This document shows positions 1 to 64,000 of a stretch of DNA of 64,000 nt, one piece after another. Position 1 is the stretch's first letter, and each line of letters starts with the position of its first letter. A program made the translations under genes and the position numbers. The DNA is from Spongiibacter taiwanensis (GTDB taxonomy: Bacteria > Pseudomonadota > Gammaproteobacteria > Pseudomonadales > Spongiibacteraceae). The stretch lies in NCBI RefSeq assembly GCF_023702635.1, contig NZ_CP098455.1:1364001-1428000 (forward strand), read 5' to 3'. Below the pieces are notes generated by a model. It was not told where the DNA came from. It worked only from the letters and a program-made list of their open reading frames with translations, and searched no databases.

Positions 1-486
1 CAGCGTGAGCTTGTCTTTGGTCGCAACAAAAATCTGCGCCGACGCATCTTCGCCCAGGGCAGAAAAGCCAACTGGCGAGGGAATGTGTCGATCCAGCAAA
101 TGCCCATCCACCACCGTATTCTCAGTGGTATTGACCAACCAGTGGCTGGCATTCACATACCCCGTCTCTGGCGCCCGGGGATACAGCCCGTACATTGACA
201 TAACGGCGGCCGACTTGACCCGCAGCGCGTCCAGGCCCCAGGACGCACTTTGGTTCAGCAGCACACCACTAATTCCGAGCCAGGCCATGAACAGAAAGGC
301 GAACAAGCCGGCCCGCTGGTGCCACTGTCGAAGCACCATCGTCAGGTTTTTCTTTGCGCCGCCGGGCTTCGACGACGACCCTACCGCCCGCAGCTTAGGC
401 ACCTTTTTCAATAAGGCTTTGCGCATGACCGTTTGCCCGAGTACAACTTTGTCTTTGCCAGCGTCTGCAATGTCTATATCAGCCAT
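1..486 (-). CDS. PepSY-associated transmembrane protein, N-terminal part (runs off the left edge)
   Basis: Reading leftward from an ATG at 486, the frame stays open to base 1, so only the first 162 residues are visible. After a basic N-terminus comes WHQRAGLFAFLFMAWLGISG (about residues 55-74), the 'WH.wxGl' start of the first membrane helix in PepSY-TM proteins, followed by an extracytoplasmic stretch. Family members are inner-membrane proteins often paired with flavin, haem or siderophore reduction; the substrate here is unknown. It lies 29 bp beyond the FMN-binding gene and is probably the fourth gene of the operon starting at 2781. The C-terminal PepSY and later helices are outside the window, so the family call rests on the first helix and the context. 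Confidence 0.6.
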   Translation of the reverse strand, partial: MADIDIADAGKDKVVLGQTVMRKALLKKVPKLRAVGSSSKPGGAKKNLTMVLRQWHQRAGLFAFLFMAWLGISGVLLNQSASWGLDALRVKSAAVMSMYGLYPRAPETGYVNASHWLVNTTENTVVDGHLLDRHIPSPVGFSALGEDASAQIFVATKDKLTL

Positions 487-515
487 AAAAGAACCTCACT
501 CTCATCGTTATTTTT

Positions 516-1055
516 TCACTGAATCAGACTGTCAAACACGATAGCCGTCCACGCCATTCGCTCCATCATCTGAACCGAAAGGGTTGCACCGGTGATATTG
601 TCCACCTCGACATCAAGTCCTGATGGCGTCGCCTTGGCACCGTACAATTGCTGGAGAAACGACGGTTCAGCCACCTGCTCACCACGAGACTCTCTGTAGA
701 TAAGCACCTTTGCCACTTCCACACTCTGATTACTGATCACAAATCCGCAGGTTGTTGGCACGTAGCCCTCCTTGCCAATATCGTCGAAGATCCACACACT
801 TCTGTCGCCGTCCTGCCAGTAACGGAGCCGTTGCTGGGGAAAATTTCGCTTGAATGCCTGGGCTACTTTCCCCTGGTCGCTCGCAGATAACTCCAACACC
901 TTTGGTGCCGGCACCTGGCCATTGAAGACCTCTTTTAGAAACACCTCCGGGGTTTGAAAGGTTTTGTAAAGTTCAAAGGCTTGAGCAGCGCCGCTAGACC
1001 ACATCAACATCGCTGCCAGTACCGCAAATAATCCTCGCGTAATATCGCCACACAT
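516..1055 (-). CDS. Secreted FMN-binding domain protein
   Basis: This 179-residue protein has a signal peptide (residues 1-26, ending SSGAAQA before FEL) and a C-terminal FMN_bind domain. The motif DNITGATLS near residues 152-160 matches the TGAT-type site at which ApbE transferases attach FMN through phosphate to threonine in NqrC, RnfG and NosR-type proteins. I infer a periplasmic, covalently flavinylated electron carrier. No ApbE gene is visible here, so one must lie left of the window or elsewhere. The frame stays open to 1136, but the ATG at 1055 follows a purine-rich GGCGGGGAAA and starts directly at the signal peptide, so I chose it. It sits between a globin gene and a PepSY-TM gene in one direction. 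The electron donor and acceptor are not visible. Confidence 0.75.
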   Translation of the reverse strand: MCGDITRGLFAVLAAMLMWSSGAAQAFELYKTFQTPEVFLKEVFNGQVPAPKVLELSASDQGKVAQAFKRNFPQQRLRYWQDGDRSVWIFDDIGKEGYVPTTCGFVISNQSVEVAKVLIYRESRGEQVAEPSFLQQLYGAKATPSGLDVEVDNITGATLSVQMMERMAWTAIVFDSLIQ

Positions 1056-1250
1056 TTTCCCCGCCTCGCTATATTTGTCGCTGCTGCTCTTGCGCCAGCC
1101 TGCTACCGCTATATCACTTGACAACATATCAACCACTACCTGTCTAAATCGTTTCTGAAAGGTTCGAGAATCGGCGCCGTGCTGAGATCTTCACTGGCTT
1201 TGCAGTACACGCAGCGCGGGCAAACTGCAGAGCCAGCGAGAACCGCCCTA

Positions 1251-1712
1251 CTAGCGCGTCACAATCACCCGCTCGTATGGTGCCAGCGCGGCAATCAGCT
1301 GATTGCAGGCTTCATAAGTAACCTCAACGCGCTCACAAGCCTTATAGGCCGCCTCAACCACGGCGTTAAACTGGGTAACAGTGATACCAAGATCAGCATG
1401 AGCAGCTGCCATACTTGCCCCCTGATATTGCACATCACCACCGAGCACCAGTTGCTCCAGCTGGGTATTGAGAAATATCTGCCGCTCAACGTTGCCAAAC
1501 TCGCGGAAGATATGGTTTATGCGGTTATCCAACATGATGTAGTAGAAAAGACTCTCTACCCAGTTGCGGATACCCTCTTTCCCGCCCCACTGCTCCAGTG
1601 CATCGTCATCCAGCGGCGGCAGGGTTTTTGTTTTCCCGGTCTGTGCCTGCAAGGGCATGGCGCAGGCAAACATCAGGGAAATAAACATTAGATACTTAGC
1701 AAATGTCTTCAT
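1251..1712 (-). CDS. Exported group 1 truncated hemoglobin
   Basis: The 153-residue product has a signal peptide (residues 1-24, hydrophobic core then PLQAQ) followed by a truncated globin fold. Family landmarks are GGKEGIRNWVESLFYY (helices A-B, with tyrosines at about 57-58 near the B10 position), the LGG turn, and SMAAAHADLGIT, where His105 should be the proximal haem ligand. Group 1 globins bind O2 and NO, and several act in NO dioxygenation; most are cytoplasmic, so an export signal is unusual. The ATG at 1712 has a GAGGAA ribosome site and is preferred over the longer frame to 1805, which would overlap the upstream gene. It lies 31 bp after the DUF3034 gene. An NO- or O2-related role outside the cytoplasm is inference. 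Confidence 0.8.
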   Translation of the reverse strand: MKTFAKYLMFISLMFACAMPLQAQTGKTKTLPPLDDDALEQWGGKEGIRNWVESLFYYIMLDNRINHIFREFGNVERQIFLNTQLEQLVLGGDVQYQGASMAAAHADLGITVTQFNAVVEAAYKACERVEVTYEACNQLIAALAPYERVIVTR

Positions 1713-1743
1713 TGTGTATTCCTCAAGTCGTCCTGGTTGCCAG

Positions 1744-2781
1744 TTAGTAGCTCGCCTGCAATGACAGATAGAAGCCATGCTGGTCCGGAGTGATGGTGAT
1801 ATCACCGAGCCAGGCGTAGGCGAAGGTCATCGACAGGTTCTTATTGGGGAAGTAAGCAACGAAGGCATCAAACCAGTCACTTTCGTTTTGGGTGAGCGTG
1901 CCCGATAGATTTCCGAGCCCCAAGCCCTCGAGGGTCGGTTGTAGTTCGGTGACGTCAATTCCCCCTAGCTCGACGCTTTCTCCGCTGAGATTATCCCCGT
2001 GCTGGGCCCACTCCATGCCGATTACCGTGTCCTTCTTCAGCAGATAGGCGAGGGATATTTCCGGCCGAACCTCCTTGTCGTTGCCGTCGGGCCCGCCAAA
2101 GCCGACTAAGCCCGTCTGGTTCGCTGACGTATACCGTGCAGTGATATTGACCAGGGTATTGATGGGAAAGAAGATTTTTGTCGCTGAGACGTAGTATTCC
2201 CACCCATCGCTTTCGGCCGCCTTCAAGGTTCTAAGCAGTTCTTCATTTTTGTTCTTTTTGTAAAATGCGCCCACAGCAACTTGTGGAATTAGATTATCCG
2301 AGTCGTAGATTGCCTCACCGAAGACTCTGACCTTGGCACCATAAACATCCATTTCAATGGTGGTGTTAAAGGGCTCAATACCGGTTTCAATCGGTGCCCC
2401 CAACCCGCCAGTGACGCCGCCCAAGGTGTCCACCACCAAGCCCACCGTGTCGAAGGTCGAGCCAGTTGTAAGGTTGCTCTTGGCGTAAGACAGCTCAAAG
2501 CGGTCAAACAAGCCTACCGCCGCACCTAACGAATGAAGGGTGTAGTTGGCCAACGGCGCATAGGTATAGTGAACATCGCCGTTTATACCATCTCGCGTTG
2601 CATAACCCGTGATTGTCGCCCAGGGTGTAATCCCGCCACCGCCGGCACCATCAATCATACTAACGCCCCCTGTCGCCAGCACTTTGCCGTCGTTATAGAG
2701 ACCCGCATTAGCGCAAAAACCTGCTGACATACCAACTGCCGCGGCAATTGGTTTTACCCAACGCCCAATTCGATTTTCCAT
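1744..2781 (-). CDS. DUF3034 family protein, predicted outer-membrane barrel
   Basis: The 345-residue product resembles DUF3034 in its characteristic runs: GKVLATGGVSMIDGAGGGG near the mature N-terminus, then GYATRDG, PQVAVGAFYKK, LVGFGGPDG, WFDAFVAYFPNKNLSMTFAY and a C-terminal GFYLSLQASY. A signal peptide occupies about residues 1-24. Alternating beta strands and an aromatic C-terminus suggest an outer-membrane barrel, and the family has no settled function. The ATG at 2781 follows GGAGCGGGAAAT and is preferred over the longer frame to 2862. This is the first gene of the operon and sits about 150 nt downstream of a sigma-54-type promoter, so it is probably made under nitrogen limitation or nitrate growth (inference). 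Confidence 0.75.
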   Translation of the reverse strand: MENRIGRWVKPIAAAVGMSAGFCANAGLYNDGKVLATGGVSMIDGAGGGGITPWATITGYATRDGINGDVHYTYAPLANYTLHSLGAAVGLFDRFELSYAKSNLTTGSTFDTVGLVVDTLGGVTGGLGAPIETGIEPFNTTIEMDVYGAKVRVFGEAIYDSDNLIPQVAVGAFYKKNKNEELLRTLKAAESDGWEYYVSATKIFFPINTLVNITARYTSANQTGLVGFGGPDGNDKEVRPEISLAYLLKKDTVIGMEWAQHGDNLSGESVELGGIDVTELQPTLEGLGLGNLSGTLTQNESDWFDAFVAYFPNKNLSMTFAYAWLGDITITPDQHGFYLSLQASY

Positions 2782-2938
2782 ATTTCCCGCTCCTACCCAA
2801 ACAATGGTTTGATCATCTATGTTGAATGTAAATTTGGGTGCTGCGGCCTCACTCGAAAGCAAAGCATCCGTGGTTTTTACTCACCCGAGAGTGAGCGCCT
2901 CACAGCACGCCACTTATTTGTGCCGGCACAATAAGTTC

Positions 2939-2954
2939 AGCAATAGCTATGCCA
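2939..2954 (-). promoter_or_regulatory. Sigma-54 promoter for the DUF3034/globin/flavin operon
   Basis: On the minus strand the site reads TGGCATAGCTATTGCT, matching TGGCAC-N5-TTGCW with the invariant GG-N10-GC. The predicted start is near 2928, leaving a leader of about 147 nt before the ATG at 2781. It has the same TGGCAY-AGNNA-TTGC form as the three promoters of the nitrate genes in this window. Confidence 0.6.
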
Positions 2955-3025
2955 AGGACGATACGATAGGTATCAATTTGAGTAATTGCGTGGTTTTTGG
3001 AAACATTCAGTGCAGCTTTTTTTCA

Positions 3026-3167
3026 TGCACCAAAAAATTCAGGCCGATTTGCACCTCCAAAAAACATGCATTTTTTTTGACTTTTATCAGATTTTTCCGA
3101 TCAAGTGCGGCGCCGCACCAATGTCGCCCAAGCAAATTCCCCCGAAAGATCAGGCATTGCACCAAAA
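3026..3167. promoter_or_regulatory. GCACCA half-sites, possible NtrC binding region
   Basis: TGCACCAAAA occurs at 3026-3035 and again at 3158-3167, with TTGCACC at 3049 and GCACCA at 3115. They lie about 100 to 235 bp upstream of the predicted sigma-54 start. GCAC with an AT-rich centre matches one arm of the NtrC consensus, but the opposite GTGC arm is degraded or missing in each, so this is tentative. The rest of the 2782-3232 gap shows no gene. Confidence 0.35.
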
Positions 3168-3232
3168 GGACCCATTTGGCTTGGAGGGCAAAGGGGAGAG
3201 ACCGGGCGACAAGGCCACCCGCACGGCGGATT

Positions 3233-4951
3233 TCAGTCAAACAGACTCAGCATCAGCAGAATAAACAACACTGCCGAGACAGCCTGCCAAAAGCGTAGCG
3301 GGTTTCGCGCCACCAGAGGCTGCTTGCGACGGAGGGAAAAAGCAGGGTTAGGGTAGCGCAGGTCGTGAACAAATTCGGCCACATCGGCGTAGCGTAGCTC
3401 CGGGCTGATGCTCATCCCCTTTTCCAGAGCGGCATCAAGCCACAAGGGCACATGAGGATTGACCTGACTGGCAGGAACGTAATGCAAACGTCGGTATGCC
3501 ACCGCGCTGGCACACTCTGCCAGCTTACCGGCGAAAGGCTGCTTACCGGTGAGCATCTCAAAGACCACCACCGCCAGCGCAAACTGGTCCGCTCTGGCCG
3601 TTACCGGCCGCATCAGCACCTGCTCCGGCGCCGAATAGTGGGCAGTACCCAGGCAATATTCGCGGGGGATGGGTGACGAGATCTCCGCTAGCCCGGCAAC
3701 ATAGCAGGAGCCGAAATCGATAATGCAGGCTGAGCCATCCGGGCGCAGCAGTATATTTTCCGGCTTGATGTCCTGATGCAAGGTATCCCGGCGATGCATG
3801 GCCAACAGTCCCCGCGCCACCTGCTCGGCGATGGCCACCACCTCCCGGGGCGAGGCATCAGGATGGGTTTTAATCCACTGCGCCAGGGTCTGGCCGTCTA
3901 TGTATTCGGTCAGGTAATAGAGGCAGGAAGGCGCGGCTTCCCGCTCCACCACCTCCACCACATGGGGGCTGGCAATCCGGCGGCCAATCCAACTCTCCAT
4001 GACAAAGCGTTCAAGATAGGCCGGATCGTCCTGGAAATTAGCCGAGGGGGTTTTCATCGCCAGCAGGTGACCGCTGGCGATGTCTTTGACTTTATAAATC
4101 TGGCTGCGGGCGCTGGCGTGAATCTCCGCGATCACCTCCAGGCCGTCCAGCCGGTCCCCAACGCTCAACTCCGGCGGAAATGGCAAGGCCGTCAGGCGCC
4201 GATATACCTCGTCTGCGTCCTCTCCCGGCAGCGCATCCAGCCGTAACAGCTGGCAACTGATATTGTCGTCGCTACCCGCCTCCAGCGCCGCATCGACCAA
4301 TCGCGCACAGCAGGCATCCAGGTTATCGCCAGCCTGGCCCAATAGCCCGGCAATGGCGGTTGAACTGAGCACACCGTGCAGACCATCGGTGCTGAGTAGA
4401 AACAGGTCGCCCTGCTCCACATCAACGCTGCGATAATCGACTTCCAGACTGACATCCAGCCCCATGGCCCGGGTCAGATAACTCTGGTTTTCACCAATAT
4501 GACGCGCATGATCACGACTCAGCGGCTCCAACACGCCGCCGCGAAAGCGGTAGATCCGACTATCACCCACATGAAACAGGTGGGCAGTGCGAGATTTGAC
4601 AATGGCAATGCTCAAGGTGGAGATGTAGCCCTTTTCCGCCTTGGCAAAATGACTTCCTTGGCTGTACAACCAGCGATTCAGGGCTGAAATGACTTGATGA
4701 GCGGAGCGCTTGACCGACCAGGAATCCGGCGTGGAGAAGTAGTCCTGCAAAAACCCGCGAACGCAGGTTTCCGCCGCCTCTTTGCCCGCCTCTGCCGCAG
4801 AGACCCCATCAGCAATCACCGCGACCACCCCCTTGGTAATCACGGTGTGCCCTTCGGGAATCAGCATCCCGAGGCTGTCCTCATTGATGGGCTTGCGTCC
4901 GGCGGTGCTCAGTTGCGCCGCCGAACACCGTAACCCGGCATCCAGGTACAT
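3233..4951 (-). CDS. Fused PP2C-type phosphatase and Ser/Thr protein kinase with C-terminal membrane anchor
   Basis: The 572-residue protein joins two opposing activities. Residues 1-240 form a PP2C domain with the metal-binding signatures NEDSLG, ADGVS, GDSRIYR, STDGLHG and DDNISC. Residues about 268-530 form a protein kinase with the lysine in LLAMKTP, the catalytic loop HQDIKPENILL (HQD replacing HRD) and DFG in IIDFGSCY; the glycine-rich loop is weak. A single helix at 550-570 anchors it in the inner membrane. Its stop is followed by about 370 bp before the next gene. It lies 28 bp after the nitrate transporter, so they are probably cotranscribed. The same association of kinase, NasA and NirBD occurs in Pseudomonas aeruginosa (PA1781-PA1783). 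Modulation of nitrate assimilation is inferred; the targets are unknown. Confidence 0.85.
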   Translation of the reverse strand: MYLDAGLRCSAAQLSTAGRKPINEDSLGMLIPEGHTVITKGVVAVIADGVSAAEAGKEAAETCVRGFLQDYFSTPDSWSVKRSAHQVISALNRWLYSQGSHFAKAEKGYISTLSIAIVKSRTAHLFHVGDSRIYRFRGGVLEPLSRDHARHIGENQSYLTRAMGLDVSLEVDYRSVDVEQGDLFLLSTDGLHGVLSSTAIAGLLGQAGDNLDACCARLVDAALEAGSDDNISCQLLRLDALPGEDADEVYRRLTALPFPPELSVGDRLDGLEVIAEIHASARSQIYKVKDIASGHLLAMKTPSANFQDDPAYLERFVMESWIGRRIASPHVVEVVEREAAPSCLYYLTEYIDGQTLAQWIKTHPDASPREVVAIAEQVARGLLAMHRRDTLHQDIKPENILLRPDGSACIIDFGSCYVAGLAEISSPIPREYCLGTAHYSAPEQVLMRPVTARADQFALAVVVFEMLTGKQPFAGKLAECASAVAYRRLHYVPASQVNPHVPLWLDAALEKGMSISPELRYADVAEFVHDLRYPNPAFSLRRKQPLVARNPLRFWQAVSAVLFILLMLSLFD

Positions 4952-4979
4952 TACGCGCTCCCAGCCATTGGCAAAGGCC

Positions 4980-6452
4980 TTAGCTCACTTCCACCAGGGC
5001 GACACTGCCATCGTCGTTCAGCTCGGCGACATGGCCCTGGGGCTCTTCCAAAAATTGCACTGCAATAAAGACCACCCCGGCGCAGGCCGCAATCACCATA
5101 AAGAACTGGGAGGCATCCACAAAGGACAGCACAGTCAGAAAGATCACCGCACCAACATTACCATAGGCACCCGTCATGCCGGCGATCTGCCCAGTCATGC
5201 TGCGTTTCACCAGCGGCACAATGGCAAACACCGCACCTTCACCCGCCTGAACAAAGAACGAGCAGCACATGGTTGCGATCACCGCCAACCACACCGGCCA
5301 GCCCGCATCGACCTGGCTCAGCACCATATAGCCCACCGCCAGACCAGCAACCAAAATAGTAAGGGACTTGCGACGACCCACCTTATCGGACAGGTAACCA
5401 CCGCCAGGGCGCGCCACCAGATTCATAAAGGCAAAGCCGGAAGCCAACAAGCCCGCTTTCACCGCACTCAACTCAAAGGTCTCCATAAAGAACAAGGGCA
5501 ACATGGAGACCACCGCCAGCTCGGAGCCAAAAGTAACAAAGTACGACACATTCAAAATTGCGACCTGCTTGAATTTAAAGCGCTGCATCTCCGGCATCGG
5601 GATCCCTTTCAATACATCGCTGTTCACCCGCAAAATCTGGCTGACCTGAAACACAAACAGTGCACCCAGGCCCAGATAGATAATATTAGCGGCCACGCCG
5701 GTCAACAGACCCAGGTTGGATGGGGACAGCTTCCAGGTCAGCACCGCCAGCGCCAAATACATGGGCACGCACATGGCAATATAAAAGTAGAGGTCCCGCC
5801 GACTACTAACCACCAGCCCGCCCGACTTTTTCGGTTTGAAATAGGTAGACCCTTTAGGCGTATTGCGCGCCCGAGTGTAAAAGAACACCCCGTAGAGCGC
5901 CGCAATCACACCGGTGCTGGCAATGGCATAGCGCCAGCCGTCCTCACCGCCAAACATCAGCGCGACAGTGGGCAGCGTCATCGCTGCAGCCGCCGAGCCA
6001 AAGTTGCCCCAGCCACCATATACCCCCTCGGCCAGCCCAACTTGCTTGGCGGGGAACCACTCGCCCACCAAGCGAATGCCAATCACAAACCCGGCGCCAA
6101 TGAAGCCCATAAAGAAGCGCATCATGGCGATCATTTCGTAGGAATTGGCAAAGGCAAAGCCGCAGCAGATACCGCCCCCAATCACCAACAAAGAACTAAA
6201 AACGATGCGGGGCCCCAGGCGATCGACCAGCATCCCGATAATCACCCGGGCCGGAATCGTCAGCGCAACGTTGAGAATCATCAGGGCTTTAACTTGCTGA
6301 CCGGTGAGATCGAAGGCCTCTTTGATCGCAGCCAGCATGGGCGCATGGTTGAACCACACCACAAAGGTAAGAAAGAAGGCGAACCAGCTCAGGTGCAGCA
6401 GGCGGATTTTATCCTGCTTAATATCCAGCAGGTTCAGATTAGACGATGACAT
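4980..6452 (-). CDS. nasA: Nitrate/nitrite transporter of the major facilitator family
   Basis: The 490-residue protein has twelve predicted membrane helices and the NarK/NasA nitrate-porter pattern: [14 protein letters not shown] in helix 1, [12 protein letters not shown] in the first loop, [20 protein letters not shown] and GNFGSAAA (nitrate signature) and a second [11 protein letters not shown] signature in the C-terminal half. It should import nitrate across the inner membrane for assimilation. It is divergent from nirB across a 404-bp region that carries a perfect sigma-54 promoter for each side, and the kinase/phosphatase follows it. The ATG at 6452 starts [10 protein letters not shown] and lies about 28 nt after the predicted transcription start. 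The symbol follows the assimilatory context; a nitrite antiport ability cannot be excluded. Confidence 0.88.
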
Positions 6453-6490
6453 GAAAACTCCGAAAACAGATAAAGCGACGCAGACCCCGG

Positions 6491-6506
6491 AGCAATTGCT
6501 GTGCCA
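6491..6506 (-). promoter_or_regulatory. Sigma-54 promoter for nasA
   Basis: The minus strand reads TGGCACAGCAATTGCT, a perfect TGGCAC-N5-TTGCW match. The predicted start is near 6480, about 28 nt upstream of the nasA ATG. Confidence 0.75.
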
Positions 6507-6572
6507 GCAAGCATGAAAACCGCCTCAAAACAAACGTATCTATTTGTTTTCTATGAATTAAATAAAAATAAC

Positions 6573-6684
6573 GCACCATTATGAGTCATTTCAGGGCGGC
6601 CATTCCATTCCTCAGCGCCCCAGAAGAGCACCAAAATAAATCATTGCGCCCCATCATTTCGCAAATATTCCATTTTGGCGCACC
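6573..6684. promoter_or_regulatory. GCACC half-sites between nasA and nirB, possible NtrC enhancer
   Basis: Half-sites are GCACCATT at 6573, GCACCAAAAT at 6628-6637, GCGCCAAAATG on the minus strand at 6671-6681 and GCACC at 6680. They sit about 95 to 160 bp upstream of the two divergent sigma-54 starts, the usual distance for an NtrC enhancer. No single site is a full palindrome. The surrounding DNA is markedly AT-rich compared with the genes. Confidence 0.4.
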
Positions 6685-6759
6685 TTATAAATGCCCCAAA
6701 ATATGGCAATTTAATTTTTTTAACTTATATTTCAATAGCTTAAATATAAAAATCAGTCA

Positions 6760-6775
6760 TGGCATAGGTATTGCT
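6760..6775 (+). promoter_or_regulatory. Sigma-54 promoter for nirBD
   Basis: The plus strand reads TGGCATAGGTATTGCT, with GG-N10-GC and one deviation (T for C) from TGGCAC-N5-TTGCW. The predicted start is near 6786, about 70 nt before the nirB ATG. Confidence 0.65.
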
Positions 6776-6780
6776 TTCCC

Positions 6781-6834
6781 ATTCATCAGCGAATCCCTGA
6801 ATGAATTACCTCGTCGGGCAACCTTCCCCGACGA
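6781..6834 (+). promoter_or_regulatory. Two hairpins in the nirB leader
   Basis: The leader can fold ATTCATCAG (6781-6789) with CTGAATGAAT (6797-6806, one bulge), then TCGTCGGG (6811-6818) with CCCGACGA (6827-6834). The second hairpin ends just before the ribosome site AAAGGA. There is no U-tract, so a terminator is not supported; a role in translation or mRNA stability is possible. Confidence 0.25.
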
Positions 6835-6856
6835 ACAGAAGTAAAGGACCACCACC

Positions 6857-9409
6857 ATGACAAACCCCACACGCCTGCTGGTTATCGGCAACGGCCCGGT
6901 CGGCCACCAATTTCTTGAATCCCTCGTCGACAGCGGCAAGGCCGGGGAATTTGCCATCACGGTAATTGGTGAAGAGCCCCGCCCGGCCTACGATCGCGTC
7001 CATCTCACCGCCTGGTTTGAAACCCGCAAAGCCGAATCCCTCAATATGGTGAAGGAGGGCTTTTACGAGGCCAACCACATTACCGTGAAAAATGGCGAAA
7101 AGGCGGTGGCCATCGATCGGGCGAACAAAATCGTCAGCACCGACCAAGGCGAGCAATACCCGTACGACATTATGGTGCTCTCCACCGGCTCGTTCCCCTT
7201 CGTCCCTCCGGTACCGGGCCACGACCGGCAAAACTGTTTCGTTTACCGAACTATAGAAGATCTGGAAGCAATCACCGCTGCCTCTGCCAACGCCAAAGTG
7301 GGCACCGTGGTCGGTGGCGGTCTGCTCGGCCTCGAGGCCGCCAAGGCAATTAAAGACCTGGGCCTGCAAACCCATGTGGTGGAGTTTGCCCCCCGCCTGA
7401 TGGCGGTACAGGTTGACGACGGCGGCGGTGCCCTGCTGCGCCGCAAAATCGAAGACCTGGGTGTAACCGTCCACACCCAGAAAAACACCCAGAACATTTC
7501 CGACGGTGAAAGCTGCGTTCACAAAATGAACTTTGCCGATGGCAGCGAGCTGGAGACCGACATCCTGGTCTTCTCCGCCGGTATTCGCCCGCAAGACGCT
7601 CTGGCCCGCCAGAGCGAACTGGAGATCGGCGAGCGCGGCGGCATTGTCATCAACGACTACTGCCAGACCTCAGACCCCAGCATTTACGCCATTGGCGAGT
7701 GTGCCCTCTGGGGCGGTCGCATTTACGGTCTGATTGCTCCCGGCTGGGATATGGCCCGGGCCGCCGCCGACCACGTGATTGGCAGCGTACAAGGCCTGGC
7801 CTTTACCGGCGCCGACATGAGCACCAAACTGAAATTGATGGGTGTGGACGTAGCCTCCATTGGCGACGCCCACGCCAACACTCCCGGCGCCAAGTGCTAC
7901 ACCTTCATTGACGAGCAGGCCGAGGTTTACAAAAAGATCGTGGTCAGCGAAACCGGCGAACACCTGCTGGGCGCCGTCTTGGTGGGCGACGCCGAAGACT
8001 ATGGCAACCTGCTCCAATTTGCCCTGAACAAAATCACCCTGCCCAAGCACCCCGAGGCAATGATTCTGCCCCAGCTCGACGGCAGCGCCAGCGTTGGCCT
8101 GGGCGTGGACGCCCTGCCCGACACCGCCACCATCTGTAGCTGTAATAACGTTAGCAAAGGCCAGATTTGCGCCGCCGTTCAGGACGGTGCCCAAACCGTG
8201 GGTGACCTGAAAGCCTGCACCAAGGCCGCAACCACCTGTGGCGGCTGTACCGCGCTCGTTGGCCAGGTACTCAACGCCGAACTCACCAAGCTGGGTGTGG
8301 AAGTGAACACCGATATTTGTGAACACTTCCCCTACACCCGCCAGGAAATTTATCACCTGGTGCGGGTTGGCCAGATCAAATCTTTTAATGAGCTGCTCGA
8401 AAAACACGGCACCGGTCTGGGCTGCGATATCTGCAAACCTGCCGCTGCCTCAATTCTGGCCTCCTGCTGGAATGACTATATTCTCCAGCCCGAGCACGCC
8501 GGCCTGCAGGACACCAACGATCGCTTCCTGGCCAATATGCAGAATAACGGCACGTTCTCCGTGGTGCCCCGCATGGCGGGCGGTGAAGTCACCCCGGATG
8601 GCCTGATCGCCGTGGGCACCGTCGCCAAAAAATACAACCTCTACACCAAAATCACTGGCGGCCAGCGGGTGGACCTGTTCGGCGCCACCGTCGATCAGCT
8701 GCCACTGATCTGGAAGGAACTGATCGACGCCGGCTTTGAATCCGGCCACGCCTACGGCAAGTCTCTTCGCACGGTGAAATCCTGCGTGGGCTCCACCTGG
8801 TGCCGCTACGGCGTGCAGGACAGCGTTGGGCAGGCTATCGACCTGGAAAACCGCTACAAAGGTCTGCGCAGCCCCCACAAGCTGAAAATGGCCGTATCCG
8901 GTTGCACTCGGGAATGTGCTGAGGCCCAGAGCAAGGACGTGGGCGTGATCGCCACCGAGAAGGGCTGGAACCTGTATGTGTGCGGCAACGGCGGCATGAA
9001 GCCCCGCCACGCCGATCTGTTTGCCTCGGACATCGACACCGAAACCCTGGTCAAGTACATCGACCGCTTCCTGATGTTTTACGTCCGCACCGCCGACCGC
9101 CTGCAACGAACCTCGGTGTGGATGGACAACCTGGAGGGCGGCCTCGACTACCTCCGCAAGGTCATCATTGACGACTCGCTTGGCATCTGCGCGGAACTGG
9201 AAGCGGAAATGCAACAGGTCGTTAACACCTACCAGTGCGAGTGGAAAACCACCATTGAGAACGAGGACAAGGTCAAGCAATTCCGCAGCTTTGTAAACGC
9301 CGAGGGTGGCGACAAAGACATCGTGTTTGTACAGGAACGCGGCCAGATTCGCCCCGCCACCGAGGAAGAGAAGCAAACCGCCGACAACCTGATCGCGGTG
9401 GCTTCTTAA
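6857..9409 (+). CDS. nirB: NAD(P)H-dependent assimilatory nitrite reductase, large subunit
   Basis: This 850-residue protein reduces nitrite to ammonium in the cytoplasm with six electrons from NAD(P)H. Residues 1-400 are the FAD/NAD(P) oxidoreductase part (GNGPVG, GGGLLGLEAAKA, YAIGECA). Residues about 425-475 form the BFD-like [2Fe-2S] region with CSCNNVSKG and CGGC. Residues 550-800 hold the sulfite/nitrite reductase half-repeats with the siroheme/[4Fe-4S] cysteines in CVGSTWC and SGCTRECAEA. Length is normal for NirB. The ATG at 6857 follows AAAGGA. nirD follows after 34 bp. Transcription likely starts at the sigma-54 promoter at 6760. No siroheme synthase gene is seen in this window. Confidence 0.95.
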   Translation: MTNPTRLLVIGNGPVGHQFLESLVDSGKAGEFAITVIGEEPRPAYDRVHLTAWFETRKAESLNMVKEGFYEANHITVKNGEKAVAIDRANKIVSTDQGEQYPYDIMVLSTGSFPFVPPVPGHDRQNCFVYRTIEDLEAITAASANAKVGTVVGGGLLGLEAAKAIKDLGLQTHVVEFAPRLMAVQVDDGGGALLRRKIEDLGVTVHTQKNTQNISDGESCVHKMNFADGSELETDILVFSAGIRPQDALARQSELEIGERGGIVINDYCQTSDPSIYAIGECALWGGRIYGLIAPGWDMARAAADHVIGSVQGLAFTGADMSTKLKLMGVDVASIGDAHANTPGAKCYTFIDEQAEVYKKIVVSETGEHLLGAVLVGDAEDYGNLLQFALNKITLPKHPEAMILPQLDGSASVGLGVDALPDTATICSCNNVSKGQICAAVQDGAQTVGDLKACTKAATTCGGCTALVGQVLNAELTKLGVEVNTDICEHFPYTRQEIYHLVRVGQIKSFNELLEKHGTGLGCDICKPAAASILASCWNDYILQPEHAGLQDTNDRFLANMQNNGTFSVVPRMAGGEVTPDGLIAVGTVAKKYNLYTKITGGQRVDLFGATVDQLPLIWKELIDAGFESGHAYGKSLRTVKSCVGSTWCRYGVQDSVGQAIDLENRYKGLRSPHKLKMAVSGCTRECAEAQSKDVGVIATEKGWNLYVCGNGGMKPRHADLFASDIDTETLVKYIDRFLMFYVRTADRLQRTSVWMDNLEGGLDYLRKVIIDDSLGICAELEAEMQQVVNTYQCEWKTTIENEDKVKQFRSFVNAEGGDKDIVFVQERGQIRPATEEEKQTADNLIAVAS

Positions 9410-9443
9410 GCGTCCGCCACATCAATACCACAGGAATCTCAAC

Positions 9444-9770
9444 ATGAACTGGACTCCCGTCTGCAAAATCAACGACATCCTCCCCAATGCGGGGGCCGCC
9501 GCATTGCTGGGGGAAACCCAGGTGGCGATTTTTCGGGTGAACGATGCGTTTTATGCCCTTGCCAATCGCGACCCCTTCAGCGGCGCCAATGTCCTTTCCA
9601 GAGGGATCGTAGGTAGCCTCAACGGCAAGCTGGTCGTCGCGTCACCGATTTACAAACAACACTTTGGCCTCGAGGACGGCGCCTGCCTGGAAGACGCTGA
9701 TGTCACCATTCCCTCCTACCCGGTACGCATCGAAGGCGACGCCGTGCAGGTGGGCATGACAGCAGAATAG
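9444..9770 (+). CDS. nirD: Assimilatory nitrite reductase, small subunit
   Basis: The 108-residue NirD partners NirB. It has the Rieske-like beta fold of the family (ICxxxDI-type start, IFRVNDAFYALANRDPFSGANVLSRG, VASPIYKQHF) but, like other NirD proteins, lacks the C-x-H and C-x2-H cluster ligands, so it carries no iron-sulfur centre. It lies 34 bp after nirB in the same operon. A short C-rich/G-rich inverted repeat (about 9772-9788) follows the stop, without a clear U-tract. Confidence 0.93.
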   Translation: MNWTPVCKINDILPNAGAAALLGETQVAIFRVNDAFYALANRDPFSGANVLSRGIVGSLNGKLVVASPIYKQHFGLEDGACLEDADVTIPSYPVRIEGDAVQVGMTAE

Positions 9771-9955
9771 CCCCTCCCCTTTGGGGGTTATACAAGAAGA
9801 TGGGCAAACCACGGTAAGTCTCCACACTAACCGGCCTCCGGCGGCTCCCCCGCTGCCGGGCCGGATTTTTTTTGCCCTTCGCTTCCCCAGCCTTAGCGTT
9901 TATACTCGACGGACTTTTTTAACCCTAAAACCCACCCTGGAAAACGGAATTCAGC

Positions 9956-10483
9956 ATGAGCTACTCTAAAATTCCCGCGGGCAAAGAGCTGCCCCACGAC
10001 ATCTATGTCGCCATTGAAATCCCTGCCAACAGCAGCCCCATCAAGTACGAAATCGACAAAGACGCCGACTGCCTGATGGTTGACCGTTTCATGGCCACCC
10101 CCATGTTTTACCCTGCCAACTACGGTTACATCCCCAACACGCTGTCTGAAGACGGTGACCCGCTGGACGTGCTGGTGGTGACGCCCTACCCCGTGGTACC
10201 CGGCTCAGTAATTCGCGCCCGCCCCATCGGCATTCTGAACATGAGCGACGAAGCTGGCCAGGACGCCAAACTACTGGCCGTTCCCCACGACAAGCTGAGC
10301 GTGCTGTACAAAGACGTGAAAGAGCCCTCTGACCTGCCCGAGCTGCTGATTCAGCAAATCGAGCACTTTTTCGAGAACTACAAAGATCTGGAAAAAGGCA
10401 AGTGGGTTAAAGTTGACGGCTGGGCAGGCAGCGAAGCTGCACTCGCAGAAGTCACCAAAGCCGCAGCAGCCTACAAAGGCTAA
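9956..10483 (+). CDS. ppa: Inorganic pyrophosphatase
   Basis: This 175-residue family I soluble pyrophosphatase hydrolyses PPi to two phosphates in the cytoplasm, pulling biosynthetic reactions forward. The conserved start [19 protein letters not shown], the KYEIDKD substrate loop, NYGYIPNT and the metal-binding signature [11 protein letters not shown] are all present, as are the later DAKLLAV and [10 protein letters not shown] elements. It is a single-gene unit with a GC-rich hairpin immediately downstream, unrelated to the nitrite genes. The start ATG at 9956 lies just after an A-rich spacer. Confidence 0.96.
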
Positions 10484-10491
10484 TTGCGCAG

Positions 10492-10511
10492 GAGGGCCCC
10501 TTGGGGCCCTC
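10492..10511 (+). terminator. GC-rich hairpin after ppa
   Basis: GAGGGCCCC (10492-10500) pairs perfectly with GGGGCCCTC (10503-10511) around a TT loop, starting 9 nt after the ppa stop. No U-tract follows. The remaining bases to 10782 hold nothing I recognise. Confidence 0.5.
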
Positions 10512-10782
10512 AGCTCCCTCTCCAGTCAGACCCTTACTACAACTGACAACACCCCTTTACCTCTGACTATCAGGTAGTGCGGCAGTCCGCGCCTCACCTT
10601 CAGTCGTCCTCCCCAACCCACGACCCAACATCACCGCGCAAAACAACGCCGCAACACAAAGGCGCTGACTCGGTGTGTTAGCGATGGGTGTCAGTTACAG
10701 AAAGGAAGAAAAAGGCAGGGAGGCGACATCTCGGCGAGATGCCGCCAGCGAGCAAGGCGGGGGCGCAGCCAGGGCGATCCCC

Positions 10783-11259
10783 TTATTGAACCTTGGGCAT
10801 CGCTTCCAGCAGGCGCTGGTATAGCTTGGAGTTCTTGTGAATGGATTTGTGCTTGGCATAGGCCTCAACCGCACGCTCCCACGCATCGTCACTGCCATGG
10901 GCATTGAGAGAAAAACTGGTACAAACCGTTTTATTCTCAATTTTTGACGCCACCCCGACCTGGAAGATCGGCGTCAAATTACCGCTCTTCTCGGTTTTCA
11001 GCAGGTAGCTGATCCCCCTAACAGTGCCATCAGGCTTGAAGCAACGATCCTCTTTAGTCTCTTCGAGGTAACGCAGTTGCTGCTGTTCAAGCTCCTTGTC
11101 CCTGGCGATTGCTTCTTTCTCAATCGCCTTCTTTTGACGTCCTTCGAGTCGCTTGCCGTCTTTCTTTAGGGAGAAGTACTCCTGAAACAGCTCCCCAGCA
11201 ACGGTTCTGCGCACCCGAAAGCCATAAAACGCCCTGTTGTCCAGTAGTTTAACGCTCAC
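10783..11259 (-). CDS. Hypothetical protein with two possible AP2-like beta modules
   Basis: I do not recognise this gene firmly. The product (158 residues from a GTG at 11259, preceded by AGAGG at a 5-nt distance) has no signal peptide or membrane segment. Two stretches, FYGFRVRRTVAGELFQEYF (near the N-terminus) and GISYLLKTEKSGNLTPIFQV (middle), have the arrangement of AP2/integrase-type three-stranded sheets. A charged helix rich in Lys and Glu separates them, and an alanine-rich helix (WERAVEAYAKHK) follows the second. DNA binding is therefore possible but unproven. The frame extends to an ATG at 11310 without a good ribosome site. It stands alone between ppa and cysE, so context gives no clue. 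Confidence 0.5.
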   Translation of the reverse strand: MSVKLLDNRAFYGFRVRRTVAGELFQEYFSLKKDGKRLEGRQKKAIEKEAIARDKELEQQQLRYLEETKEDRCFKPDGTVRGISYLLKTEKSGNLTPIFQVGVASKIENKTVCTSFSLNAHGSDDAWERAVEAYAKHKSIHKNSKLYQRLLEAMPKVQ

Positions 11260-11391
11260 AAGCACCTCTAATATTTTTTGACCTAACGAATGCAATATAC
11301 CATATGTCAATCAGTATGTCTGACGATTTTGTCGAGCTGCAAACTCCGCTAACCAAGGCCGTTTTCCGTCTCAGCGAGGGGGATAACACTG

Positions 11392-12183
11392 CTACTCATC
11401 GTCACCGATACTCTGATTCATATTCAGTGCCGGAAGTTCCCTTACTTCACGTCCAACTTGTCGTGCTGGGACACCTGCCACAGTGGTAAAGGGAGCTACG
11501 TCACAAAGCACCACACTGCCGGCGGCGATTTTGGCCCCTTCTCCCACCTGAATATTGCCGAGCACTTTTGCACCTGCGCTGATCAACACCCCGTCTGCCA
11601 CATGGGGATGCCGGGGACCACGATGATTGCCGCAACCACCCAGGGTTACTGAGTGCAGCATCGACACATTGTTCCCCACCACTGCCGTTTCACCGATAAC
11701 CAGACCGGTGGCATGGTCAATCATAATGCCGCTGCCCAGCCTCGCTGCCGGGTGAATGTCGACATCAAAGGTCGTGGCAATGCGATTTTGCAGAAACAGG
11801 GCCATCGATTCCCGCCCCTGATTCCACAGCCAGTGAGCGATCCGGTAGGCCTGAATCGCCTGAAAGCCCTTGAAATAGAGAAACGGCATGCCGTAATGAT
11901 CACAGGCAGGGTCCCGATCATAGTGGGCACAAACGTCATCTGCCGCCGCCTGGACAATGCCGGGGTCAGCCGCCACCGCCTCATTAAACACATCCCGAAT
12001 CAGCATCGCTGGCACCGACTTACAGCCCAGCTTGCTGGCGACCTGAAAACTGAGGGCCGCAGAAAAATCGGGGTGATTAAGGATGCTGGCGTGATAAAAA
12101 CTTGCCAGCACCGGTTCGTTGCCACCAAATTCAGTCGCCTCACGAATCATCGCTGACCAAAGATCTGCAACCGACAGACTCAT
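11392..12183 (-). CDS. cysE: Serine O-acetyltransferase
   Basis: CysE makes O-acetylserine from serine and acetyl-CoA, the first committed step of cysteine synthesis. The 263-residue protein has the helical N-terminal domain (residues 1-140) and the left-handed hexapeptide beta-helix (DIHPAARLGSGIMIDHATG, VIGETAVVGNNVSMLHSVTLGG) with the catalytic Asp/His in the MIDHATG segment. The extreme C-terminus is SIGDDE, not the terminal isoleucine that lets many CysE proteins dock into CysK, so a stable cysteine synthase complex is doubtful (inference). Its ATG overlaps the stop of the upstream M15 peptidase gene (ATGA), so translation is probably coupled. Confidence 0.94.
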   Translation of the reverse strand: MSLSVADLWSAMIREATEFGGNEPVLASFYHASILNHPDFSAALSFQVASKLGCKSVPAMLIRDVFNEAVAADPGIVQAAADDVCAHYDRDPACDHYGMPFLYFKGFQAIQAYRIAHWLWNQGRESMALFLQNRIATTFDVDIHPAARLGSGIMIDHATGLVIGETAVVGNNVSMLHSVTLGGCGNHRGPRHPHVADGVLISAGAKVLGNIQVGEGAKIAAGSVVLCDVAPFTTVAGVPARQVGREVRELPALNMNQSIGDDE

Positions 12184-12908
12184 TCTTCCTCCTGAGAAAC
12201 CAGCAGCGACCGAAGCGGCTGCGGGTAGGCACTTATCGGCACCACCACATAACGCCGGTACAATTCCGGTAATTGGGTCATTACCTCATCCTTCAACACT
12301 ATCCCGGCAGCCGCCAGCCCCTGAGCCAAAACCGGCAGGGTGAGGGCCGCCTGCATTTGCGCCGCCAGCGGCGCAAAACTCAAATGCCAGCGCTCCGGCG
12401 CCACGCCACCCCGGTCTATATCGTAGGGGCGGAAAAAGCCTTCGCCGTCATCGCGCCGGAACTGCTCGTCCAACCAGTCGTGCATTGGCGCAAAGGGCCC
12501 ACCTTCGCTCACCTCTTGGGGCGTGAGCTGGACCGCGTAATCGGCATCAACCGCAGCGGCATCATAGACATCAATATCGCTACCCCAATGGTGGCGGGAC
12601 CCGCCGGGCAGCGCCGACCAACGCAAAATGACATGGACTAACTGGTCAGGAGACAGGCTGGCAAAATCGAGGAGCTGGCCCCGGGAGTCCAACAAGGCTC
12701 GCTGACCGCTGGCTTTGGCATTCCAGATCGCCAACTGCCGATCAAAACTCCGATATCCGCTCACCACCTGCAGATCAAAACCCACCTCTGCTGCCCGCTG
12801 CTGCAGGCGCACCAACGGCGCCCGGATCGCCGGATGCAAGGGCGCACCCAAGCTGTCATCCATCAGCTCGGGGATTTGTCCTAGCACTTGCTCCGGGCGT
12901 ATTTCCAC
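12180..12908 (-). CDS. VanY-like M15 family D,D- or L,D-carboxypeptidase
   Basis: The protein (242 residues from a GTG at 12908 preceded by GGGGAG) has the zinc peptidase motifs of family M15B: SGYRS near residue 50, SRHHWGSDIDVYD supplying the first His and Asp ligands, and PERWHLSF supplying the last His next to the conserved Trp. Family members trim the C-terminal residue of peptidoglycan stem peptides. No signal peptide is evident with this start. A longer frame reaches 13034 and would run into the divergent gene's start region, so it is less likely. It overlaps cysE by 4 bp. Substrate and cellular location are unproven. Confidence 0.78.
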   Translation of the reverse strand: MEIRPEQVLGQIPELMDDSLGAPLHPAIRAPLVRLQQRAAEVGFDLQVVSGYRSFDRQLAIWNAKASGQRALLDSRGQLLDFASLSPDQLVHVILRWSALPGGSRHHWGSDIDVYDAAAVDADYAVQLTPQEVSEGGPFAPMHDWLDEQFRRDDGEGFFRPYDIDRGGVAPERWHLSFAPLAAQMQAALTLPVLAQGLAAAGIVLKDEVMTQLPELYRRYVVVPISAYPQPLRSLLVSQEEE

Positions 12909-13060
12909 GTCTGCTCCCCAATCCGCTCCGCCTACAACACTGCGCACCACACTGCGAAACCCACCACCATGCCAACGCCTGGCGGCAGGGTATCTTGGGA
13001 CGCATGCAATCTGGCATGATACTACCTGTGACAAGCCCCCGTCTAAGCAGGAACCTCATC

Positions 13061-14083
13061 GTGGAACACCAGGAAAATCACAAAAAGATCGGGCTCGCTC
13101 TGGGTAGCGGATCTGCTCGGGGCATGGCGCACATTGGTGTTATTCAACGCCTGCAGGAACTGGGCATTGCGCCAGATATTATCTGCGGGGCCTCAATCGG
13201 CGCCCTGATCGGCGGTTGTTATCTCACCGGCAAACTCGAACATTTCGCCGAGTGGATTCAAAACCTCAGCAACGCCCAGGTATTCCACTACATGAGTGTC
13301 AGCCTGACCGCTACCGGTGGGGTCGCTCACGCCACCCGCTTGATGGACTTCTTTTCCGCGGAATACGGCAACCCCGATATCGAAAGCCTGCCCTTGCCCT
13401 TCGCCGCCGTGGCCACCGACCTTTACCGGGGGCGAGAAGTGTGGCTCCAGCGCGGCCCCTTGTGGAATGCCGTGAGAGCATCCATTGCCATTCCCGGCGT
13501 GCTCACCCCAGTGACCAAAGACGACGCCTGGCTGGTGGACGGCGGCCTGGTCAACCCCGTGCCCGTTTCTGTCTGCCGCGCCCTGGGCGCCGACATTATT
13601 ATTGGTGTGGACTTGAACAGCGATATTGTTGGTCGCCGCCGGGTGCTGACCGATGTTGCCGCGCCCACTCAGGAAGAGATGGCCGAAGAGGAAGAGTCGG
13701 AGGATGAAAAAGCGGCGGGCAGCGAGCCGCCCACCGAACCCTCCGCCTTCGCCCGTTTTACCCACTCCCTGAAGGAAGCCGCCGCCAATTTCCGCAGCGA
13801 TGAAAATGACAGCAAGCCCGTGGCCCCCGGCACACTGAGCGTCATGATGAGCGCCATCAACATTATGCAAGACCGGATCACCCGTTCACGGCTGGCCGGC
13901 GAACCCGCCGACATCATGCTGTGGCCCCGGCTCGGTCATATCGGTCTGCTTGAATTCAGCAAGGCGAGCGAGGCCATTGCAGAGGGCCGCGACGCCATCG
14001 ACCGGATGCTGCCAGCGCTGCGGCACACCTTCGAGCGCGAGGGCGATTTTCGGCTTAGCAACATTGCCGAGGAGCAACCGTGA
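13061..14083 (+). CDS. RssA-like patatin family phospholipase
   Basis: The 340-residue protein has the complete patatin set: glycine-rich oxyanion loop GSGSARGMAHIGV, nucleophile elbow GASIG, and the catalytic Asp in VDGGLVNP. Helix-rich C-terminal residues resemble the RssA/YchK group, whose physiological substrates are unsettled. An acidic insertion (about residues 205-222, EEMAEEEESEDE) is unusual. I chose the GTG at 13061, which follows CAGGA and puts the patatin core at the N-terminus; an ATG at 13016 in the same frame lacks a ribosome site. It overlaps the following Rieske gene by 4 bp (GTGA). Lipid acyl hydrolase activity is inferred from motifs. Confidence 0.82.
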   Translation: MEHQENHKKIGLALGSGSARGMAHIGVIQRLQELGIAPDIICGASIGALIGGCYLTGKLEHFAEWIQNLSNAQVFHYMSVSLTATGGVAHATRLMDFFSAEYGNPDIESLPLPFAAVATDLYRGREVWLQRGPLWNAVRASIAIPGVLTPVTKDDAWLVDGGLVNPVPVSVCRALGADIIIGVDLNSDIVGRRRVLTDVAAPTQEEMAEEEESEDEKAAGSEPPTEPSAFARFTHSLKEAAANFRSDENDSKPVAPGTLSVMMSAINIMQDRITRSRLAGEPADIMLWPRLGHIGLLEFSKASEAIAEGRDAIDRMLPALRHTFEREGDFRLSNIAEEQP

Positions 14084-14421
14084 CCACCCGCCCGCAACAG
14101 CAACCCGTCCTCGACCTTAGCGACCTTCCCGACCCGGGCAGCGTCGGCTTTGAGACGGACGGAGTCAGTTACTTTGCCGTGCGCAGCCGGGGCAAAATAT
14201 GGGTCTACCGCAACCGCTGCCCCCACCGGCAAGTCAGATTGAACTGGCAACCGGACGCATTTTTCGACGCTAGCGGCAGTCTGATTCAATGTGCCACCCA
14301 CGGCGCCCTGTTCTTGATTGAATCCGGTGAGTGCGTGTCGGGCCCCTGCCAGGGGGAATACCTCGACGCCGTGCCCTTCTCGGTGGACGGCGACAAACTC
14401 TTCTTGCTAGGCGCCCACTGA
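14080..14421 (+). CDS. Small Rieske [2Fe-2S] protein
   Basis: This 113-residue soluble protein is a stand-alone Rieske domain. Ligands are Cys and His in NRCPHRQVRLNW and Cys and His in IQCATHGALF, with the usual GxCxxGPCxG-like end (SGECVSGPCQGEYL). Proteins of this size act as ferredoxins for oxygenases or have unknown roles. It starts at a GTG overlapping the stop of the patatin gene, so the two are translationally coupled. No oxygenase lies nearby. The redox partner is unknown. Confidence 0.82.
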   Translation: MTTRPQQQPVLDLSDLPDPGSVGFETDGVSYFAVRSRGKIWVYRNRCPHRQVRLNWQPDAFFDASGSLIQCATHGALFLIESGECVSGPCQGEYLDAVPFSVDGDKLFLLGAH

Positions 14422-14437
14422 TCCCTCCGTCGCAACG

Positions 14438-15151
14438 CTAGAGGGTAAAGGCAAGCCGACGGGTTAGGCGCATTCCCTGTGGCGACACCTCTGCCCCGAG
14501 GGCAAGCACTTCCAGCCCGTCAGCGCAGGCCGCCGCCAACGTTTCAGCGTAGCGCGGATCAATATCCGCTGCGGGACCGACCCGGTCGATGCCCTCATGA
14601 AGGACGGCAAAGATCAGCAACACCCTGGCGCCGCCTCGCTTGAGGGCCAACAATTCATCGACGTGCCGCCGGGCCCGATCACTCACCGCATCTGGAAAGG
14701 CGCCCTGCCCACCACCCCGATGCAAGGTGACCGACTTTACCTCGACATAACAGTCCCATTCAGCGTCACCAGCCTGGTCTGACAACACAAAATCAATGCG
14801 GCTTCCAGAAGGCAGCTTCCATTCACCACGCCAGTGTTTGTATTGGGCCAGCTCGTCAATCTCTCCTGCGTCCAGTGCCTCGGCAACCAGGCCATTTGCC
14901 AGGGCCGAATGGATGCAAATGCGATGACCATCCTGAGTTTCTACCAGCTCCCAGGTATACGGCAGCTTGCGCTTGGGGTTAGTGCTGGGTGACAGCCAGA
15001 CGACGCTACCGGGTTCTGCACAGCCCGTCATGGCCCCTGTGTTAGGGCAATGCACGGTAACTTCCAGGCCATCGTCCAGCACAACATCTGCCAAAAAGCG
15101 TTTATACCGCCGCTGCAAACGTCCGATCACCAAAGGGGGTTGCCACTGCAT
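14438..15151 (-). CDS. sfsA: SfsA family protein (sugar fermentation stimulation homolog)
   Basis: The 237-residue protein matches SfsA along its length: RLQRRYKRFLADV at the start, CPNTGAMTGC, SPSTNPKRKLPYTWEL, WRGEWKLPSGSRIDF with the PD-(D/E)XK-like core around EVKSVTL, and FPDAVSDRARRHVDELL. In Escherichia coli it affects maltose gene expression and binds DNA; biochemical function is unsettled and nuclease-like folds are present. The ATG at 15151 has GAGGTC upstream and fits the family's start; the longer frame to 15235 does not. It converges with the Rieske gene. Confidence 0.92.
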   Translation of the reverse strand: MQWQPPLVIGRLQRRYKRFLADVVLDDGLEVTVHCPNTGAMTGCAEPGSVVWLSPSTNPKRKLPYTWELVETQDGHRICIHSALANGLVAEALDAGEIDELAQYKHWRGEWKLPSGSRIDFVLSDQAGDAEWDCYVEVKSVTLHRGGGQGAFPDAVSDRARRHVDELLALKRGGARVLLIFAVLHEGIDRVGPAADIDPRYAETLAAACADGLEVLALGAEVSPQGMRLTRRLAFTL

Positions 15152-15372
15152 CACTGACCTCGTCTTCACCTTGTTATGCTTCTGCCACATCGCCGAGGCA
15201 AAAACGCCAGTTATCGCGGGCCTAAGCCGGCGCAATCATCGGCAAAAAGAGGCAAAGCCTAGCACACCACCTTGCGGCGCGAAGCCTGGCCATTGCCATC
15301 ACAGGGCTGCGCAATCGTGTTATTGTTGCCCCAAGCCTTTATTACCCACCACCAGACAGCCGATTCAAGCCC

Positions 15373-18048
15373 ATGCTGAAAACCATCGCTATTGCGCTGC
15401 TGATCTTACTGGTCACCCTGTTCTTCGGTGTCAGTACCGCGCTCATTCATCCCAACTTGCTGCGGGGTACCATCAGCTCCAGCGCCGATCGCTATGCCGG
15501 GCTGCAATTGGGAATCGGCGACATCAGCACGCACATGAACCCGCTGCGCATTGAAGTGCAAAAACTGAAGCTGCAAAACCCCGACTGGGGCGATGAAGCA
15601 CTGTTAACTATTGATCACCTCAGCCTGGAACTCACGCAACTGCCCTTTTCAGACAAGCCTTTCTGGGATCTGCGCGGCCGCGGTATTGAACTGCTGGTCG
15701 CCCGCAATGACGAGGGCAAACTGAACTGGATCAGCAACAAACTTGCCGGCGGCGAGACCCAAACACCCGCTGACCCGGTACCAGAGGCGGCCGACGGCAT
15801 TACCCTTCCCGCTGATTTCAATTTCAATGATATTGAGCTGGAAAACGTTACCGTCACCTGGCGCAATGGCGAGCTGGAAGAGCGCATTACCCTACCGCTG
15901 ATCGACGCCCAGCGGGTGGAAGTCGGCAACGGCGAACTGCGCCTCAACGTCCGCTACAAAGAGCAGGACTTCACCATCAATAGCAAAGTCGATCTGTTTG
16001 AGCCGCAGAATGGCATTCTTAATTACCAGCTCAACCTTGACCACGCCGACGCCAGCTTAAAAACCCAGGGCCGACTGGTCTTGGCGAGCGACTTGAAGGG
16101 CAGCGAGATCGACCTCGACCTGTCTATCAGTCAACTACAGAACCTGGCCGCCCTGGCCGAGACCACGCTGCCCGAACTGCCAAAAACCCACCTCAAAGCG
16201 ACCCTGGCGTTCACACCGGATTACGAAATCCGCGATCTGAACTTGCGTAGCGGCGACAGCCAGGTAAAGGGTAAGGTCGAAGTCAGCCAAAACGATTTGG
16301 CCGTCAGTGCCAACCTCACTGCCTCGCTACTGGACATCGACCAGCTATTTCCCGCCACCGAATCGACGCCAGATGAGGAAAGCCCCGAGACCGACATCGA
16401 TTGGGCCTGGCTCGATACCACCCGAGTTGCCCTCACCGCCCAAATTGCCACCCTCAAGGCCAGGGGCTGGCAAGGCCAGGATCTGAGCCTGGACGCCAAG
16501 GTGGATTCGGATATGTCGCTCTCACTAAAAGCCAAAAGCCTGTCCGAGCAGGCGAGCCAGCGCCGCTATGGCGATCTGCGCATCAAGGCCAGCGCCAGCC
16601 CCCTGGCGAGCATCACCCAGGGCCCCGATCTCAAGGCCGATCTCGATATCGCCATCGGGGAGGTCACTCTCACCGGTCAGGGCGAGGTGAACGTGAATGG
16701 CCTCGAGGGCACGGAGCTGCAATTGAATGCCTCCGCCCCTAACAGCAAAGCCATTTGGCGGCTGGCTGAGGTCCCCTGGAAAGAAGCAGGCCCACTTCGC
16801 CTTGAAAGCAAGGTCAGTACCGGCAGCAAACAGCACAGCGCCAAAGGCAGCGCCCGCCTCGGCGAGCAGAACGCCACCTTCAACCTCAGCTACCTCGATC
16901 AGCAACGACCCCATCTTCGTGGCGATCTCAGTCTGACCAAACTCGACCTGACCTTTATCACCGACGCCAATGAAGCAGCGCCGACGCCCAAGACCGCGAC
17001 ACCTGCCACCAAGAAGACAGGCGGTCCGGTCTTCAGCCAGGACCCTCTGCCCCTCGACGCACTGCAATCCTTCGACATCGACCTGAATATTCAGCTGCAG
17101 GACATCGATACCGGCTACAACCGGCTGCGCAGCGCCCAGCTCGACCCCATCTTGAAGGATGGCAAATTCAGCCTTAAGTCCACCACGCTGCAATTTGATC
17201 ACGGCACGGTGAAGCTGTCGGCCTCCCTCGACAGCCAGGGCAACGCCCCCAGCCTGAAAACCAAACTGCAGGTAGACGGCCAGGATTACGGCAAACTGGG
17301 GCTGGAGAAAGCCGCCGGGATTCGCGGCGGCGACGGCAAAATCAAACTGACGGCGTCAAGCCAAGGCCGCAGCCCCGCCGAACTGGCCGCCAACCTCAAA
17401 GCTAAGCTCGATGCCAAGATCACCAACCTGGAAGCCAAGGGCAACGCACTGAACTTGATTGGCTCCGACCTGCTCAGCGAATTGATCAGCAAGTTAAATC
17501 CCTTTGCCGAAAAGCGGCAAACCACCGAAATTGAGTGCGTGGCGATTCACTTTAAAGGCGAAGACGGCAAGCTGTTGAGTAACAATGGTATCGCCCTCGA
17601 AACCCGCGCCACCAAAATCGTCGGTACCGGACAGGTAGACCTGGCCGACGAATCCCTCACCTTTGGTGTCTCGCCCATCGCCCGCACCGGGGTGGGCATT
17701 AACATTGGCGCTGCCGCCGGCCTGGTCCGCCTGGCAGGGCCGCTGCAAAAACCGCGCATCGTCGCCGACCCATCTGGCATGTTCACGTCCGGCCTGTCGA
17801 CGGGCGCCGCTATCTATACCGGCGGCCTGTCCCTTCTCGCGCAGGGACTGTATAAGCGGGCGATGTACGCTGGCAGCTCCTGCGATGGCGCCTTGAATGA
17901 TGTACCGGAGACAGAGGAACTGCCACCCGAATTGCTCACCCCGCCACCGGAGAGTGCCCCAACTTCCCCCAACGCGGTAAGCCCTAGCGCAAAGGCTGCG
18001 TCAGCGGGCAATCAACCGGTATACACAGAAGCCGTCGCAGCGAATTAA
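15373..18048 (+). CDS. AsmA family envelope protein
   Basis: The 891-residue protein has one N-terminal helix (residues 4-24) and a long periplasmic region rich in alternating beta strands, the layout of AsmA/YhjG/TamB-like bridge proteins thought to help lipid transport between membranes. A typical AsmA repeat start lies near residues 60-115 (LTIDHLSLELT, FWDLRGRGIELLVARNDEGKLNWI) and a second conserved unit near 700-810 (TTEIECVAIHFKGEDGKL, LVRLAGPLQKPRIVADP). Two Pro/Ala/Thr-rich linkers (about 340 and 540) divide it. The last 48 bp overlap the convergent rsmC gene. Role in outer-membrane homeostasis is inferred from the family. Confidence 0.83.
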   Translation: MLKTIAIALLILLVTLFFGVSTALIHPNLLRGTISSSADRYAGLQLGIGDISTHMNPLRIEVQKLKLQNPDWGDEALLTIDHLSLELTQLPFSDKPFWDLRGRGIELLVARNDEGKLNWISNKLAGGETQTPADPVPEAADGITLPADFNFNDIELENVTVTWRNGELEERITLPLIDAQRVEVGNGELRLNVRYKEQDFTINSKVDLFEPQNGILNYQLNLDHADASLKTQGRLVLASDLKGSEIDLDLSISQLQNLAALAETTLPELPKTHLKATLAFTPDYEIRDLNLRSGDSQVKGKVEVSQNDLAVSANLTASLLDIDQLFPATESTPDEESPETDIDWAWLDTTRVALTAQIATLKARGWQGQDLSLDAKVDSDMSLSLKAKSLSEQASQRRYGDLRIKASASPLASITQGPDLKADLDIAIGEVTLTGQGEVNVNGLEGTELQLNASAPNSKAIWRLAEVPWKEAGPLRLESKVSTGSKQHSAKGSARLGEQNATFNLSYLDQQRPHLRGDLSLTKLDLTFITDANEAAPTPKTATPATKKTGGPVFSQDPLPLDALQSFDIDLNIQLQDIDTGYNRLRSAQLDPILKDGKFSLKSTTLQFDHGTVKLSASLDSQGNAPSLKTKLQVDGQDYGKLGLEKAAGIRGGDGKIKLTASSQGRSPAELAANLKAKLDAKITNLEAKGNALNLIGSDLLSELISKLNPFAEKRQTTEIECVAIHFKGEDGKLLSNNGIALETRATKIVGTGQVDLADESLTFGVSPIARTGVGINIGAAAGLVRLAGPLQKPRIVADPSGMFTSGLSTGAAIYTGGLSLLAQGLYKRAMYAGSSCDGALNDVPETEELPPELLTPPPESAPTSPNAVSPSAKAASAGNQPVYTEAVAAN

Positions 18049-19059
18049 CAGCTCACTTGAGGCGAACGCTTGCCGGGCCTTGCGCTCCAGCGGAATGAAT
18101 TCGTTGACCACAAACAGCGCCTGCCCACCCCGGGCAAGAACCTGACTGGCGGCGGCCAGAAATTGATCGGTCAGACTCCCCTCCACCGCAAAGCCCTGAT
18201 GGAATGGCGGGTTACACAACACCATATCAAAGGGCCCCTGCGCCCCACTTCCGCAATCCGCCAGGAGGGTTTCCGCCGCAATACCGTGGCGCTCACAATT
18301 GGCCTGTGCGGCGATCAATGCGGTGGCATTGTTATCAGTAAGTAACCATTCACTTCCGGGCAGATGGCGATGGGCCATCACGGTCAGGTAGCCGTAACCA
18401 CAGCCCAGATCAAGCAGCCGATGCGGAGCGCGTTGGCAGGAAGCTAGCACACCCGGCAACTGTTCTATCAGCAGGGCGCTGCCCCGATCGCACTTTTGCC
18501 AGCCAAAAATCCCCGGCTTGCTCAGCAGCACAGGCTCCTCGTGAATCATCTGCAGGCGGGTGTAATCCTGATCCGGCAACCATTGATCACTCAGCTCGCC
18601 TTTGCTGATCCGTGCCAGGTAAGCGTTGCCGGCACATTTTTCTATCTGTTTCTGTCCGCCGAGTAATTTGGCCGCTTTGTCCGCATAGGTTTTCAGACCA
18701 TCACCCTTGAACCCAGCCAGCAGCAGTTCACCGCCTTCGGGGAGGGCCTTGGCTGCCTGGTTAATCAGGTAATGCACCAGGGCTTTTTCCTTAGACACCC
18801 GGTAGCAAATACTTTGGGGCCGCTCCCATTCCGCGTTCTGCCCGTCACCTGAGGGCAATTCAAAATCGCCCAGGATGACCGGATAACCACGATCAGAAAA
18901 CAATGCCGCCGTGTCGCAGCGATTAGTGAATACATTGACCTCGCCACTGGCCACGGGCGGTGCAAACTCCTGCTCGCCTGCAAACCACCAGGTGGGCGCT
19001 GGGCATTCACTGAGGGCATTCATGAGCGCCACAAGGGCGGTGTCAGTTGCGCTAGACAC
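18001..19059 (-). CDS. rsmC: 16S rRNA guanine-N2 methyltransferase (RsmC type)
   Basis: The 352-residue protein has the duplicated architecture of RsmC/RlmG: an N-terminal degenerate methyltransferase half (residues 1-180) and an active C-terminal half with the SAM site LLDLGCGYGYLTVMAH and the catalytic NPPFHQG. The ending FCVYRL resembles RsmC (m2G1207 of 16S rRNA) more than RlmG. It overlaps rsuA by 8 bp in the same direction, forming a small rRNA-modification operon. RlmG activity (23S G1835) is the main alternative. Confidence 0.82.
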   Translation of the reverse strand: MSSATDTALVALMNALSECPAPTWWFAGEQEFAPPVASGEVNVFTNRCDTAALFSDRGYPVILGDFELPSGDGQNAEWERPQSICYRVSKEKALVHYLINQAAKALPEGGELLLAGFKGDGLKTYADKAAKLLGGQKQIEKCAGNAYLARISKGELSDQWLPDQDYTRLQMIHEEPVLLSKPGIFGWQKCDRGSALLIEQLPGVLASCQRAPHRLLDLGCGYGYLTVMAHRHLPGSEWLLTDNNATALIAAQANCERHGIAAETLLADCGSGAQGPFDMVLCNPPFHQGFAVEGSLTDQFLAAASQVLARGGQALFVVNEFIPLERKARQAFASSELLIRCDGFCVYRLIAR

Positions 19060-19762
19060 TGTCGATCTCTTCCTTCGTCAACGGTCGGTAGGCCCCTTCA
19101 TCCAGGTCGTCGTCCAGTTCAATCGCACCAATCGCTTCCCGGTGAAGCGTGACAACCGCGTTGCCTTCAGCGGCAAACATGCGCTTTACCTGATGGTAGC
19201 GGCCCTCCTGAATACTGAGCAGGGCCTCCCGGGGCCCCAGCACCTCAAGCTCGGCGGGCAGAGTCCGGGCTTTGTCGTCTTTCAGAAATACGCCCCGGGC
19301 AAAGTGCTCCACCGTCTTGTCGTTAATGTCTTCAGCAAGCCCAACACGGTAGCGCTTCCAACACTGACGCTGGGGCGAGGTGATGGCGTGGGACCACTGA
19401 CCATCGTCGGTGAGCAGAACCAGGCCGGTGGTGTCGATATCCAGACGACCGGCAGCATGCAACCGCTCGGGATTGTCTTCGTCCAACAGGTCCAGCACTG
19501 TCAGATGACGGCGGTCCTTGGCCGCGCAAACATAGCCGGGGGGTTTGTTCAGCATGAAATAGCGGGGGCCGGGCGGGCGCAGTAAATGCCCCTGCAAACT
19601 CACGTCGTCGCCGTCGGCGACAGGATAGCCCGGGTCGGTGGTGACCCTATCCGCCACCGCGATTTCGCCCGCTTTAATCAGCCGCTTTGCTTCGCTGCGG
19701 GAATAATCCGTCACCGTGGCCAAGTAGCGGTCCAAGCGCATAGTGGGGGCAGACTTCGGCAA
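19052..19762 (-). CDS. rsuA: 16S rRNA pseudouridine-516 synthase
   Basis: RsuA converts U516 of 16S rRNA to pseudouridine. The 236-residue protein has an S4 RNA-binding domain (MRLDRYLATVTDYSRSEAKR) and the catalytic motif GRLDIDTTGL with the essential Asp, followed by TDDGQWSHAITSP and EGRYHQVKRMFAA, closely matching Escherichia coli RsuA. The start is either TTG at 19762, with GAGGTG upstream, or ATG at 19741, which matches the E. coli N-terminus but has no clear ribosome site. rsmC follows with an 8-bp overlap. Confidence 0.93.
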   Translation of the reverse strand: MPKSAPTMRLDRYLATVTDYSRSEAKRLIKAGEIAVADRVTTDPGYPVADGDDVSLQGHLLRPPGPRYFMLNKPPGYVCAAKDRRHLTVLDLLDEDNPERLHAAGRLDIDTTGLVLLTDDGQWSHAITSPQRQCWKRYRVGLAEDINDKTVEHFARGVFLKDDKARTLPAELEVLGPREALLSIQEGRYHQVKRMFAAEGNAVVTLHREAIGAIELDDDLDEGAYRPLTKEEIDSV

Positions 19763-19848
19763 TGCTCACCTCGACTAAATCCGGCATTTTCGGAGATGCC
19801 GACCCGCGCTTCAAGATTGTTTACCAAATCGAGAAAAAAATCCTCACC

Positions 19849-22537
19849 CTATTTAGCGAGCAGCCCCAGTTTTCTGGCGGTGGCAATGGCGGCGGCTCGA
19901 TTACCAACATCCAATTTTTTGTACAGGTTCTTCAGGTGCCATTTCACCGTGGTGATGGACAAATTGGTGTAGCTGGCAATCTCGGCGTTGGACAAACCAG
20001 TTTCCAAGAGGGAGAGCAACTCCGCCTCCCGTTGGGTCGGAGTTCCAATCTCGCCGCCAGTCCGGGAGTGCGCCTCTTCAACCTCCCCAATGCGCAGCAG
20101 ACGACACAGCTCTTCAAAAAACTCGCTCTCATCACGCAGTGCAAAGGATCGAGCGCTAATACACCCGGACCGGACCAAGGTCTCGACCGTGTCTCGGTAA
20201 TCCAAAAATGCCCTGAGCAAACGTCGCTGCGCTGCCCGACGCACCGCCCCCGTCAGCAGTTTGGCAGCAAGCTCTACCTTGCCAAGCTGGACAGAGATGG
20301 TCGCGCTGGCTAATTCTAACTCCAGCAGGCGCGCATGGCGTCCCTCCGCCTTCAACACCGTCATCTGCCGGGCAACGAGCAACGAGGCAGAGCGAAATTG
20401 ATGTCGAGCGATCATCAGTTGCAAGCGAGTGGACATCCAGAGTGAAGAAAATCCAGGGTGATCACTGAGGGCATAACCCGCCACTTCGACGCTAAGCACA
20501 TCGCCATACAGATTGATGGCCCGCGCCTCCGCTTCAGCCTGCTCCAACTCTCCCAGGACCACCAAGCGCTGGATCAGCATGCATGAAAACATCAACGCCA
20601 GTCGCGGTGGATAACTTCGTACCCACGCCCGAAGTCGCTCAATGGAAATTTCCCCTGAGATATCGCCGTCCCAGAGTTTAAGTATCGCCTCCAGACCAAA
20701 CGCCGCATGATCGACCAGAACATTGCTCTGGAAATTGGGCATAGCCACGGCCAGTAAGCGCCTTGCCTCGGCAAGCTCCCCCATCTCCACGGCACAGTAG
20801 CTGGCAACACATGCGAGGGAGCAACCAATTTGAGCATCGGCGCCCAAGTCTCTCTTGACCCGGCTAAAAGAGGCCATCAATTCCCGATAGGCACTTGCCA
20901 CATTCCCTTCAAGGGCGGCAGTCACCCCTTCAATCAATCCTATCCAACCGAGACTATACGGCCCGCCAACATCCAGAAAATAGGGATGCGCCGTCAACAT
21001 CACCCGACGGGAGTGGCGGAATTCAAAACGTGCGGTCAAACATATGCTCTGTGCGCAGCGCACCGACCCTGAGGAATAGGCATCGCTGCCATTATCGAGT
21101 TCAAGCCAACGGACAATCACCTGCTCGCAATCTGCCAGTCTGTCGGTGAACAACTCCAAGCAGAGCCGCAGGTGCATAACACGCAGAGTCAGATTCTCCT
21201 TTTCCTCAAAATTTGCCGCCTCGCTCAGCTTAGAGGCCAGGCGATCCAGTTCCCGGCGACCGGCCTGATAACGTCGCTTAAACACCAACGCCCAAACGTA
21301 CCAAAAATGAGACTCTACTCCTAAGACGCCGCCGAGGGCGTCAAAAGACTGCACCCAGTCGATAAATTGCTGTACGTCGTGCTGCTCGCGGACATAGTGG
21401 CTGGAGATCGCATTAAGTAGATGTCCACTGTGCGCTAGATCCTCCGCCGCGAGCGCATAATCGACAGCGTCATGCCATTCCTGTCGCGCCTCGCACCACT
21501 GTGCCGCGCGGCGTAGCACTGCAGCCCGTTCTCCATCTGCCAACGTCTGTGCCGCCTCAGTCAGCAAAAACTCCCGGAACATATTGTGTAGCCGATAGCG
21601 CTCCCGATTACGGTCTAGCGGAATCATAAAAACGTTGCGACGCAGTAAAAAATTTAGGTAGTCGGATGCGGCCAAATTATCAATGGCATATCGGCAAAGA
21701 CCTCTTGTAAAGTTTCGCAGCAAAGCCAGCCGTAAGAGAAACCGCTGCAGCTCCACCGAAAATCGAACCATTACCTGCCGCTTCAGCAACGAAACAATAT
21801 CTTCATCGGTACCCGAAAAATCCGCCAGCGTATCAAGTGGTTTGTCAGACTCTGAAAGCACAATTTGCATCAAGCGAATGGCCGCCGGCCACCCCTCGGT
21901 ACGCTTTACCATTGCTGCGATTTCGGCCTCGCCAATCGCTTTGCTGAGGTCACTTCCCAACAGCTCAGCCACTTCCTTTGGGCCCAGCCCCAATTCTCTA
22001 TCCGAAACCTGCCGCACCAGACCCTCTAGTCTGGCCCGACCCACATTAAATTCCGGCTCAGCGGTGCTCGACCATACCAAGCGTAGAGAAGCACCTGTAC
22101 GAAAGATCAAGCTATCAAGCACCGAAGCGAGGCGCGGATCAATACAGGCATTGAGGTTATCGAGAAATATAATGGTCGGCGGCATTTCAGCAAACTGATC
22201 GAGCAAGCCGCTGAGCTGTCGTTCAATGGCTTCCCCCCCCCTGAACCAGGTCCATAACCGAGTGCCCCAGAGAGTCTCGACCGGAATCAAAACATGACAA
22301 AAGCCGCTCGACGGTGGCATGGCGCTCGTCCAGCCCCACCCATAGGCAATGCTCGCCTTGATCGACCAGCGATTCATATAAAGCCGACAGGAGCACAGTT
22401 TTACCATAGCCTATGGGCGCAACCACGCTTAGCAATTTGGGCTGACGCTCAAACTCGGTCACTAACTGACTCATTAGCTCGGTACGGACTAAGTCAAAAA
22501 CAAAGCTAGGAGGCCGACTGGCGGCAGACATTGACAT
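19849..22537 (-). CDS. MalT-like LuxR family transcriptional regulator, interrupted by a frameshift at a G9 tract
   Basis: Two frames join at 22233-22241 to give a normal MalT-type activator of about 895 residues. The first (22537 down to 22223) contains the P-loop APIGYGKTVLL. The second, continuing after the G tract at GGEAIERQL, contains the Walker B stretch PTIIFLDNLN, winged-helix and tetratricopeptide-like regions, and a C-terminal LuxR helix-turn-helix (TQREAELLSLLETGLSNAEI). Family members are ATP- and ligand-dependent activators. Nine Gs put the halves out of frame; eight would restore V-Q-G-G-E-A. The state could be a phase-off allele, a pseudogene or a sequencing error. Start choices are ATG at 22537 or 22531. 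It is divergent from a TonB receptor operon, its likely target. Confidence 0.75.
22233..22241 (-). repeat. Mononucleotide tract (C9 on plus, G9 in the coding strand)
   Basis: Nine consecutive Cs lie inside the regulator's coding region at the exact point where its two reading frames separate. A one-base contraction restores a full-length protein. Such tracts are prone to slippage. Confidence 0.85.
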
Positions 22538-22580
22538 TTCCACAGACTTCAAACCTTAGGTATTTCGCGATCAGTACACA

Positions 22581-22600
22581 CCCCCTACCAGAGGAGGGGG
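22581..22600. promoter_or_regulatory. CCCCCT/AGGGGG inverted repeat, possible operator
   Basis: CCCCCT (22581-22586) and AGGGGG (22595-22600) flank ACCAGAGG, in the 165-bp gap between the regulator and the TonB receptor. A closely similar element (CCCCC, CCAGA, GGGAGGGGG) lies at 63909-63935. I infer a site for the MalT-type regulator or a relative. Confidence 0.45.
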
Positions 22601-22702
22601 GCAACCCCTACTTTCATGCCTATACTAATCCTGATGTTGGTCCGGTATCGACTACAGCCTTTAAAAATCATAATGATCAAACCAAGACATAGGATATAAA
22701 AA

Positions 22703-25147
22703 ATGCTCTGGAAATCGACTAAGGGTGAATATGCTCCACAATTTCTTTCAACCCATCACGGCAGCAAGCCAACCTCCACGATGACCCTAGTAGCTGCGAT
22801 GGCGCTAGTTGGTCTGCCAGCCCAAGCACAGGAACCTGCTAAGAAGCGCCAAAGCCGCCTTATCGAAGAGGTTGTAGTCACAGCCCAAAAACGGGAGGAA
22901 AGCGCCCAGGATGTGCCTATCTCGATTCAAGCCTACTCCCAAGGCGTGCTAGATGCCAAAGGCGTGGTCAACGCCGCCGACCTCCCTCACATCACACCGG
23001 GTTTGACCGTGACCGCCCAGTCCGGCTACACCAGCACCTATATTCGCGGTGTGGGGAGCGATGCCTTCGTGCTGGGAGACCCTAGCGTCGCTAGCTATAT
23101 CGACGGTGTTTACTACCCACTGGCGGCGGGCAGCCTGCAAAATTTTGGCTCGGTGGAGCGGATTGAGGTACTCAAAGGGCCGCAAGGCACGCTGTTCGGA
23201 CGAAATGCGGTGGGCGGAGCGATCAGCGTGATTACCAAAAAGCCGAACCTGAACGAAATCGAAGCGTCTGCGATGGCGGCCTACGAAATGTACGACAGCC
23301 CCCACGATGCAACTGCGCGCCGTACCAGAGGTGAAATCAGCATTCCGCTAATCGAGAACCGCTTAGCCGTAAGCCTGGCCGCTGTCGATGATGAAGCCGA
23401 CCATCACATTGATGGCCGGGTTGGCAGCCCAGCTCGCGACGGCTCCTTGCAGGATATCCCTCAAACCATAGAGAAAGGGGTGCGCGCCAAGGTCCGCTTT
23501 TCGCCATTGGATTGGCTGGAAGCCAGCCTGAACTATTCACGCATTGATGCAAAGGGATTGGGCTCAAATTACGCCCCCAATCAGGAGCCGAGCGGCCTGG
23601 GTCTGGCGCTGCCGGAACAGGATCCCCGCGGGGGACAACTCGATCCACCACGAGATCAGCTTAACTCTATTGATATCGAGGTGTATTCCGCTGACCTAGT
23701 GATGAACACAAACTGGATGGACATTAAACTGCTAGCCAGTGATCAACAGGTGACCGCCATTTATCTATTTGACTTTGATGGCTCAGCACTGCCTCTAGCA
23801 ACTTTTTATCTTCCCAACCTTTACTCTGACAACCAGTCAGCCGAAATTCAATTTGTGTCCAACGACGAATCCTGGGGCAGCGATTGGCTCACCTGGACTG
23901 CAGGTGCCTACTATTTCGAGTCTCTCCAAGGCTACGACCCTGCCTTTTTTCAGCTGAGCGTCGCCAACCTTGACGCTCAGCTTGCACTAGCCAATTCAAT
24001 GCTCGGCGGCGCAATCGATATCCCGTCAGAAATCACCGATGTTCTACAGGCAGTGGGGCTTCAGGCCGACAACGACAGCGGCGCGGGGGATATCTACTTC
24101 AGCGGCTTGCTAAAAACCGAATCGCTGGCCTTCTACGCCCAGGCGACAGCCGCAATCAACGATTGGCTCTCGGTCACACTCGGGGCTCGCTACACCGATG
24201 AGGAGCGCACCCTGGACAAATCCACCTCGGGCATCGGTAACGCACAAGGCGACTACATTGTTCCAATCAATGACTACAGCCCTTCAGGTGAGCCGAAACT
24301 CAGCACCACGACCAGATCACTTGACCCGAAAGTTGCCCTGGAATTCCGTCCAAACTGGGACGTCTTGGGCGATGCTCCAATGATATATACCAGCTATCAG
24401 ACCGCCACCAAAGCAGCGATTATTAACGTCATTAACATTCTGCCAGGGAGACCGCCACAAGTCGTCGACGAAGAAAAAATGAATGCGTTTGAAGTCGGCC
24501 TGAAAACAACGTTTTTTGACGGCATGACCACATTAAATGCCGCTATTTTTCACTACACAATTGATTCGCCACAACAGCAATTCATTTCCTTTCTGGCGGG
24601 CGGCGCGGTGCAGTTTGAAAACTCTGGGGAACAACAACAGCGGGGGTTTGAATTCGATATCACCACGCCCATTTTCCCCAGTTTAGTTGACAACCTGGTT
24701 CTGTCAGCCGGCGCGCTATTTCTCGATGCCGAATATACCGATTATAAAAATGCCTCGGGGTTTAGCGCCGAAACCGGGCTGTTCGAAGGCGGTAACGACT
24801 ACTCCGGCAATCAGATCGTGAAATCTCCTGACGTCACAGGCACCGTCAGCCTTCTAAAAACCATCGAAATGCGCGGCGGACCGTTGGAGCTGGGTGTCGA
24901 TTACTACTACACCAGTGAGTACAGCTTCGCTCCCCAAGGCACAGATAATGTCATTCAAGAGGGCTACGGCCTTCTCGGCGCCCGTGTGAGCTACCTGTAC
25001 GAGCCGTGGAACCTTCGGACCACGCTGTATGGCAAAAACTTGACTGGCGAGGACTACAACATTGGCCTGTTTCAAACCGACTTTGGCACGATGGGCGCAC
25101 GCGCACCGCAAGAGTACTACGGCGTGCGGGTGAACTGGGATTACTAA
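22703..25147 (+). CDS. TonB-dependent receptor
   Basis: The 814-residue outer-membrane receptor has a signal sequence ending LVGLPAQAQ (residue about 43), a TonB box-like segment EEVVVTAQKREESAQDVPIS, a plug domain (IRGVGSD, SVERIEVLKGPQGTLFGRNAVGGAISV) and a 22-stranded-type barrel ending GVRVNWDY with the terminal aromatic. The EEVVVTAQKR...LFGRNAVGG type is common in receptors of sphingomonads and marine gammaproteobacteria, many for hydrophobic substrates; the substrate here is unknown. The ATG at 22703 follows AGGATA. It leads an operon with a small secreted protein, a 6-TM protein and COX3/COX4-like proteins, and is divergent from the MalT-type regulator. Confidence 0.9.
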   Translation: MLWKSTKGEYAPQFLSTHHGSKPTSTMTLVAAMALVGLPAQAQEPAKKRQSRLIEEVVVTAQKREESAQDVPISIQAYSQGVLDAKGVVNAADLPHITPGLTVTAQSGYTSTYIRGVGSDAFVLGDPSVASYIDGVYYPLAAGSLQNFGSVERIEVLKGPQGTLFGRNAVGGAISVITKKPNLNEIEASAMAAYEMYDSPHDATARRTRGEISIPLIENRLAVSLAAVDDEADHHIDGRVGSPARDGSLQDIPQTIEKGVRAKVRFSPLDWLEASLNYSRIDAKGLGSNYAPNQEPSGLGLALPEQDPRGGQLDPPRDQLNSIDIEVYSADLVMNTNWMDIKLLASDQQVTAIYLFDFDGSALPLATFYLPNLYSDNQSAEIQFVSNDESWGSDWLTWTAGAYYFESLQGYDPAFFQLSVANLDAQLALANSMLGGAIDIPSEITDVLQAVGLQADNDSGAGDIYFSGLLKTESLAFYAQATAAINDWLSVTLGARYTDEERTLDKSTSGIGNAQGDYIVPINDYSPSGEPKLSTTTRSLDPKVALEFRPNWDVLGDAPMIYTSYQTATKAAIINVINILPGRPPQVVDEEKMNAFEVGLKTTFFDGMTTLNAAIFHYTIDSPQQQFISFLAGGAVQFENSGEQQQRGFEFDITTPIFPSLVDNLVLSAGALFLDAEYTDYKNASGFSAETGLFEGGNDYSGNQIVKSPDVTGTVSLLKTIEMRGGPLELGVDYYYTSEYSFAPQGTDNVIQEGYGLLGARVSYLYEPWNLRTTLYGKNLTGEDYNIGLFQTDFGTMGARAPQEYYGVRVNWDY

Positions 25148-25190
25148 CAACCGCGGTGGCAGCCACCACAATCACCAGAAGGATAACAAT

Positions 25191-25562
25191 ATGAAACATC
25201 TATATTTCGCAGCCATCAGCTTGACTATTAGCAGCGCGGTAGGCGCCCAACAACTACCGCTAGGCCCGCTCCCACTTGATATCAACCCCAGCGCCTTCAC
25301 GGCGCTAGGCGATTTTTCTGGCGCGCCAGGCCGGGTCGCTGGCCTGGTAACGACCCTGGCCATCGACCCCCAACCGCTTTTGTCTCTTGGCAGTGGAACC
25401 GGGCTACCCCTGGTTTTAGGATTATCCCCCGCGCTTGAGACACTGGTTAGCGACCCTGCAACCCTGCTTACATTTATCGCAGAGGGCGGCACACTGTTGA
25501 ACAGCTCACTGGCCGCTGTGCCCGACCTACCTTTCATTAGCGAACCATTGCCAGGACTATAA
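25191..25562 (+). CDS. Small secreted Leu/Pro/Gly-rich protein of unknown function
   Basis: I do not recognise a family. The 123-residue protein has a signal peptide (residues 1-19, ending AVGAQ) and a mature part rich in Leu, Pro, Gly, Ser and Ala with almost no basic residues. Runs such as LPLGPLPLDINPSAF, TALGDFSGAPG and the ending LPFISEPLPGL recall the composition of the Gly/Leu-repeat protein at 62950, including an LGDF motif, and both promoter regions hold the same CCCCC/GGGGG element. It has a good ribosome site (AGAAGGATA) and follows the TonB receptor by 43 bp, so it is likely exported to the periplasm or surface with it. Confidence 0.65.
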   Translation: MKHLYFAAISLTISSAVGAQQLPLGPLPLDINPSAFTALGDFSGAPGRVAGLVTTLAIDPQPLLSLGSGTGLPLVLGLSPALETLVSDPATLLTFIAEGGTLLNSSLAAVPDLPFISEPLPGL

Positions 25563-25661
25563 CCGAGCCAACCAACGCTTGAAGTTCGCGTGCGAACGGT
25601 ATTTGATAGCCGAGGAAAATAACCGGACTTATGGCAGTACTTTACTTACTTGGAGATTGAT

Positions 25662-26378
25662 ATGAAGCGCAACCCATACCGCTACTACAGCCTTTTTGCC
25701 TGGATGGGATTGTTCATGATCCCCGGCACCGTCCTGTTCTGGGGCATTCTGGGCGAAAACATCCCTCCCTACTCCGCCGCCCTGCCAGCGGACGAGTTCG
25801 CGGCGGAGATCATTGCCAATGCCTCCAAAATTCGCATCGGCATGATCGGCCAGCTGTGGATTTCGTTTATCTACGCGCTCTGGGGCTTTGTCATCTCCAA
25901 AGTGATGGAGGAGGTCGAAGTAGACAACAACCTGCTGTCCACCGTGCAGCGCTGGGGAACTGGCCTGACCACCCTGATCTTTATGCTGCCCTGCGTTATC
26001 TGGCTAACCGTGGTCTACCGTCCGGAGCAAATGGACCCACAAATCCTGCAGATCTTCTATGACTTCGGTTGGCTGTTCTTTGACAACACCTTCACGCTGA
26101 CTTCGATGGCCATGATTACCATGGGTGTGTGCTTTCTGCAGGATGAGCGCCCAGAGCCACTGATTCCGGCCTGGGTGTGTTGGATCGCCATCTGTTCCGG
26201 CATCAGCTTTGTAATGGAAATCTTTATGCCGCTATTTAAAAGTGGCGCTTTCTCCCGCAGCGGTCTCATCAACTACTGGATCGAGTTCGGCCTGTTCTTT
26301 GTTTACTGGTGGGTCACCGCTATCTATCTGATCAAGGCCATCAATCGTCTGAAACGGGAACATGCCAATGCAGCCTGA
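25662..26378 (+). CDS. Six-helix integral membrane protein of unknown function
   Basis: The 238-residue protein has about six hydrophobic helices, for example AWMGLFMIPGTVLFWGIL, QLWISFIYALWGFVIS, TTLIFMLPCVIWLTVVY, FTLTSMAMITMGVCFL, AWVCWIAICSGISFVMEIF and IEFGLFFVYWWVTAIYLI. There is no motif I can assign. Conserved-looking Trp, Glu and Pro residues within helices hint at a cofactor or quinone environment, but this is speculative. The ATG at 25662 is preceded by GGAG; a TTG at 25650 is less likely. The 3' end overlaps the COX3-like gene, so the two are probably translated together and may form one membrane complex. Confidence 0.65.
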   Translation: MKRNPYRYYSLFAWMGLFMIPGTVLFWGILGENIPPYSAALPADEFAAEIIANASKIRIGMIGQLWISFIYALWGFVISKVMEEVEVDNNLLSTVQRWGTGLTTLIFMLPCVIWLTVVYRPEQMDPQILQIFYDFGWLFFDNTFTLTSMAMITMGVCFLQDERPEPLIPAWVCWIAICSGISFVMEIFMPLFKSGAFSRSGLINYWIEFGLFFVYWWVTAIYLIKAINRLKREHANAA

Positions 26379-26973
26379 GGCACCCTCTGAAGCCGAGGCG
26401 CAGTCCAGCAGGGCTGCGCCCAAATTCCACAGCATCTGGGTATTTCTGATCATCGACAGCGTCAGCTTTGCGCTGTTCTTTCTGGTGTTCATGGTCGAGC
26501 GGCTCGGCCAGCCCGAGGTATTTTCCCAATCCGCCCGCCAGCTCAGCGAGGGCTTTGGCCTGCTCAACACTGCCATTCTGATCACCGGCAGCTGGCTGGT
26601 GGCATTGGCCGTGGTCTCCGCCCGACAGGGCGATGGCAATAAAACCCGCAGGCACCTGATTGCCGCCATTGCCGTTTCCAGCGGTTTTGCGGTGGTAAAG
26701 GCGATTGAGTACACCACCAAGGTCAGCGCCGGCATCACGCCGCTGACCAACGATTTTTTCACCTTCTACTACGCCATCACCGGCTTTCACCTGTTCCACT
26801 ATCTGCTGGGCATGGGCGCGCTGTGCTTTTTGGTCAATGCCACTCCGCGTATCGCTGCGGGGGATGAGCGCAGCCGCAGCTGGCTGGAGGCGGGCGCCCT
26901 GTTCTGGCATCTGGTGGATTTACTGTGGATTTATATCTTCGCCATGCTCTACCTGCTGGGGGTACAGTCATGA
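26362..26973 (+). CDS. Cytochrome c oxidase subunit III-like (NorE-type) membrane protein
   Basis: The 203-residue protein has five helices and the COX3 signatures: KAIEYTTKV in helix 3, FYYAITGFHLFHYLLG in helix 4 (the T-G-x-H-x2-H pattern) and LFWHLVDLLWIYIF in helix 5. Subunit III normally assists a haem-copper oxidase or, as NorE, a nitric oxide reductase. No subunit I or II gene is nearby, so it is an orphan subunit. It overlaps the preceding 6-TM gene by 17 bp and the COX4-like gene by 4 bp (ATGA). The ATG at 26368 is an alternative start. Confidence 0.82.
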   Translation: MPMQPEAPSEAEAQSSRAAPKFHSIWVFLIIDSVSFALFFLVFMVERLGQPEVFSQSARQLSEGFGLLNTAILITGSWLVALAVVSARQGDGNKTRRHLIAAIAVSSGFAVVKAIEYTTKVSAGITPLTNDFFTFYYAITGFHLFHYLLGMGALCFLVNATPRIAAGDERSRSWLEAGALFWHLVDLLWIYIFAMLYLLGVQS

Positions 26974-27236
26974 TCAAGGCCTTCGCCAAATCACCCACCG
27001 CAGCGTGGGTGGCGCTAATGGTGCTCACCCTGTCGGGGTTTCTATCAGCCGAGTACGGTACACAGCAAATTCTCGCAGTAGCCGCCATCATGGCCCTGTC
27101 TGCCATCAAGGCCCGGCTGGTGCTCTATCAGTTTATGGAACTGAGCGAGCTGCCCTTGGCAATACGGGTGTTTTTCAACGCCTGGCTGGTAGTCTGCGCC
27201 GGGTTTATTGTGACGCTATTCGCCCTGGCACTGTGA
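26970..27236 (+). CDS. Cytochrome c oxidase subunit IV-like (NorF/CyoD-type) protein
   Basis: The 88-residue protein has three helices (AWVALMVLTLSGFL, QILAVAAIMALSAIKARLVLYQFMEL, AIRVFFNAWLVVCAGFIVTLFAL) with the KARLVLYQFMEL element typical of prokaryotic COX4/NorF proteins. Its ATG overlaps the stop of the COX3-like gene. A COX3 and COX4 pair without a catalytic subunit is unusual, so a role as a small membrane partner of the 6-TM protein is possible. The operon ends just after it at a strong hairpin. Confidence 0.75.
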   Translation: MIKAFAKSPTAAWVALMVLTLSGFLSAEYGTQQILAVAAIMALSAIKARLVLYQFMELSELPLAIRVFFNAWLVVCAGFIVTLFALAL

Positions 27237-27274
27237 AACCCTCTGGGTCGCAGACCACTTTTTGCGACACAAAA

Positions 27275-27297
27275 AAAGAGGCCGTATCGGCCTCTTT
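27275..27297. terminator. Bidirectional terminator between COX4-like and Ala/Lys-rich genes
   Basis: AAAGAGGCCG (27275-27284) pairs perfectly with CGGCCTCTTT (27288-27297) around TAT, with an A-run on the left that is a U-run for leftward transcripts. It lies between convergent genes. Confidence 0.8.
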
Positions 27298-27328
27298 CGC
27301 GTGTTACTCATCGGGGTAAGCGAAACGC

Positions 27329-27778
27329 TTACTTGGCGCTGGCACCCGCATCAACGTTGACGCTAACACCGACGTTGGTCAAACCTTTGACGGTGTCTTT
27401 GGTCTTGCTAACGGTTTCTTTAGCGTCAGCTTTCATTTTTGCATTTGCCTCAGCGCGGACTTGAGCATTAGCTTCCGCTTCAGCATCGCGCTCCGCTTTG
27501 CGGGCTGCCGCGTCGGCTTGCATCTGCGCTTTCTTGGCCGCCATTTCATCCTGCTTGGCTTCCGCCTTGGCCTTCATGTCAGCCGCCGTTTCCTGACCTT
27601 TGGCAACCGCGTTGTCGGCCTTGGCCGGTGCATCGCTCTTCACCTCGGCTTTGGCTTCCACTTTAGTTTCACTGGAACCACCACCAAACAGACGGCTGAA
27701 AAAGCCTTCGGCACTGGCTGATGCGCTGAAACCCATTACCACGCCTGAAACTAACACAGCGCTCATCACTTTCTTCAT
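27329..27778 (-). CDS. Secreted Ala/Lys-rich coiled-coil protein, paralog of the next gene
   Basis: No family is recognised. The 149-residue protein has a signal peptide (residues 1-23, SASASA), a short GFFSRLFGGGSS segment, then about 90 residues of Ala, Lys, Glu, Asp and Met in a long helical pattern (KAEAKQDEMAAKKAQMQADA), and a C-terminus NVGVSVNVDAGASAK. The end resembles that of the protein at 27837 (VKVDASVEAGASAE), so they are paralogs. ATG at 27778 has AGGAG upstream. A shared periplasmic or surface role, perhaps structural, is inferred. Confidence 0.7.
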   Translation of the reverse strand: MKKVMSAVLVSGVVMGFSASASAEGFFSRLFGGGSSETKVEAKAEVKSDAPAKADNAVAKGQETAADMKAKAEAKQDEMAAKKAQMQADAAARKAERDAEAEANAQVRAEANAKMKADAKETVSKTKDTVKGLTNVGVSVNVDAGASAK

Positions 27779-27806
27779 TCTTCTTCTCCTGTGCACTAAT
27801 GAAATC

Positions 27807-27824
27807 GCCCTCCAAATGGAGGGC
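27807..27824 (-). terminator. Hairpin between the two paralogous secreted-protein genes
   Basis: GCCCTCC (27807-27813) and GGAGGGC (27818-27824) flank AAAT in the 58-bp gap. Only a weak U-rich run follows leftward, so it may be an attenuator or a processing site. Confidence 0.4.
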
Positions 27825-27836
27825 TTTACCTTGCGA

Positions 27837-28325
27837 TTACTCGGCAGAGGCGCCCGCTTCAACGCTGGCGTCTACTTTGACATTGCCCATATCCTTGAGC
27901 GCTTTCTTCTTCGCTTCCAGATCTTCTTTCATCTTCGCCTTGGCTTCGGCACGGGCAGCGGCATCTTCAGCGGCCTTGGCTTCGCGCTCCGCTTTGGCAG
28001 CTTCACGCTTGGCTTTCATTTCCTCACGCTTGGCTTCCATGGCAGCTTTCTTTTCAGCGGCAGCTTCCTTCATCGCCGCTTTCTTTTCGGCTGCTGCGTC
28101 AACGGATGCATCCTGTTTCGCCGCTGCTTTGGCTTTTGCCGCGTCGGCTTTCTCTTCCAACTCTTCCTCTGACAGGCCTTCGACAGAACCATCGACACTC
28201 AGCGCCGCTGATCCAGAACCACTGTCACCACCAATACCTAAGCTACCGGTCAGACTGCCACCAGCAGCAAAGGCGCCCGTGGTTGCCATCATCAAAGCAA
28301 TGGCCAGCATATTGCGATTGTTCAT
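27837..28325 (-). CDS. Secreted Ala/Lys/Glu-rich coiled-coil protein
   Basis: The 162-residue protein has a signal peptide (MNNRNMLAIALMMATTGAFA), a Gly/Ser-rich mature start (GGSLTGSLGIGGDSGSGSAA), then a 90-residue charged helical stretch (AEKKAAMKEAAAEKK, KREEMKAKREAAKAERE) and an ending VKVDASVEAGASAE shared with the next gene. ATG at 28325 follows GGGGAA. The function is unknown. Both genes run toward the same bidirectional terminator. Confidence 0.7.
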   Translation of the reverse strand: MNNRNMLAIALMMATTGAFAAGGSLTGSLGIGGDSGSGSAALSVDGSVEGLSEEELEEKADAAKAKAAAKQDASVDAAAEKKAAMKEAAAEKKAAMEAKREEMKAKREAAKAEREAKAAEDAAARAEAKAKMKEDLEAKKKALKDMGNVKVDASVEAGASAE

Positions 28326-28527
28326 ATTGTATTCCCCGTTTGCGTTAGCTAGTGATACCACATTGTAGTCGGTGACTTGTGACGGACAAGTGATGACTTG
28401 GCAAATAATTTCACATTATCAACGCGATGCGAGTCAGCTTAGATTCAGTTTCTGCCCACCGAAGAGGGCAAAAGGGATTGCAGGCAGACAGCGGCGCAAC
28501 AAGACCGCCGGAAGAGAAGGTAGAGTC

Positions 28528-28547
28528 GGGGGCCGTCAACAGCCCCC
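28528..28547 (-). terminator. Hairpin downstream of prfC
   Basis: GGGGGC (28528-28533) pairs with GCCCCC (28542-28547) around an 8-nt loop, 20 bp past the prfC stop. No clear U-tract. Otherwise the 28326-28566 gap shows nothing recognisable. Confidence 0.4.
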
Positions 28548-28566
28548 TATGAACTGATGGCGAGGG

Positions 28567-30162
28567 CTAGTGCTCCCGGGTCGCCCGAAAACGCACCTCG
28601 GGGTGACGCTCCTCCGTCAGAGACAAATTCACCCGGGTGGGGGCGAGATAGGTCAGGTGTCCGCCGCCGTCAATGGCCAGGTTGTCGTAGCACTTGCGCT
28701 TGAATTCCTCGAATTTCTTCGGGTCATCGCACTCCACCCAGCGCGCAGTGTAAACGTTGATGGGCTCGTATATGGCCTCAACCTTGTACTCATCCTTGAG
28801 GCGGTAGGCCACCACATCAAACTGCAGCACCCCAACCGCACCCACTACCAGATCGCTATTGCGCTCCGGCATAAACACCTGGGTCGAGCCCTCTTCCGAG
28901 AGCTGCTGCAAGCCCCGCTGAAGCTGCTTGGACTTGAGAGGGTCTTTCAGGCGAATCCGGCGGAACAATTCCGGCGCAAAATGCGGTACCCCGGTAAATT
29001 TCAGCTCTTCACCCTCGGTGAAGGTGTCGCCAATCTGGATGGTCCCGTGATTGTGCAGACCGATAATATCGCCCGACACGGCCTCTTCCAGCAGCTCCCG
29101 ATCCCCCGCCAAAAAGCTCACGGCATCGGCAATCTTCACATCTTTGCCAATGCGCACATGGCGCATTTTCATTCCTTTACGATAAGTGCCGGAGCAAATC
29201 CGCATAAAGGCAATCCGGTCCCGGTGCTTGGGGTCCATGTTCGCCTGAATTTTAAAAACAAAGCCGCTGAAGGTTTCGCCTTTGGCATCCACCTCAGTGG
29301 CACTGCCATCACTTTGCAGGGCTTCCCGGTTCAGCGGTGCGGGCGCCCATTCAACGAAATCATCCAGCATTTCCCGCACACCAAAGTTGGCCAGCGCGGT
29401 GCCGAAGAAAACCGGCGTTAACTGGCCGGCCCGGTAGTCCTCCAGCACAAACTCATGGCTCGCGCCCCGGACCAGCTCGATCTCATCGAGAAAGTCCTGA
29501 TACTCATCAGCCAGCAGCGCCTTGGCCTCGTCACTGTCGAGGCCGTCGATACGAATATCCTCGGCGACCACACTGCCCTTACCCGGCTGGAACACATGAA
29601 TGGTATCGGTGTAGAGGTTGTATACCCCCTTGAAATCACGACCCATCCCGATGGGCCAGTTCACCGGCGCCGCGGCGATCCCCAATACGCTCTCAATCTC
29701 GTCGAGCAGTTCGATGGGGTCGCGAATATCCCGGTCCATTTTGTTCACAAAGCCGATGATGGGGGTGTCCCGCAGGCGGCAGACATTCATCAATTTGATG
29801 GTCCGGTCCTCGACCCCCTTGGCGCCGTCGATCACCATCAGCGCCGAGTCCACGGCGGTGAGCGTCCGGTAGGTATCCTCAGAGAAATCCTCGTGCCCCG
29901 GGGTATCGAGCAGGTTCACCACTTTGCCCTTGTAAGGGAACTGCATCACCGACGAAGTCACCGAAATGCCCCGCTCTTTCTCCAGGCTCATCCAGTCAGA
30001 GGTGGCCGCTTTGTCGTGCTTTTTGCCCTTGACCGTGCCCGCCACCTGAATCAACTGACCCAGCAGAATCAGCTTTTCGGTGATGGTGGTTTTACCCGCA
30101 TCCGGGTGGGAAATAATGGCAAAAGTGCGGCGTTTGGCTATTTCAGATTGAGCTACAGACAT
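28567..30162 (-). CDS. prfC: Peptide chain release factor 3
   Basis: RF3 is the GTPase that recycles RF1 and RF2 from ribosomes after termination. The 531-residue protein has the G-domain motifs HPDAGKTT (P-loop), [19 protein letters not shown] (switch I and TGISV-like element), [16 protein letters not shown] (switch II) and NKMDRD (specificity), then the beta-barrel domains with [17 protein letters not shown]. Length and architecture are normal. It stands alone, convergent with the gene at 27837 and divergent from rhlE. Confidence 0.96.
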
Positions 30163-30415
30163 TGGCGTGGGTGTTCTCGCATGGATATTCGGGCGGAATC
30201 GGCGGAGCCTCCGCCAGGATGGGCGTGGATTTTACGCGAAAGCCCCCGGGTTTTCATCGACGATCGCCCGCATAAAATATGACTACTGCGAACAAATGCC
30301 GGGGAAATGGCTGGCCAGGGCCGGGAATTTTCCTCAAAATGGTCCCCTTCTGCAAAATCCCGTATTTTTCCCCGCCCGCCAGACCCGGCGGTTCCCCACA
30401 GAGAACGTTTTATTT

Positions 30416-31900
30416 ATGAGTTTTTCCTCCCTGGGCCTTTCCGAGCCCATTACTCGGGCCGTGACCGAACTAAACTACAGCACCCCTTCCCCGATCCAGG
30501 AACAGGCTATTCCCGCGATCATCCAGGGCCGGGACATTATGGCGGCCGCCCAAACCGGCACCGGCAAAACTGCCGGCTTTACCCTGCCGCTGTTGGAGCG
30601 CCTGTCCAAAGGTCAGCCCGCCGGATCCAACCAGGCCCGTGCGCTGGTGCTGACACCCACCCGAGAGCTGGCTGCCCAGGTTGGCCAAAGCGTTGCCGCC
30701 TACAGCAAATATCTGCGCATGCGCTCCACCGTGGTTTACGGCGGCGTCAAGATCAACCCGCAAATGATGGCTCTGCGCAAAGGTGCCGATGTCCTCGTGG
30801 CCACACCGGGCCGACTGCTGGATTTGCATCAGCAACGGGCCGTGCGCTTTGACCAGTTGGAAGTGCTGGTGCTCGATGAAGCCGACCGGATGTTGGACAT
30901 GGGCTTTATTCACGACCTGCGCAAAATTCTGGCCCTGCTGCCCCCCAAGCGTCAGACCCTGATGTTCTCGGCAACCTTCTCCGACGATATTCGCCAGCTG
31001 GCCAAATCCTTTGTTAGCGACCCGGTCGAGGTTTCCGTCACCCCCCGCAACACCACCGCCGAAACCGTGAAGCAATGGATTGTGCCGGTAGACAAGAAGC
31101 GCAAGCCTGCGCTGCTGTGTAAGCTGATCAGCGAAGGCAACTGGCACCAGGTGCTGGTATTCAGCCGCACCAAGCACGGCGCCAATAAGCTAACAAAACA
31201 GCTTAGCGATGCCGGCATCACCGCCGCCGCCATTCACGGCAACAAGAGTCAGGGCGCCCGCACCCGGGCCTTGAGCGATTTCAAACAAAACAAGGTTCGT
31301 GCTCTGGTCGCCACCGATATCGCCGCCCGAGGCCTGGACATCAGCCAGCTTCCCCAAGTGGTTAATTTTGATCTGCCCAATGTGCCGGAAGATTATGTGC
31401 ACCGCATCGGTCGTACCGGTCGGGCTGGTGCCAGCGGTCACGCCGTGTCGCTGGTCAGCGCCGATGAATTCGACTACCTGTGCAGTATCGAGCGGCTGAT
31501 CAAATCTTCTCTCGAGCGCCGTGAGGTGGAAGGCTTTGAGCCCGATCATGTGCTGCCAGAGGGGCGCCCGATCAGCACTCCCCACAAGCCGCGCAAGCCC
31601 CGCCCAGCTGGCAACGGCAATGGCAATCAACGGGCCGCAGCAAAACCCGGCGGCAATCGCCGGCGCGGTAATGCCAAACCTGGTGAGTCCGGCCGCAACA
31701 GCCAGGGCAATCGGGATAACAGCGGCGCCCGTAAGCGACCCTCCCAAGCCGGAAACAGCGCCGGCAATGATGGCGGAAACACCAGCGGCAAACCGGCCAG
31801 CAGCAGGCCAGCCAATGGCAATCAAAAAGCCCAGGGCGGCGAACGCAAATCCAGCAGCACCGGGCGGGCTGCGCCCCGCAGCTTTGGCAGCTTGCGCTAG
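30416..31900 (+). CDS. rhlE: RhlE-type DEAD-box RNA helicase
   Basis: The 494-residue helicase has the Q motif ([14 protein letters not shown] to [11 protein letters not shown]), Walker [35 protein letters not shown] and HRIGRTGR. A 110-residue tail rich in Gly, Asn, Arg, Pro and Ser (from about 385) is typical of RhlE and should bind RNA non-specifically. It unwinds structured RNA in ribosome assembly or mRNA decay. The ATG at 30416 begins the family's normal N-terminus; the frame is open back to 30167 but lacks homology. It is divergent from prfC. Confidence 0.93.
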
Positions 31901-31923
31901 CAAAAAGCTCCCAGGTTCAGGGG

Positions 31924-32757
31924 CTAGTCTGAGGGAGTAGTGGCAGAGACAACGTCGTAGCCGTAACGGCGAATCACCGCCTGCCCCTCGGCGCCAGCCA
32001 AATAGCCCAGCAGGGCTGTGGCTGCCGCAGTTTTGGACGACCGTTGTAGCAGCGCCGCGTCTTGCAAAATGGGCGGCGCCAGCTCAGCGGGAACACGCCA
32101 GAATTGGCCGCGCTGCTCGGCAGGCAACGCCAGGACCTGAGAAAGGGCAACAAACCCCAGCTCGGCATTGCCAGTGGCAACGAACTGAAACGCCTGATTG
32201 ATATTGTCTCCCAGCACCTGTTTTTGCGTCGTGCTCGCCAGCAGACCTAACCGGCGCAACACTTCTTCCGCCGCTTGCCCGTAGGGTGCCAACAGCGGAT
32301 TGGCCATAGCCAGATGCGCGAAGCGCCCTTCCTTAAGCATCACCAGGGGATTTGCGGTTTGTATCTGATCAGGCGCCCACAACACCAGCGTGCCGATGGC
32401 GTAGCTGAATTGACTGTCTGGAACGGCCAGCCCCTTTTCCACCAGCACATCGATTTTGTGCTGGTCTGCCGACAGAAACACATCGAAGGGCGCGCCGTGC
32501 TCGATCTGGGCAAACAGCTTGCCCGATGAGCCAAAGGACAGATTAACGTGGTGGCCGTGCTGGGTTTCAAACCCCTTGGCAAGCTCGCGCATCGGCCCGG
32601 CAAAATTGGACGCCACCGCCACGTGAAGCACCTCCGCCGTCACGCTTTGCACGCTGCAGCACACCAGCAACACCAGCGCCCAGGTGCCGCGCACCCAAGG
32701 ACCGGAACGCGACGGGCGCGGTTCCTGCCGGTGAAATAAAACCGAAGCAAAAATCAT
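31924..32757 (-). CDS. modA: Molybdate ABC transporter substrate-binding protein
   Basis: ModA captures molybdate in the periplasm for ModBC. The 277-residue protein has a hydrophobic leader (about residues 20-41, ending VTAEV) and the family's AASNF-like start (VAVASNFAGPMRELAKGFE), NLSFGSSGKLFAQIEHGAPFDVFLSADQ and PVGY/GAGE-region equivalents near the C-terminus. The basic pre-sequence before the leader is long; the ATG at 32757 is chosen but starts further upstream (to 32832) are possible. Molybdate feeds the cofactor of the nitrate reductase encoded divergently. No modB or modC is visible here. Confidence 0.86.
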   Translation of the reverse strand: MIFASVLFHRQEPRPSRSGPWVRGTWALVLLVCCSVQSVTAEVLHVAVASNFAGPMRELAKGFETQHGHHVNLSFGSSGKLFAQIEHGAPFDVFLSADQHKIDVLVEKGLAVPDSQFSYAIGTLVLWAPDQIQTANPLVMLKEGRFAHLAMANPLLAPYGQAAEEVLRRLGLLASTTQKQVLGDNINQAFQFVATGNAELGFVALSQVLALPAEQRGQFWRVPAELAPPILQDAALLQRSSKTAAATALLGYLAGAEGQAVIRRYGYDVVSATTPSD

Positions 32758-32899
32758 CACACCGCCGGCAGAGTTAACGAAGATCGCATTTTGCGGTAGC
32801 CACCCCGGCAGACGCAACATCGCAGCGATCACGAGGTGAGCCCGCCGCCAGGCAAGTTCGCATTTGGGGCAGCCTCAACTTTCCATATCACCACCAACC

Positions 32900-32939
32900 G
32901 CACCAAAACAGAGCAGAATCAGCTGAAACGCACTAAATA
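32900..32939. promoter_or_regulatory. GCAC half-sites upstream of the nitrate reductase, possible NtrC enhancer
   Basis: GCACCAAAAC (32900-32909) and GCACTAAATA (32930-32939) lie about 117 and 87 bp before the predicted sigma-54 start. The opposite arms are weak (GAGC, GCGT). Confidence 0.4.
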
Positions 32940-32995
32940 CGCGTACCAGACAGACAGCCGCCCCCGCCAGGCCCAGTATCTCGGGGCAAATTCGC

Positions 32996-33011
32996 TGGCA
33001 TAGCAATTGCG
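32996..33011 (+). promoter_or_regulatory. Sigma-54 promoter for the nitrate reductase fusion
   Basis: The site reads TGGCATAGCAATTGCG, with GG-N10-GC intact and the same TGGCAY-AGNNA-TTGC form as the nas/nir promoters. The start is predicted near 33022, leaving an 82-nt leader. Confidence 0.6.
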
Positions 33012-33103
33012 TAGAGTAGAGATCGAGAGACCTATCGCCGCGTCTCAACCAATTGCAAGGGGCCGCTGCCACACGGCCCTGTATCCAAGCCGAATCGAGC
33101 AAC

Positions 33104-36100
33104 GTGACTAAGCCAACATCCACAAACCGTGTAAAAAGTGTTTGCCCCTACTGTGGGGTCGGCTGCGGTATCGTCATGGAAGTTGAAGACGGCCGCATCA
33201 AACGGGTCACCGGAGATAAAAGCCACCCCAGCAACTTTGGCCGTCTGTGTACCAAGGGCAACACCTGCGGCGAAGCGGTGGCCGACAGCGGCCGACTGGA
33301 GACGGCCCTGGTGCGGCCAGATCGGCAAACGCCGCCAACACCCAGATCCTACCAAGAAGCCATTACCGAGACCGCGCGGCGCCTCCGAGCCATCATCGAC
33401 GAACATGGCCCCGACGCCGTCGCCCTCTATGTTTCCGGGCAAATGTCGATGGAGTCCCAGTACCTGGCCAACAAGCTGGCCAAGGGCTTTTTCGGCACCA
33501 ACAACATCGAGTCCAATTCCCGCCTGTGTATGGCCAGCGCCAGCAGCGGCTACAAACTGTCCCTCGGCGCTGACGGCCCGCCCGGCTCCTATCAGGATTT
33601 TGACTGCAGCGACCTGTTTTTTATTACCGGCGCCAACATGGCCGACTGCCACCCCATCCTGTTTTTGCGGATGATGGAGCGGGTCAAGCAGGGGGCAAAG
33701 CTCATCGTGGTGGACCCCCGCCGCACCGCCACCGCCGACAAGGCCGACCTGTTCTTGCAAATCCGCCCCGGCACCGACCTGGCCCTGCTCAACGGCCTGC
33801 TCCACCTGCTCGTTGAACACAACGCCATTGATCAGACCTTTATCGATGGCAATACCGAAGGCTGGCAGCAGATGGTCACCTTTCTGGCTGACTACCCGCC
33901 GGCGCGGGTGGCCAAGATTACCGGGCTCGACGAAGCCGACATTCGCCAGGCAGCCGATTGGATCACTGAAGCCAACGAGTGGATGAGCTGTTGGACCATG
34001 GGGCTAAACCAGAGCATTCACGGCACCTGGAACACCAACGCCATCTGCAACCTGCATTTGGCCACCGGCGCCATCTGCCGCCCGGGCAGCGGGCCATTTT
34101 CCTTAACCGGGCAACCCAATGCCATGGGCGGCCGGGAGATGGGCTACCTGGGGCCGGGCCTGCCCGGTCAGCGCAGTGTATTGAATGCCGACGACCGGCA
34201 ATTTATAGAAGACCTGTGGCGCATCCCAAGGGGTACCTTACGGGAAGGCCCGGGTAACGGCACGGTGGGCATGTTCGAAGCCATGGCCCAGGGCGACATC
34301 AAAGCCTGCTGGATTATCTGTACCAATCCGGTTGCCACGGTGCCCAACCGCAGTAATGTGATTGCCGGCCTGGAGCGAGCCGAACTGGTGATCTCCCAGG
34401 ACGCCTTCCAGGACACCGAAACCAACCGCTACGCCGATATTCTGCTCCCCGGCGCCCTCTGGGCCGAAGCAGAGGGGGTGATGGTCAGCTCCGAGCGCAA
34501 CCTGACCCTGATGCAGCAAGCCGTGGCGCCGCCGGGTGAAGCTCGCCCCGATTGGCAAATCATCGCCGATGTCGCCTGCGCCATGGGTTATCAGGACAGC
34601 TTCACCTACGATTGCGTCGAGCAGGTGTTTGACGAGCTAAAGCAAGCCGCCAATCCGCAAACGGGCTATTCCATTGCCGGCGCCGACTACCCGCGCTTGC
34701 GCCAAACCCCGATGCAATGGCCCTGCCCCGATCCCGCGGGCAGCAATCGCAATCCCATTCGCTACCTCAAAGGCGAGGCTGAGCAGCCTCACCAGACTGG
34801 GCAGCTGCGTTTTGCCACCCCTAATGGGCGGGCGGCATTCTTTCCTCGCCCCTTTATGCCGCCAGCGGAGCTGCCCGACGACGACTACCCCTTCGTGCTG
34901 ATTACCGGTCGCCTCCAGCACCAGTGGCACACCCTGACCAAAACCGGCAAGGTGCCTCGCCTCAACAAACTCAATCCAGGGCCCTTTGCTGAGATTCACC
35001 CCGATGACGCCAAGCGATTGGGGCTGCAAAACGGTGACGGTTTAACCATTCGCTCCCGCCGGGGGGAAGCCACCCTGCCAGTGCAAATTGCTGACCGGGT
35101 ACGCCCCGGCGAATGCTTTGCGCCCTTTCACTGGAACGATGTGTTTGGCGATAACCTGGCCATCAACGCGGTCACCACCGATGCCGTCGACCCCGACTCC
35201 CTGCAACCCGAATTCAAACACGCCGCCGTGGCCCTGAGCCCCGCGGCGCAACCCGTCCGCCTGATAACAGCCCCCCAGCAAACGGACGGCCTCGGGGCGA
35301 CCGACTCACTGCGTCGTGCACTCGACTTACCCAGCGCCAGCAAGCTCACCCTCAACGACACGGAGCAGCGCTATCTGCAGGGCTTTCTCGACGGCCTTGA
35401 GCGAAAGCCGCCAGCAACGAATGAATTGCCCCGGCTGCCTGATGATGCGCCTATACAAACCCGCAATCGCCCTGGCCTGGAAGGCCTGATCGCGGGCTTA
35501 TTCTCCCGCGAGACGCAGACCAATAGCGCCGCCAATCGCCTGGCCCTGACCGGCCCCCGAGTGTCACTGGTTTGGGCCTCCCAGACGGGCAATGCGGAGT
35601 CCCTAGCGGAATACGTCGAGGGCCAACTCTCTGCCGCCGGCTTTGCCGTTACGACCCATGAAATGAACGAGATCAATCCGACTGAGCTCGCCAAGATCGA
35701 CAATCTGTTAGTCGTTACCAGCACCTTTGGCGACGGCGATCCGCCGGATAATGGCACCAGCTTCTGGCAGGTCCTGCAACAACAGGACGCACCCAGGCTG
35801 ATCCACACCCAGTATGCGGTGCTCGCCCTCGGCGATAGCAGCTACGACGAATTCTGCGGCTTTGGCCGCAAGCTCGACGGCCGTCTGGCCGAGTTGGGCG
35901 CCATGCCACTTTGCCCCCGGATAGACTGCGAACCGGATTTTGAAGAATCTGCCGAACGCTGGTTAAGCGCGGTCCAAACCGCGCTCAAACCCCCACTGCA
36001 AGCCGCCGGGTTAGACGCGGTGCTAGATAGTGGCGCCATCGCAAAAGCGCCTGAAAACCAGGGGGAACACTACAGCCGCAAGCGGCCCTTCCAGGCGCGC

Positions 36101-37186
36101 CTGAAGCACAACGTTTTGCTCAGTGGGCCGGGCTCGCTCAAGGAAACGCGCCAATTCGTCTTCGATCTGGGTGACAGCGGCATCGACTACACCCCCGGGG
36201 ATGCTATCGGCGTCTGGCCAAAAAACGACAATATTAAGGCGCAGGAAGTGCTAGACCTGACCGGTCTGGATGGCACGAAAATGGTCCGCCTGGACGAAGA
36301 CCAGGAAATCTCCCTGTTCGAGGCCTTGCTGACCCGACTGGACATCGTTCAGCTACCCAAATCCTTGCTGGCATTTATCGCTGAACGCAGCGCTGCAGAC
36401 CCGCTCATCGAACTGCTGACAAGCGACGACAAAGCCGCCCTGGATGCCTGGCGGTGGGGCAAGGAGTTGCGCGACGTGCTCAGCCTGTACCCAGTCAAGG
36501 CCAGCCTCGGAGAATGGCTCGCACAACTCAAACCCCTGCAGCCGCGCATGTATTCCATTTCCTCCTGTCTGGAGCGACATCCTGGTGAGGTGCATCTCAC
36601 CGTCTCGGTGACCCGCTTCGAGTATGAAGGTGCAGCCCGGGGCGGGCTGTGTTCCCGCTATCTGGCCGACCGGGCGGAGCAGGAACACACGGGGATCTTT
36701 ATCCAGCGAAATAAACATTTCCGGCTGCCAGAGGAACCCGACACGCCGGTAATCATGGTCGGCCCCGGCACCGGCATCGCTCCCTTCAGAGCCTTTTTAC
36801 AACAGCGGCAATGCCAGCAGCATAGCGGCAAGAACTGGCTGTTTTTCGGCGAACAGCAGCAGCGCTGCGACTTTTATTACCAGGCAGAATTCTCAGACCT
36901 TTGCCAGCAGGGCGTGTTAACCAAATTCTCCACTGCGTTTTCCAGAGACCAGGCAGAGAAAATTTACGTGCAGCACCGGCTGCTTGAGTCCGCCGCCGAG
37001 ATTTGGCAGTGGTTGCAAGAAGGAGCTCACTTTTATGTGTGCGGCGATGCCAATCGTATGGCCAAGGACGTCGAGAATAGCCTGCTCGACATCATTGCCG
37101 GCCAAGGGGATATGAGCGAAGAGGAGGCCAGTGCCTATTTGCAGGGACTGGCCAAGGCAAAACGCTATCTCAGAGACGTTTACTAA
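33104..37186 (+). CDS. Fused assimilatory nitrate reductase and CysJ-like flavoprotein reductase
   Basis: This 1360-residue protein should reduce nitrate to nitrite in the cytoplasm with its own electron supply. Residues 1-760 are a NasA/NarB-type molybdopterin subunit: CPYCGVGC plus the cysteine in LCTKG hold a [4Fe-4S] cluster, and the cysteine in NSRLCMASA should ligate molybdenum. Residues about 819-965 are a flavodoxin domain ([33 protein letters not shown]), and 992-1360 a CysJ-like FAD/NADPH domain ([35 protein letters not shown]). The fusion replaces separate reductase subunits. I chose GTG at 33104; TTG at 33053 lacks a ribosome site. modA is divergent. NADPH as donor is inferred. 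Confidence 0.9.
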
Positions 37187-37217
37187 GCGCGCGCATCCGC
37201 GGCCACTGGGATGGCAA

Positions 37218-38603
37218 TCACGTGATTTTGCGCACTCGGAAACTGCGCCCTTTCAGTTTGCCCTGGCTGATCTGCCGCAGGGCATCACTGACAATTCGGC
37301 GCCGCACTGCAACATAGGCACAATTGTCGTAGATATGAATTTTGCCAACATCGTCGCCCGTCAACTCGCCGTTGGCGGTCAACGCGCCCAGAATATCGCC
37401 GGGGCGGACCTTTTGCTTGCGGCCACCATCAATTTGCAAGGTCACCATCGGTGGCTGATAGCTATTGCCGTCCACCCCCGCGAGACTCGGCGGTGACACG
37501 AGGGAAATAGCTTCCCCTTTCAGCGCTTCAAGGCGGGCAATTTTCTGGCTGTCCCGGTCGCCAACCAGACTGCAGGCCACCCCACTGGCACCAGCACGAC
37601 CAGTTCTGCCAACCCGGTGCACATGCACCTCGGGATCTCTGGCCAGGTGATAATTAAACACCGCATCCAGTGCATCGATATCCAAGCCCCGGGCGGCAAC
37701 GTCAGTGGCCACCATGATAGAAACACTCTTGTTGGCAAAGCGGGTAAGGGTTTGATCGCGCTGCTTCTGATCCAATTCGCCATGGAGTGCCAGCGCGCTA
37801 AAGCCAGCCTGACGCAGGGTGTGGGCCAGCTCTTCCGTTTCCTTGCGAGTACTGCAAAACACCACGGCGCTGCCGGGGCGGAATTTCAGCAACAGGCGCT
37901 GCAGAATCTCATCGCGAGTATCTGCCCCGCTGACTTTGTAAAAGTACTCCTGAATACTGACGTTAGTATGCTGCTCCTTAACCGTCACCCGCTCGGGCGC
38001 GTGTAACAGCTTGGCACTAATCGCTTCGATCTGATCGGGAAAGGTGGCACTGAACAACAGGGTTTGGCGCTTTGCCGGCAGTTTTTTGGCAATGGCCTCC
38101 AGGGTTTCCTGAAAGCCCATTTCGAGCATCCGGTCTGCTTCATCCAGCACAAACATTTTCAGACCGTCGAGTTTGAGATTGCCCTTGCGCAAATGATCTG
38201 CCACCCGCCCTGGTGTACCCACCACAATATGGGCACCATGTTCCAGTGACCCCACCTGAGGACCAAAGGGCGCACCACCACACAGGCTAAGCACCTTGAT
38301 ATTGTGCACCGCCCGGGCGAGCCGACGAATTTCCTTGGCCACCTGATCGGCCAGCTCACGGGTGGGACACAGCACCAGCGCCTGCACGGCAAAGTGCTGC
38401 ACATTCAGGCCCTGCAATATGCCCAAACCGAACGCCGCCGTCTTGCCCGACCCGGTCTTGCTCTGGGCAATCAGGTCGCCGCCGGCCAGCACCACCGGTA
38501 AGCTCATTGCCTGGATGGCCGTCATCTGCTGATAACCCAGGTCTTGCAGGTTGCTCAGCAGGGCAGGGTGAAGCTTGAGGGAGGAAAAGGCTTGCTCGTT
38601 CAC
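37218..38603 (-). CDS. dbpA: ATP-dependent RNA helicase DbpA
   Basis: DbpA helps assemble the large ribosomal subunit and is targeted to 23S rRNA hairpin 92. The 461-residue protein has SKTGSGKTAA, CPTRELADQ, DEADRMLEMGF, SATFPD and HRVGRTGRAG, then the DbpA RNA-binding domain (residues about 385-461, PGDILGALTANGELTGDDVGKIHIYDNCAYVAV). Size is normal. It is minus strand, downstream of the cold-shock gene and separated from it by a strong terminator. It converges with the nitrate reductase gene. Confidence 0.95.
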   Translation of the reverse strand: MNEQAFSSLKLHPALLSNLQDLGYQQMTAIQAMSLPVVLAGGDLIAQSKTGSGKTAAFGLGILQGLNVQHFAVQALVLCPTRELADQVAKEIRRLARAVHNIKVLSLCGGAPFGPQVGSLEHGAHIVVGTPGRVADHLRKGNLKLDGLKMFVLDEADRMLEMGFQETLEAIAKKLPAKRQTLLFSATFPDQIEAISAKLLHAPERVTVKEQHTNVSIQEYFYKVSGADTRDEILQRLLLKFRPGSAVVFCSTRKETEELAHTLRQAGFSALALHGELDQKQRDQTLTRFANKSVSIMVATDVAARGLDIDALDAVFNYHLARDPEVHVHRVGRTGRAGASGVACSLVGDRDSQKIARLEALKGEAISLVSPPSLAGVDGNSYQPPMVTLQIDGGRKQKVRPGDILGALTANGELTGDDVGKIHIYDNCAYVAVRRRIVSDALRQISQGKLKGRSFRVRKIT

Positions 38604-38624
38604 AACTCAACTCTCGAAAAAATA

Positions 38625-38657
38625 AAAAAGGGCAAGACCAATGGTCTCGCCCTTTTT
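38625..38657 (-). terminator. Rho-independent terminator after the cold-shock gene
   Basis: Leftward, GGGCGAGACC pairs with GGTCTTGCCC (one G-U pair) around ATT, flanked by A5 and a U-rich run. It also precedes dbpA by 22 bp. Confidence 0.85.
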
Positions 38658-38738
38658 ATTGTGCGGGAGACACCGCCCCCGCGCGAACATCTAGCGCGGA
38701 TCAGTTGAAACTGACCCGGGCGTTATCCTTGGATAGCC

Positions 38739-38939
38739 TTAGATAACTACGATGTTCTCAGCCTGGGGACCTTTTTGGCCTTGAGTTACGTTGAACTCAA
38801 CGCGCTGGCCTTCAACCAGAGTTTTGAAGCCGCTGCCGCTGATCGCGCTGTAGTGTGCGAAAACGTCTGGGCCAGATTCCTGCTCGATGAAGCCGAAACC
38901 TTTAGATTCGTTAAACCATTTAACAGTACCAGTTGCCAT
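38739..38939 (-). CDS. CspA family cold-shock protein
   Basis: The 66-residue single-stranded nucleic-acid binding protein has the full [21 protein letters not shown] with RNP1 (KGFGFI) and RNP2 (DVFAHYSAI), and QKGPQAENI near the end. It acts as an RNA chaperone in the cytoplasm. The gene has its own unit with a terminator downstream. The 235-bp upstream gap (38940-39174) may hold a long leader as in other csp genes, but no motif is proven. Confidence 0.95.
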
Positions 38940-39174
38940 AACTAAATTTCCAAATCATTCAAAGTGAGTGCCTTGCGGCGATTAGTGCTGAAGAAGTGAT
39001 TCTATTACTTATGAAGATCTGGACGGTACTACAGGGAGGAACGTCGAAATGGATTGCATAAATATAGGACTTACTTTCAAGCAAGGGCAGTATACCCTGA
39101 GCCTATGCCCTGTCAACGTGTTTCGGGAGAGGACCTATGCGTAGTTCGCCGGGGACTCTACTGATATGCCCGGC

Positions 39175-39993
39175 CTACAATTGCTCCACCGCCAACAGCC
39201 CCCGCTCGCAACCGCCCAGGTACACCTCGCCAAACAGGTTGTAGTGATTGAGGTAGTGATACAGGTTGTAGATTTCCCGCTTGACCGGGTATTGCGCCGA
39301 GCGGGGATAGCACGCGTCATAGTGCTGATAAAACGCCGAGGCAAAGCCGCCAAACATCTCGGTCATGGCCAAATCCACCTCCCGGTCACCAAAGTACACT
39401 GCCGGGTCGATCAGCCACACCTGGCCGTGGGCATCAAACATCACATTACCAGACCACAGATCGCCGTGAACCAGACTCGGATGCTGACAATAGGCATTGA
39501 GAAAGTCTTCCAGCGTCGCCTGACAATGCTCCAAGCGCTGCCGAAAGGCCTTGCGCACCGCCGGCGGTTCAATCATCTGAATCTGCCGAGCCAATCGATA
39601 CTCGGTGAAGAACGCGCCCCAATTTTCCGTCAGCGCGTTAGCCTGCGGGTTCAGGCCGATGTAGTTATCCCGGTGCCAACCATACTGGGGCTGATGCTGG
39701 CGGTGCAGGTCGGCCAGCCCCTGCCCCAACGTTGCGTGGTGATCCTGATCGCCCGGGCAGCCGTCAATGGCCGTCATCTCAATTTCCCAGCCGTCGACCT
39801 TCGATACGCTGGGCACCGACAACCCGCTTCCGTCAACGGCCTTGGCCAGCACGGCAAGCCCCTCCGCTTCACAGGTCAGGGCATCGTCAAATCCGGTTTG
39901 GTTGGTCTTGGTAAACATACTAGTGGTCCATGCGGCACAAGGATGCGCCGCCATTAGCCAACAGGCCAATGCGAGCATTTTAAAGGCGCGCAA
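39175..39993 (-). CDS. Fructosamine-kinase family protein with abnormal N-terminus
   Basis: Residues about 45-272 match the fructosamine-3-kinase family (YniA-like): catalytic loop LVHGDLWSGN, the metal-binding DPAVYFGDREVDLAMTEMFGG and YNLYHYLNHYNLFG. These kinases phosphorylate ketoamines on glycated proteins. The N-terminus (22 residues before TTSMFTKTNQ) lacks the expected glycine-rich segment, and no good start is visible: ATG at 39918 would begin at the ATP-binding lysine, while TTG at 39993 adds an unrelated hydrophobic run. The gene may be truncated or frameshifted upstream. Neighbours give no clue. Confidence 0.65.
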   Translation of the reverse strand: MRAFKMLALACWLMAAHPCAAWTTSMFTKTNQTGFDDALTCEAEGLAVLAKAVDGSGLSVPSVSKVDGWEIEMTAIDGCPGDQDHHATLGQGLADLHRQHQPQYGWHRDNYIGLNPQANALTENWGAFFTEYRLARQIQMIEPPAVRKAFRQRLEHCQATLEDFLNAYCQHPSLVHGDLWSGNVMFDAHGQVWLIDPAVYFGDREVDLAMTEMFGGFASAFYQHYDACYPRSAQYPVKREIYNLYHYLNHYNLFGEVYLGGCERGLLAVEQL

Positions 39994-40082
39994 TTAAATA
40001 GATTGGAGATCTATAGAATTGCCAGGGTAATAGTCAGGCAAGACGGAGCTTGGCAGCTTAGCGCGAGTGATACCAGCGGCAA

Positions 40083-41111
40083 TCAGTAGATCAGGGTTTT
40101 AAAGGCAAGACGCATTTGCGACGGAGTCGTGCCGGTCCAGCGTTTAAAGGCCCGGCGAAAGTTACTGCTGTCGTGAAAGCTGAGCTGCTCCGAGATCCCC
40201 TCAATGGTACTGCCTTTTCTGAGCAGCTCTGCCACCGCCCGCTGGCGCAGGCAGTCATCCAGCAGTGCCTGAAAATGCAGGCCCTGCTCCTGTAAGCGCC
40301 GCTTCAACGTGGCGGGGCTCACTTGCAATGCGCTTGCACATTGCAACAGATTGGCTTGAGAACCGTTGTTTACCAGCAGCTGGTTGCGAAGCGCCATGGG
40401 CAAGCCGGGCAAAGGTGGGAGCAATGCTTCGCACTGGGACTTGGCGAGCTGTCGGCGCAGGTGCTGGGGCGACACGGCCCATTCGTCGCTGCAGGGTTTG
40501 GCCTTGAAGGTAATCATCAGGCCATCGAAGGGAGCCGCATCATTCGGCAACTTACCCCAGTGGGCCAGACACTGCTCCTCTGCCAATCCCGACCGCCCAC
40601 TGAAGAACACCTCCTCGACCCTCGCATCTGCACGCGATTTCAACAGCCGATGGAGAACGGTAATCAATGCGCAGGCGCTGATATGATCCGGCGATGACGA
40701 TGCCGGGGAGAATTGCACCAGCAGGGTGTCCGGCGACAAGCCGGCACAATAGAGCCACAGGCCAGGCGCGATTAATAGCTGGTAACGACTCAGGGCCTGC
40801 CCCCAATCAGATACGGGTAGAGTCGCCAGGTAATCTGCCAGCGGGCCCAGGCCATGATGGGCCAGTGCGTGACCCAACTGAAAGCCAAAATCGCCCCCAG
40901 GCCACCGGCGTTGGGCATTTTCCAGCAGGCGCTGAAACTGGGTCGCGCTAAGATGGCGATCCGCCAACGGCAGGTCTTCGATGAAAATGCCAGTTCCCGG
41001 CAGCAGGGATTCAAGCTCCACACCCCGTGCGGCACATAGGTCCAATACCGCCAGACCTTGCAGCCATGCGGGGATCAGCCCCTGTCCCGCACTGGCAAAG
41101 GCCGGATTCAC
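40083..41111 (-). CDS. AraC family transcriptional regulator
   Basis: The 342-residue protein has an N-terminal sensor region of the OruR/ArgR-like type (residues 20-200, LSATQFQRLLENAQRRWPGGDFGFQLG) and a C-terminal AraC double helix-turn-helix (SPATLKRRLQEQGLHFQALL, ISEQLSFHDSSNFRRAFKRWTGTTPSQMR). It starts at a GTG that overlaps the stop of the upstream GGDEF gene by 4 bp (GTGA), so they form one unit. Effector and targets are unknown. Confidence 0.88.
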   Translation of the reverse strand: MNPAFASAGQGLIPAWLQGLAVLDLCAARGVELESLLPGTGIFIEDLPLADRHLSATQFQRLLENAQRRWPGGDFGFQLGHALAHHGLGPLADYLATLPVSDWGQALSRYQLLIAPGLWLYCAGLSPDTLLVQFSPASSSPDHISACALITVLHRLLKSRADARVEEVFFSGRSGLAEEQCLAHWGKLPNDAAPFDGLMITFKAKPCSDEWAVSPQHLRRQLAKSQCEALLPPLPGLPMALRNQLLVNNGSQANLLQCASALQVSPATLKRRLQEQGLHFQALLDDCLRQRAVAELLRKGSTIEGISEQLSFHDSSNFRRAFKRWTGTTPSQMRLAFKTLIY

Positions 41112-42079
41112 CCGGCAACCTCGCTCTGCTTCAGCATGCAGGCACCGCGCTGCAACACCGCACTTGCCGACTCACCGGGCTGCGGGCAAATCACCCGCAG
41201 GCGCACACCAATTTCAGGCTGTTCCCCGGTTTCTTGAAACAGGGCAATGCCGACGGTCTGTTGCAACAGCTTGCCCAGCGCCTCTTGCAGTGATGCGCCG
41301 TGGGCAACACCCTGACCGAGCACCACAAAACAGTCACCGGCATAGCGACACACCAGTGACTGACTCGGGGCAGCGGCCACCAGACTGCTGGCCACCCGAT
41401 TCAGCACCGCGTCACCTACAGCAAAACCATAGCGCCGATTGATGTGATCGAAGTCCTTCAGATCGATCATCCACAGAGACAGCGCTCCCGCCTCGGTGTT
41501 GGGATCAGCCATTGCACTGGCCAGCGCCTGACGGCAATAGGTGGCATCGTAGAGGTCCGTTACCGGATCAATGACGCGATGGTCCCGGTAATTTGCCTCC
41601 CGCCGAAACTGCTGACGGCGCAAAATGCGCTGCTCCTGGCTGAGCGAAATAAGCGAGCAGCTGATCATGATCACCGCGAAGGGCGTCACCACCGATTCCA
41701 GTTGGCCGCCCCAGGAATGGCCGCCGAGGCGGACAATCTCGTCCAGTGCATCCAAAAAGAAGCCAAAGGACAACAACGAAAAGCCAGCCATCAGCAGGTA
41801 ACTGACGGGGCCCGGCGGCCGCCACAACAAAGAAAGATAAAGCCACAACAGAGCCGCCAGAGCCACCATGCCCTCACCGGCTACATCCAGCCAATCGATC
41901 TCTGCCCAGGTCTTGACCTCACCCGGCCCGGCAACGGCAATGGCGGTGCCAAGATACAAAGCTAACAAGGCCCAAAAACACCGCCAATGCAGACTCGCAC
42001 CGGGGGAACGACGGGTCGGCGACTTGGGGTCAAGGTGACCTAACAGGTCAAAACGGCTCAGTAAATTTTCTAAATTCAT
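41108..42079 (-). CDS. Membrane GGDEF-domain protein with degenerate active site
   Basis: The 323-residue protein has four N-terminal helices (residues 30-160, for example ALLALYLGTAIAVAG, MVALAALLWLYLSLLW, VSYLLMAGFSLLSFGFF, VTPFAVIMISCSLISLS) and a C-terminal GGDEF-type domain (DPVTDLYDATY, SLWMIDLKDFDHINRRYG). The signature is AGDCF (RYAGDCFVVL) instead of GGDEF, so diguanylate cyclase activity is probably lost and the domain may bind a nucleotide or partner. It overlaps the AraC regulator gene, suggesting that the membrane protein influences the regulator (inference). Confidence 0.85.
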   Translation of the reverse strand: MNLENLLSRFDLLGHLDPKSPTRRSPGASLHWRCFWALLALYLGTAIAVAGPGEVKTWAEIDWLDVAGEGMVALAALLWLYLSLLWRPPGPVSYLLMAGFSLLSFGFFLDALDEIVRLGGHSWGGQLESVVTPFAVIMISCSLISLSQEQRILRRQQFRREANYRDHRVIDPVTDLYDATYCRQALASAMADPNTEAGALSLWMIDLKDFDHINRRYGFAVGDAVLNRVASSLVAAAPSQSLVCRYAGDCFVVLGQGVAHGASLQEALGKLLQQTVGIALFQETGEQPEIGVRLRVICPQPGESASAVLQRGACMLKQSEVAG

Positions 42080-42359
42080 TTCCTATTTCCACAAACCCAG
42101 GGCATTGCAGTTGGCAAATCGCACTCCGCCGCGGCAGCCCCCGTACCCGCACACAATCGAGGAAATGAGCAGCCTTCACCTGCCAGACTCGATCACCGGG
42201 GAAAAACTTCGGTGATTCAGTCTAGAGAAGGGACATTGCAGAAAAAGGTCATATCAGCTCAGCGGCGCAATATTTGCCCGCCTGCACACTGCCAACACGA
42301 CGATGGCGCGAGGGCTGTAAAGGAAATGTCATTTTGCTGATCTAGATTCGCTGCAAATG

Positions 42360-42373
42360 CACCCCGTGGGGTG
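42360..42373. promoter_or_regulatory. Perfect palindrome before the second TonB receptor gene
   Basis: CACCCCGTGGGGTG is fully palindromic (6-bp arms around GT) and ends 32 bp before the ATG at 42406, so it would lie in the leader or promoter. It could be an operator or an mRNA hairpin. The remaining 42080-42359 gap shows nothing I recognise. Confidence 0.3.
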
Positions 42374-42405
42374 TGATCTCTTTTTCGCAAACACAGGCAC
42401 TTTCC

Positions 42406-44649
42406 ATGACTCGCACACGCCCCTCACTCTCTTCACGCGCCATCACCGGCTCACGTTCTTTTGGTCTGCCACTGGCGGTGGCTTCCGCACTGCTGACCGT
42501 TGCCAGCAGCAACAGCGTTGCTGACACCCAGCAGGCCAATGTGGAGTCGGTCCACGTTATTGCCAAGCGGGTGGTTCGCCGGAATCACACTGACGATGCC
42601 GCGCCTAAACTGGTTTACGACGGCGCCTTTTTCCAACGCTTCGAACCGATCTCGGTGGGCGATATGCTTAAGCGCGTCCCCGGCGTCTCCTTTGTCAGTG
42701 ATGTGGGCGAGTACGATCTGCCCCGCCTGCGCGGTTTGGACTCCAAGTACACCCAGGTGCTGATTAATGGCCGCCGCCTGCCCGGCGAGGAGAACAGCGG
42801 CGCTATTGCCGTGGACCGGATTCCCGCCGAGATGGTCGAGAAGATCGAAATCATCCGCAGTCCCAGCGCCGACATGAGCAGCCAGGGCATCGGCGGCACC
42901 CTGAACATCATTTTGAAAGAAGGCGCCCAGTATCAAGGCGGCATCTGGCGGGTAGGTGCCGTGAACATGGACAAAACCGACGGCAGCGGTTTTGTCGGCT
43001 TCACTGGCGTGAACGACAAAGTGGAATACAGCTTCTCGGCCAATGTTCAGGAGCGATATAACCCCAAAGAAAAAGTCTCCAGCAAAATTGAAGAAAATGA
43101 GCGCGAAGACACCGTGGAAGATGACACCCGTGACAGCCGGGACGTTTCCCTGGCCGGGGATATCAGCTTCAAACTGAGCGAAAACCAAAAGCTGGGCTTC
43201 AGCCTGTTCTATGTGGACACTGCGCGGGAGGAGGTCGAGAACACGATTGTGTCGGCTTTTGAGCGCGCCGACGAGAATGCCCCCTTTGATCTGGACGAGC
43301 GGGTTCGGGAACATCAGGTTGAAGACATTGAACAGGACAACATCAATGTGGGTGCCGAGTACGAGATCGATACCAGCGCCGGCACCCTAACGCTCTACGC
43401 CAGCCGCAATCAGTTCACCCAGGACAAAATTGAAACCAATACCGAGTCGGACATTGGCGAACCGCTGGAACTGGACGAGCGGGAAATTACCGACATCGAC
43501 GATGTGGAAAATCGCTTGGGTGCCAAGTGGAAATTTGGCGGCGAGAAAATGGAAACCACCCTGGGTGCAGAATTTTCCCAAAAGACCCGTGAGTTTGCCG
43601 TCGCCGTCTTTGACGACGAGGGTGAGCTCGACGATGAAGACGATGGCTTTGCCGACTTCGAAGCCGATATCGATGGCCTGGATCTGTTCGCCGTACAACA
43701 GTGGCAGGTATCTGAAGCGCTTGAGATAGAGGCCGGTCTGCGCGGCGAGTTCCGAAAAGAGGATATCCGCGGCGCCAACTTCGACGGCAGTCAGTCCCGC
43801 AGTGACGAGGAAGAGCTCCAGTGGAGCCCCAGCCTGCATTTGCGCTGGCACCTCAGCCCACAGGATCAGGCGCGCATCAGCATCGCCCGCACCGTGCGCT
43901 ATCCCGAATTTGATCAACTCAACCCCGTAACTTTGACCATTGAGGACGAGAAGTTCCGCGGCAACCCTCAGTTGGACCCCGAAACAGCCTGGGGCCTCGA
44001 CCTGGGGCTGGATCACTTTATGGGCGACACCGGTGTGGTGGGCATCAACGTCTATTACCGCCGAGTTGAAGACCTGATTGAGCTCACCCAACGCGATGTC
44101 ACCATTGGCGGCGAAGAGTTCGAACTGGTTGAGCCCATCAACAACCGCAACACCGGCCGGGTGTATGGTGTGGAACTGGATTACAGCGCACCGATGACCC
44201 TGCTGGGCTTGCCCAACGTGCAGGGCTTTTTGAACCTGAGCTACATGGATTCCGAGGTAGACGATGTCTTTCTGGAAGGGGTTGAACGGCGCTTCAGCGG
44301 CCAGGCCAAGTTTGTCATGAACATCGGCTTCGAGCACGAGCTTCCCGCCCTCGACATGAGCTACGGCATGAGCTTCCAGCGCCAGGGCGACAGCGAGGAA
44401 TTTGAAGGCGGCGAAGTGAATCGCATCAGCTACGATGGCAACCTTGAGGCCTTTATCGAGAAGCGCTTCGCCGGTGGCGACTATGTGCTGCGCCTCTCAG
44501 CGCAAAACCTGCTCGATGCCGAAAAGCGCGAGTTGATTCGTGAGTACGATGATGGCGATGCCTACCGCGCGGGCCAGTTTGCCAGCAGCGAAACCGAAGT
44601 CGAAGAAACCAGCCCGGCGATTATCCTGACGTTCCGGGGCCGGTTCTAA
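42406..44649 (+). CDS. TonB-dependent receptor, likely for phosphate-ester or related nutrient
   Basis: The 747-residue receptor has a signal sequence (ending NSVADTQ near 40), a plug domain (FEPISVGDMLKRVPGVSF, LRGLDSKYTQVLINGRRLPG, VEKIEIIRSPSADMSSQGIGG) and a barrel ending AIILTFRGRF with the C-terminal aromatic. Acidic loops (DDEGELDDEDDGFADFEAD, residues about 395-415) are conspicuous and may bind cations. It belongs to the group with 'RLPG' plugs seen in Caulobacter- and Xanthomonas-type receptors. The next gene is a phytase lipoprotein, so uptake of a phytate-derived compound or metal complex is inferred. ATG at 42406 has AGG at 10 nt. Confidence 0.88.
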   Translation: MTRTRPSLSSRAITGSRSFGLPLAVASALLTVASSNSVADTQQANVESVHVIAKRVVRRNHTDDAAPKLVYDGAFFQRFEPISVGDMLKRVPGVSFVSDVGEYDLPRLRGLDSKYTQVLINGRRLPGEENSGAIAVDRIPAEMVEKIEIIRSPSADMSSQGIGGTLNIILKEGAQYQGGIWRVGAVNMDKTDGSGFVGFTGVNDKVEYSFSANVQERYNPKEKVSSKIEENEREDTVEDDTRDSRDVSLAGDISFKLSENQKLGFSLFYVDTAREEVENTIVSAFERADENAPFDLDERVREHQVEDIEQDNINVGAEYEIDTSAGTLTLYASRNQFTQDKIETNTESDIGEPLELDEREITDIDDVENRLGAKWKFGGEKMETTLGAEFSQKTREFAVAVFDDEGELDDEDDGFADFEADIDGLDLFAVQQWQVSEALEIEAGLRGEFRKEDIRGANFDGSQSRSDEEELQWSPSLHLRWHLSPQDQARISIARTVRYPEFDQLNPVTLTIEDEKFRGNPQLDPETAWGLDLGLDHFMGDTGVVGINVYYRRVEDLIELTQRDVTIGGEEFELVEPINNRNTGRVYGVELDYSAPMTLLGLPNVQGFLNLSYMDSEVDDVFLEGVERRFSGQAKFVMNIGFEHELPALDMSYGMSFQRQGDSEEFEGGEVNRISYDGNLEAFIEKRFAGGDYVLRLSAQNLLDAEKRELIREYDDGDAYRAGQFASSETEVEETSPAIILTFRGRF

Positions 44650-44731
44650 GCGCGGTATTTATTAGCCTAACGCACTGAGGTGGGCCCTAGGGCTCGCCAC
44701 AGGCAAATCCCTATTTCAGAGATACACTGCT

Positions 44732-46309
44732 ATGAATTTGAAACTCATCCTGACGGGCTTGCTCAGCGCCGGCCTACTGGGTTGCGCCACCAGCGCACCC
44801 GCCCCAGGCGATTCGACACCGTCGGCATTGGCAATTGACGACACGCGCATTGTGCAGCTCAGCCCCACGCAATCAGGCGAACAAAGCCAAGCCATCACCC
44901 TGTGGCAGGGCGACGCGGAGATAGAAGCCCTGGCGCAAAGCGGCAAGCACCTGGTATGGGCCACCGATGGCGAAATCCCCGCCCTATGGTTTGGCGCGAT
45001 CGGCGACGGCCGCCTGGACGCCAGCATGGTCGCCAACCTCGATCATGACGTCGATGGGCTGTGTTTCGCGCCCTTGAGCGAGACCACCCGCGATCTGGTC
45101 ATCACCGATGGCGACGGCCGGGTGTTTCACTACTGGTTGCGCGAGGGCGAGTCGGCCCCACTGATGCCGGTGCGTCAGCTCAGCAGCAATCCCGACATTG
45201 AACGCTGCGTGCTCAGCCAGAGCGATATTTTCCTGGATGACCCCTACCTGGGCCCGGTGAAAACCGAGCGCAATCCCGAGACCGACGGCATTCTGCGCCC
45301 CGCCTCTGCCGCTGACCGCACCTGGGTAACCCGCCTGGCCGCCGAAACGCCGCTGAGCACGGACCAGTTGCCCCAGGCCGATCAGCCGGTCATCAGCGCG
45401 GACCTGGAAACCGACACCGTGGAAACCGCCGGTGATGCCGCTGACGACCCCGCCATTCTGGTTTGGCAGGGTGGCGACTTCTGGATTGCCGGCACCGACA
45501 AACAACGGGGTCTGCGAATCTTTGACGCTGCCGGTAAGCAAATTCATTTTCTCCCCCGCGGCCGCATCAACAACGTCGATGCCCTGGCCCTGGATGCCGA
45601 CAGCTACCTGCTGGCCGCCAGCAACCGCACCGACAAGGCCATCGACCTCTACCTGGCCAAACGCTCCCTGAATCAGGTCACCTTCCTGCGGGCCATTCCC
45701 CTGGACTTGGACGATCCTTATGGACTGTGCATGGGCCGCTCCAGCCAGGGCATCGAGATTTTTGTCGGCGATTCCGACAGCCAGTTTCAGCACTGGCAAC
45801 TGCCCGACGCCGCCGCCCCCGGTCGGCTCAACCACCGCTATCGCTTTAGCTCCCAGACCGAAGGCTGCGTCTATTCCGCTCGTGAAGGGGCAGTGTATGT
45901 CGGCCAAGAGGACAAAGGCATCTGGCGCATCAATACCGCTACCCAACAGCAGGCGCTGATCGAAGCGGTTGCCCGGGGTCACCTGGTTGCCGATGTCGAG
46001 GGCCTGGATATTTACCCTCACCCTGAGCGCGGACCACTGCTACTGGCCTCCAGCCAAGGCGATGACAGCTATGTGCTGTTCTCGTTGGCACCCTGGCAAT
46101 ATCTGGTGAAATTCAGTATCGGCCCCAATGTCGAGCTTGGCCTGGACGGGGCCTCCGAAACCGACGGGCTGGCGGTGAGTGCCGCCGTGCTGAAGGGCTT
46201 CCCCAAGGGCCTGATTGTGGTGCAGGACGGCCGCAACCGGGTGCCAGCCGGTAACCAGAACTTTAAAGTGATCGACTGGCAGAAGCTGGAGGCGCTGCTG
46301 CCTCAATAA
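44732..46309 (+). CDS. Beta-propeller phytase lipoprotein with two domains
   Basis: The 525-residue protein has a lipoprotein signal (LLSAGLLGC, Cys18). Residues about 233-520 form a beta-propeller phytase: DDPAILVW, GTDKQRGLRIFDAAGK, GRINNVDALAL, GRSSQGIEIFVGDSDSQ, QTEGCVYSA, ADVEGLDIYP, LLASSQGDDSYV and VVQDGRN, the calcium- and phytate-binding motifs. Residues 35-225 look like an incomplete second propeller domain, as in dual-domain phytases. It should release phosphate from inositol hexakisphosphate outside the cytoplasm. It lies 82 bp after the TonB receptor. Confidence 0.85.
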   Translation: MNLKLILTGLLSAGLLGCATSAPAPGDSTPSALAIDDTRIVQLSPTQSGEQSQAITLWQGDAEIEALAQSGKHLVWATDGEIPALWFGAIGDGRLDASMVANLDHDVDGLCFAPLSETTRDLVITDGDGRVFHYWLREGESAPLMPVRQLSSNPDIERCVLSQSDIFLDDPYLGPVKTERNPETDGILRPASAADRTWVTRLAAETPLSTDQLPQADQPVISADLETDTVETAGDAADDPAILVWQGGDFWIAGTDKQRGLRIFDAAGKQIHFLPRGRINNVDALALDADSYLLAASNRTDKAIDLYLAKRSLNQVTFLRAIPLDLDDPYGLCMGRSSQGIEIFVGDSDSQFQHWQLPDAAAPGRLNHRYRFSSQTEGCVYSAREGAVYVGQEDKGIWRINTATQQQALIEAVARGHLVADVEGLDIYPHPERGPLLLASSQGDDSYVLFSLAPWQYLVKFSIGPNVELGLDGASETDGLAVSAAVLKGFPKGLIVVQDGRNRVPAGNQNFKVIDWQKLEALLPQ

Positions 46310-46621
46310 GCTTGATCTCCCCACCCCTTAGCGGGCCATGCGCGGCGTCTCAGGCGGCGTCGCGCTTCCTTCCCGCCCCCGAGTCTCTGTCACCCTCCGC
46401 CACAGCACCCCTTTTCTGCCGACGACCACCTGCAAAACGGCTGGTCTGGTTCTTGCGTGATTCTTGGGCGGCTCTAGCGTAAAACTTGCTTCATTGAAGT
46501 ACAGCAAATTCGTAACGCGCCGGCTTCGGCGAGACTACCGCCGCACTCAAAATAATAGCGAACGCGCCGAGCCACGAACCGCAGCAGCAACGGCCGGGCA
46601 CCCAACGACAGGAGACGCAGA
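46310..46621. other. Intergenic region before the symporter gene
   Basis: This 312-bp gap holds no open frame with coding character. I see no clear promoter, terminator or repeat. Confidence 0.5.
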
Positions 46622-48172
46622 GTGACAGACAACGCCTCCCAGCTACATACCATTGATTACACGATTGTCGGCTGCTACGCCCTGATTGTGATCTGGCTGT
46701 GCGCCAGAGTCAGTCGCCGCTCGCCAGATACCGACGAGTTATTTTTGGCCGGACGCAGCCTTGGGCCGGTCGTGATTGGCCTGTCCTTATTTGCGTCCAA
46801 TATTTCGTCCACCACCCTCATCGGTCTGCCGGGCGCCGCCTGGGAATACGGTATTTCGGTGGCCAACTACGAGTGGATGGCCGGGCTGGTATTGCTGTTC
46901 AGCGCATTTTTCGTCGCCCCGATGTTCATCCGTCGCGGCATTACCACGGTACCGGAAGTCCTCGAGCGGCGCTTTGACCCACGCCTGCGCAAGTATCTGT
47001 CAGGCACCTCGCTGTTTTTGAGCGTTGTGCTCGACACGGCGGGAAGCCTTTACGCCGGCGCATTGGTGTTGATGCTGTTTATTCCCGGCCTGAGTCTCGG
47101 GCCGACCTGCGCCGCGATGGCCATTTTTGCTGGAATTTATACTGCCGCAGGCGGCTTGCGTGCGGTTGCTTACACCGATGTGTTGCAGGCGGTGGTGCTA
47201 TTGATTGGCTCTGCCCTACTCAGCGGCATTGTCTTTGCCCAATTCGACTTCGATTGGAGCCAGATCACCGCCGCGGTGTCAGCCGAGCATATGTCGCTGA
47301 TCCGCCCCCTGGACGACCCGGCGCTTCCCTGGCTGGGCACCTTGATTGGCTTGCCGGTGCTGGGCTTTTACTACTGGACCATGAACCAGTATGTTGCCCA
47401 GCGTCTGCTCGGTGCCCGAAGCGCCGACGCCGCCGCCAAAGGCGCGGTGTTGGCCGCCGCGCTCAAGCTGTTGCCGCTGTTCTTGATGGTGTTACCGGGC
47501 GCGATGGCCGCCGCATTATTCACCGACCTTGAGCGGGGCGACACGGTGTTCCCCCGGCTGATCAGCGAATACGCACCGCCGGGGCTGGCCGGGATCATGC
47601 TGGCAGGGCTGATGGCGGCCATTATGTCCAGTGTAGATTCGGCGCTGAATTCAGCGTCGACGCTGGTCATGGTCGATTTCGTAAAGCCGAAAAAGCCGGG
47701 CCTCAGCCCGAAGCAGATCGCCCGCTACGGCCGCTATACCACCCTCGGCTTGATGATCTTGGCGGCGATCTGGGCACCGGCCATTGACCACTTTCCCGGC
47801 CTGTTCGCCTATCTTCAGCAAGCCTTTGCCTATGTGACGCCGCCACTGGTCGCGGTGTTTGCCGTCGGCATGGTGTCGCGGCGAGTCGGCGCCAACGCCG
47901 CGTTTTGGGGAACGGCGAGTGGTCATCTGTTGGCCGCCGCGGTGTTTGTCGCGGCGCAACTGGGCTGGCACCACATCCACTTTACCGTCGTCGCCGGACT
48001 GCTATTTGCCGCGACAGGGGTGATGATTCTGCTACTGAGTCAGGTATTGGATAACGCGGATACGGCGACCATAGCAAAGCCAGAACAGTTGCCCCGACCC
48101 TCAGGCTCGGTGACGATCGCCGCGGCAGTGGTGGTCCTTGCGACGATGCTGGTAGTGGGGTGGTTTTGGTGA
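46622..48172 (+). CDS. Sodium:solute symporter (SSS family)
   Basis: The 516-residue protein has 13 to 14 hydrophobic helices and the family's fingerprints: FLAGRSLGPVVIGLSLFASN and LPGAAWEYG in the N-terminal third, YYWTMNQYVAQRLLGAR in the middle (the 'N-Q-x-x-x-Q-R' region of SSS proteins), and AGIMLAGLMAAIMSSVDSALNSASTL near helix 8. It should couple solute uptake to sodium. It starts at GTG 46622. The solute is unknown; because a phytase gene lies upstream, a myo-inositol symporter would fit, but other sugars are equally possible. Confidence 0.87.
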   Translation: MTDNASQLHTIDYTIVGCYALIVIWLCARVSRRSPDTDELFLAGRSLGPVVIGLSLFASNISSTTLIGLPGAAWEYGISVANYEWMAGLVLLFSAFFVAPMFIRRGITTVPEVLERRFDPRLRKYLSGTSLFLSVVLDTAGSLYAGALVLMLFIPGLSLGPTCAAMAIFAGIYTAAGGLRAVAYTDVLQAVVLLIGSALLSGIVFAQFDFDWSQITAAVSAEHMSLIRPLDDPALPWLGTLIGLPVLGFYYWTMNQYVAQRLLGARSADAAAKGAVLAAALKLLPLFLMVLPGAMAAALFTDLERGDTVFPRLISEYAPPGLAGIMLAGLMAAIMSSVDSALNSASTLVMVDFVKPKKPGLSPKQIARYGRYTTLGLMILAAIWAPAIDHFPGLFAYLQQAFAYVTPPLVAVFAVGMVSRRVGANAAFWGTASGHLLAAAVFVAAQLGWHHIHFTVVAGLLFAATGVMILLLSQVLDNADTATIAKPEQLPRPSGSVTIAAAVVVLATMLVVGWFW

Positions 48173-48313
48173 AGATGGGCGTTCGGGAGACGGGAGAAAA
48201 CTTATCCCGCCAATATCAGCCTGGGAAGCCTGCCTGTATGACGCCGAAGAGTTTCGCAAAGCGGAGGGTTTTCAATCCGGGGGCGAGACTTGATTTACGA
48301 AAGCCTGAAATAG

Positions 48314-48393
48314 CGTCATACCCGCGAAGGCGGGTATCCCGCACATTACTACTGTAGCGGGTCTATGGATGCCGGCTCAGGGCCGGCATGACG
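48314..48393. repeat. REP/MITE-like palindromic element with CGTCAT ends
   Basis: CGTCATACCCGC...GCGGGTA (48314-48336) and ATGCCGGC...GCCGGCATGACG (48369-48393) are two hairpins flanked by CGTCAT and ATGACG. The hairpins are TACCCGC-GAAG-GCGGGTA and ATGCCGGC-TCAGG-GCCGGCAT. Such elements are common interspersed repeats in gammaproteobacteria. The rest of the 48173-48534 gap shows no gene. Confidence 0.6.
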
Positions 48394-48534
48394 ATGGTGG
48401 AAGCATTCCAGTAGGTATGAGCACCAGGCCCGAAGAGGCAGGGTTTTACGTCTCCGGAACGCCGGCCGTCCCTCTCCCGTCAAGCGTCTCCCACTATGCC
48501 CAGGATGCGAGGCCCACGCTGGCAGCGCTAAACC

Positions 48535-49944
48535 TCAATACTCCTCACCCTGATCAAAACCAAAGGCGAGATTCTCAAAGCGGGTGTACTTGCCGATAAA
48601 GCTCAGACGCGCGGTGCCAATGGGACCGTTCCGCTGCTTGCCGATAATAATCTCGGCCGTGCCTTTATCCGGCGACTCCTCGTTGTAGACCTCGTCCCGG
48701 TAGATAAACATGATCACGTCGGCGTCCTGCTCAATGGCGCCGGATTCCCGCAGGTCGGAGTTGACCGGCCGCTTGTTGGGGCGCTGCTCCAGGGCGCGGT
48801 TCAGCTGGGAAAGCGCCACCACCGGGCAACCAAATTCCTTGGCAATGCCCTTCAAGGAGCGGGAGATTTCTGAAATCTCCGCGGTTCGGCCTTCACCGCC
48901 GCGGCCCGCGACCTGCATCAGCTGCAAGTAGTCAATCATGATCATGCCAATACTGCCGTGCTCCCGCAAAATCTTGCGGGCCCGGGAGCGAAGCTCGGTG
49001 GGTGTCAACGCCGGGGTATCGTCAATGTACAGGGGCCGATCCTTGAGCTTAGACACCGCCGCACTCAGTTTGGGCCAATCGTCCTCTTCTAGCCGACCGG
49101 TACGCACCCGGCCCTGGTCAATCCGGCCCACCGAGGACAGCATCCGCATCATCAGCTGGCTGGCGGGCATCTCCATGCTGAACACCAACATGGGTTTTTC
49201 CGACTTCAACAGGGCATTCTCCACCAGGTTCATGGCGAAGGTGGTTTTCCCCATCGAGGGACGGGCCGCCACAATGATGAGATCCGAGTTCTGCAACCCC
49301 GAGGTCATCTCATCGAGCTTTTCAAAGCCGGTGGTTAAGCCGGTGATCGCGGCATCGTTATTGAACAGCTCATCGATTTTTTCCACCGCTTCCTTGAGCA
49401 GTGGGTTGATCGGCTCGAGGCCACCCATTTTGGGACGGTCCTCGGCAATCTGCATGATCCGCCGTTCGGCCTCGTCCAGGACTTCTTCGCTGCTGCGACC
49501 TTCCGGGTTGAAACTGCTGTCGGCAATTTCATTGGCAACGCTGATCAATGAACGGAAGGTGGCCCGCTCCCGCACCGCCTGGGCATAGGCGCGAATATTG
49601 GCAACCGAGGGGGTGTTACTGGCAATTTCGGCGAGGTAAGCCGCACCGCCGACGTCTTCCAAGTGTCCAGCGCTGGCCAGGGCCTCAGCCAGGGTGACTA
49701 CGTCGATAGGCTGCTGCTGCTCGACCAGCCGCGCCATTTGGGCAAACAGTTTACGGTGTTCCGCCCTGAAGAAATCGCCCTCACCGATCACATCGGCAAC
49801 GGCGTCCCAAACCTCGTTGGCGATCATCAGGCCGCCCAAGACCGATTGCTCCGCCTCGAGGGAATGGGGCGGCAGCTTCAGCTGGGCAAAGGCCGCATCG
49901 TCTTCGTCGAAGGGAGGCGGTTCAGGGAAGGACTCGGTCTGCAC
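48535..49944 (-). CDS. dnaB: Replicative DNA helicase DnaB
   Basis: DnaB is the hexameric 5'-3' helicase of the replisome. The 469-residue protein has the N-terminal primase-binding domain (LPPHSLEAEQSVLGGLM) and the RecA-like core with ARPSMGKTTFAMN (Walker A), MIMIDYLQLM (Walker B), ALSQLNRALEQRPNKRP and DADVIMFIYRDE. Start is GTG at 49944. It follows rplI in the usual gammaproteobacterial order, separated by a strong terminator, so it may have its own promoter. No intein is visible. Confidence 0.97.
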   Translation of the reverse strand: MQTESFPEPPPFDEDDAAFAQLKLPPHSLEAEQSVLGGLMIANEVWDAVADVIGEGDFFRAEHRKLFAQMARLVEQQQPIDVVTLAEALASAGHLEDVGGAAYLAEIASNTPSVANIRAYAQAVRERATFRSLISVANEIADSSFNPEGRSSEEVLDEAERRIMQIAEDRPKMGGLEPINPLLKEAVEKIDELFNNDAAITGLTTGFEKLDEMTSGLQNSDLIIVAARPSMGKTTFAMNLVENALLKSEKPMLVFSMEMPASQLMMRMLSSVGRIDQGRVRTGRLEEDDWPKLSAAVSKLKDRPLYIDDTPALTPTELRSRARKILREHGSIGMIMIDYLQLMQVAGRGGEGRTAEISEISRSLKGIAKEFGCPVVALSQLNRALEQRPNKRPVNSDLRESGAIEQDADVIMFIYRDEVYNEESPDKGTAEIIIGKQRNGPIGTARLSFIGKYTRFENLAFGFDQGEEY

Positions 49945-49991
49945 GAGGACTCATTATCATTGCGGCACAGGGCCGAGCATTGTGGCAAAAA

Positions 49992-50020
49992 AAAACACAG
50001 AGGTTAATCCCCTGTGTTTT
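49992..50020 (-). terminator. Rho-independent terminator after rplI
   Basis: Leftward, AAAACACAGGGG pairs with CCTCTGTGTTTT (one G-U pair) around ATTAA, followed by a U-tract. It ends the rpsF-rpsR-rplI transcript. Confidence 0.85.
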
Positions 50021-50115
50021 CTTTTACCGCGCCTGAAACAGAGCGGCGCCATCACCCAGCGGCGCGGCGACACCCGGTTGTTTCGATTGCAGCGATGCTG
50101 GAAGGCGCAGCAGTA

Positions 50116-50562
50116 TTACTCTGCAACAACCTCAACGGTCACTTCTTGCATGACGTCGCTGTGCACCTGGATGGCGATGCTGAAAGTGCCGATTTCGCGA
50201 ATCGGGCCTTCGGGCATACGCACTTCGCTCTTGTCCACTTCCTGACCGGCCGCAGTGATGGCATCGGCGATATCACGAGTACCGATAGAGCCAAACAGCT
50301 TGCCACCTTCGCCAGCGTTAGCCGCGATGGTCACGCTGACATCAGCCAGCTTGGCTGCACGCGCATCAGCTTCAGCGCGCTTGGCAGCGGCTGCCGCTTC
50401 CAGCTCGGCGCGACGCGCTTCGAACTCAGCGATGTTGCTCTCGTTGGCAGGTACTGCTTTGCCAAAGGGAATCAGGTAGTTACGGCCAAAGCCCGCTTTC
50501 ACATTTACCTGGTCGCCCAGGTTGCCGAGCTTGCCAACTTTCTCAAGCAGAATCACTTGCAT
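50116..50562 (-). CDS. rplI: 50S ribosomal protein L9
   Basis: The 148-residue L9 has the N-terminal domain start [36 protein letters not shown], a long central helix ([26 protein letters not shown]) and a C-terminal domain with [16 protein letters not shown]. The ATG at 50562 has GAGGG upstream. It is the last gene of the rpsF-rpsR-DUF2232-rplI cluster. Confidence 0.97.
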
Positions 50563-50584
50563 GGTTCTAACCCTCTCAATCGCG

Positions 50585-51436
50585 TTACTCAGCGCCCGAC
50601 GGCGGTGACAAACGCTTTCTAAAATCAATCCAACTGTCCAAGATCGCGACCAGTACCAGAAGAGCCCAAAGGGGGGTCAACAGCGCCAGCGCAACATAAA
50701 AACCCACTAACCAAACGCGCCCCATTTGGCGCTTGCCGATCACTCCGTGCACCAGCGCCAGGCCGGCGATCACAAAGGGCAGCATACAAATCACACCCCA
50801 GAAGCGGTAATCCTCACCGGCTGCTCGCAGTAGCAACAGCAGCACGACCAAAATGAGGGAGGCCACTGACGGCAAGCGCAGCGCCCACATTTCTTCCCGA
50901 AAACCGCCCGGGTTGTACAGCATCGCCTGCCACCACCGCGCCAACATCACTGCCAGCACACTCCAGAGCATGGTGCTGCCCCCGATGGCGGCGGCAACAT
51001 CGCCCTCGCCTAGCGTGGGCAATTGACCCTGAGTCTGGCTGCGCAGGTCATCCATAATTGGCTGCACCAGCGCCAGTAATGACTGCAAATAGGCACTGCC
51101 AAAATGCAATAACAGCAGTGCGGTCAGCAGCCCCATGCCCACGGCAGCCAAAATAGCTGCAGCCCAGGAGCGTTGCTCTCGCAGCACCTGAGCCGAGACC
51201 GCTGTGCCTAACAGCATGGTCAGCGGGCCAATATCGTTGCCGACATAGGCCACGGCGATGGCCGGCAGCAGAGCCCAAAACACCACATAGGCGCCTTCTG
51301 CCAGGCCTTTCCTGAGCATCACCAGCGCAGCTGCCGCCGCGCCTACCCAGGCAAACATCAACGTTCCAATACCCAGGCCAGAAACTGCAACGGCCTGGAA
51401 GCGCCCTTTCATTATGAACTCTGCTAAGGCGCGCAT
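50585..51436 (-). CDS. DUF2232-type membrane protein of the ribosomal cluster
   Basis: This 283-residue protein has about eight hydrophobic helices (for example [66 protein letters not shown]) and sits between rpsR and rplI, where many gammaproteobacteria carry a similar gene. Its function is unknown. Spacing to rplI is 22 bp, to rpsR 13 bp, so it is cotranscribed. Confidence 0.78.
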
Positions 51437-51449
51437 GGAAAATGTCTTC

Positions 51450-51677
51450 TTACTTGTGGCTGTCCGTGTAGGGCAGCAGGGCCAGGAAGCGCGCGCGCTT
51501 GATCGCGGTTGACAACTGGCGCTGGTAACGGGCGTTGGTACCGGTGATACGGCTCGGTACGATCTTGCCAGTTTCAGAGATATACGCTTTCAGGGTGTCC
51601 AGATCTTTGTAATCGATCTCTTTCACGCCTTCAGCGGTGAAACGGCAAAACTTACGACGACGGAAAAAACGTGCCAT
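51450..51677 (-). CDS. rpsR: 30S ribosomal protein S18
   Basis: The 75-residue S18 starts [17 protein letters not shown] and contains the family's [23 protein letters not shown] and [13 protein letters not shown]. It pairs with S6 on the 30S platform. It follows rpsF by 30 bp. Confidence 0.97.
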
Positions 51678-51707
51678 TGTGTTAACTCCTCACTGATTCC
51701 GCTGAAA

Positions 51708-52151
51708 TTAGGCTTCTTCAGAAGCTGTTTCTTCAGCTTCTTCGTTGTCTGCACCATCATTGTTGTTATCGCTGTCGTCGCGATTGCGCTCAGTGCGCTG
51801 CTCGCTGCGACTGCGACGCTCGCGGCTTTCTTTCTCAGCCTTCATGATGGGTGACTCTTCGGTAACCGCTTCGTCGCGACGAATAACCAGGTTACGCAGA
51901 ACAGCGTCGTTGTAGCGGAAGTTGGTGGTGAGCTCGTCGATCGCCTCGGCAGACGCTTCAACGTTCATCAGCACGTAGTGAGCCTTGTGGATTTTGTCGA
52001 TGGGGTAAGCCAACTGACGGCGACCCCAGTCTTCCAGACGGTGAACTTTACCGCCGTCCTTTTCGATGGTTTGGGTATAACGCTCGACCATACCCTGAAC
52101 CTGCTCGCTTTGATCTGGATGAACCAGAAACACGATTTCGTAGTGACGCAT
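51708..52151 (-). CDS. rpsF: 30S ribosomal protein S6
   Basis: The 147-residue S6 has the fold markers [43 protein letters not shown] and [16 protein letters not shown], then an acidic tail (residues 120-147) rich in Glu, Asp and Asn. The tail resembles that of Escherichia coli S6, which is extended by RimK with glutamates. The ATG at 52151 follows AAGGAGC. It heads the ribosomal cluster. Confidence 0.97.
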
Positions 52152-52172
52152 TGTATGCTCCTTACGGGTTAA

Positions 52173-52192
52173 GCCACCCTTTTCGGTGTGGC
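52173..52192 (-). promoter_or_regulatory. Leader hairpin upstream of rpsF, possible S6:S18 binding site
   Basis: On the minus strand GCCAC and GTGGC enclose ACCGAAAAGG, just before the AAGGAG ribosome site. Autoregulatory rpsF leaders carry a CCG trinucleotide in a stem with the S6:S18 complex; this hairpin contains CCG, but its structure is not proven. Confidence 0.45.
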
Positions 52193-52291
52193 AAGGAGAG
52201 TGGCCGCCCACCGCTGCGGAGGGCCACCAAGAATTCAAGAGCGCGGATTTTAGGCAAGCGTGGACGTTGATGCAAGCAATTTGCGCAAAAA

Positions 52292-53026
52292 TCAGTCAAT
52301 TGCGCGCTGACGGACCGCTTCAAAAAGACAGATACCCGTGGCCACGGACACATTCAGACTGCTGACCGACCCCGCCATGGGCAGTTTCGCCAGATAATCG
52401 CAGTTCTCCCGGGTCAGGCGGCGCAGGCCGTCCCCTTCGGCGCCCATGACCAGCCCCACCGGGCCACGCAGATCCCGCTGATAGAGCGTGTCATCCGCCT
52501 CGCCCGCCAAACCGATCAGCCACAGCCCGGCGTCCTGCAGCTGTTTCATGGTCCGGGCCAGGTTGGTGACAGCAATAAAGGGGATCACCTCCGCTGCACC
52601 ACAGGCCACCTTCATGACGGTGGCATTCAGGCCAACCGATTTGTCTTTCGGCGCCACCACCGCCGTCACGCCGGCAGCGTCAGCGCTGCGCAGGCAGGCG
52701 CCGAGGTTGTGGGGGTCGGTTACCCCATCAAGAATCAGCACCAACGCCTTGCGCCCGGCCTGATTGAGCAGGGCCGGCAGGTCTTTTTCTGAATAATGAC
52801 TGGTGGTATCCGCCTCCGCGATCACGCCCTGGTGACGCCCGGCGGCCATTTCGTCGAGTTTTTTGCGCGGCAGACTGATGACCGCCACCCCTGCCTGCTC
52901 GGCTTGACCGAGCACCTCACTCAGCCGTTGATCTTCTCTGCCACTTTGCACATAAAGCGTTTTCACCCGTTCAGGGCTACGCTGTAACAGGCTTTGCACG
53001 GCGTGCAAGCCAAACACCTTTTCCAT
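52292..53026 (-). CDS. rlmB: 23S rRNA 2'-O-ribose methyltransferase RlmB
   Basis: RlmB methylates G2251 of 23S rRNA. The 244-residue SPOUT protein has an N-terminal L30e-like part ([22 protein letters not shown]) and the knotted core with [39 protein letters not shown] and [22 protein letters not shown]. It follows rnr by 16 bp, the usual rnr-rlmB pair. Confidence 0.95.
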
Positions 53027-53042
53027 AACCTGTTATTCCACC

Positions 53043-55430
53043 CTAACGCCGGCGACGCTTTTTATTAGCGCTGCCCCGCTTGCTGTTGCCTGCAGCACCT
53101 TTTTTGCTGCCCCCCTTGTCGGCCTTCTGGGCACCGGGAAACTGCCCCTTGGCCAGCGCCTCTCGCACTGAGGGCTTCTTGCGCTTGGGGCTACCATTAT
53201 CGACCAGGCCAAGGTCAATCTTGCGATCGTCCATATCCACCGCCAGCACCTGCACCTGGACGGTGTCGCCCAGCTGGAAGCTGCGCCTTGTGCGCTCGCC
53301 CACAAGGCGCTGATGGGCCTGATCGAATTGGTAGTAATCCTGGGGCAGGGCGGAAATATGCACCAAGCCTTCAATGTAAAAGTCCTGTAACTCCACAAAC
53401 ATGCCAAAGCCGGTCACCGCCGCGATCACGCCGGCATACTCGCCCCCAACATGCTCCTGCAAAAACTCGCACTTGAGAAAGGCCATCACATCCCGGCTGG
53501 CATCATCCGCCCGCCGCTCGGCCATGGAGCAGTGCTCGCCCAAGGCCACCAGGGCTTCCATATCGTAGGGATAAATCCGTTTGCGCGGCAGCTTGCCGGC
53601 GCCCGGCTGGCGCAGGAAGCAGGCCGCGGCCTCGCCACCGCCGTTGCGAATAAGATGGCGCAGAGCGCGGTGGACCAGCAAATCCGGATAGCGCCGGATG
53701 GGCGAAGTGAAATGGGTATAGCCCTTGTAGTGCAAGCCAAAATGGCCCTCGTTGTCAGGCTGATACACCGCCTGACTGAGCGAGCGCAGCATCATGGTCT
53801 GGATCATCTGGGCATCGGGTCGCTCGCCGAGGCTGCCCAGCAGGGTTTGATAATCCTTGGGCGTTGGTGTCGCCCCGCCCTTCAAACCCAGGCCAATTTC
53901 GCCGAGGAAGGTACGCAGGTTTTCCAGCTTCTGATCTGACGGACCGTTGTGCACCCGGTACAAGGCCTCAAGCCCAGCTCGTTCCAGAGCCCGGGCGGTG
54001 GCCACGTTGGCACACAACATACATTCTTCGATCAAGCGGTGAGCGTCATGGCGGTACACCGGCACAATGGCCTCAATGCGCTTCTCGGCATCAAACACCA
54101 CCCGGGTTTCCACAGTTTCAAAATCGATGGCTCCCCGTTCAGAGCGGGCTTCCCGAAGCGCCTTATACAAGGCATGCAAGCGCTTGAGATGGGGCAACAT
54201 ATGCTCGTTGCGCCCCGTGTTGTGGGCCGGGTCTACCGAAGGGAGCCCCAGCAAGGCACCGACCTCGTTGTATGTCAGCCGGGCGTGGGAGCAGATGACC
54301 GCTTCGTAGAACACGTAACCGCTCAGCTTGCCCCGGGCACTAATGGTCATTTCGCAAACCATCGCCAGCCGATCTACTTTGGGCTTCAACGAACAGAGGC
54401 CATTAGACAGCGCTTCCGGCAGCATCGGCACCACCCGGTCGGGGAAGTACACTGACGTGGCGCGCTTTTGTCCCTCCTGATCGAGGGGTGATCCTACCTG
54501 CACATAATGGGACACATCGGCAATCGCCACCCACAAGCGCCAGCCACCGCCTTTCTTTTCTTCACAGTAGACCGCGTCGTCAAAGTCCCGGGCATCTTCA
54601 CCATCAATGGTGGCCAAAGGCAGGTTGCGCAAATCCACCCGCCCCTTTTTGTCTTTCTCCGCCGGCTCGGTACCGAACTGACGGGCCTCTTCCTCCACCG
54701 CGTCGGGCCACTCAAAGGGAATTTCATGGGAACGAATGGCCAGCTCCGTGGCCACCCCGGCGGTCTTCCGGTCGCCCAGCACTTCCACAATCCGGCCCTT
54801 GGGCTGGCGCCGGGGGCCAGGTTGCTCGGTGATGTCGACCATCACGAAGTCACCCTCTTTGGCGTCGGCGGCATCGTCCTGTTCCAGGGATATCCAGCTT
54901 TGAATACGGGCGTTGTCCGGCACCACCATCGGCCGCCCCCGGTGGTCGATCAGCTTGCCGACCAACTGCTTGGTGCGTCGCTCCAGCACCTCAACAATGA
55001 CGCCCTCCTGGCGGCCACGCTGATCCACGCCGGTCACCTGAGCAGAGATCAAATCGCCATCGAACACCTGCTGCATTTGCCGGCTGGCCAGATAGATATC
55101 CTCGCCTTCTTCCACCAGCAAAAAACCATAGCCATCTCGGTGCCCCTGAACGCGCCCGGTGATCAAATCGCCGCCACCAAGGGCAGCGTAGCGCCCGCGG
55201 CGCCCCTCGCTGATCTGGCCGTCGCGCAGCATCGCTTTGATCCGGCGGCGCAGGCCTTCCTCTTCATCCTCGTCCTCAATGGCGAGCAGGCCACGCAACT
55301 CGCGCAGGCTCAGCCCCTGATCACTTTGTTTTAATTTTTCGAGAATGAATTCCCGGCTCGGAATGGGTTTGTCATAGCGCTCGGCCTCTCGGGCGGCGTG
55401 GGGGTCTGCTGAAATGCGGCGTTTTGCCAT
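53043..55430 (-). CDS. rnr: Ribonuclease R
   Basis: RNase R degrades structured RNA 3'-5'. The 795-residue protein has a helix-turn-helix-like start (SREFILEKLKQSDQGLSLRELRGLL), cold-shock domains, the RNB catalytic core (DGEDARDFDDAVYCE with the metal-binding aspartates; TSPIRRYPDLLVHRALRHL) and an S1 domain (residues about 640-720), ending in a basic Lys/Arg-rich tail (KKGAAGNSKRGSANKKRR). The downstream rlmB gene is 16 bp away. Confidence 0.96.
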   Translation of the reverse strand: MAKRRISADPHAAREAERYDKPIPSREFILEKLKQSDQGLSLRELRGLLAIEDEDEEEGLRRRIKAMLRDGQISEGRRGRYAALGGGDLITGRVQGHRDGYGFLLVEEGEDIYLASRQMQQVFDGDLISAQVTGVDQRGRQEGVIVEVLERRTKQLVGKLIDHRGRPMVVPDNARIQSWISLEQDDAADAKEGDFVMVDITEQPGPRRQPKGRIVEVLGDRKTAGVATELAIRSHEIPFEWPDAVEEEARQFGTEPAEKDKKGRVDLRNLPLATIDGEDARDFDDAVYCEEKKGGGWRLWVAIADVSHYVQVGSPLDQEGQKRATSVYFPDRVVPMLPEALSNGLCSLKPKVDRLAMVCEMTISARGKLSGYVFYEAVICSHARLTYNEVGALLGLPSVDPAHNTGRNEHMLPHLKRLHALYKALREARSERGAIDFETVETRVVFDAEKRIEAIVPVYRHDAHRLIEECMLCANVATARALERAGLEALYRVHNGPSDQKLENLRTFLGEIGLGLKGGATPTPKDYQTLLGSLGERPDAQMIQTMMLRSLSQAVYQPDNEGHFGLHYKGYTHFTSPIRRYPDLLVHRALRHLIRNGGGEAAACFLRQPGAGKLPRKRIYPYDMEALVALGEHCSMAERRADDASRDVMAFLKCEFLQEHVGGEYAGVIAAVTGFGMFVELQDFYIEGLVHISALPQDYYQFDQAHQRLVGERTRRSFQLGDTVQVQVLAVDMDDRKIDLGLVDNGSPKRKKPSVREALAKGQFPGAQKADKGGSKKGAAGNSKRGSANKKRRRR

Positions 55431-55551
55431 GCAGTAGCGGGTCCTTTAACTGAAACAAAAAAAGTTCGGTACAGTGTAACGCAAGCGTTGACAAAATAGC
55501 GCCCAATAAGTAAATTGCGCGCCTCGGCAGTAATGCCGCACTTCATCTCCT

Positions 55552-55638
55552 GCCCAGGTGGTGAAATTGGTAGACACGCTAGCTTCAGGTGCTAGTGGCC
55601 GCGAGGCCGTGGAGGTTCAAGTCCTCTCCTGGGCACCA
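55552..55638 (+). tRNA. tRNA-Leu (anticodon CAG)
   Basis: An 87-nt tRNA including the encoded CCA. The acceptor arm GCCCAGG pairs with CCTGGGC before ACCA. The anticodon loop is TTCAGGT (CAG) on the CTAGC/GCTAG stem, and a long variable arm (TGGCCGCGAGGCCGT region) and T-arm GGTTCAAGTCC mark the leucine class. Confidence 0.93.
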
Positions 55639-56100
55639 TTACTTTCCCAAAGTCTCTCAAATCTGTCGATTCACCCATAAGAAGTCCACCTCGGGCAACT
55701 TGCGGTAATCAGCCATGCCCAGCGCTTCGCCATCAGCAGCGGCCGGCACTCTTCAGCTCGAGCTCCCCCCTCTCCGCAGCCAGACAGCACTCGTCATCGG
55801 CGCCACCCTGCTTAAAATAATTTTTATATCAAAGAGATAGCGTCATAGACAAGGCTACTGGCACCCCACAACGGCATGGTCTATAAGACCTGTTATGGCC
55901 TGCGATCGGAGCCGACCAGGGCCACACGTTGCTTTCAGTCAACGCTGCCGCCACCCGACTCACAGCACCAAATTCCGCCTGCCTTCGGGGTGGAATGCGC
56001 TGATCGAGGTGCCGCCAGCGTTAGGTTAGGCCGCGGAGATCGGATGGCATTATTGGTGGTCTACATTCACTGCCCCACCCAACCAGAGCCGAGGCAAGTA
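55639..56100. other. Long gap between tRNA-Leu and ald
   Basis: This 462-bp region has no clear gene; an open frame from 55876 is in phase with ald but lacks recognisable sequence before 56101. An AT-rich patch near 55815-55840 could hold a promoter. Nothing else is evident. Confidence 0.4.
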
Positions 56101-57216
56101 ATGAGAATTGGCGTTCCCAAAGAAATCAAAAATCACGAATACCGGGTTGGTCTAACACCCGCCTCTTGTCGCGAGCTAGTGGCGCGTGGGCACTCGGTAT
56201 GCGTCGAGCACAACGCAGGCTCGGGTATCGGCTTCAGCGATCAGGACTATCGCGATGCCGGCGCCAGCATCGCGCGTGAGGCCACCGAAATTTTCGCTGA
56301 GGCCGAGCTACTCGTCAAAGTGAAAGAACCCCAACCCCATGAGTGCAAGCTTCTTGGGGCAGGGCAACTGCTATTTACCTACCTGCACCTGGCCCCCGAC
56401 CCCGAGCAGGCCAAGGGCCTGCTGGCCAGCGGCGTTGCCGCCATTGCCTACGAAACCATTACCGACGACCACGGCAACCTGCCTTGCCTGGCTCCAATGA
56501 GTGAAGTCGCGGGCCGCCTTGCGCCTCAGGCAGGCGCCCACCACCTGGAAAAAGCCGCCGGCGGCCGGGGCGTACTACTGGGTGGCGTGCCGGGTGTCAG
56601 CCCGGCCGAGGTATGCGTGCTCGGCGGCGGCATTGTCGGCTACAACGCCGCTCGCATTGCCGCGGGAATGGGCGCCAGTGTGACCGTGTATGATCGTTCA
56701 CCCGCTCGCCTTCGCTGGCTCGATAGCCAATTTCAGGGCAGGGTCATCTGTCGCTACGCCACTCAATCGGCAATCGACGAGTCGGTGCGAGAGTCCGATC
56801 TGGTAATCGGTGCGGTACTCATTCCGGGAGCATCGGCACCAAAATTAGTCCGGCGAGCGTTGCTTGGCGAAATGCGCGCCGGCAGTGTGCTGGTGGATGT
56901 AGCCATTGATCAGGGAGGCTGCTTCGAGACATCAAAACCAACCACTCACCAGAATCCGACTTATGTTGTGGACGGGATTATTCATTACTGCGTGGCCAAC
57001 ATGCCGGGGGCGGTGGCCCGCACTGCCACACTGGCGCTCAATAATGCGACCCTGCCCTTTACCCTGGCAATGGCAGACCGTGGCTTGCAGGCGCTGCGCG
57101 ACGACCCTCACCTACGCAATGGCCTAAATATCTTTCGGGGCAATGTCTGCCACCCTGCCGTGGCCGACTCACTCGGAATGACCTTTCTGCCGGCAGAGAA
57201 GGCATTAAACGGCTAG
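56101..57216 (+). CDS. ald: Alanine dehydrogenase
   Basis: The enzyme interconverts alanine and pyruvate plus ammonia with NAD+. The 371-residue protein starts MRIGVPKEIKNHEYRVGLTP (the conserved N-terminus), has the substrate loop EHNAGSGIGFSD, KVKEPQ with the catalytic lysine, and the nucleotide fold VLGGGIVGYNAARIAAGMGA. GAGGCAA precedes the ATG at 56101. Its last 4 bp overlap the convergent glk stop. Confidence 0.95.
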   Translation: MRIGVPKEIKNHEYRVGLTPASCRELVARGHSVCVEHNAGSGIGFSDQDYRDAGASIAREATEIFAEAELLVKVKEPQPHECKLLGAGQLLFTYLHLAPDPEQAKGLLASGVAAIAYETITDDHGNLPCLAPMSEVAGRLAPQAGAHHLEKAAGGRGVLLGGVPGVSPAEVCVLGGGIVGYNAARIAAGMGASVTVYDRSPARLRWLDSQFQGRVICRYATQSAIDESVRESDLVIGAVLIPGASAPKLVRRALLGEMRAGSVLVDVAIDQGGCFETSKPTTHQNPTYVVDGIIHYCVANMPGAVARTATLALNNATLPFTLAMADRGLQALRDDPHLRNGLNIFRGNVCHPAVADSLGMTFLPAEKALNG

Positions 57217-58187
57217 GTACAACGCAAATAGGCGCCGGCACCGAGAAGCCCCAACTGATCGCGGGTGATGACCCGAAGTGGGATATCCGCCAGGTAGCGA
57301 GCAAACCGCCCCTTATCCTCAAAGCGCTTGCGGCATTCGCTGGCCTGCACCAACCCCATAATTTGCGGCACGATCCCGCCGGCAATATACACGCCGCCGC
57401 GGGCGCCCAGCGTAAGGGCCAGGTTACCCGCAGCGCTGCCTAGCACCCGGCAAAACAGCGCGAGTGTTTCAGTAGCCAGCACTTCACCACCGGCCAAGGC
57501 TGACATGGATATGGCCTCAGCAGAATCTTGCTGGCGGGGCTTGTCGAGAGCCTCAGACAGAAACCGATAGGTTTCCAGAATCCCCGGCCCCGACAGAATT
57601 CGCTCAACCGAAACATGGCCATAGCGCGACGCAAGATAATGGTACAGCGCTACCTCCAAGTCGTCCTGGGGGGCAAAGTCCACATGCCCCCCTTCCCCAG
57701 CAACAATCTGCGGCTGCCACCCGGATCGTGCAGGAATGACAGAGCACACACCCAGCCCGGTGCCCGCCCCCAACACCCCGACCGGCTCGCTCGCTAGCCC
57801 GTCTCCACCACCGAGACTGACCCAATCTGCAGGAGCCAGCTCGGTCACCGCATAGCCAATCGCGGCGAAGTCGTTAATCACCGCAACCGCATCCAAGCCA
57901 AGGGCCGCTGCCAGCTCATCTGGCACTACCTGCCAGGGGCTGTTAGTAAAATGAAAGGTCTGGCCCTGTATCGGGCAGGCAAGGGCAAAACAGGCCGCAG
58001 TGGGTAGTTCAGCCCACCCGCCAGCCGAGCGAAGCGCCGAGAGAAATTGATTTAAGGCCTCTTCCAGCGTGGGGAAGTCCGCCACCGCAAAGGTTTTGCT
58101 AAAAGCGACAAGTCCGCGAGCATTCACTAAACCGAAACGAGCATTGCTGCCACCAATATCGGCGACCATCTTCCAGGAGGAAGTCAT
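57213..58187 (-). CDS. glk: Glucokinase
   Basis: Glk phosphorylates glucose with ATP. The 324-residue protein of the bacterial Glk group has the phosphate-binding ADIGGSNARFGLV, the sugar/adenosine-site motifs GAGTGLGVC, AGEGGHVDFAP and YIAGGIVPQ, and normal length. It is convergent with ald, sharing 4 bp, and lies 46 bp downstream of the histidine kinase gene, so cotranscription with it is possible. Confidence 0.94.
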   Translation of the reverse strand: MTSSWKMVADIGGSNARFGLVNARGLVAFSKTFAVADFPTLEEALNQFLSALRSAGGWAELPTAACFALACPIQGQTFHFTNSPWQVVPDELAAALGLDAVAVINDFAAIGYAVTELAPADWVSLGGGDGLASEPVGVLGAGTGLGVCSVIPARSGWQPQIVAGEGGHVDFAPQDDLEVALYHYLASRYGHVSVERILSGPGILETYRFLSEALDKPRQQDSAEAISMSALAGGEVLATETLALFCRVLGSAAGNLALTLGARGGVYIAGGIVPQIMGLVQASECRKRFEDKGRFARYLADIPLRVITRDQLGLLGAGAYLRCT

Positions 58188-58233
58188 GCCGGCTCCCCCA
58201 CTCCGTCGGAAGCGCTAGCCTGGCGATCACCCA

Positions 58234-59475
58234 CTAGCGGTTTCGCTTCGGGAAGATGAGACGAAACTCTGTCCCTTCGCCCGGCGCACCATGCACCTCT
58301 ACCCGTCCTGCGTGACGATCAACGATCTTCTTACAGATGGCCAGGCCGATACCTGACCCCTCAAATTCGTCCTTGCTGTGCAACCGCTCGAAGACCCGAA
58401 AGATTTTTTCTCGATCGGCGGGGTCGATACCCACGCCGTTATCGCGAACATACAGCCCGTACTGGCCGTCTTCCAGCCCTTCCAGGGCGCCAATACTCAC
58501 CTCCGGATTCTCGCCACCCGCACTAAACTTCGTCGCATTGCTAATCAGGTTATACATCAGCTGCTGAAACTGCGGTGCAATTACCGTTTGCACACCCAGT
58601 GGCTCTTTGCTCACCCTGGTGCGGTTGTCCGATATCCGCGCTGAGAGATCGCCAAGAATATTGTCTACCAGCTCGTCCAGATCAGTCTGGCTGAACTGCT
58701 CGTTTTGGCTACCCACCACCGTGTAGGAGCGCAAATCATCAATCAGCGCGGTCATCCGGCTGGCAGAGCTACTGATGAAGTCAATCATCTGCCCTTCCTG
58801 CTCGTCCAGGCGGTCAGCCAGATTGTGGCGCAATAACTGCGACATGGACGAAATCGTGCGCAAGGGCTCCTTCAAATCGTGGGAGGCAATGTAGGTAAAC
58901 TGCTGAAGGGCATCATTGCTCTGCTCCAGCTGAAGGTTTTTTTCCTCCAGCTCCGCTTTTACCCGATTGAGCTCGTCAATCTCCGCCATCCGCTCATCGA
59001 CCGACGCCTGCAGCTGATCAGATAGGTGCTCCAGCTCCTTTCGCTGCTGGATATTCCGTTCCGATTCAGCCCGGAGTTTAGTGTTAATTTGACGCAGCGT
59101 TTCGTTGCTGGGCAGCGCCAAGGCCTTGGGAATCAGCGGCCAAACCAAAATAGCAGTGCCGACTGAGGCCGCCGCAGTAATGAGCTTGATTCCCCCGCTC
59201 AGCCAATAGGCGCCGTACCAGACATTGTAAATATTAACTAGGTGGGTCAATCCGCAGGCAAAGATAAATATGCCAAACAGGATAAACATGTAATTGAAGC
59301 TCAGGTCATCCCGCTTTTTAACGAGATACACCAGCGCGATCGGAATAGTGAAGTAGGAGAGCGTGATCAGGGCGTCGCTGGCCACGTGCAGGGCGACCAA
59401 TTGATCGTTCCACAGGTAGCAATGCCCATGGGGGGGCATTTTGTTACCGAATAGCGTTTCCCAAAATCCTTCCAT
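58234..59475 (-). CDS. Sensor histidine kinase with ethylene-receptor-like membrane sensor
   Basis: The 413-residue protein has three N-terminal helices (residues about 25-52, 60-80, 88-115), a coiled coil (130-190), a HisKA dimerisation domain with SHDLKEPL and a HATPase domain (NLISNATKFS, DNGVGID, GSGIGLAIC). The membrane part carries Asp34, Tyr41, Ile44, Pro45, Cys74 and His78, in the exact spacing of the ethylene- and copper-binding residues of plant ETR1 (D25, Y32, I35, P36, C65, H69). A copper-bound gas sensor is therefore a strong inference. No response regulator is adjacent. Confidence 0.88.
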   Translation of the reverse strand: MEGFWETLFGNKMPPHGHCYLWNDQLVALHVASDALITLSYFTIPIALVYLVKKRDDLSFNYMFILFGIFIFACGLTHLVNIYNVWYGAYWLSGGIKLITAAASVGTAILVWPLIPKALALPSNETLRQINTKLRAESERNIQQRKELEHLSDQLQASVDERMAEIDELNRVKAELEEKNLQLEQSNDALQQFTYIASHDLKEPLRTISSMSQLLRHNLADRLDEQEGQMIDFISSSASRMTALIDDLRSYTVVGSQNEQFSQTDLDELVDNILGDLSARISDNRTRVSKEPLGVQTVIAPQFQQLMYNLISNATKFSAGGENPEVSIGALEGLEDGQYGLYVRDNGVGIDPADREKIFRVFERLHSKDEFEGSGIGLAICKKIVDRHAGRVEVHGAPGEGTEFRLIFPKRNR

Positions 59476-59530
59476 TTATTGCGCCTTGACAGTTCATGAT
59501 GTCATCGCACCCACGGGCACGTTTGATTTC

Positions 59531-60094
59531 CTACCACCCCTCCAGGGGAGGACGCTGCGATTTCTCCGGCCACACTTGGGGCTGGCGGCGCAACGATTCA
59601 ACATCATACCCCATTTGCCCGATGCGACGCCGCAGCGCTTCAAACCGCTCAGCAGACATATCAGGCGACCGCGCCATCAGCCAAACGTAATCCCTCGCCT
59701 CGCGACCGATGATGACTTCCTGATAATCGTCAGCGAGATAGGCAATGCGGAAATCGGCGGTAAAGGGCCATAGAAATTGCATACGCCACACGGCATTGCC
59801 TGTACCCGGAACCACCTCGGCACTGGGAAAATAGCTTTTCAATTCCCCTTCGGCACTACCCTCTCGGAAGCGATATGCTACCGCAATCCGCCCGTCGTCC
59901 ATCAACTTATACCGCTCGATTCCATTATTGGCATGACGCTCTGGAAACAGGGGGATAAAGCCGATCACATACCACGGCCCCATAAATCGCTGCAGGTCCA
60001 CATTCTCAGCCAATGGTAACGGGGGCAGCGGCTCGCGGGCGCTGCAGCCCAGCAACGCCAAAGACAATAAAAGAAAGATTTTTGCAGGAAACAT
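59531..60094 (-). CDS. blc: Lipocalin lipoprotein (Blc-like)
   Basis: The 187-residue lipoprotein has a signal with lipobox LALLGC (Cys17) and the lipocalin signature around NVDLQRFMGPWYVIGFIP, with the second motif IAYLADDYQEVIIGREARDYVWLMARSP. Blc is thought to bind lysophospholipids at the outer membrane and be induced by stress. It lies 62 bp downstream of the YqaE-like gene and probably shares its operon. Confidence 0.87.
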   Translation of the reverse strand: MFPAKIFLLLSLALLGCSAREPLPPLPLAENVDLQRFMGPWYVIGFIPLFPERHANNGIERYKLMDDGRIAVAYRFREGSAEGELKSYFPSAEVVPGTGNAVWRMQFLWPFTADFRIAYLADDYQEVIIGREARDYVWLMARSPDMSAERFEALRRRIGQMGYDVESLRRQPQVWPEKSQRPPLEGW

Positions 60095-60156
60095 ACCCTC
60101 TCCCGAAACAAACCGAAATCAGGATTTCTACGCAGTTCCCCGCAAATTAGAGCTGA

Positions 60157-60315
60157 CTAGCGTTTGGCAATGATCCAAACCGCATGGATGATGCCAGGCA
60201 GATAGCCCAGCAAGGTGAGCAGAATATTCAGCCAGAATGCGCCGCCGAAGCCTACCTGCAGAAACACCCCCAAGGGTGGCAGCAAAATCGCGACTAATAC
60301 TCGAATCAAATCCAT
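60157..60315 (-). CDS. YqaE/Pmp3 family small membrane protein
   Basis: This 52-residue protein consists of two helices: LVAILLPPLGVFLQVG (with the conserved PP-x-GV-x-LQ) and NILLTLLGYLPGIIHAVWII. It matches the UPF0057/Pmp3 family, whose members respond to salt, cold and membrane stress. Its ATG at 60315 overlaps the stop region of the gene at 60316 (sequence GTAAATG), and GAGGGA precedes it. Confidence 0.88.
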   Translation of the reverse strand: MDLIRVLVAILLPPLGVFLQVGFGGAFWLNILLTLLGYLPGIIHAVWIIAKR

Positions 60316-60648
60316 TTACTTTCCCTCATCTAAGCCATGGCCGGGGTTTCGGCTAGCGCGCGCTTCGCGCAAACCTGCCAGAAGCGACCTCACCAAGGTA
60401 TCAATTTTCTCGTCCACCCAATGATTCAGCAGCGCGCGCACCGTGCGCTTGGCTCGCGCTGTCTGAAGTGTAGTCCAGAACACCGCGCCGGCCAGCACGC
60501 CGCCGGCAAAAATAAGCACCGGCTGGCGGCGCACTTGACCAGCGTGCCACTGGGTCCGTAACTGACGCTTGCGGCGGCGGAGACACTGCTGAATCCGCTG
60601 CCGCTCGGCAAGCTCCGTCTCGAGACTGGCGACATTACGTTGACTCAT
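60316..60648 (-). CDS. Basic single-helix membrane protein (YqjK-like position)
   Basis: The 110-residue protein has an Arg/Gln-rich N-terminal half (SLETELAERQRIQQCLRRRKR), one hydrophobic helix (VLIFAGGVLAGAVFWTTL, residues about 44-61) and a charged C-terminal tail. It occupies the place of YqjK after YqjE in the yqjDEK arrangement, and its start overlaps the end of the YqjE-like gene by 4 bp. No functional assignment beyond that. Confidence 0.6.
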   Translation of the reverse strand: MSQRNVASLETELAERQRIQQCLRRRKRQLRTQWHAGQVRRQPVLIFAGGVLAGAVFWTTLQTARAKRTVRALLNHWVDEKIDTLVRSLLAGLREARASRNPGHGLDEGK

Positions 60649-61085
60649 ATTCCGCTCTCTGCCGATTCCGCATCGGGGCCTGCAATCGAAACCACCAGCT
60701 TTGCCAGACGACTAAATCGGGCCGCCGCGGCGCGCCGGCAAATCCAGCCAACCAACAGGCACAGTAACGCTGCCCCAAGAAAAGCCAGCTCCAGGGGTAT
60801 GCCAGCACTCGTGGCAACAACCACCAAGGCAACAATTGCTAAGGTCAGCGCAATCACCACCCCGAGTACTGCCAAAGCGCATAGAGCGAGACCACCAAGG
60901 AGCAAGCGCACCGACAGCAGCCCTTTGAGTTGAGCAATGGCCAGGGCGTTGGCAAGGCTATCGAGCTCCACGCCAGCCAAATCTTTCAGACTTGAGCCGA
61001 ACTCACCCTGCTCGGGCGGTGCTCCACGGCGCGCACCCGAAGATGGGCACGCCGAGAGCGACTCAATATGAGCTTCCTCTCCCAT
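60645..61085 (-). CDS. YqjE-like (phage-holin III superfamily) membrane protein
   Basis: The 146-residue protein has two hydrophobic helices (GGLALCALAVLGVVIALTLAIVALVVVATS and LELAFLGAALLCLLVGWIC) preceded by an acidic soluble part ending LAIAQLKGLLSVRLLL. This is the YqjE/DUF1469 layout, commonly beside DUF883/ElaB genes. It lies 2 bp from the ElaB-like gene and overlaps the next gene. Function is unproven, probably envelope- or ribosome-associated stress. Confidence 0.65.
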   Translation of the reverse strand: MGEEAHIESLSACPSSGARRGAPPEQGEFGSSLKDLAGVELDSLANALAIAQLKGLLSVRLLLGGLALCALAVLGVVIALTLAIVALVVVATSAGIPLELAFLGAALLCLLVGWICRRAAAARFSRLAKLVVSIAGPDAESAESGI

Positions 61086-61087
61086 GC

Positions 61088-61387
61088 TTACTTCCGCAGC
61101 AGAAAGGTCAGCAGCGCCCCCAACACAAAGGCAAAACTCAATGTCTTGATCGGATGAGCCCGAGTATAGTCCTCGACTGAAGACGTAATCTTTTCGGAGC
61201 GCTGCTTAGCACTGGAGCCCATTTGCTCTGCCTGACTTCGCAATTCATCTGCGAGTCTGAGAATACGCTCTTCGCTGCTCCCTGCCATTTTCGCTGCGCG
61301 GTCCACCGCTTCGTGAGCACGCCGTGCAAGGCTATCGATGTGCTCGTTGTGGGAATCATGGTGTTCAGAAGTATTTGTTACTGCCAT
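61088..61387 (-). CDS. ElaB/YqjD (DUF883) family membrane-anchored protein
   Basis: The 99-residue protein has a helical charged body (LARRAHEAVDRAAKM, RILRLADELRSQAEQMG, SVEDYTRAHPIKTLSF) and one C-terminal helix (FAFVLGALLTFLLRK), matching ElaB/YqjD proteins that tether ribosomes or respond to stress at the inner membrane. I place the start at the ATG at 61387 with AGGAG 8 nt upstream, rather than the ATG at 61393 or the longer frame to 61501. Confidence 0.82.
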   Translation of the reverse strand: MAVTNTSEHHDSHNEHIDSLARRAHEAVDRAAKMAGSSEERILRLADELRSQAEQMGSSAKQRSEKITSSVEDYTRAHPIKTLSFAFVLGALLTFLLRK

Positions 61388-61614
61388 TGTCATTCTCCTC
61401 ACAAATAGCGCTTCATTTTTAAATGGGTACACAACGTCTTTAAAAGATTGATGCGTCGCCACCTCCATCTCAGTCAGCATAATTAAACAAGAGTTCAGCA
61501 TGACAACCGCTTCCTGAATTGAAGTACAACCGAGAAAGCCCTATCCCCCGGCGATACAGCACGCCCCAAACTGCGTAACTCTTTGCGTGAACCTGCGTGC
61601 AACAAAATTGACAT

Positions 61615-61641
61615 GGAACTGTTTATCTTCTCGCGGTCTGA
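61615..61641 (+). promoter_or_regulatory. Possible sigma-E/AlgU-type promoter
   Basis: GGAACTG (61615-61621) and TCTGA (61637-61641) are 15 nt apart, close to the GGAACTT/TCTGA elements of extracytoplasmic-function sigma factors. It precedes the DUF1328 gene by about 30 nt. Confidence 0.4.
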
Positions 61642-61671
61642 GTAACTGTGTGCAAACACATAGGAGGAAAT

Positions 61672-61848
61672 ATGCTTGGCTGGTCGCTTATATTTTTTCT
61701 CGTTGCTGTTATTGCAGCAGCAATGGGGTTTGGCGGAATAGCAGGCGCGGCAACCGGAATCGCGAAAATTCTTTTCTTCGTTTTTCTTGCCTTACTTGTT
61801 ATCTCCGTTGCTACTCAGCTACTGCGCTCAGGTAGACCTAAGCTATAG
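61672..61848 (+). CDS. DUF1328 family small membrane protein (YtjA-like)
   Basis: The 58-residue protein has two helices ([40 protein letters not shown]) and the family's [16 protein letters not shown] core. ATG at 61672 follows GGAGGAAAT, an excellent ribosome site. The CsbD gene follows by 45 bp. Members are stress-induced and of unknown function. Confidence 0.88.
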
Positions 61849-61893
61849 CTTGTTGCAATCACCTCATTTTTTTCTATCGAAAGGAGTATTGAT

Positions 61894-62094
61894 ATGAACC
61901 GCGATATTGCTGAAGGAAAGTGGAAACAATTTAAAGCTCAAATCAAAGAGAAGTGGGCGGATATTACCGATGACGACCTCAACAAGGCCGAAGGCAGTAG
62001 CGAACGCTTCATTGGCATTTTGCAGGAGCGATACGGTTTGGCCAAGGAAGATGCCAAAAAGCAATTTGAAGAGCTGAAGAAGAAAATTTCTTAA
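61894..62094 (+). CDS. CsbD family stress protein
   Basis: The 66-residue helical protein begins MNRDIAEGKWKQFKAQIKEKW and continues with TDDDLNKAEGSSERFIGILQERYGLAKEDA, the CsbD pattern. CsbD proteins are induced by general stress. A perfect hairpin follows at 62101. Confidence 0.9.
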   Translation: MNRDIAEGKWKQFKAQIKEKWADITDDDLNKAEGSSERFIGILQERYGLAKEDAKKQFEELKKKIS

Positions 62095-62100
62095 GCCCCA

Positions 62101-62124
62101 AGCCCGGTAAGCTTTTACCGGGCT
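62101..62124 (+). terminator. Perfect hairpin after the CsbD gene
   Basis: AGCCCGGTAA (62101-62110) pairs with TTACCGGGCT (62115-62124) around GCTT, 6 nt past the stop. A short AU-rich run follows. Confidence 0.65.
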
Positions 62125-62226
62125 ATATACACCACACTGGCGTGCCTGTTTGAGCTTCTCAGCCAGGACCGCCGGCAGGAAAACTCGATTACGAAACAAC
62201 AGTTCGAGCTTGAAAAGGAGTGCGAT

Positions 62227-62787
62227 ATGAAACGTCAAAATCTGATTGGTACAGCCATTCTCACTGCGGCAATTTCCAGCACCGCTGTTCACGCTAACAC
62301 CTGGCAGGGCAAGGCAAACGATGCTTGGCTGGACGGTAAAATCGAAACCGCCCTGATGCTAAATGGCGAGCTCAACAACTTTGAGATCGACACCGACGTC
62401 AAGGCTGGCAAAGCTACCCTCAGCGGTACCGTACGCACTGAGATTGAAAAAGACTTGGCTGGCCAAATCGCTTCGAATGTTGAAGGCGTCAAGAAAGTCG
62501 ATAACCAACTGGAGGTCGAAGCCGAGTATCAGAACGACCTGCAGAAAGTCGGTAACAACTTCGCCACAACGTGGAACGATTTAACTACCACGGCGGGATT
62601 GAACATGAAGTTTGCTGCCAACGATGCCATTGAGGCCACCGCCATCGACGTTGACACCAAGCAGGGTGTGGTCACCCTCTCCGGCACGGTAAAGAGCGAA
62701 GCAGCTCATGACTTGGCTATTGAGATGGCCAAAGGCTACGACAATGTCGTTGAGGTAGAGGACAAGCTGGTCGTCAGCGCACAGTAA
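62227..62787 (+). CDS. Periplasmic BON-domain protein (OsmY-like)
   Basis: The 186-residue protein has a signal peptide (residues 1-23, ending AVHA) and two BON domains (about 38-95 and 125-185) of the WLDGKIETALMLN ... LSGTVRTE ... KKVDNQLEVE type. BON domains bind phospholipids or membranes, and OsmY is induced by osmotic stress. It follows a terminator, so it may have its own promoter, but its neighbours are also stress genes. A terminator follows at 62856. Confidence 0.9.
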   Translation: MKRQNLIGTAILTAAISSTAVHANTWQGKANDAWLDGKIETALMLNGELNNFEIDTDVKAGKATLSGTVRTEIEKDLAGQIASNVEGVKKVDNQLEVEAEYQNDLQKVGNNFATTWNDLTTTAGLNMKFAANDAIEATAIDVDTKQGVVTLSGTVKSEAAHDLAIEMAKGYDNVVEVEDKLVVSAQ

Positions 62788-62855
62788 GTTTGTACCTGGG
62801 CAAGGGACTGCCCACTTTACTACACCCAGCGACTTTTGCCGCTGAGTTCGAAAAA

Positions 62856-62889
62856 CTAAAAAGCCGACGATTACTCGTCGGCTTTTTAG
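62856..62889. terminator. Bidirectional terminator
   Basis: A 15-bp perfect stem, CTAAAAAGCCGACGA (62856-62870) with TCGTCGGCTTTTTAG (62875-62889) around TTAC, lies between convergent genes and ends in U-rich runs on both sides. Confidence 0.9.
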
Positions 62890-62949
62890 TTTGCGGGCCC
62901 TGTTTTTACAACAGTTTAATGGGCCACATCTCCTAGCACCCCGCTTGGT

Positions 62950-63786
62950 TTAGAAGGGCAGCACCAACAGGCCAGTCAGGTCAGCGTCTGCACCGCCGCC
63001 CAGGGCAAGCAGCTCTGTCAGACCACCTGCACCGCCACCAAAACCACCAAAATTACCTGTGAGAATGTCGTCTAGTGTCGGGGGAGCACCGTTTCCAAGC
63101 GGCAAACCCTGTGTCCCAAGGGCGCTAAACACAACGGGCAGGTACAGCTGGGCGGGATTCCGCGTGAGAACTGGAAGGCCAATGGGAAGCGTATAATCAG
63201 TCGCCAGCCCCTCTAGACCGGATACCAAGCCCTCTGGGGTCAGGAAGGCCGCCAAGTCGATACCGATCAGGGGAATCTCTGGAATCCCGCCACCGCCGAG
63301 AATATCGCCAAAGGTATCAAGCCCCAATACGCCCAAGGCATCGAGACCTCCGGAGAACAAACCGGTGGCATAGGGTGGCAATTCAAGGCCAACTAGACCG
63401 GTAAGATCCTCTACCGGGAGCTGATCAAGACCTCCCAAGCCGCCGCCCAAGGACAACACGGAGCCGAAATCACCCAACCCACCCAGGTCACCGAAGTCGC
63501 CGATGGCAAGCAGGTCTAAGCCGCCTAGCGCGTCGAGTGACAGAATATCCAGGCCACCCAAACCACCAAGGTCACCGAAGTCACCAATGGCCAGGAGGTC
63601 CAGACCGCCAAACGAGTCGAGTGACAGGATATCCAGACCACCGAGAGAAGCCAGATCGAAACTGGTGAGGCCACCCAGAGCGTCTGTTGGTAAGCCGGGA
63701 ATCTGGGCGTTAACGCTGCCCGCGGCGGTAAAGGCGACTGCAAAAGCAGAACCCATCAACGTTTTCTTTACCAAATTGTTATTCAT
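62950..63786 (-). CDS. Secreted Gly/Leu/Asp-rich repeat protein of unknown function
   Basis: The 278-residue protein has a signal peptide (residues 1-27, ending SVNAQ) and a mature part built from Gly, Leu, Asp, Phe and Pro. Two near-identical 28-residue repeats (residues 49-76 and 77-104) contain GGLDILSLD and GGLDLLAIGDFGDL. Several GL-rich stretches follow. No family is recognised and no charge-rich or aromatic catalytic motif is seen. The ATG at 63786 has AGAGG upstream. It is preceded by the CCCCC/GGGGG inverted repeat and downstream of an outer-membrane protein gene, so it may be a secreted structural or surface protein. Confidence 0.7.
   Translation of the reverse strand: MNNNLVKKTLMGSAFAVAFTAAGSVNAQIPGLPTDALGGLTSFDLASLGGLDILSLDSFGGLDLLAIGDFGDLGGLGGLDILSLDALGGLDLLAIGDFGDLGGLGDFGSVLSLGGGLGGLDQLPVEDLTGLVGLELPPYATGLFSGGLDALGVLGLDTFGDILGGGGIPEIPLIGIDLAAFLTPEGLVSGLEGLATDYTLPIGLPVLTRNPAQLYLPVVFSALGTQGLPLGNGAPPTLDDILTGNFGGFGGGAGGLTELLALGGGADADLTGLLVLPF
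63475..63642. repeat. Two tandem 84-bp repeats inside the Gly/Leu-rich gene
   Basis: The 84-bp unit (encoding 28 residues) is present twice with only a few differences. It is coding, not a CRISPR-like array, and could be unstable in copy number. Confidence 0.8.
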
Positions 63787-63908
63787 ACTAGAACCTCTAA
63801 TTTGCGTGACAGCCAATCTCGAAGTGCACGCAGCTAATTTACAGTGTTATTTCCATGCAACACAAGTCAAAAGAGTAGACTTGGTTCACATACCTAACAA
63901 ACCGCGAC

Positions 63909-63935
63909 TTACCCCCCCCAGACGGGAGGGGGTAA
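63909..63935. promoter_or_regulatory. TTACCCCC/GGGGGTAA inverted repeat, possible operator
   Basis: TTACCCCC (63909-63916) and GGGGGTAA (63928-63935) are perfect arms around an 11-nt centre containing CCAGACGGGA. The element resembles the one at 22581-22600 and lies 123 bp upstream of the Gly/Leu-repeat gene's ATG (transcribed leftward). Confidence 0.45.
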
Positions 63936-63938
63936 CAA

Positions 63939-64000
63939 TCACAGAGGAAACCGTACGCCGATGTTGAATTGCACTTCCTTCAAGGTACCCGGTGCGCGGA
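63939..64000 (-). CDS. C-terminal end of an outer-membrane protein (runs off the right edge)
   Basis: Only the last 20 codons are present. They read KEVQFNIGVRFPL before the stop at 63939-63941, with alternating hydrophobic and polar residues typical of a final outer-membrane barrel strand, with Phe near the end. DUF1302 or a TonB-type barrel are options; the fragment is too short to decide. It is upstream of the Gly/Leu-repeat gene in the same direction. Confidence 0.5.
   Translation of the reverse strand, partial: RAPGTLKEVQFNIGVRFPL

Follow-up and report, generated by a model that had tools for sequence, protein, structure and literature searches.

A sigma-54-preceded DUF3034, truncated globin, FMN_bind and PepSY_TM gene set beside the nitrate-assimilation genes of Spongiibacter taiwanensis

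Introduction

PepSY flavinylation systems have already been described, as far as the available part of the source goes (Meheust et al. 2021, PMC8238504), and in Bradyrhizobium the haemoglobin and flavoprotein of the nitrate-assimilation operon narK-bjgb-flp-nasC counter NO, according to the available part of PMC6965051. Here we analyse a locus of Spongiibacter taiwanensis at one end of a 64,000-nucleotide stretch of DNA, the window, where genes for a DUF3034 protein, a group 1 truncated globin that is apparently exported, an FMN_bind protein and a PepSY_TM protein follow a sigma-54 site on the minus strand (1-2954). We did not find this combination of genes, the quartet, described in the literature.

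Results

Layout of the locus

The four co-directional genes reported in the initial annotation are all present on the minus strand (Table 1). The span then given, 516-2954, excludes the PepSY_TM gene, which runs from 486 past the window edge and ends 411 bases beyond it. The proposed four-gene unit is moreover too small, and a run of four genes only was rejected: the same-strand run is about 12 kb long, almost four times the quartet. Beyond the window it goes on with TPR proteins, ExbB, two ExbDs, a TonB/AgmX-like protein and a cupredoxin, the block past the quartet giving TPR, TonB and AgmX/PglI-type matches. A homologue of the PP2C/kinase gene adjoins narK in two other Spongiibacteraceae loci (L023 and L025).

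Table 1. Features of the locus in window coordinates
Feature	Position	Strand	Remarks
PepSY_TM protein, 298 aa, N-terminal part	1..486	-	PF03929 E 4e-12; remainder outside window (L002:11590-12486)
FMN_bind protein, 179 aa (ATG start)	516..1055	-	N-terminal signal-like segment (by eye); flavinylation-type motif D-N-I-T-G-A-T at 152-158
Group 1 truncated globin, 153 aa	1251..1712	-	Proximal His105; Cys126/Cys136 pair; N-terminal signal-like segment (by eye)
DUF3034 protein, 345 aa	1744..2781	-	PF11231 E 1e-83; predicted 12-strand outer-membrane-type barrel; C-terminal aromatic residue
Sigma-54 (-24/-12) promoter-like site TGGCATAGCTATTGCT	2939..2954	-	158 bp upstream of DUF3034 start
PP2C / Ser-Thr kinase protein	3233..4951	-	Between narK and DUF3034 operon; named from sequence
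NarK-type nitrate transporter	4980..6452	-	Named from sequence
Sigma-54 site TGGCACAGCAATTGCT	6491..6506	-	Before narK; form TGGCAC
Sigma-54 site TGGCATAGGTATTGCT	6760..6775	+	Before nirB; form TGGCAT
NirB-type assimilatory nitrite reductase large subunit	6857..9409	+	Named from sequence

Conservation and linkage to nitrate genes

The quartet is whole in 31 of 33 loci, comprising 12 from Spongiibacteraceae (L002, which is S. taiwanensis, and L023-L033) and 21 (L041-L061) from a set that we call Nevskiales-type because only 17 of its records bear Nevskiales or its genera or families. The others are Oceanococcus (L049, Chromatiales in NCBI), two unplaced Gammaproteobacteria (L053 and L057) and a member of the Lysobacteraceae (L058), the last three being MAGs. 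Of the 28 loci L034-L061, seven (L034-L040) were left out as apparent repeats of family genomes already counted. The four genes are thus conserved together, and the refuting outcome named in the initial annotation, that they do not keep together in related genomes, did not arise. A chance neighbourhood was rejected.

A search of 21 family genomes with a gene of the quartet gave matches in 18; we count 12 of these, at E 2e-66 to 1e-101, as orthologues. In the remaining six (L015-L020) the matches reach only E 4e-7 to 6e-5, and no other quartet gene was found beside them. The TPR partner is present in exactly the same 12 of the 21 genomes as the globin. A class-wide search with the nitrate-type globin, at an E limit of 1e-20 that leaves divergent DUF3034-linked globins of other lineages out of view, found 1 of 369 genomes, S. 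taiwanensis itself. Longest-ORF annotation of the GC-rich loci was dropped for homology searches because it produced false antisense ORFs (clusters c8, c15, c17, c18 and c22, judged by eye).

The link to nitrate is strong. Nitrate-assimilation genes occur in 17 of the 21 Nevskiales-type loci, all 12 Spongiibacteraceae genomes have either the quartet or its TPR block no more than 16 kb from NirB, and each of the 19 Nevskiales-type loci that have upstream DNA carries a leader terminator, a feature also of NasT-type attenuators. ExbB falls inside the examined DNA in eight of the 12 Spongiibacteraceae and three of the 21 Nevskiales-type loci.

Promoter and leader control

The quartet promoter, TGGCAT-N5-TTGCT at 2954-2939 on the minus strand, does share its form with those of narK and nirB. 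The pattern TGGCAYN5TTGCW occurs 12 times genome-wide, against three for the reversed control, and three of the 12 sites fall inside 3.9 kb at the quartet/nitrate region. Since all 12 Spongiibacteraceae loci keep such a site, 127-212 bp upstream of the DUF3034 start, we conclude that it is not there by chance. Scored as GG-N10-GC with TGGCAC/TTGCW, a consensus also given in PMC12316311, and counting as a match at least 10 of 12 positions, a site precedes the quartet in 30 of 31 scorable loci, compared with 41 of 1261 other 450-bp windows, so that the promoter can be called deeply conserved. Two loci (L047 and L056) are without upstream DNA and could not be scored; the low score of L046 arises because DUF3034 is present there in two tandem copies and the best match fell on the second. 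NtrC dyads in the upstream DNA of 30 loci gave a mean best score of 8.2 of 12, against 7.4 in shuffles.

A hexaloop hairpin lies ahead of the leader terminator in 14 of the 19 Nevskiales-type loci, 12 with A1 and two with G1. The NasT/ANTAR attenuator, its motif taken from PMC3369931, has two hexaloop hairpins (A1, G4) ahead of an intrinsic terminator, and one hairpin is established here. An Rfam search with one such leader (L045) returned nothing over threshold; its best match, SR6_antitoxin, below the gathering score, probably reflects a common hairpin/terminator shape. No attenuator of NasT/ANTAR type was seen in the Spongiibacteraceae leaders (11 and the S. taiwanensis locus).

Proteins of the quartet

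The DUF3034 protein matches the whole PF11231 profile (positions 1-255 of 255) at 281 bits against a curated 25. Its AlphaFold model (pLDDT 71.6) finds its nearest folds in FapF and COG4313 channels, with low TM-scores (0.39-0.46 for FapF by query length), and suggests that the protein is likely an outer-membrane barrel.

Taken alone, the window globin scores 19.9 bits against a Pfam gathering score of 21. Its assignment is settled by the profile of its family, which is that of a group 1 truncated haemoglobin (best match 3aq7, E 3e-14); all 23 profile matches listed are globins, led by TrHb1/GlbN/HbN chains, and Bac_globin is detected in 28 of 31 aligned globins. This alignment of 31 rows excludes L042 and L044, L041 and L042 overlapping on one contig and L043 and L044 being near-identical. 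The proximal histidine was correctly assigned, His105 being invariant in all 31 relatives, as are the polar residues Gln78 and Asn82. Tyr57, which we take to be position B10, is Lys in five of the 31 and His in one, and the chemistry of the pocket may therefore differ. From its N-terminus the globin apparently sits outside the cytoplasm, the export signals of the globin and the FMN_bind protein having been judged by eye. Flavohaemoglobin and the Bjgb/Flp pair join a cytoplasmic globin to an NAD(P)H flavoprotein; at this locus the N-termini of the globin and the FMN protein look signal-like, and no NAD(P)H domain was found among the scanned proteins of the gene runs. Plasmid carriage received no support, the 12 globin matches in a plasmid collection all being below 60% identity.

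The FMN_bind protein of the window alone scores 19.6 bits against the PF04205 gathering score of 22; its membership is settled by the aligned relatives, in all 26 of which the family is detected at E 0.01 or better (best 2.9e-6). Its predicted fold has NqrC as top match, a weak one (E 2.8e-3, TM 0.39), and sequence comparison found no solved relative. The flavinylation motif of ApbE is D-x-x-[ST]-G-A-[ST]. The TGAT motif noted earlier is indeed present at residues 155-158, the string D152-N-I-T-G-A-T being invariant in 12 of 12; Thr158, by analogy with NqrC presumably the position of FMN attachment, is invariant in all 26 aligned sequences. The FMN_bind and PepSY alignments comprise 26 and 27 chosen rows.

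FoxB has two haem sites with paired histidines. His56 and His258 of the PepSY_TM protein are the invariant histidines in all 27 rows. Similarity to FoxB (7abw), a haem protein (PMC10979944), is seen in its last membrane segment (E 4e-4); the first segment gives an insignificant 2.8 bits against FoxB, and the middle bears a weak likeness to DAIP/Asp-box-type proteins (E 2e-3). A single ApbE is encoded in the S. taiwanensis genome, and none was detected beside the quartet in the 12 Spongiibacteraceae loci. ApbE is present in 13 of the 21 Nevskiales-type loci and was not detected in the other eight, three of which (L046, L048 and L049) end before or at its place. The arrangement that marks PepSY-like flavinylation systems, PepSY_TM near an FMN-binding or ApbE gene, is found at the quartet loci. 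The electron route across the envelope suggested in the initial annotation would fit the PepSY_TM protein, the FMN_bind protein with its TGAT motif and the ApbE of the 13 loci.

DUF3034 and globin in other Pseudomonadota

The pair of DUF3034 and globin is wider than the quartet and is also found away from nitrate genes. Among 44 other Pseudomonadota loci listed, taken with 1.5-kb flanks and excluding S. taiwanensis (eight more genomes with DUF3034 have no locus among those listed), DUF3034 adjoins a globin in 38, mostly with a GGDEF-EAL gene, which lies within the locus in 28 of the 44; the one GGDEF-EAL protein scanned has a HAMP domain. Of these 38 globins, 33 have a Cys pair and 37 the proximal-His motif. 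The pairing with globin is widespread and that with FMN_bind is not, FMN_bind and PepSY being absent within 1.5 kb in all 44. Homologues of ExbB, ExbD, the TonB-like protein and TPR954 were found in none of them (1.5 kb, E 1e-5), the nitrate and electron-transfer genes that we looked for are missing from these flanks as well, and sigma-54 sites are present in five. The loci of DUF3034, globin and GGDEF-EAL resemble the quartet in placing DUF3034 by a truncated globin whose N-terminus looks like a signal sequence or a lipobox; they differ in having another Cys pair and often a lipobox, besides the absence of FMN_bind and PepSY.

Discussion

The reading we prefer, tentatively and at somewhat less than an even chance, is a nitrogen-starvation- and nitrate-responsive extracytoplasmic electron pathway centred on the exported globin. 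Its probable task is to pass electrons across the envelope to a haem protein that binds gases. The data show gene content and order, co-occurrence, family membership and the conservation of the promoter and of the attenuator-like leader; export, localisation, electron flow and chemistry we infer. A membrane or cytosolic donor would reduce the short PepSY_TM protein, its haem taken as bound via His56 and His258, and this would reduce the periplasmic FMN_bind protein, to which ApbE would attach FMN at Thr158 of the TGAT motif. The FMN_bind protein would then reduce the exported globin, the cupredoxin or both, with the DUF3034 outer-membrane barrel as a dedicated partner of the globin, its anchor or port. 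Periplasmic NO dioxygenation appears the likeliest output: reduced oxy-globin would most likely convert NO and O2 to nitrate in the periplasm, sparing the cell NO formed from nitrite and returning the nitrogen as nitrate, and the pathway would correspond to flavohaemoglobin, and to the Bjgb/Flp pair that serves nitrate assimilation in the cytoplasm, but in a split and exported form. The TPR/ExbB/ExbD/TonB-like block may form an energised envelope complex of the same system. Some results weigh against this reading. Only one of the 21 family genomes has NirK over the cut-off, and that genome is without the module, so that the search, made with NirK, revealed no strong periplasmic source of NO. 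Hmp over its cut-off shows no relation to the module, being present in 2 of 12 genomes with the module and in 2 of 9 without. The DUF3034-globin pairs of other lineages, moreover, sit with GGDEF-EAL genes.

The same genes could instead serve metal acquisition, with PepSY and FMN_bind as a periplasmic ferric or cupric reductase, the TonB/ExbBD-like block completing it, Fe or Cu destined for sirohaem and Fe-S nitrate enzymes, and the globin storing or carrying haem. PepSY-like clusters are tied to iron reduction and TonB-type genes in the available part of PMC8238504, the PepSY_TM protein resembles the end of FoxB, and ExbB/ExbD/TonB-like genes belong to the same run. We nevertheless regard this as unlikely, given that the genes lie behind a sigma-54 site and, in Nevskiales-type loci, a putative attenuator; in addition, a TonB-dependent receptor, DUF2271 and DUF4198 were not recognised among the proteins of the run, and DUF3034-globin pairs are widespread without PepSY or FMN_bind within 1.5 kb (44 loci listed). 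Equally improbable in our view is an envelope sensor of O2, NO or redox state made of DUF3034 and the exported globin, reporting elsewhere to GGDEF-EAL and here to the TPR/ExbBD/TonB-like complex or a kinase. It would suit the GGDEF-EAL genes and the HAMP domain of the other loci listed, the Cys pair and proximal-His motif of their globins, and the PP2C/kinase gene between narK and the DUF3034 operon in the window; however, GGDEF-EAL was not recognised in the quartet runs examined, and a pure sensor would have no use for the electron-transfer set of the nitrate version (FMN_bind, PepSY, ApbE and cupredoxin).

Least probable of these alternatives is an outer-membrane assembly with DUF3034, energised by the TPR/ExbB/ExbD/AgmX-TonB block for uptake of a nitrogen source or export of the globin, the redox proteins merely maintaining it. 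Its appeal lies in the perfect co-occurrence of TPR protein and globin (the same 12 of 21 family genomes), the fold matches of DUF3034 to the FapF secretion channel and COG4313, and the TPR, TonB and AgmX/PglI-type matches; yet the FapF scores are low, and no homologues of the block were found within 1.5 kb (E 1e-5) at the 44 other DUF3034 loci listed.

A broader proposal, which we consider doubtful, is that DUF3034 and the exported truncated haemoglobin form a new phylum-wide outer-membrane haem module used in two circuits. One would be c-di-GMP signalling in many Pseudomonadota; the other would be the nitrate-assimilation regulon of Spongiibacteraceae and the Nevskiales-type set, within which the module would be turned, by a relay of flavin and haem and by a TPR/ExbBD/TonB-like complex driven by protons, into a working periplasmic NO dioxygenase, recycling NO to nitrate at the cell surface.

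The orphan family DUF3034 gains a near-constant partner, the exported globin, and therefore a testable role. On our preferred reading, envelope electron transfer driven by flavinylation would reach beyond iron to nitrogen metabolism. The reading also suggests that bacteria, when they assimilate nitrate, carry out haemoglobin chemistry outside the cytoplasm, whereas the Bradyrhizobium globin, as the available part of PMC6965051 has it, counters NO inside.

Like the PepSY-like flavinylation systems (PMC8238504), the locus has PepSY_TM near an apparently exported FMN-carrying protein, often with ApbE; its partners, however, are DUF3034, the exported globin and the cupredoxin rather than DUF2271 and DUF4198, and its control appears to be of nitrogen type rather than iron type. 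The words globin and hemoglobin are absent from the main text of PMC8238504. The cable-bacteria cytochromes share a truncated globin domain proposed to act in the periplasm, where it would form the last step of an electron route and reduce O2, but there the globin is fused to pentahaem cytochromes, and DUF3034, FMN_bind and PepSY are not named in the available part of PMC11976967. The quartet resembles Bradyrhizobium narK-bjgb-flp-nasC in linking a haemoglobin and a flavoprotein to the expression of nitrate assimilation, and probably in NO control; the available part of PMC6965051 describes a single-domain haemoglobin, NO made in the cytoplasm and an FAD-dependent NAD(P)H flavoprotein, whereas the quartet has an apparently exported TrHb1 together with FMN_bind and PepSY_TM proteins.

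Organisation of the module

The window (G000:C1:1364001–1428000) comes from a genome made up of a single 3.7-Mb contig, and its start falls within a run of minus-strand genes. Beyond the window edge the run continues over L002:2834–12486 (numbered on the larger locus), with the strand unchanged and hardly any gaps between genes; the members are listed in the table.

Genes of the run and OmpA–cupredoxin fusions in two Nevskiales-type loci
Feature	Position	Strand	Remark
DUF3034	1744–2781	-	in window
Globin	1251–1712	-	in window
FMN_bind	516–1055	-	in window
PepSY_TM	from 486, crossing window edge	-	part outside window
Three TPR proteins (625, 954 and 207 aa)	within L002:2834–12486	as run	outside window
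Small protein	within L002:2834–12486	as run	outside window
TolQ/ExbB protein	within L002:2834–12486	as run	outside window
Two ExbD proteins	within L002:2834–12486	as run	outside window
Protein with TonB/AgmX-like C-terminus	within L002:2834–12486	as run	outside window
Cupredoxin	within L002:2834–12486	as run	outside window
OmpA-type domain–cupredoxin fusion	L051:6597–8201	-	weak barrel-like N-terminal match
OmpA-type domain–cupredoxin fusion	L045:12943–14034	-	

A PP2C/Ser-Thr kinase gene (window 3233–4951) separates narK from the module, and its homologue adjoins narK in two other Spongiibacteraceae loci, L023 and L025, as well; the names narK, nirB and PP2C/kinase were assigned from sequence. 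Directly beyond the cupredoxin gene lies a porin gene (Alginate_exp/Opr-type; L002:902–2128, minus strand) with a sigma-54 site, TGGCATAGCGTTTGCT, at L002 2456–2471 (minus strand). A second, unlike globin cluster (L108, G000:C1:918001–934000, about 5400–10235, minus strand) encodes, as judged by eye, a single-domain globin, proteins with CxxCH-type motifs and a nitrite-reductase-like oxidoreductase with a membrane tail.

Conservation and the link to nitrate use

Orthologues of the globin were found in 12 of the 21 Spongiibacteraceae genomes (E-values 2e-66 to 1e-101), accompanied in all 12 by the other three genes. A further 21 loci of Nevskiales type were added, from named genomes of Solimonas, Nevskia, Sinimarinibacterium, Stenotrophobium and Oceanococcus and from MAGs, 17 of them Nevskiales by label. 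The initial annotation had treated the four genes as an operon, and the complete quartet is present in 31 of the 33 loci compared; the two others are L049, where the contig ends, and L042, a second DUF3034–globin copy on the same contig as L041. Tandem second copies of this kind occur on two contigs (L041/L042 and L046) and, because they come without a second FMN_bind gene, we conclude that the DUF3034–globin pair duplicates as a unit.

The 954-aa TPR protein is encoded in all 12 globin-containing genomes and in none of the nine remaining family genomes. Chance would give this co-occurrence once in 293,930 on the assumption of independent genomes, which does not hold. Within the DNA examined it was present in 8 of 12 Spongiibacteraceae and 15 of 21 Nevskiales-type loci. 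Cupredoxin genes occur in 12/12 and 18/21 of these loci, respectively, and in both Nevskiales-type loci scanned the cupredoxin is fused to an OmpA domain, perhaps giving a copper protein tied to the outer membrane. The ExbBD part is a less certain member of the system, since ExbB was present in just 8/12 and 3/21 within the DNA examined.

NirB (identity at least 63%) is encoded in 20 of the 21 family genomes and the globin in 12, so nitrate use does not depend on the system, which is an optional addition. In nine of the 12 genomes no more than 16 kb separates the globin from NirB; in the other three (G004, G007 and G018) the globin is not this close, and the TPR block is instead about 6 kb from NirB. 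NirB, NasS- or NasT-like genes (the latter two named from NMT1_2 and ANTAR matches in one representative pair) are present in 17 of the 21 Nevskiales-type loci. Among the remaining four, L042 has a same-contig neighbour, L041, with nitrate genes, L047 is at a contig end, and L046 and L048 are contigs of 5.4 and 4.4 kb.

Of 369 genomes from the class, 18 have a DUF3034 match, as do 39 of 398 from the phylum; this genome is among the positives in both sets. In 38 of 44 loci outside this genome a truncated-globin ORF adjoins DUF3034 (on the opposite strand in L068), the six others being L067, L075, L077–L079 and L080, the last on a cut contig. Crude pattern matching on these 38 globins shows a Cys pair in 33, a proximal-His motif in 37 and a lipobox-like stretch in 23. 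The 44 loci include a GGDEF-EAL gene in 28 (domains scanned in one example), a plastocyanin-like gene in seven and a sigma-54 site in five; in their 1.5-kb flanks we found no FMN_bind, PepSY, ApbE, ExbB, ExbD, TonB-like, 954-aa TPR, NirB, NasS or NasT gene. The broader unit is therefore DUF3034–globin, of which the form found with nitrate genes is a special case. Across the phylum (L063–L107), DUF3034 is found with a truncated globin that has a signal- or lipobox-like start, mostly together with GGDEF-EAL. L075 and L077–L079 carry DUF3034 without a detected globin and have sigma-54 sites scoring 10–12 of 12; a PAS/sigma-54-activator gene adjoins DUF3034 in L075 and, by eye, L078 is similar.

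We found no description of this gene set, of the phylum-wide pair or of Zhongshania nitrate assimilation in the open-licence papers searched, where matches for exported or periplasmic globins were unrelated by title; the gene set may be in print elsewhere. In these papers DUF3034 is named once in each of two, truncated haemoglobin and PepSY come together in one, in table rows that have nothing to do with each other, and PMC3770913 treats a different subject.

Protein families and predicted structures

The DUF3034 protein matches PF11231 from end to end of the profile, and its predicted model (pLDDT 71.6) has 12 long strands. The model's closest solved folds are outer-membrane barrels with low TM-scores, FapF first (0.39–0.46 by query length). 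The globin profile matched globins only, with group 1 truncated haemoglobins on top (best E 3e-14). In 31 aligned relatives His105, Gln78 and Asn82 are unchanged, Tyr57 is replaced by Lys in five and His in one, and Cys126 and Cys136 occur together in 30 and are jointly missing from L059, as would be expected of a disulphide.

The FMN_bind protein of the window matches its profile weakly (19.6 bits, cut-off 22); the domain is detected in 26/26 aligned relatives. Its model is best matched by NqrC (E 2.8e-3), and a sequence search for solved relatives found none. The PepSY_TM domain is detected in all 27 aligned proteins. In FoxB (7abw) the profile matches the final membrane segment (E 4e-4), where a His is conserved; the first FoxB segment also aligns, at a non-significant 2.8 bits. 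The protein reads from its sequence as two-TM, its middle showing weak likeness to DAIP and sortilin-type proteins.

Possible function

Electrons would pass from the PepSY_TM protein to a covalently flavinylated FMN_bind protein and thence to the exported globin and the cupredoxin. ApbE is encoded 3′ of PepSY in 13 of the 21 Nevskiales-type loci, and this genome has a single ApbE gene. From the parts of this putative line, and from a published nitrate-assimilation operon in which a haemoglobin and a flavoprotein counter NO (PMC6965051), we rank periplasmic NO dioxygenation first among the readings of the module. Against it count the variability of globin residue 57, a distribution of Hmp unrelated to that of the module, and the finding of NirK above the cut-off in none of the 12 module genomes.

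Three other readings are live rivals to NO dioxygenation. One is reduction of O2, the role proposed in cable bacteria for truncated globin domains that form fusion proteins with periplasmic cytochromes (PMC11976967). Another is reduction of a metal; published PepSY flavinylation systems are linked mainly to iron (PMC8238504). The main text of a later flavinylation preprint, which terms FoxB a two-haem protein, names neither globin nor DUF3034 (PMC10979944). The third is sensing.

Control signals

Genome-wide there are 12 instances of the sigma-54 pattern and three of its reverse; three of the 12 lie inside 3.9 kb here and one is ahead of the porin gene beyond the run. A site scoring at least 10/12 precedes DUF3034 in 30 of 31 scorable loci, 127–259 bp from its start; the same score is reached in 41 of 1261 other 450-bp windows of these loci, and some of these 41 are likely to be real promoters. 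For NtrC sites the mean best score over 30 loci was 8.2 of 12, against 7.4 in shuffled sequence.

In all 19 Nevskiales-type loci with upstream DNA an intrinsic terminator with a T-run lies ahead of DUF3034; none of this type was found in the Spongiibacteraceae (11 leaders and L002). Terminators were also seen near or at the putative start of the OmpA–cupredoxin gene, some with a hexaloop hairpin (L043, L044, L050–L053, L057 and L061), and their presence ahead of this gene too suggests one antitermination regulon. By our rule, a hexaloop hairpin lies 5′ of the DUF3034 terminator in 14 of 19 leaders, with G as the fourth loop base and either A (12 leaders) or G (two leaders) as the first, and 11 of 18 predicted leader pairs carry changes on both sides among 16 aligned leaders. 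ANTAR target RNAs are reported to have paired hairpins, with a hexaloop whose first and fourth bases are A and G lying 5′ of a terminator (PMC3369931). The Nevskiales-type leaders, in which one hexaloop hairpin (14 of 19) and the terminator were seen, may be targets of this type.
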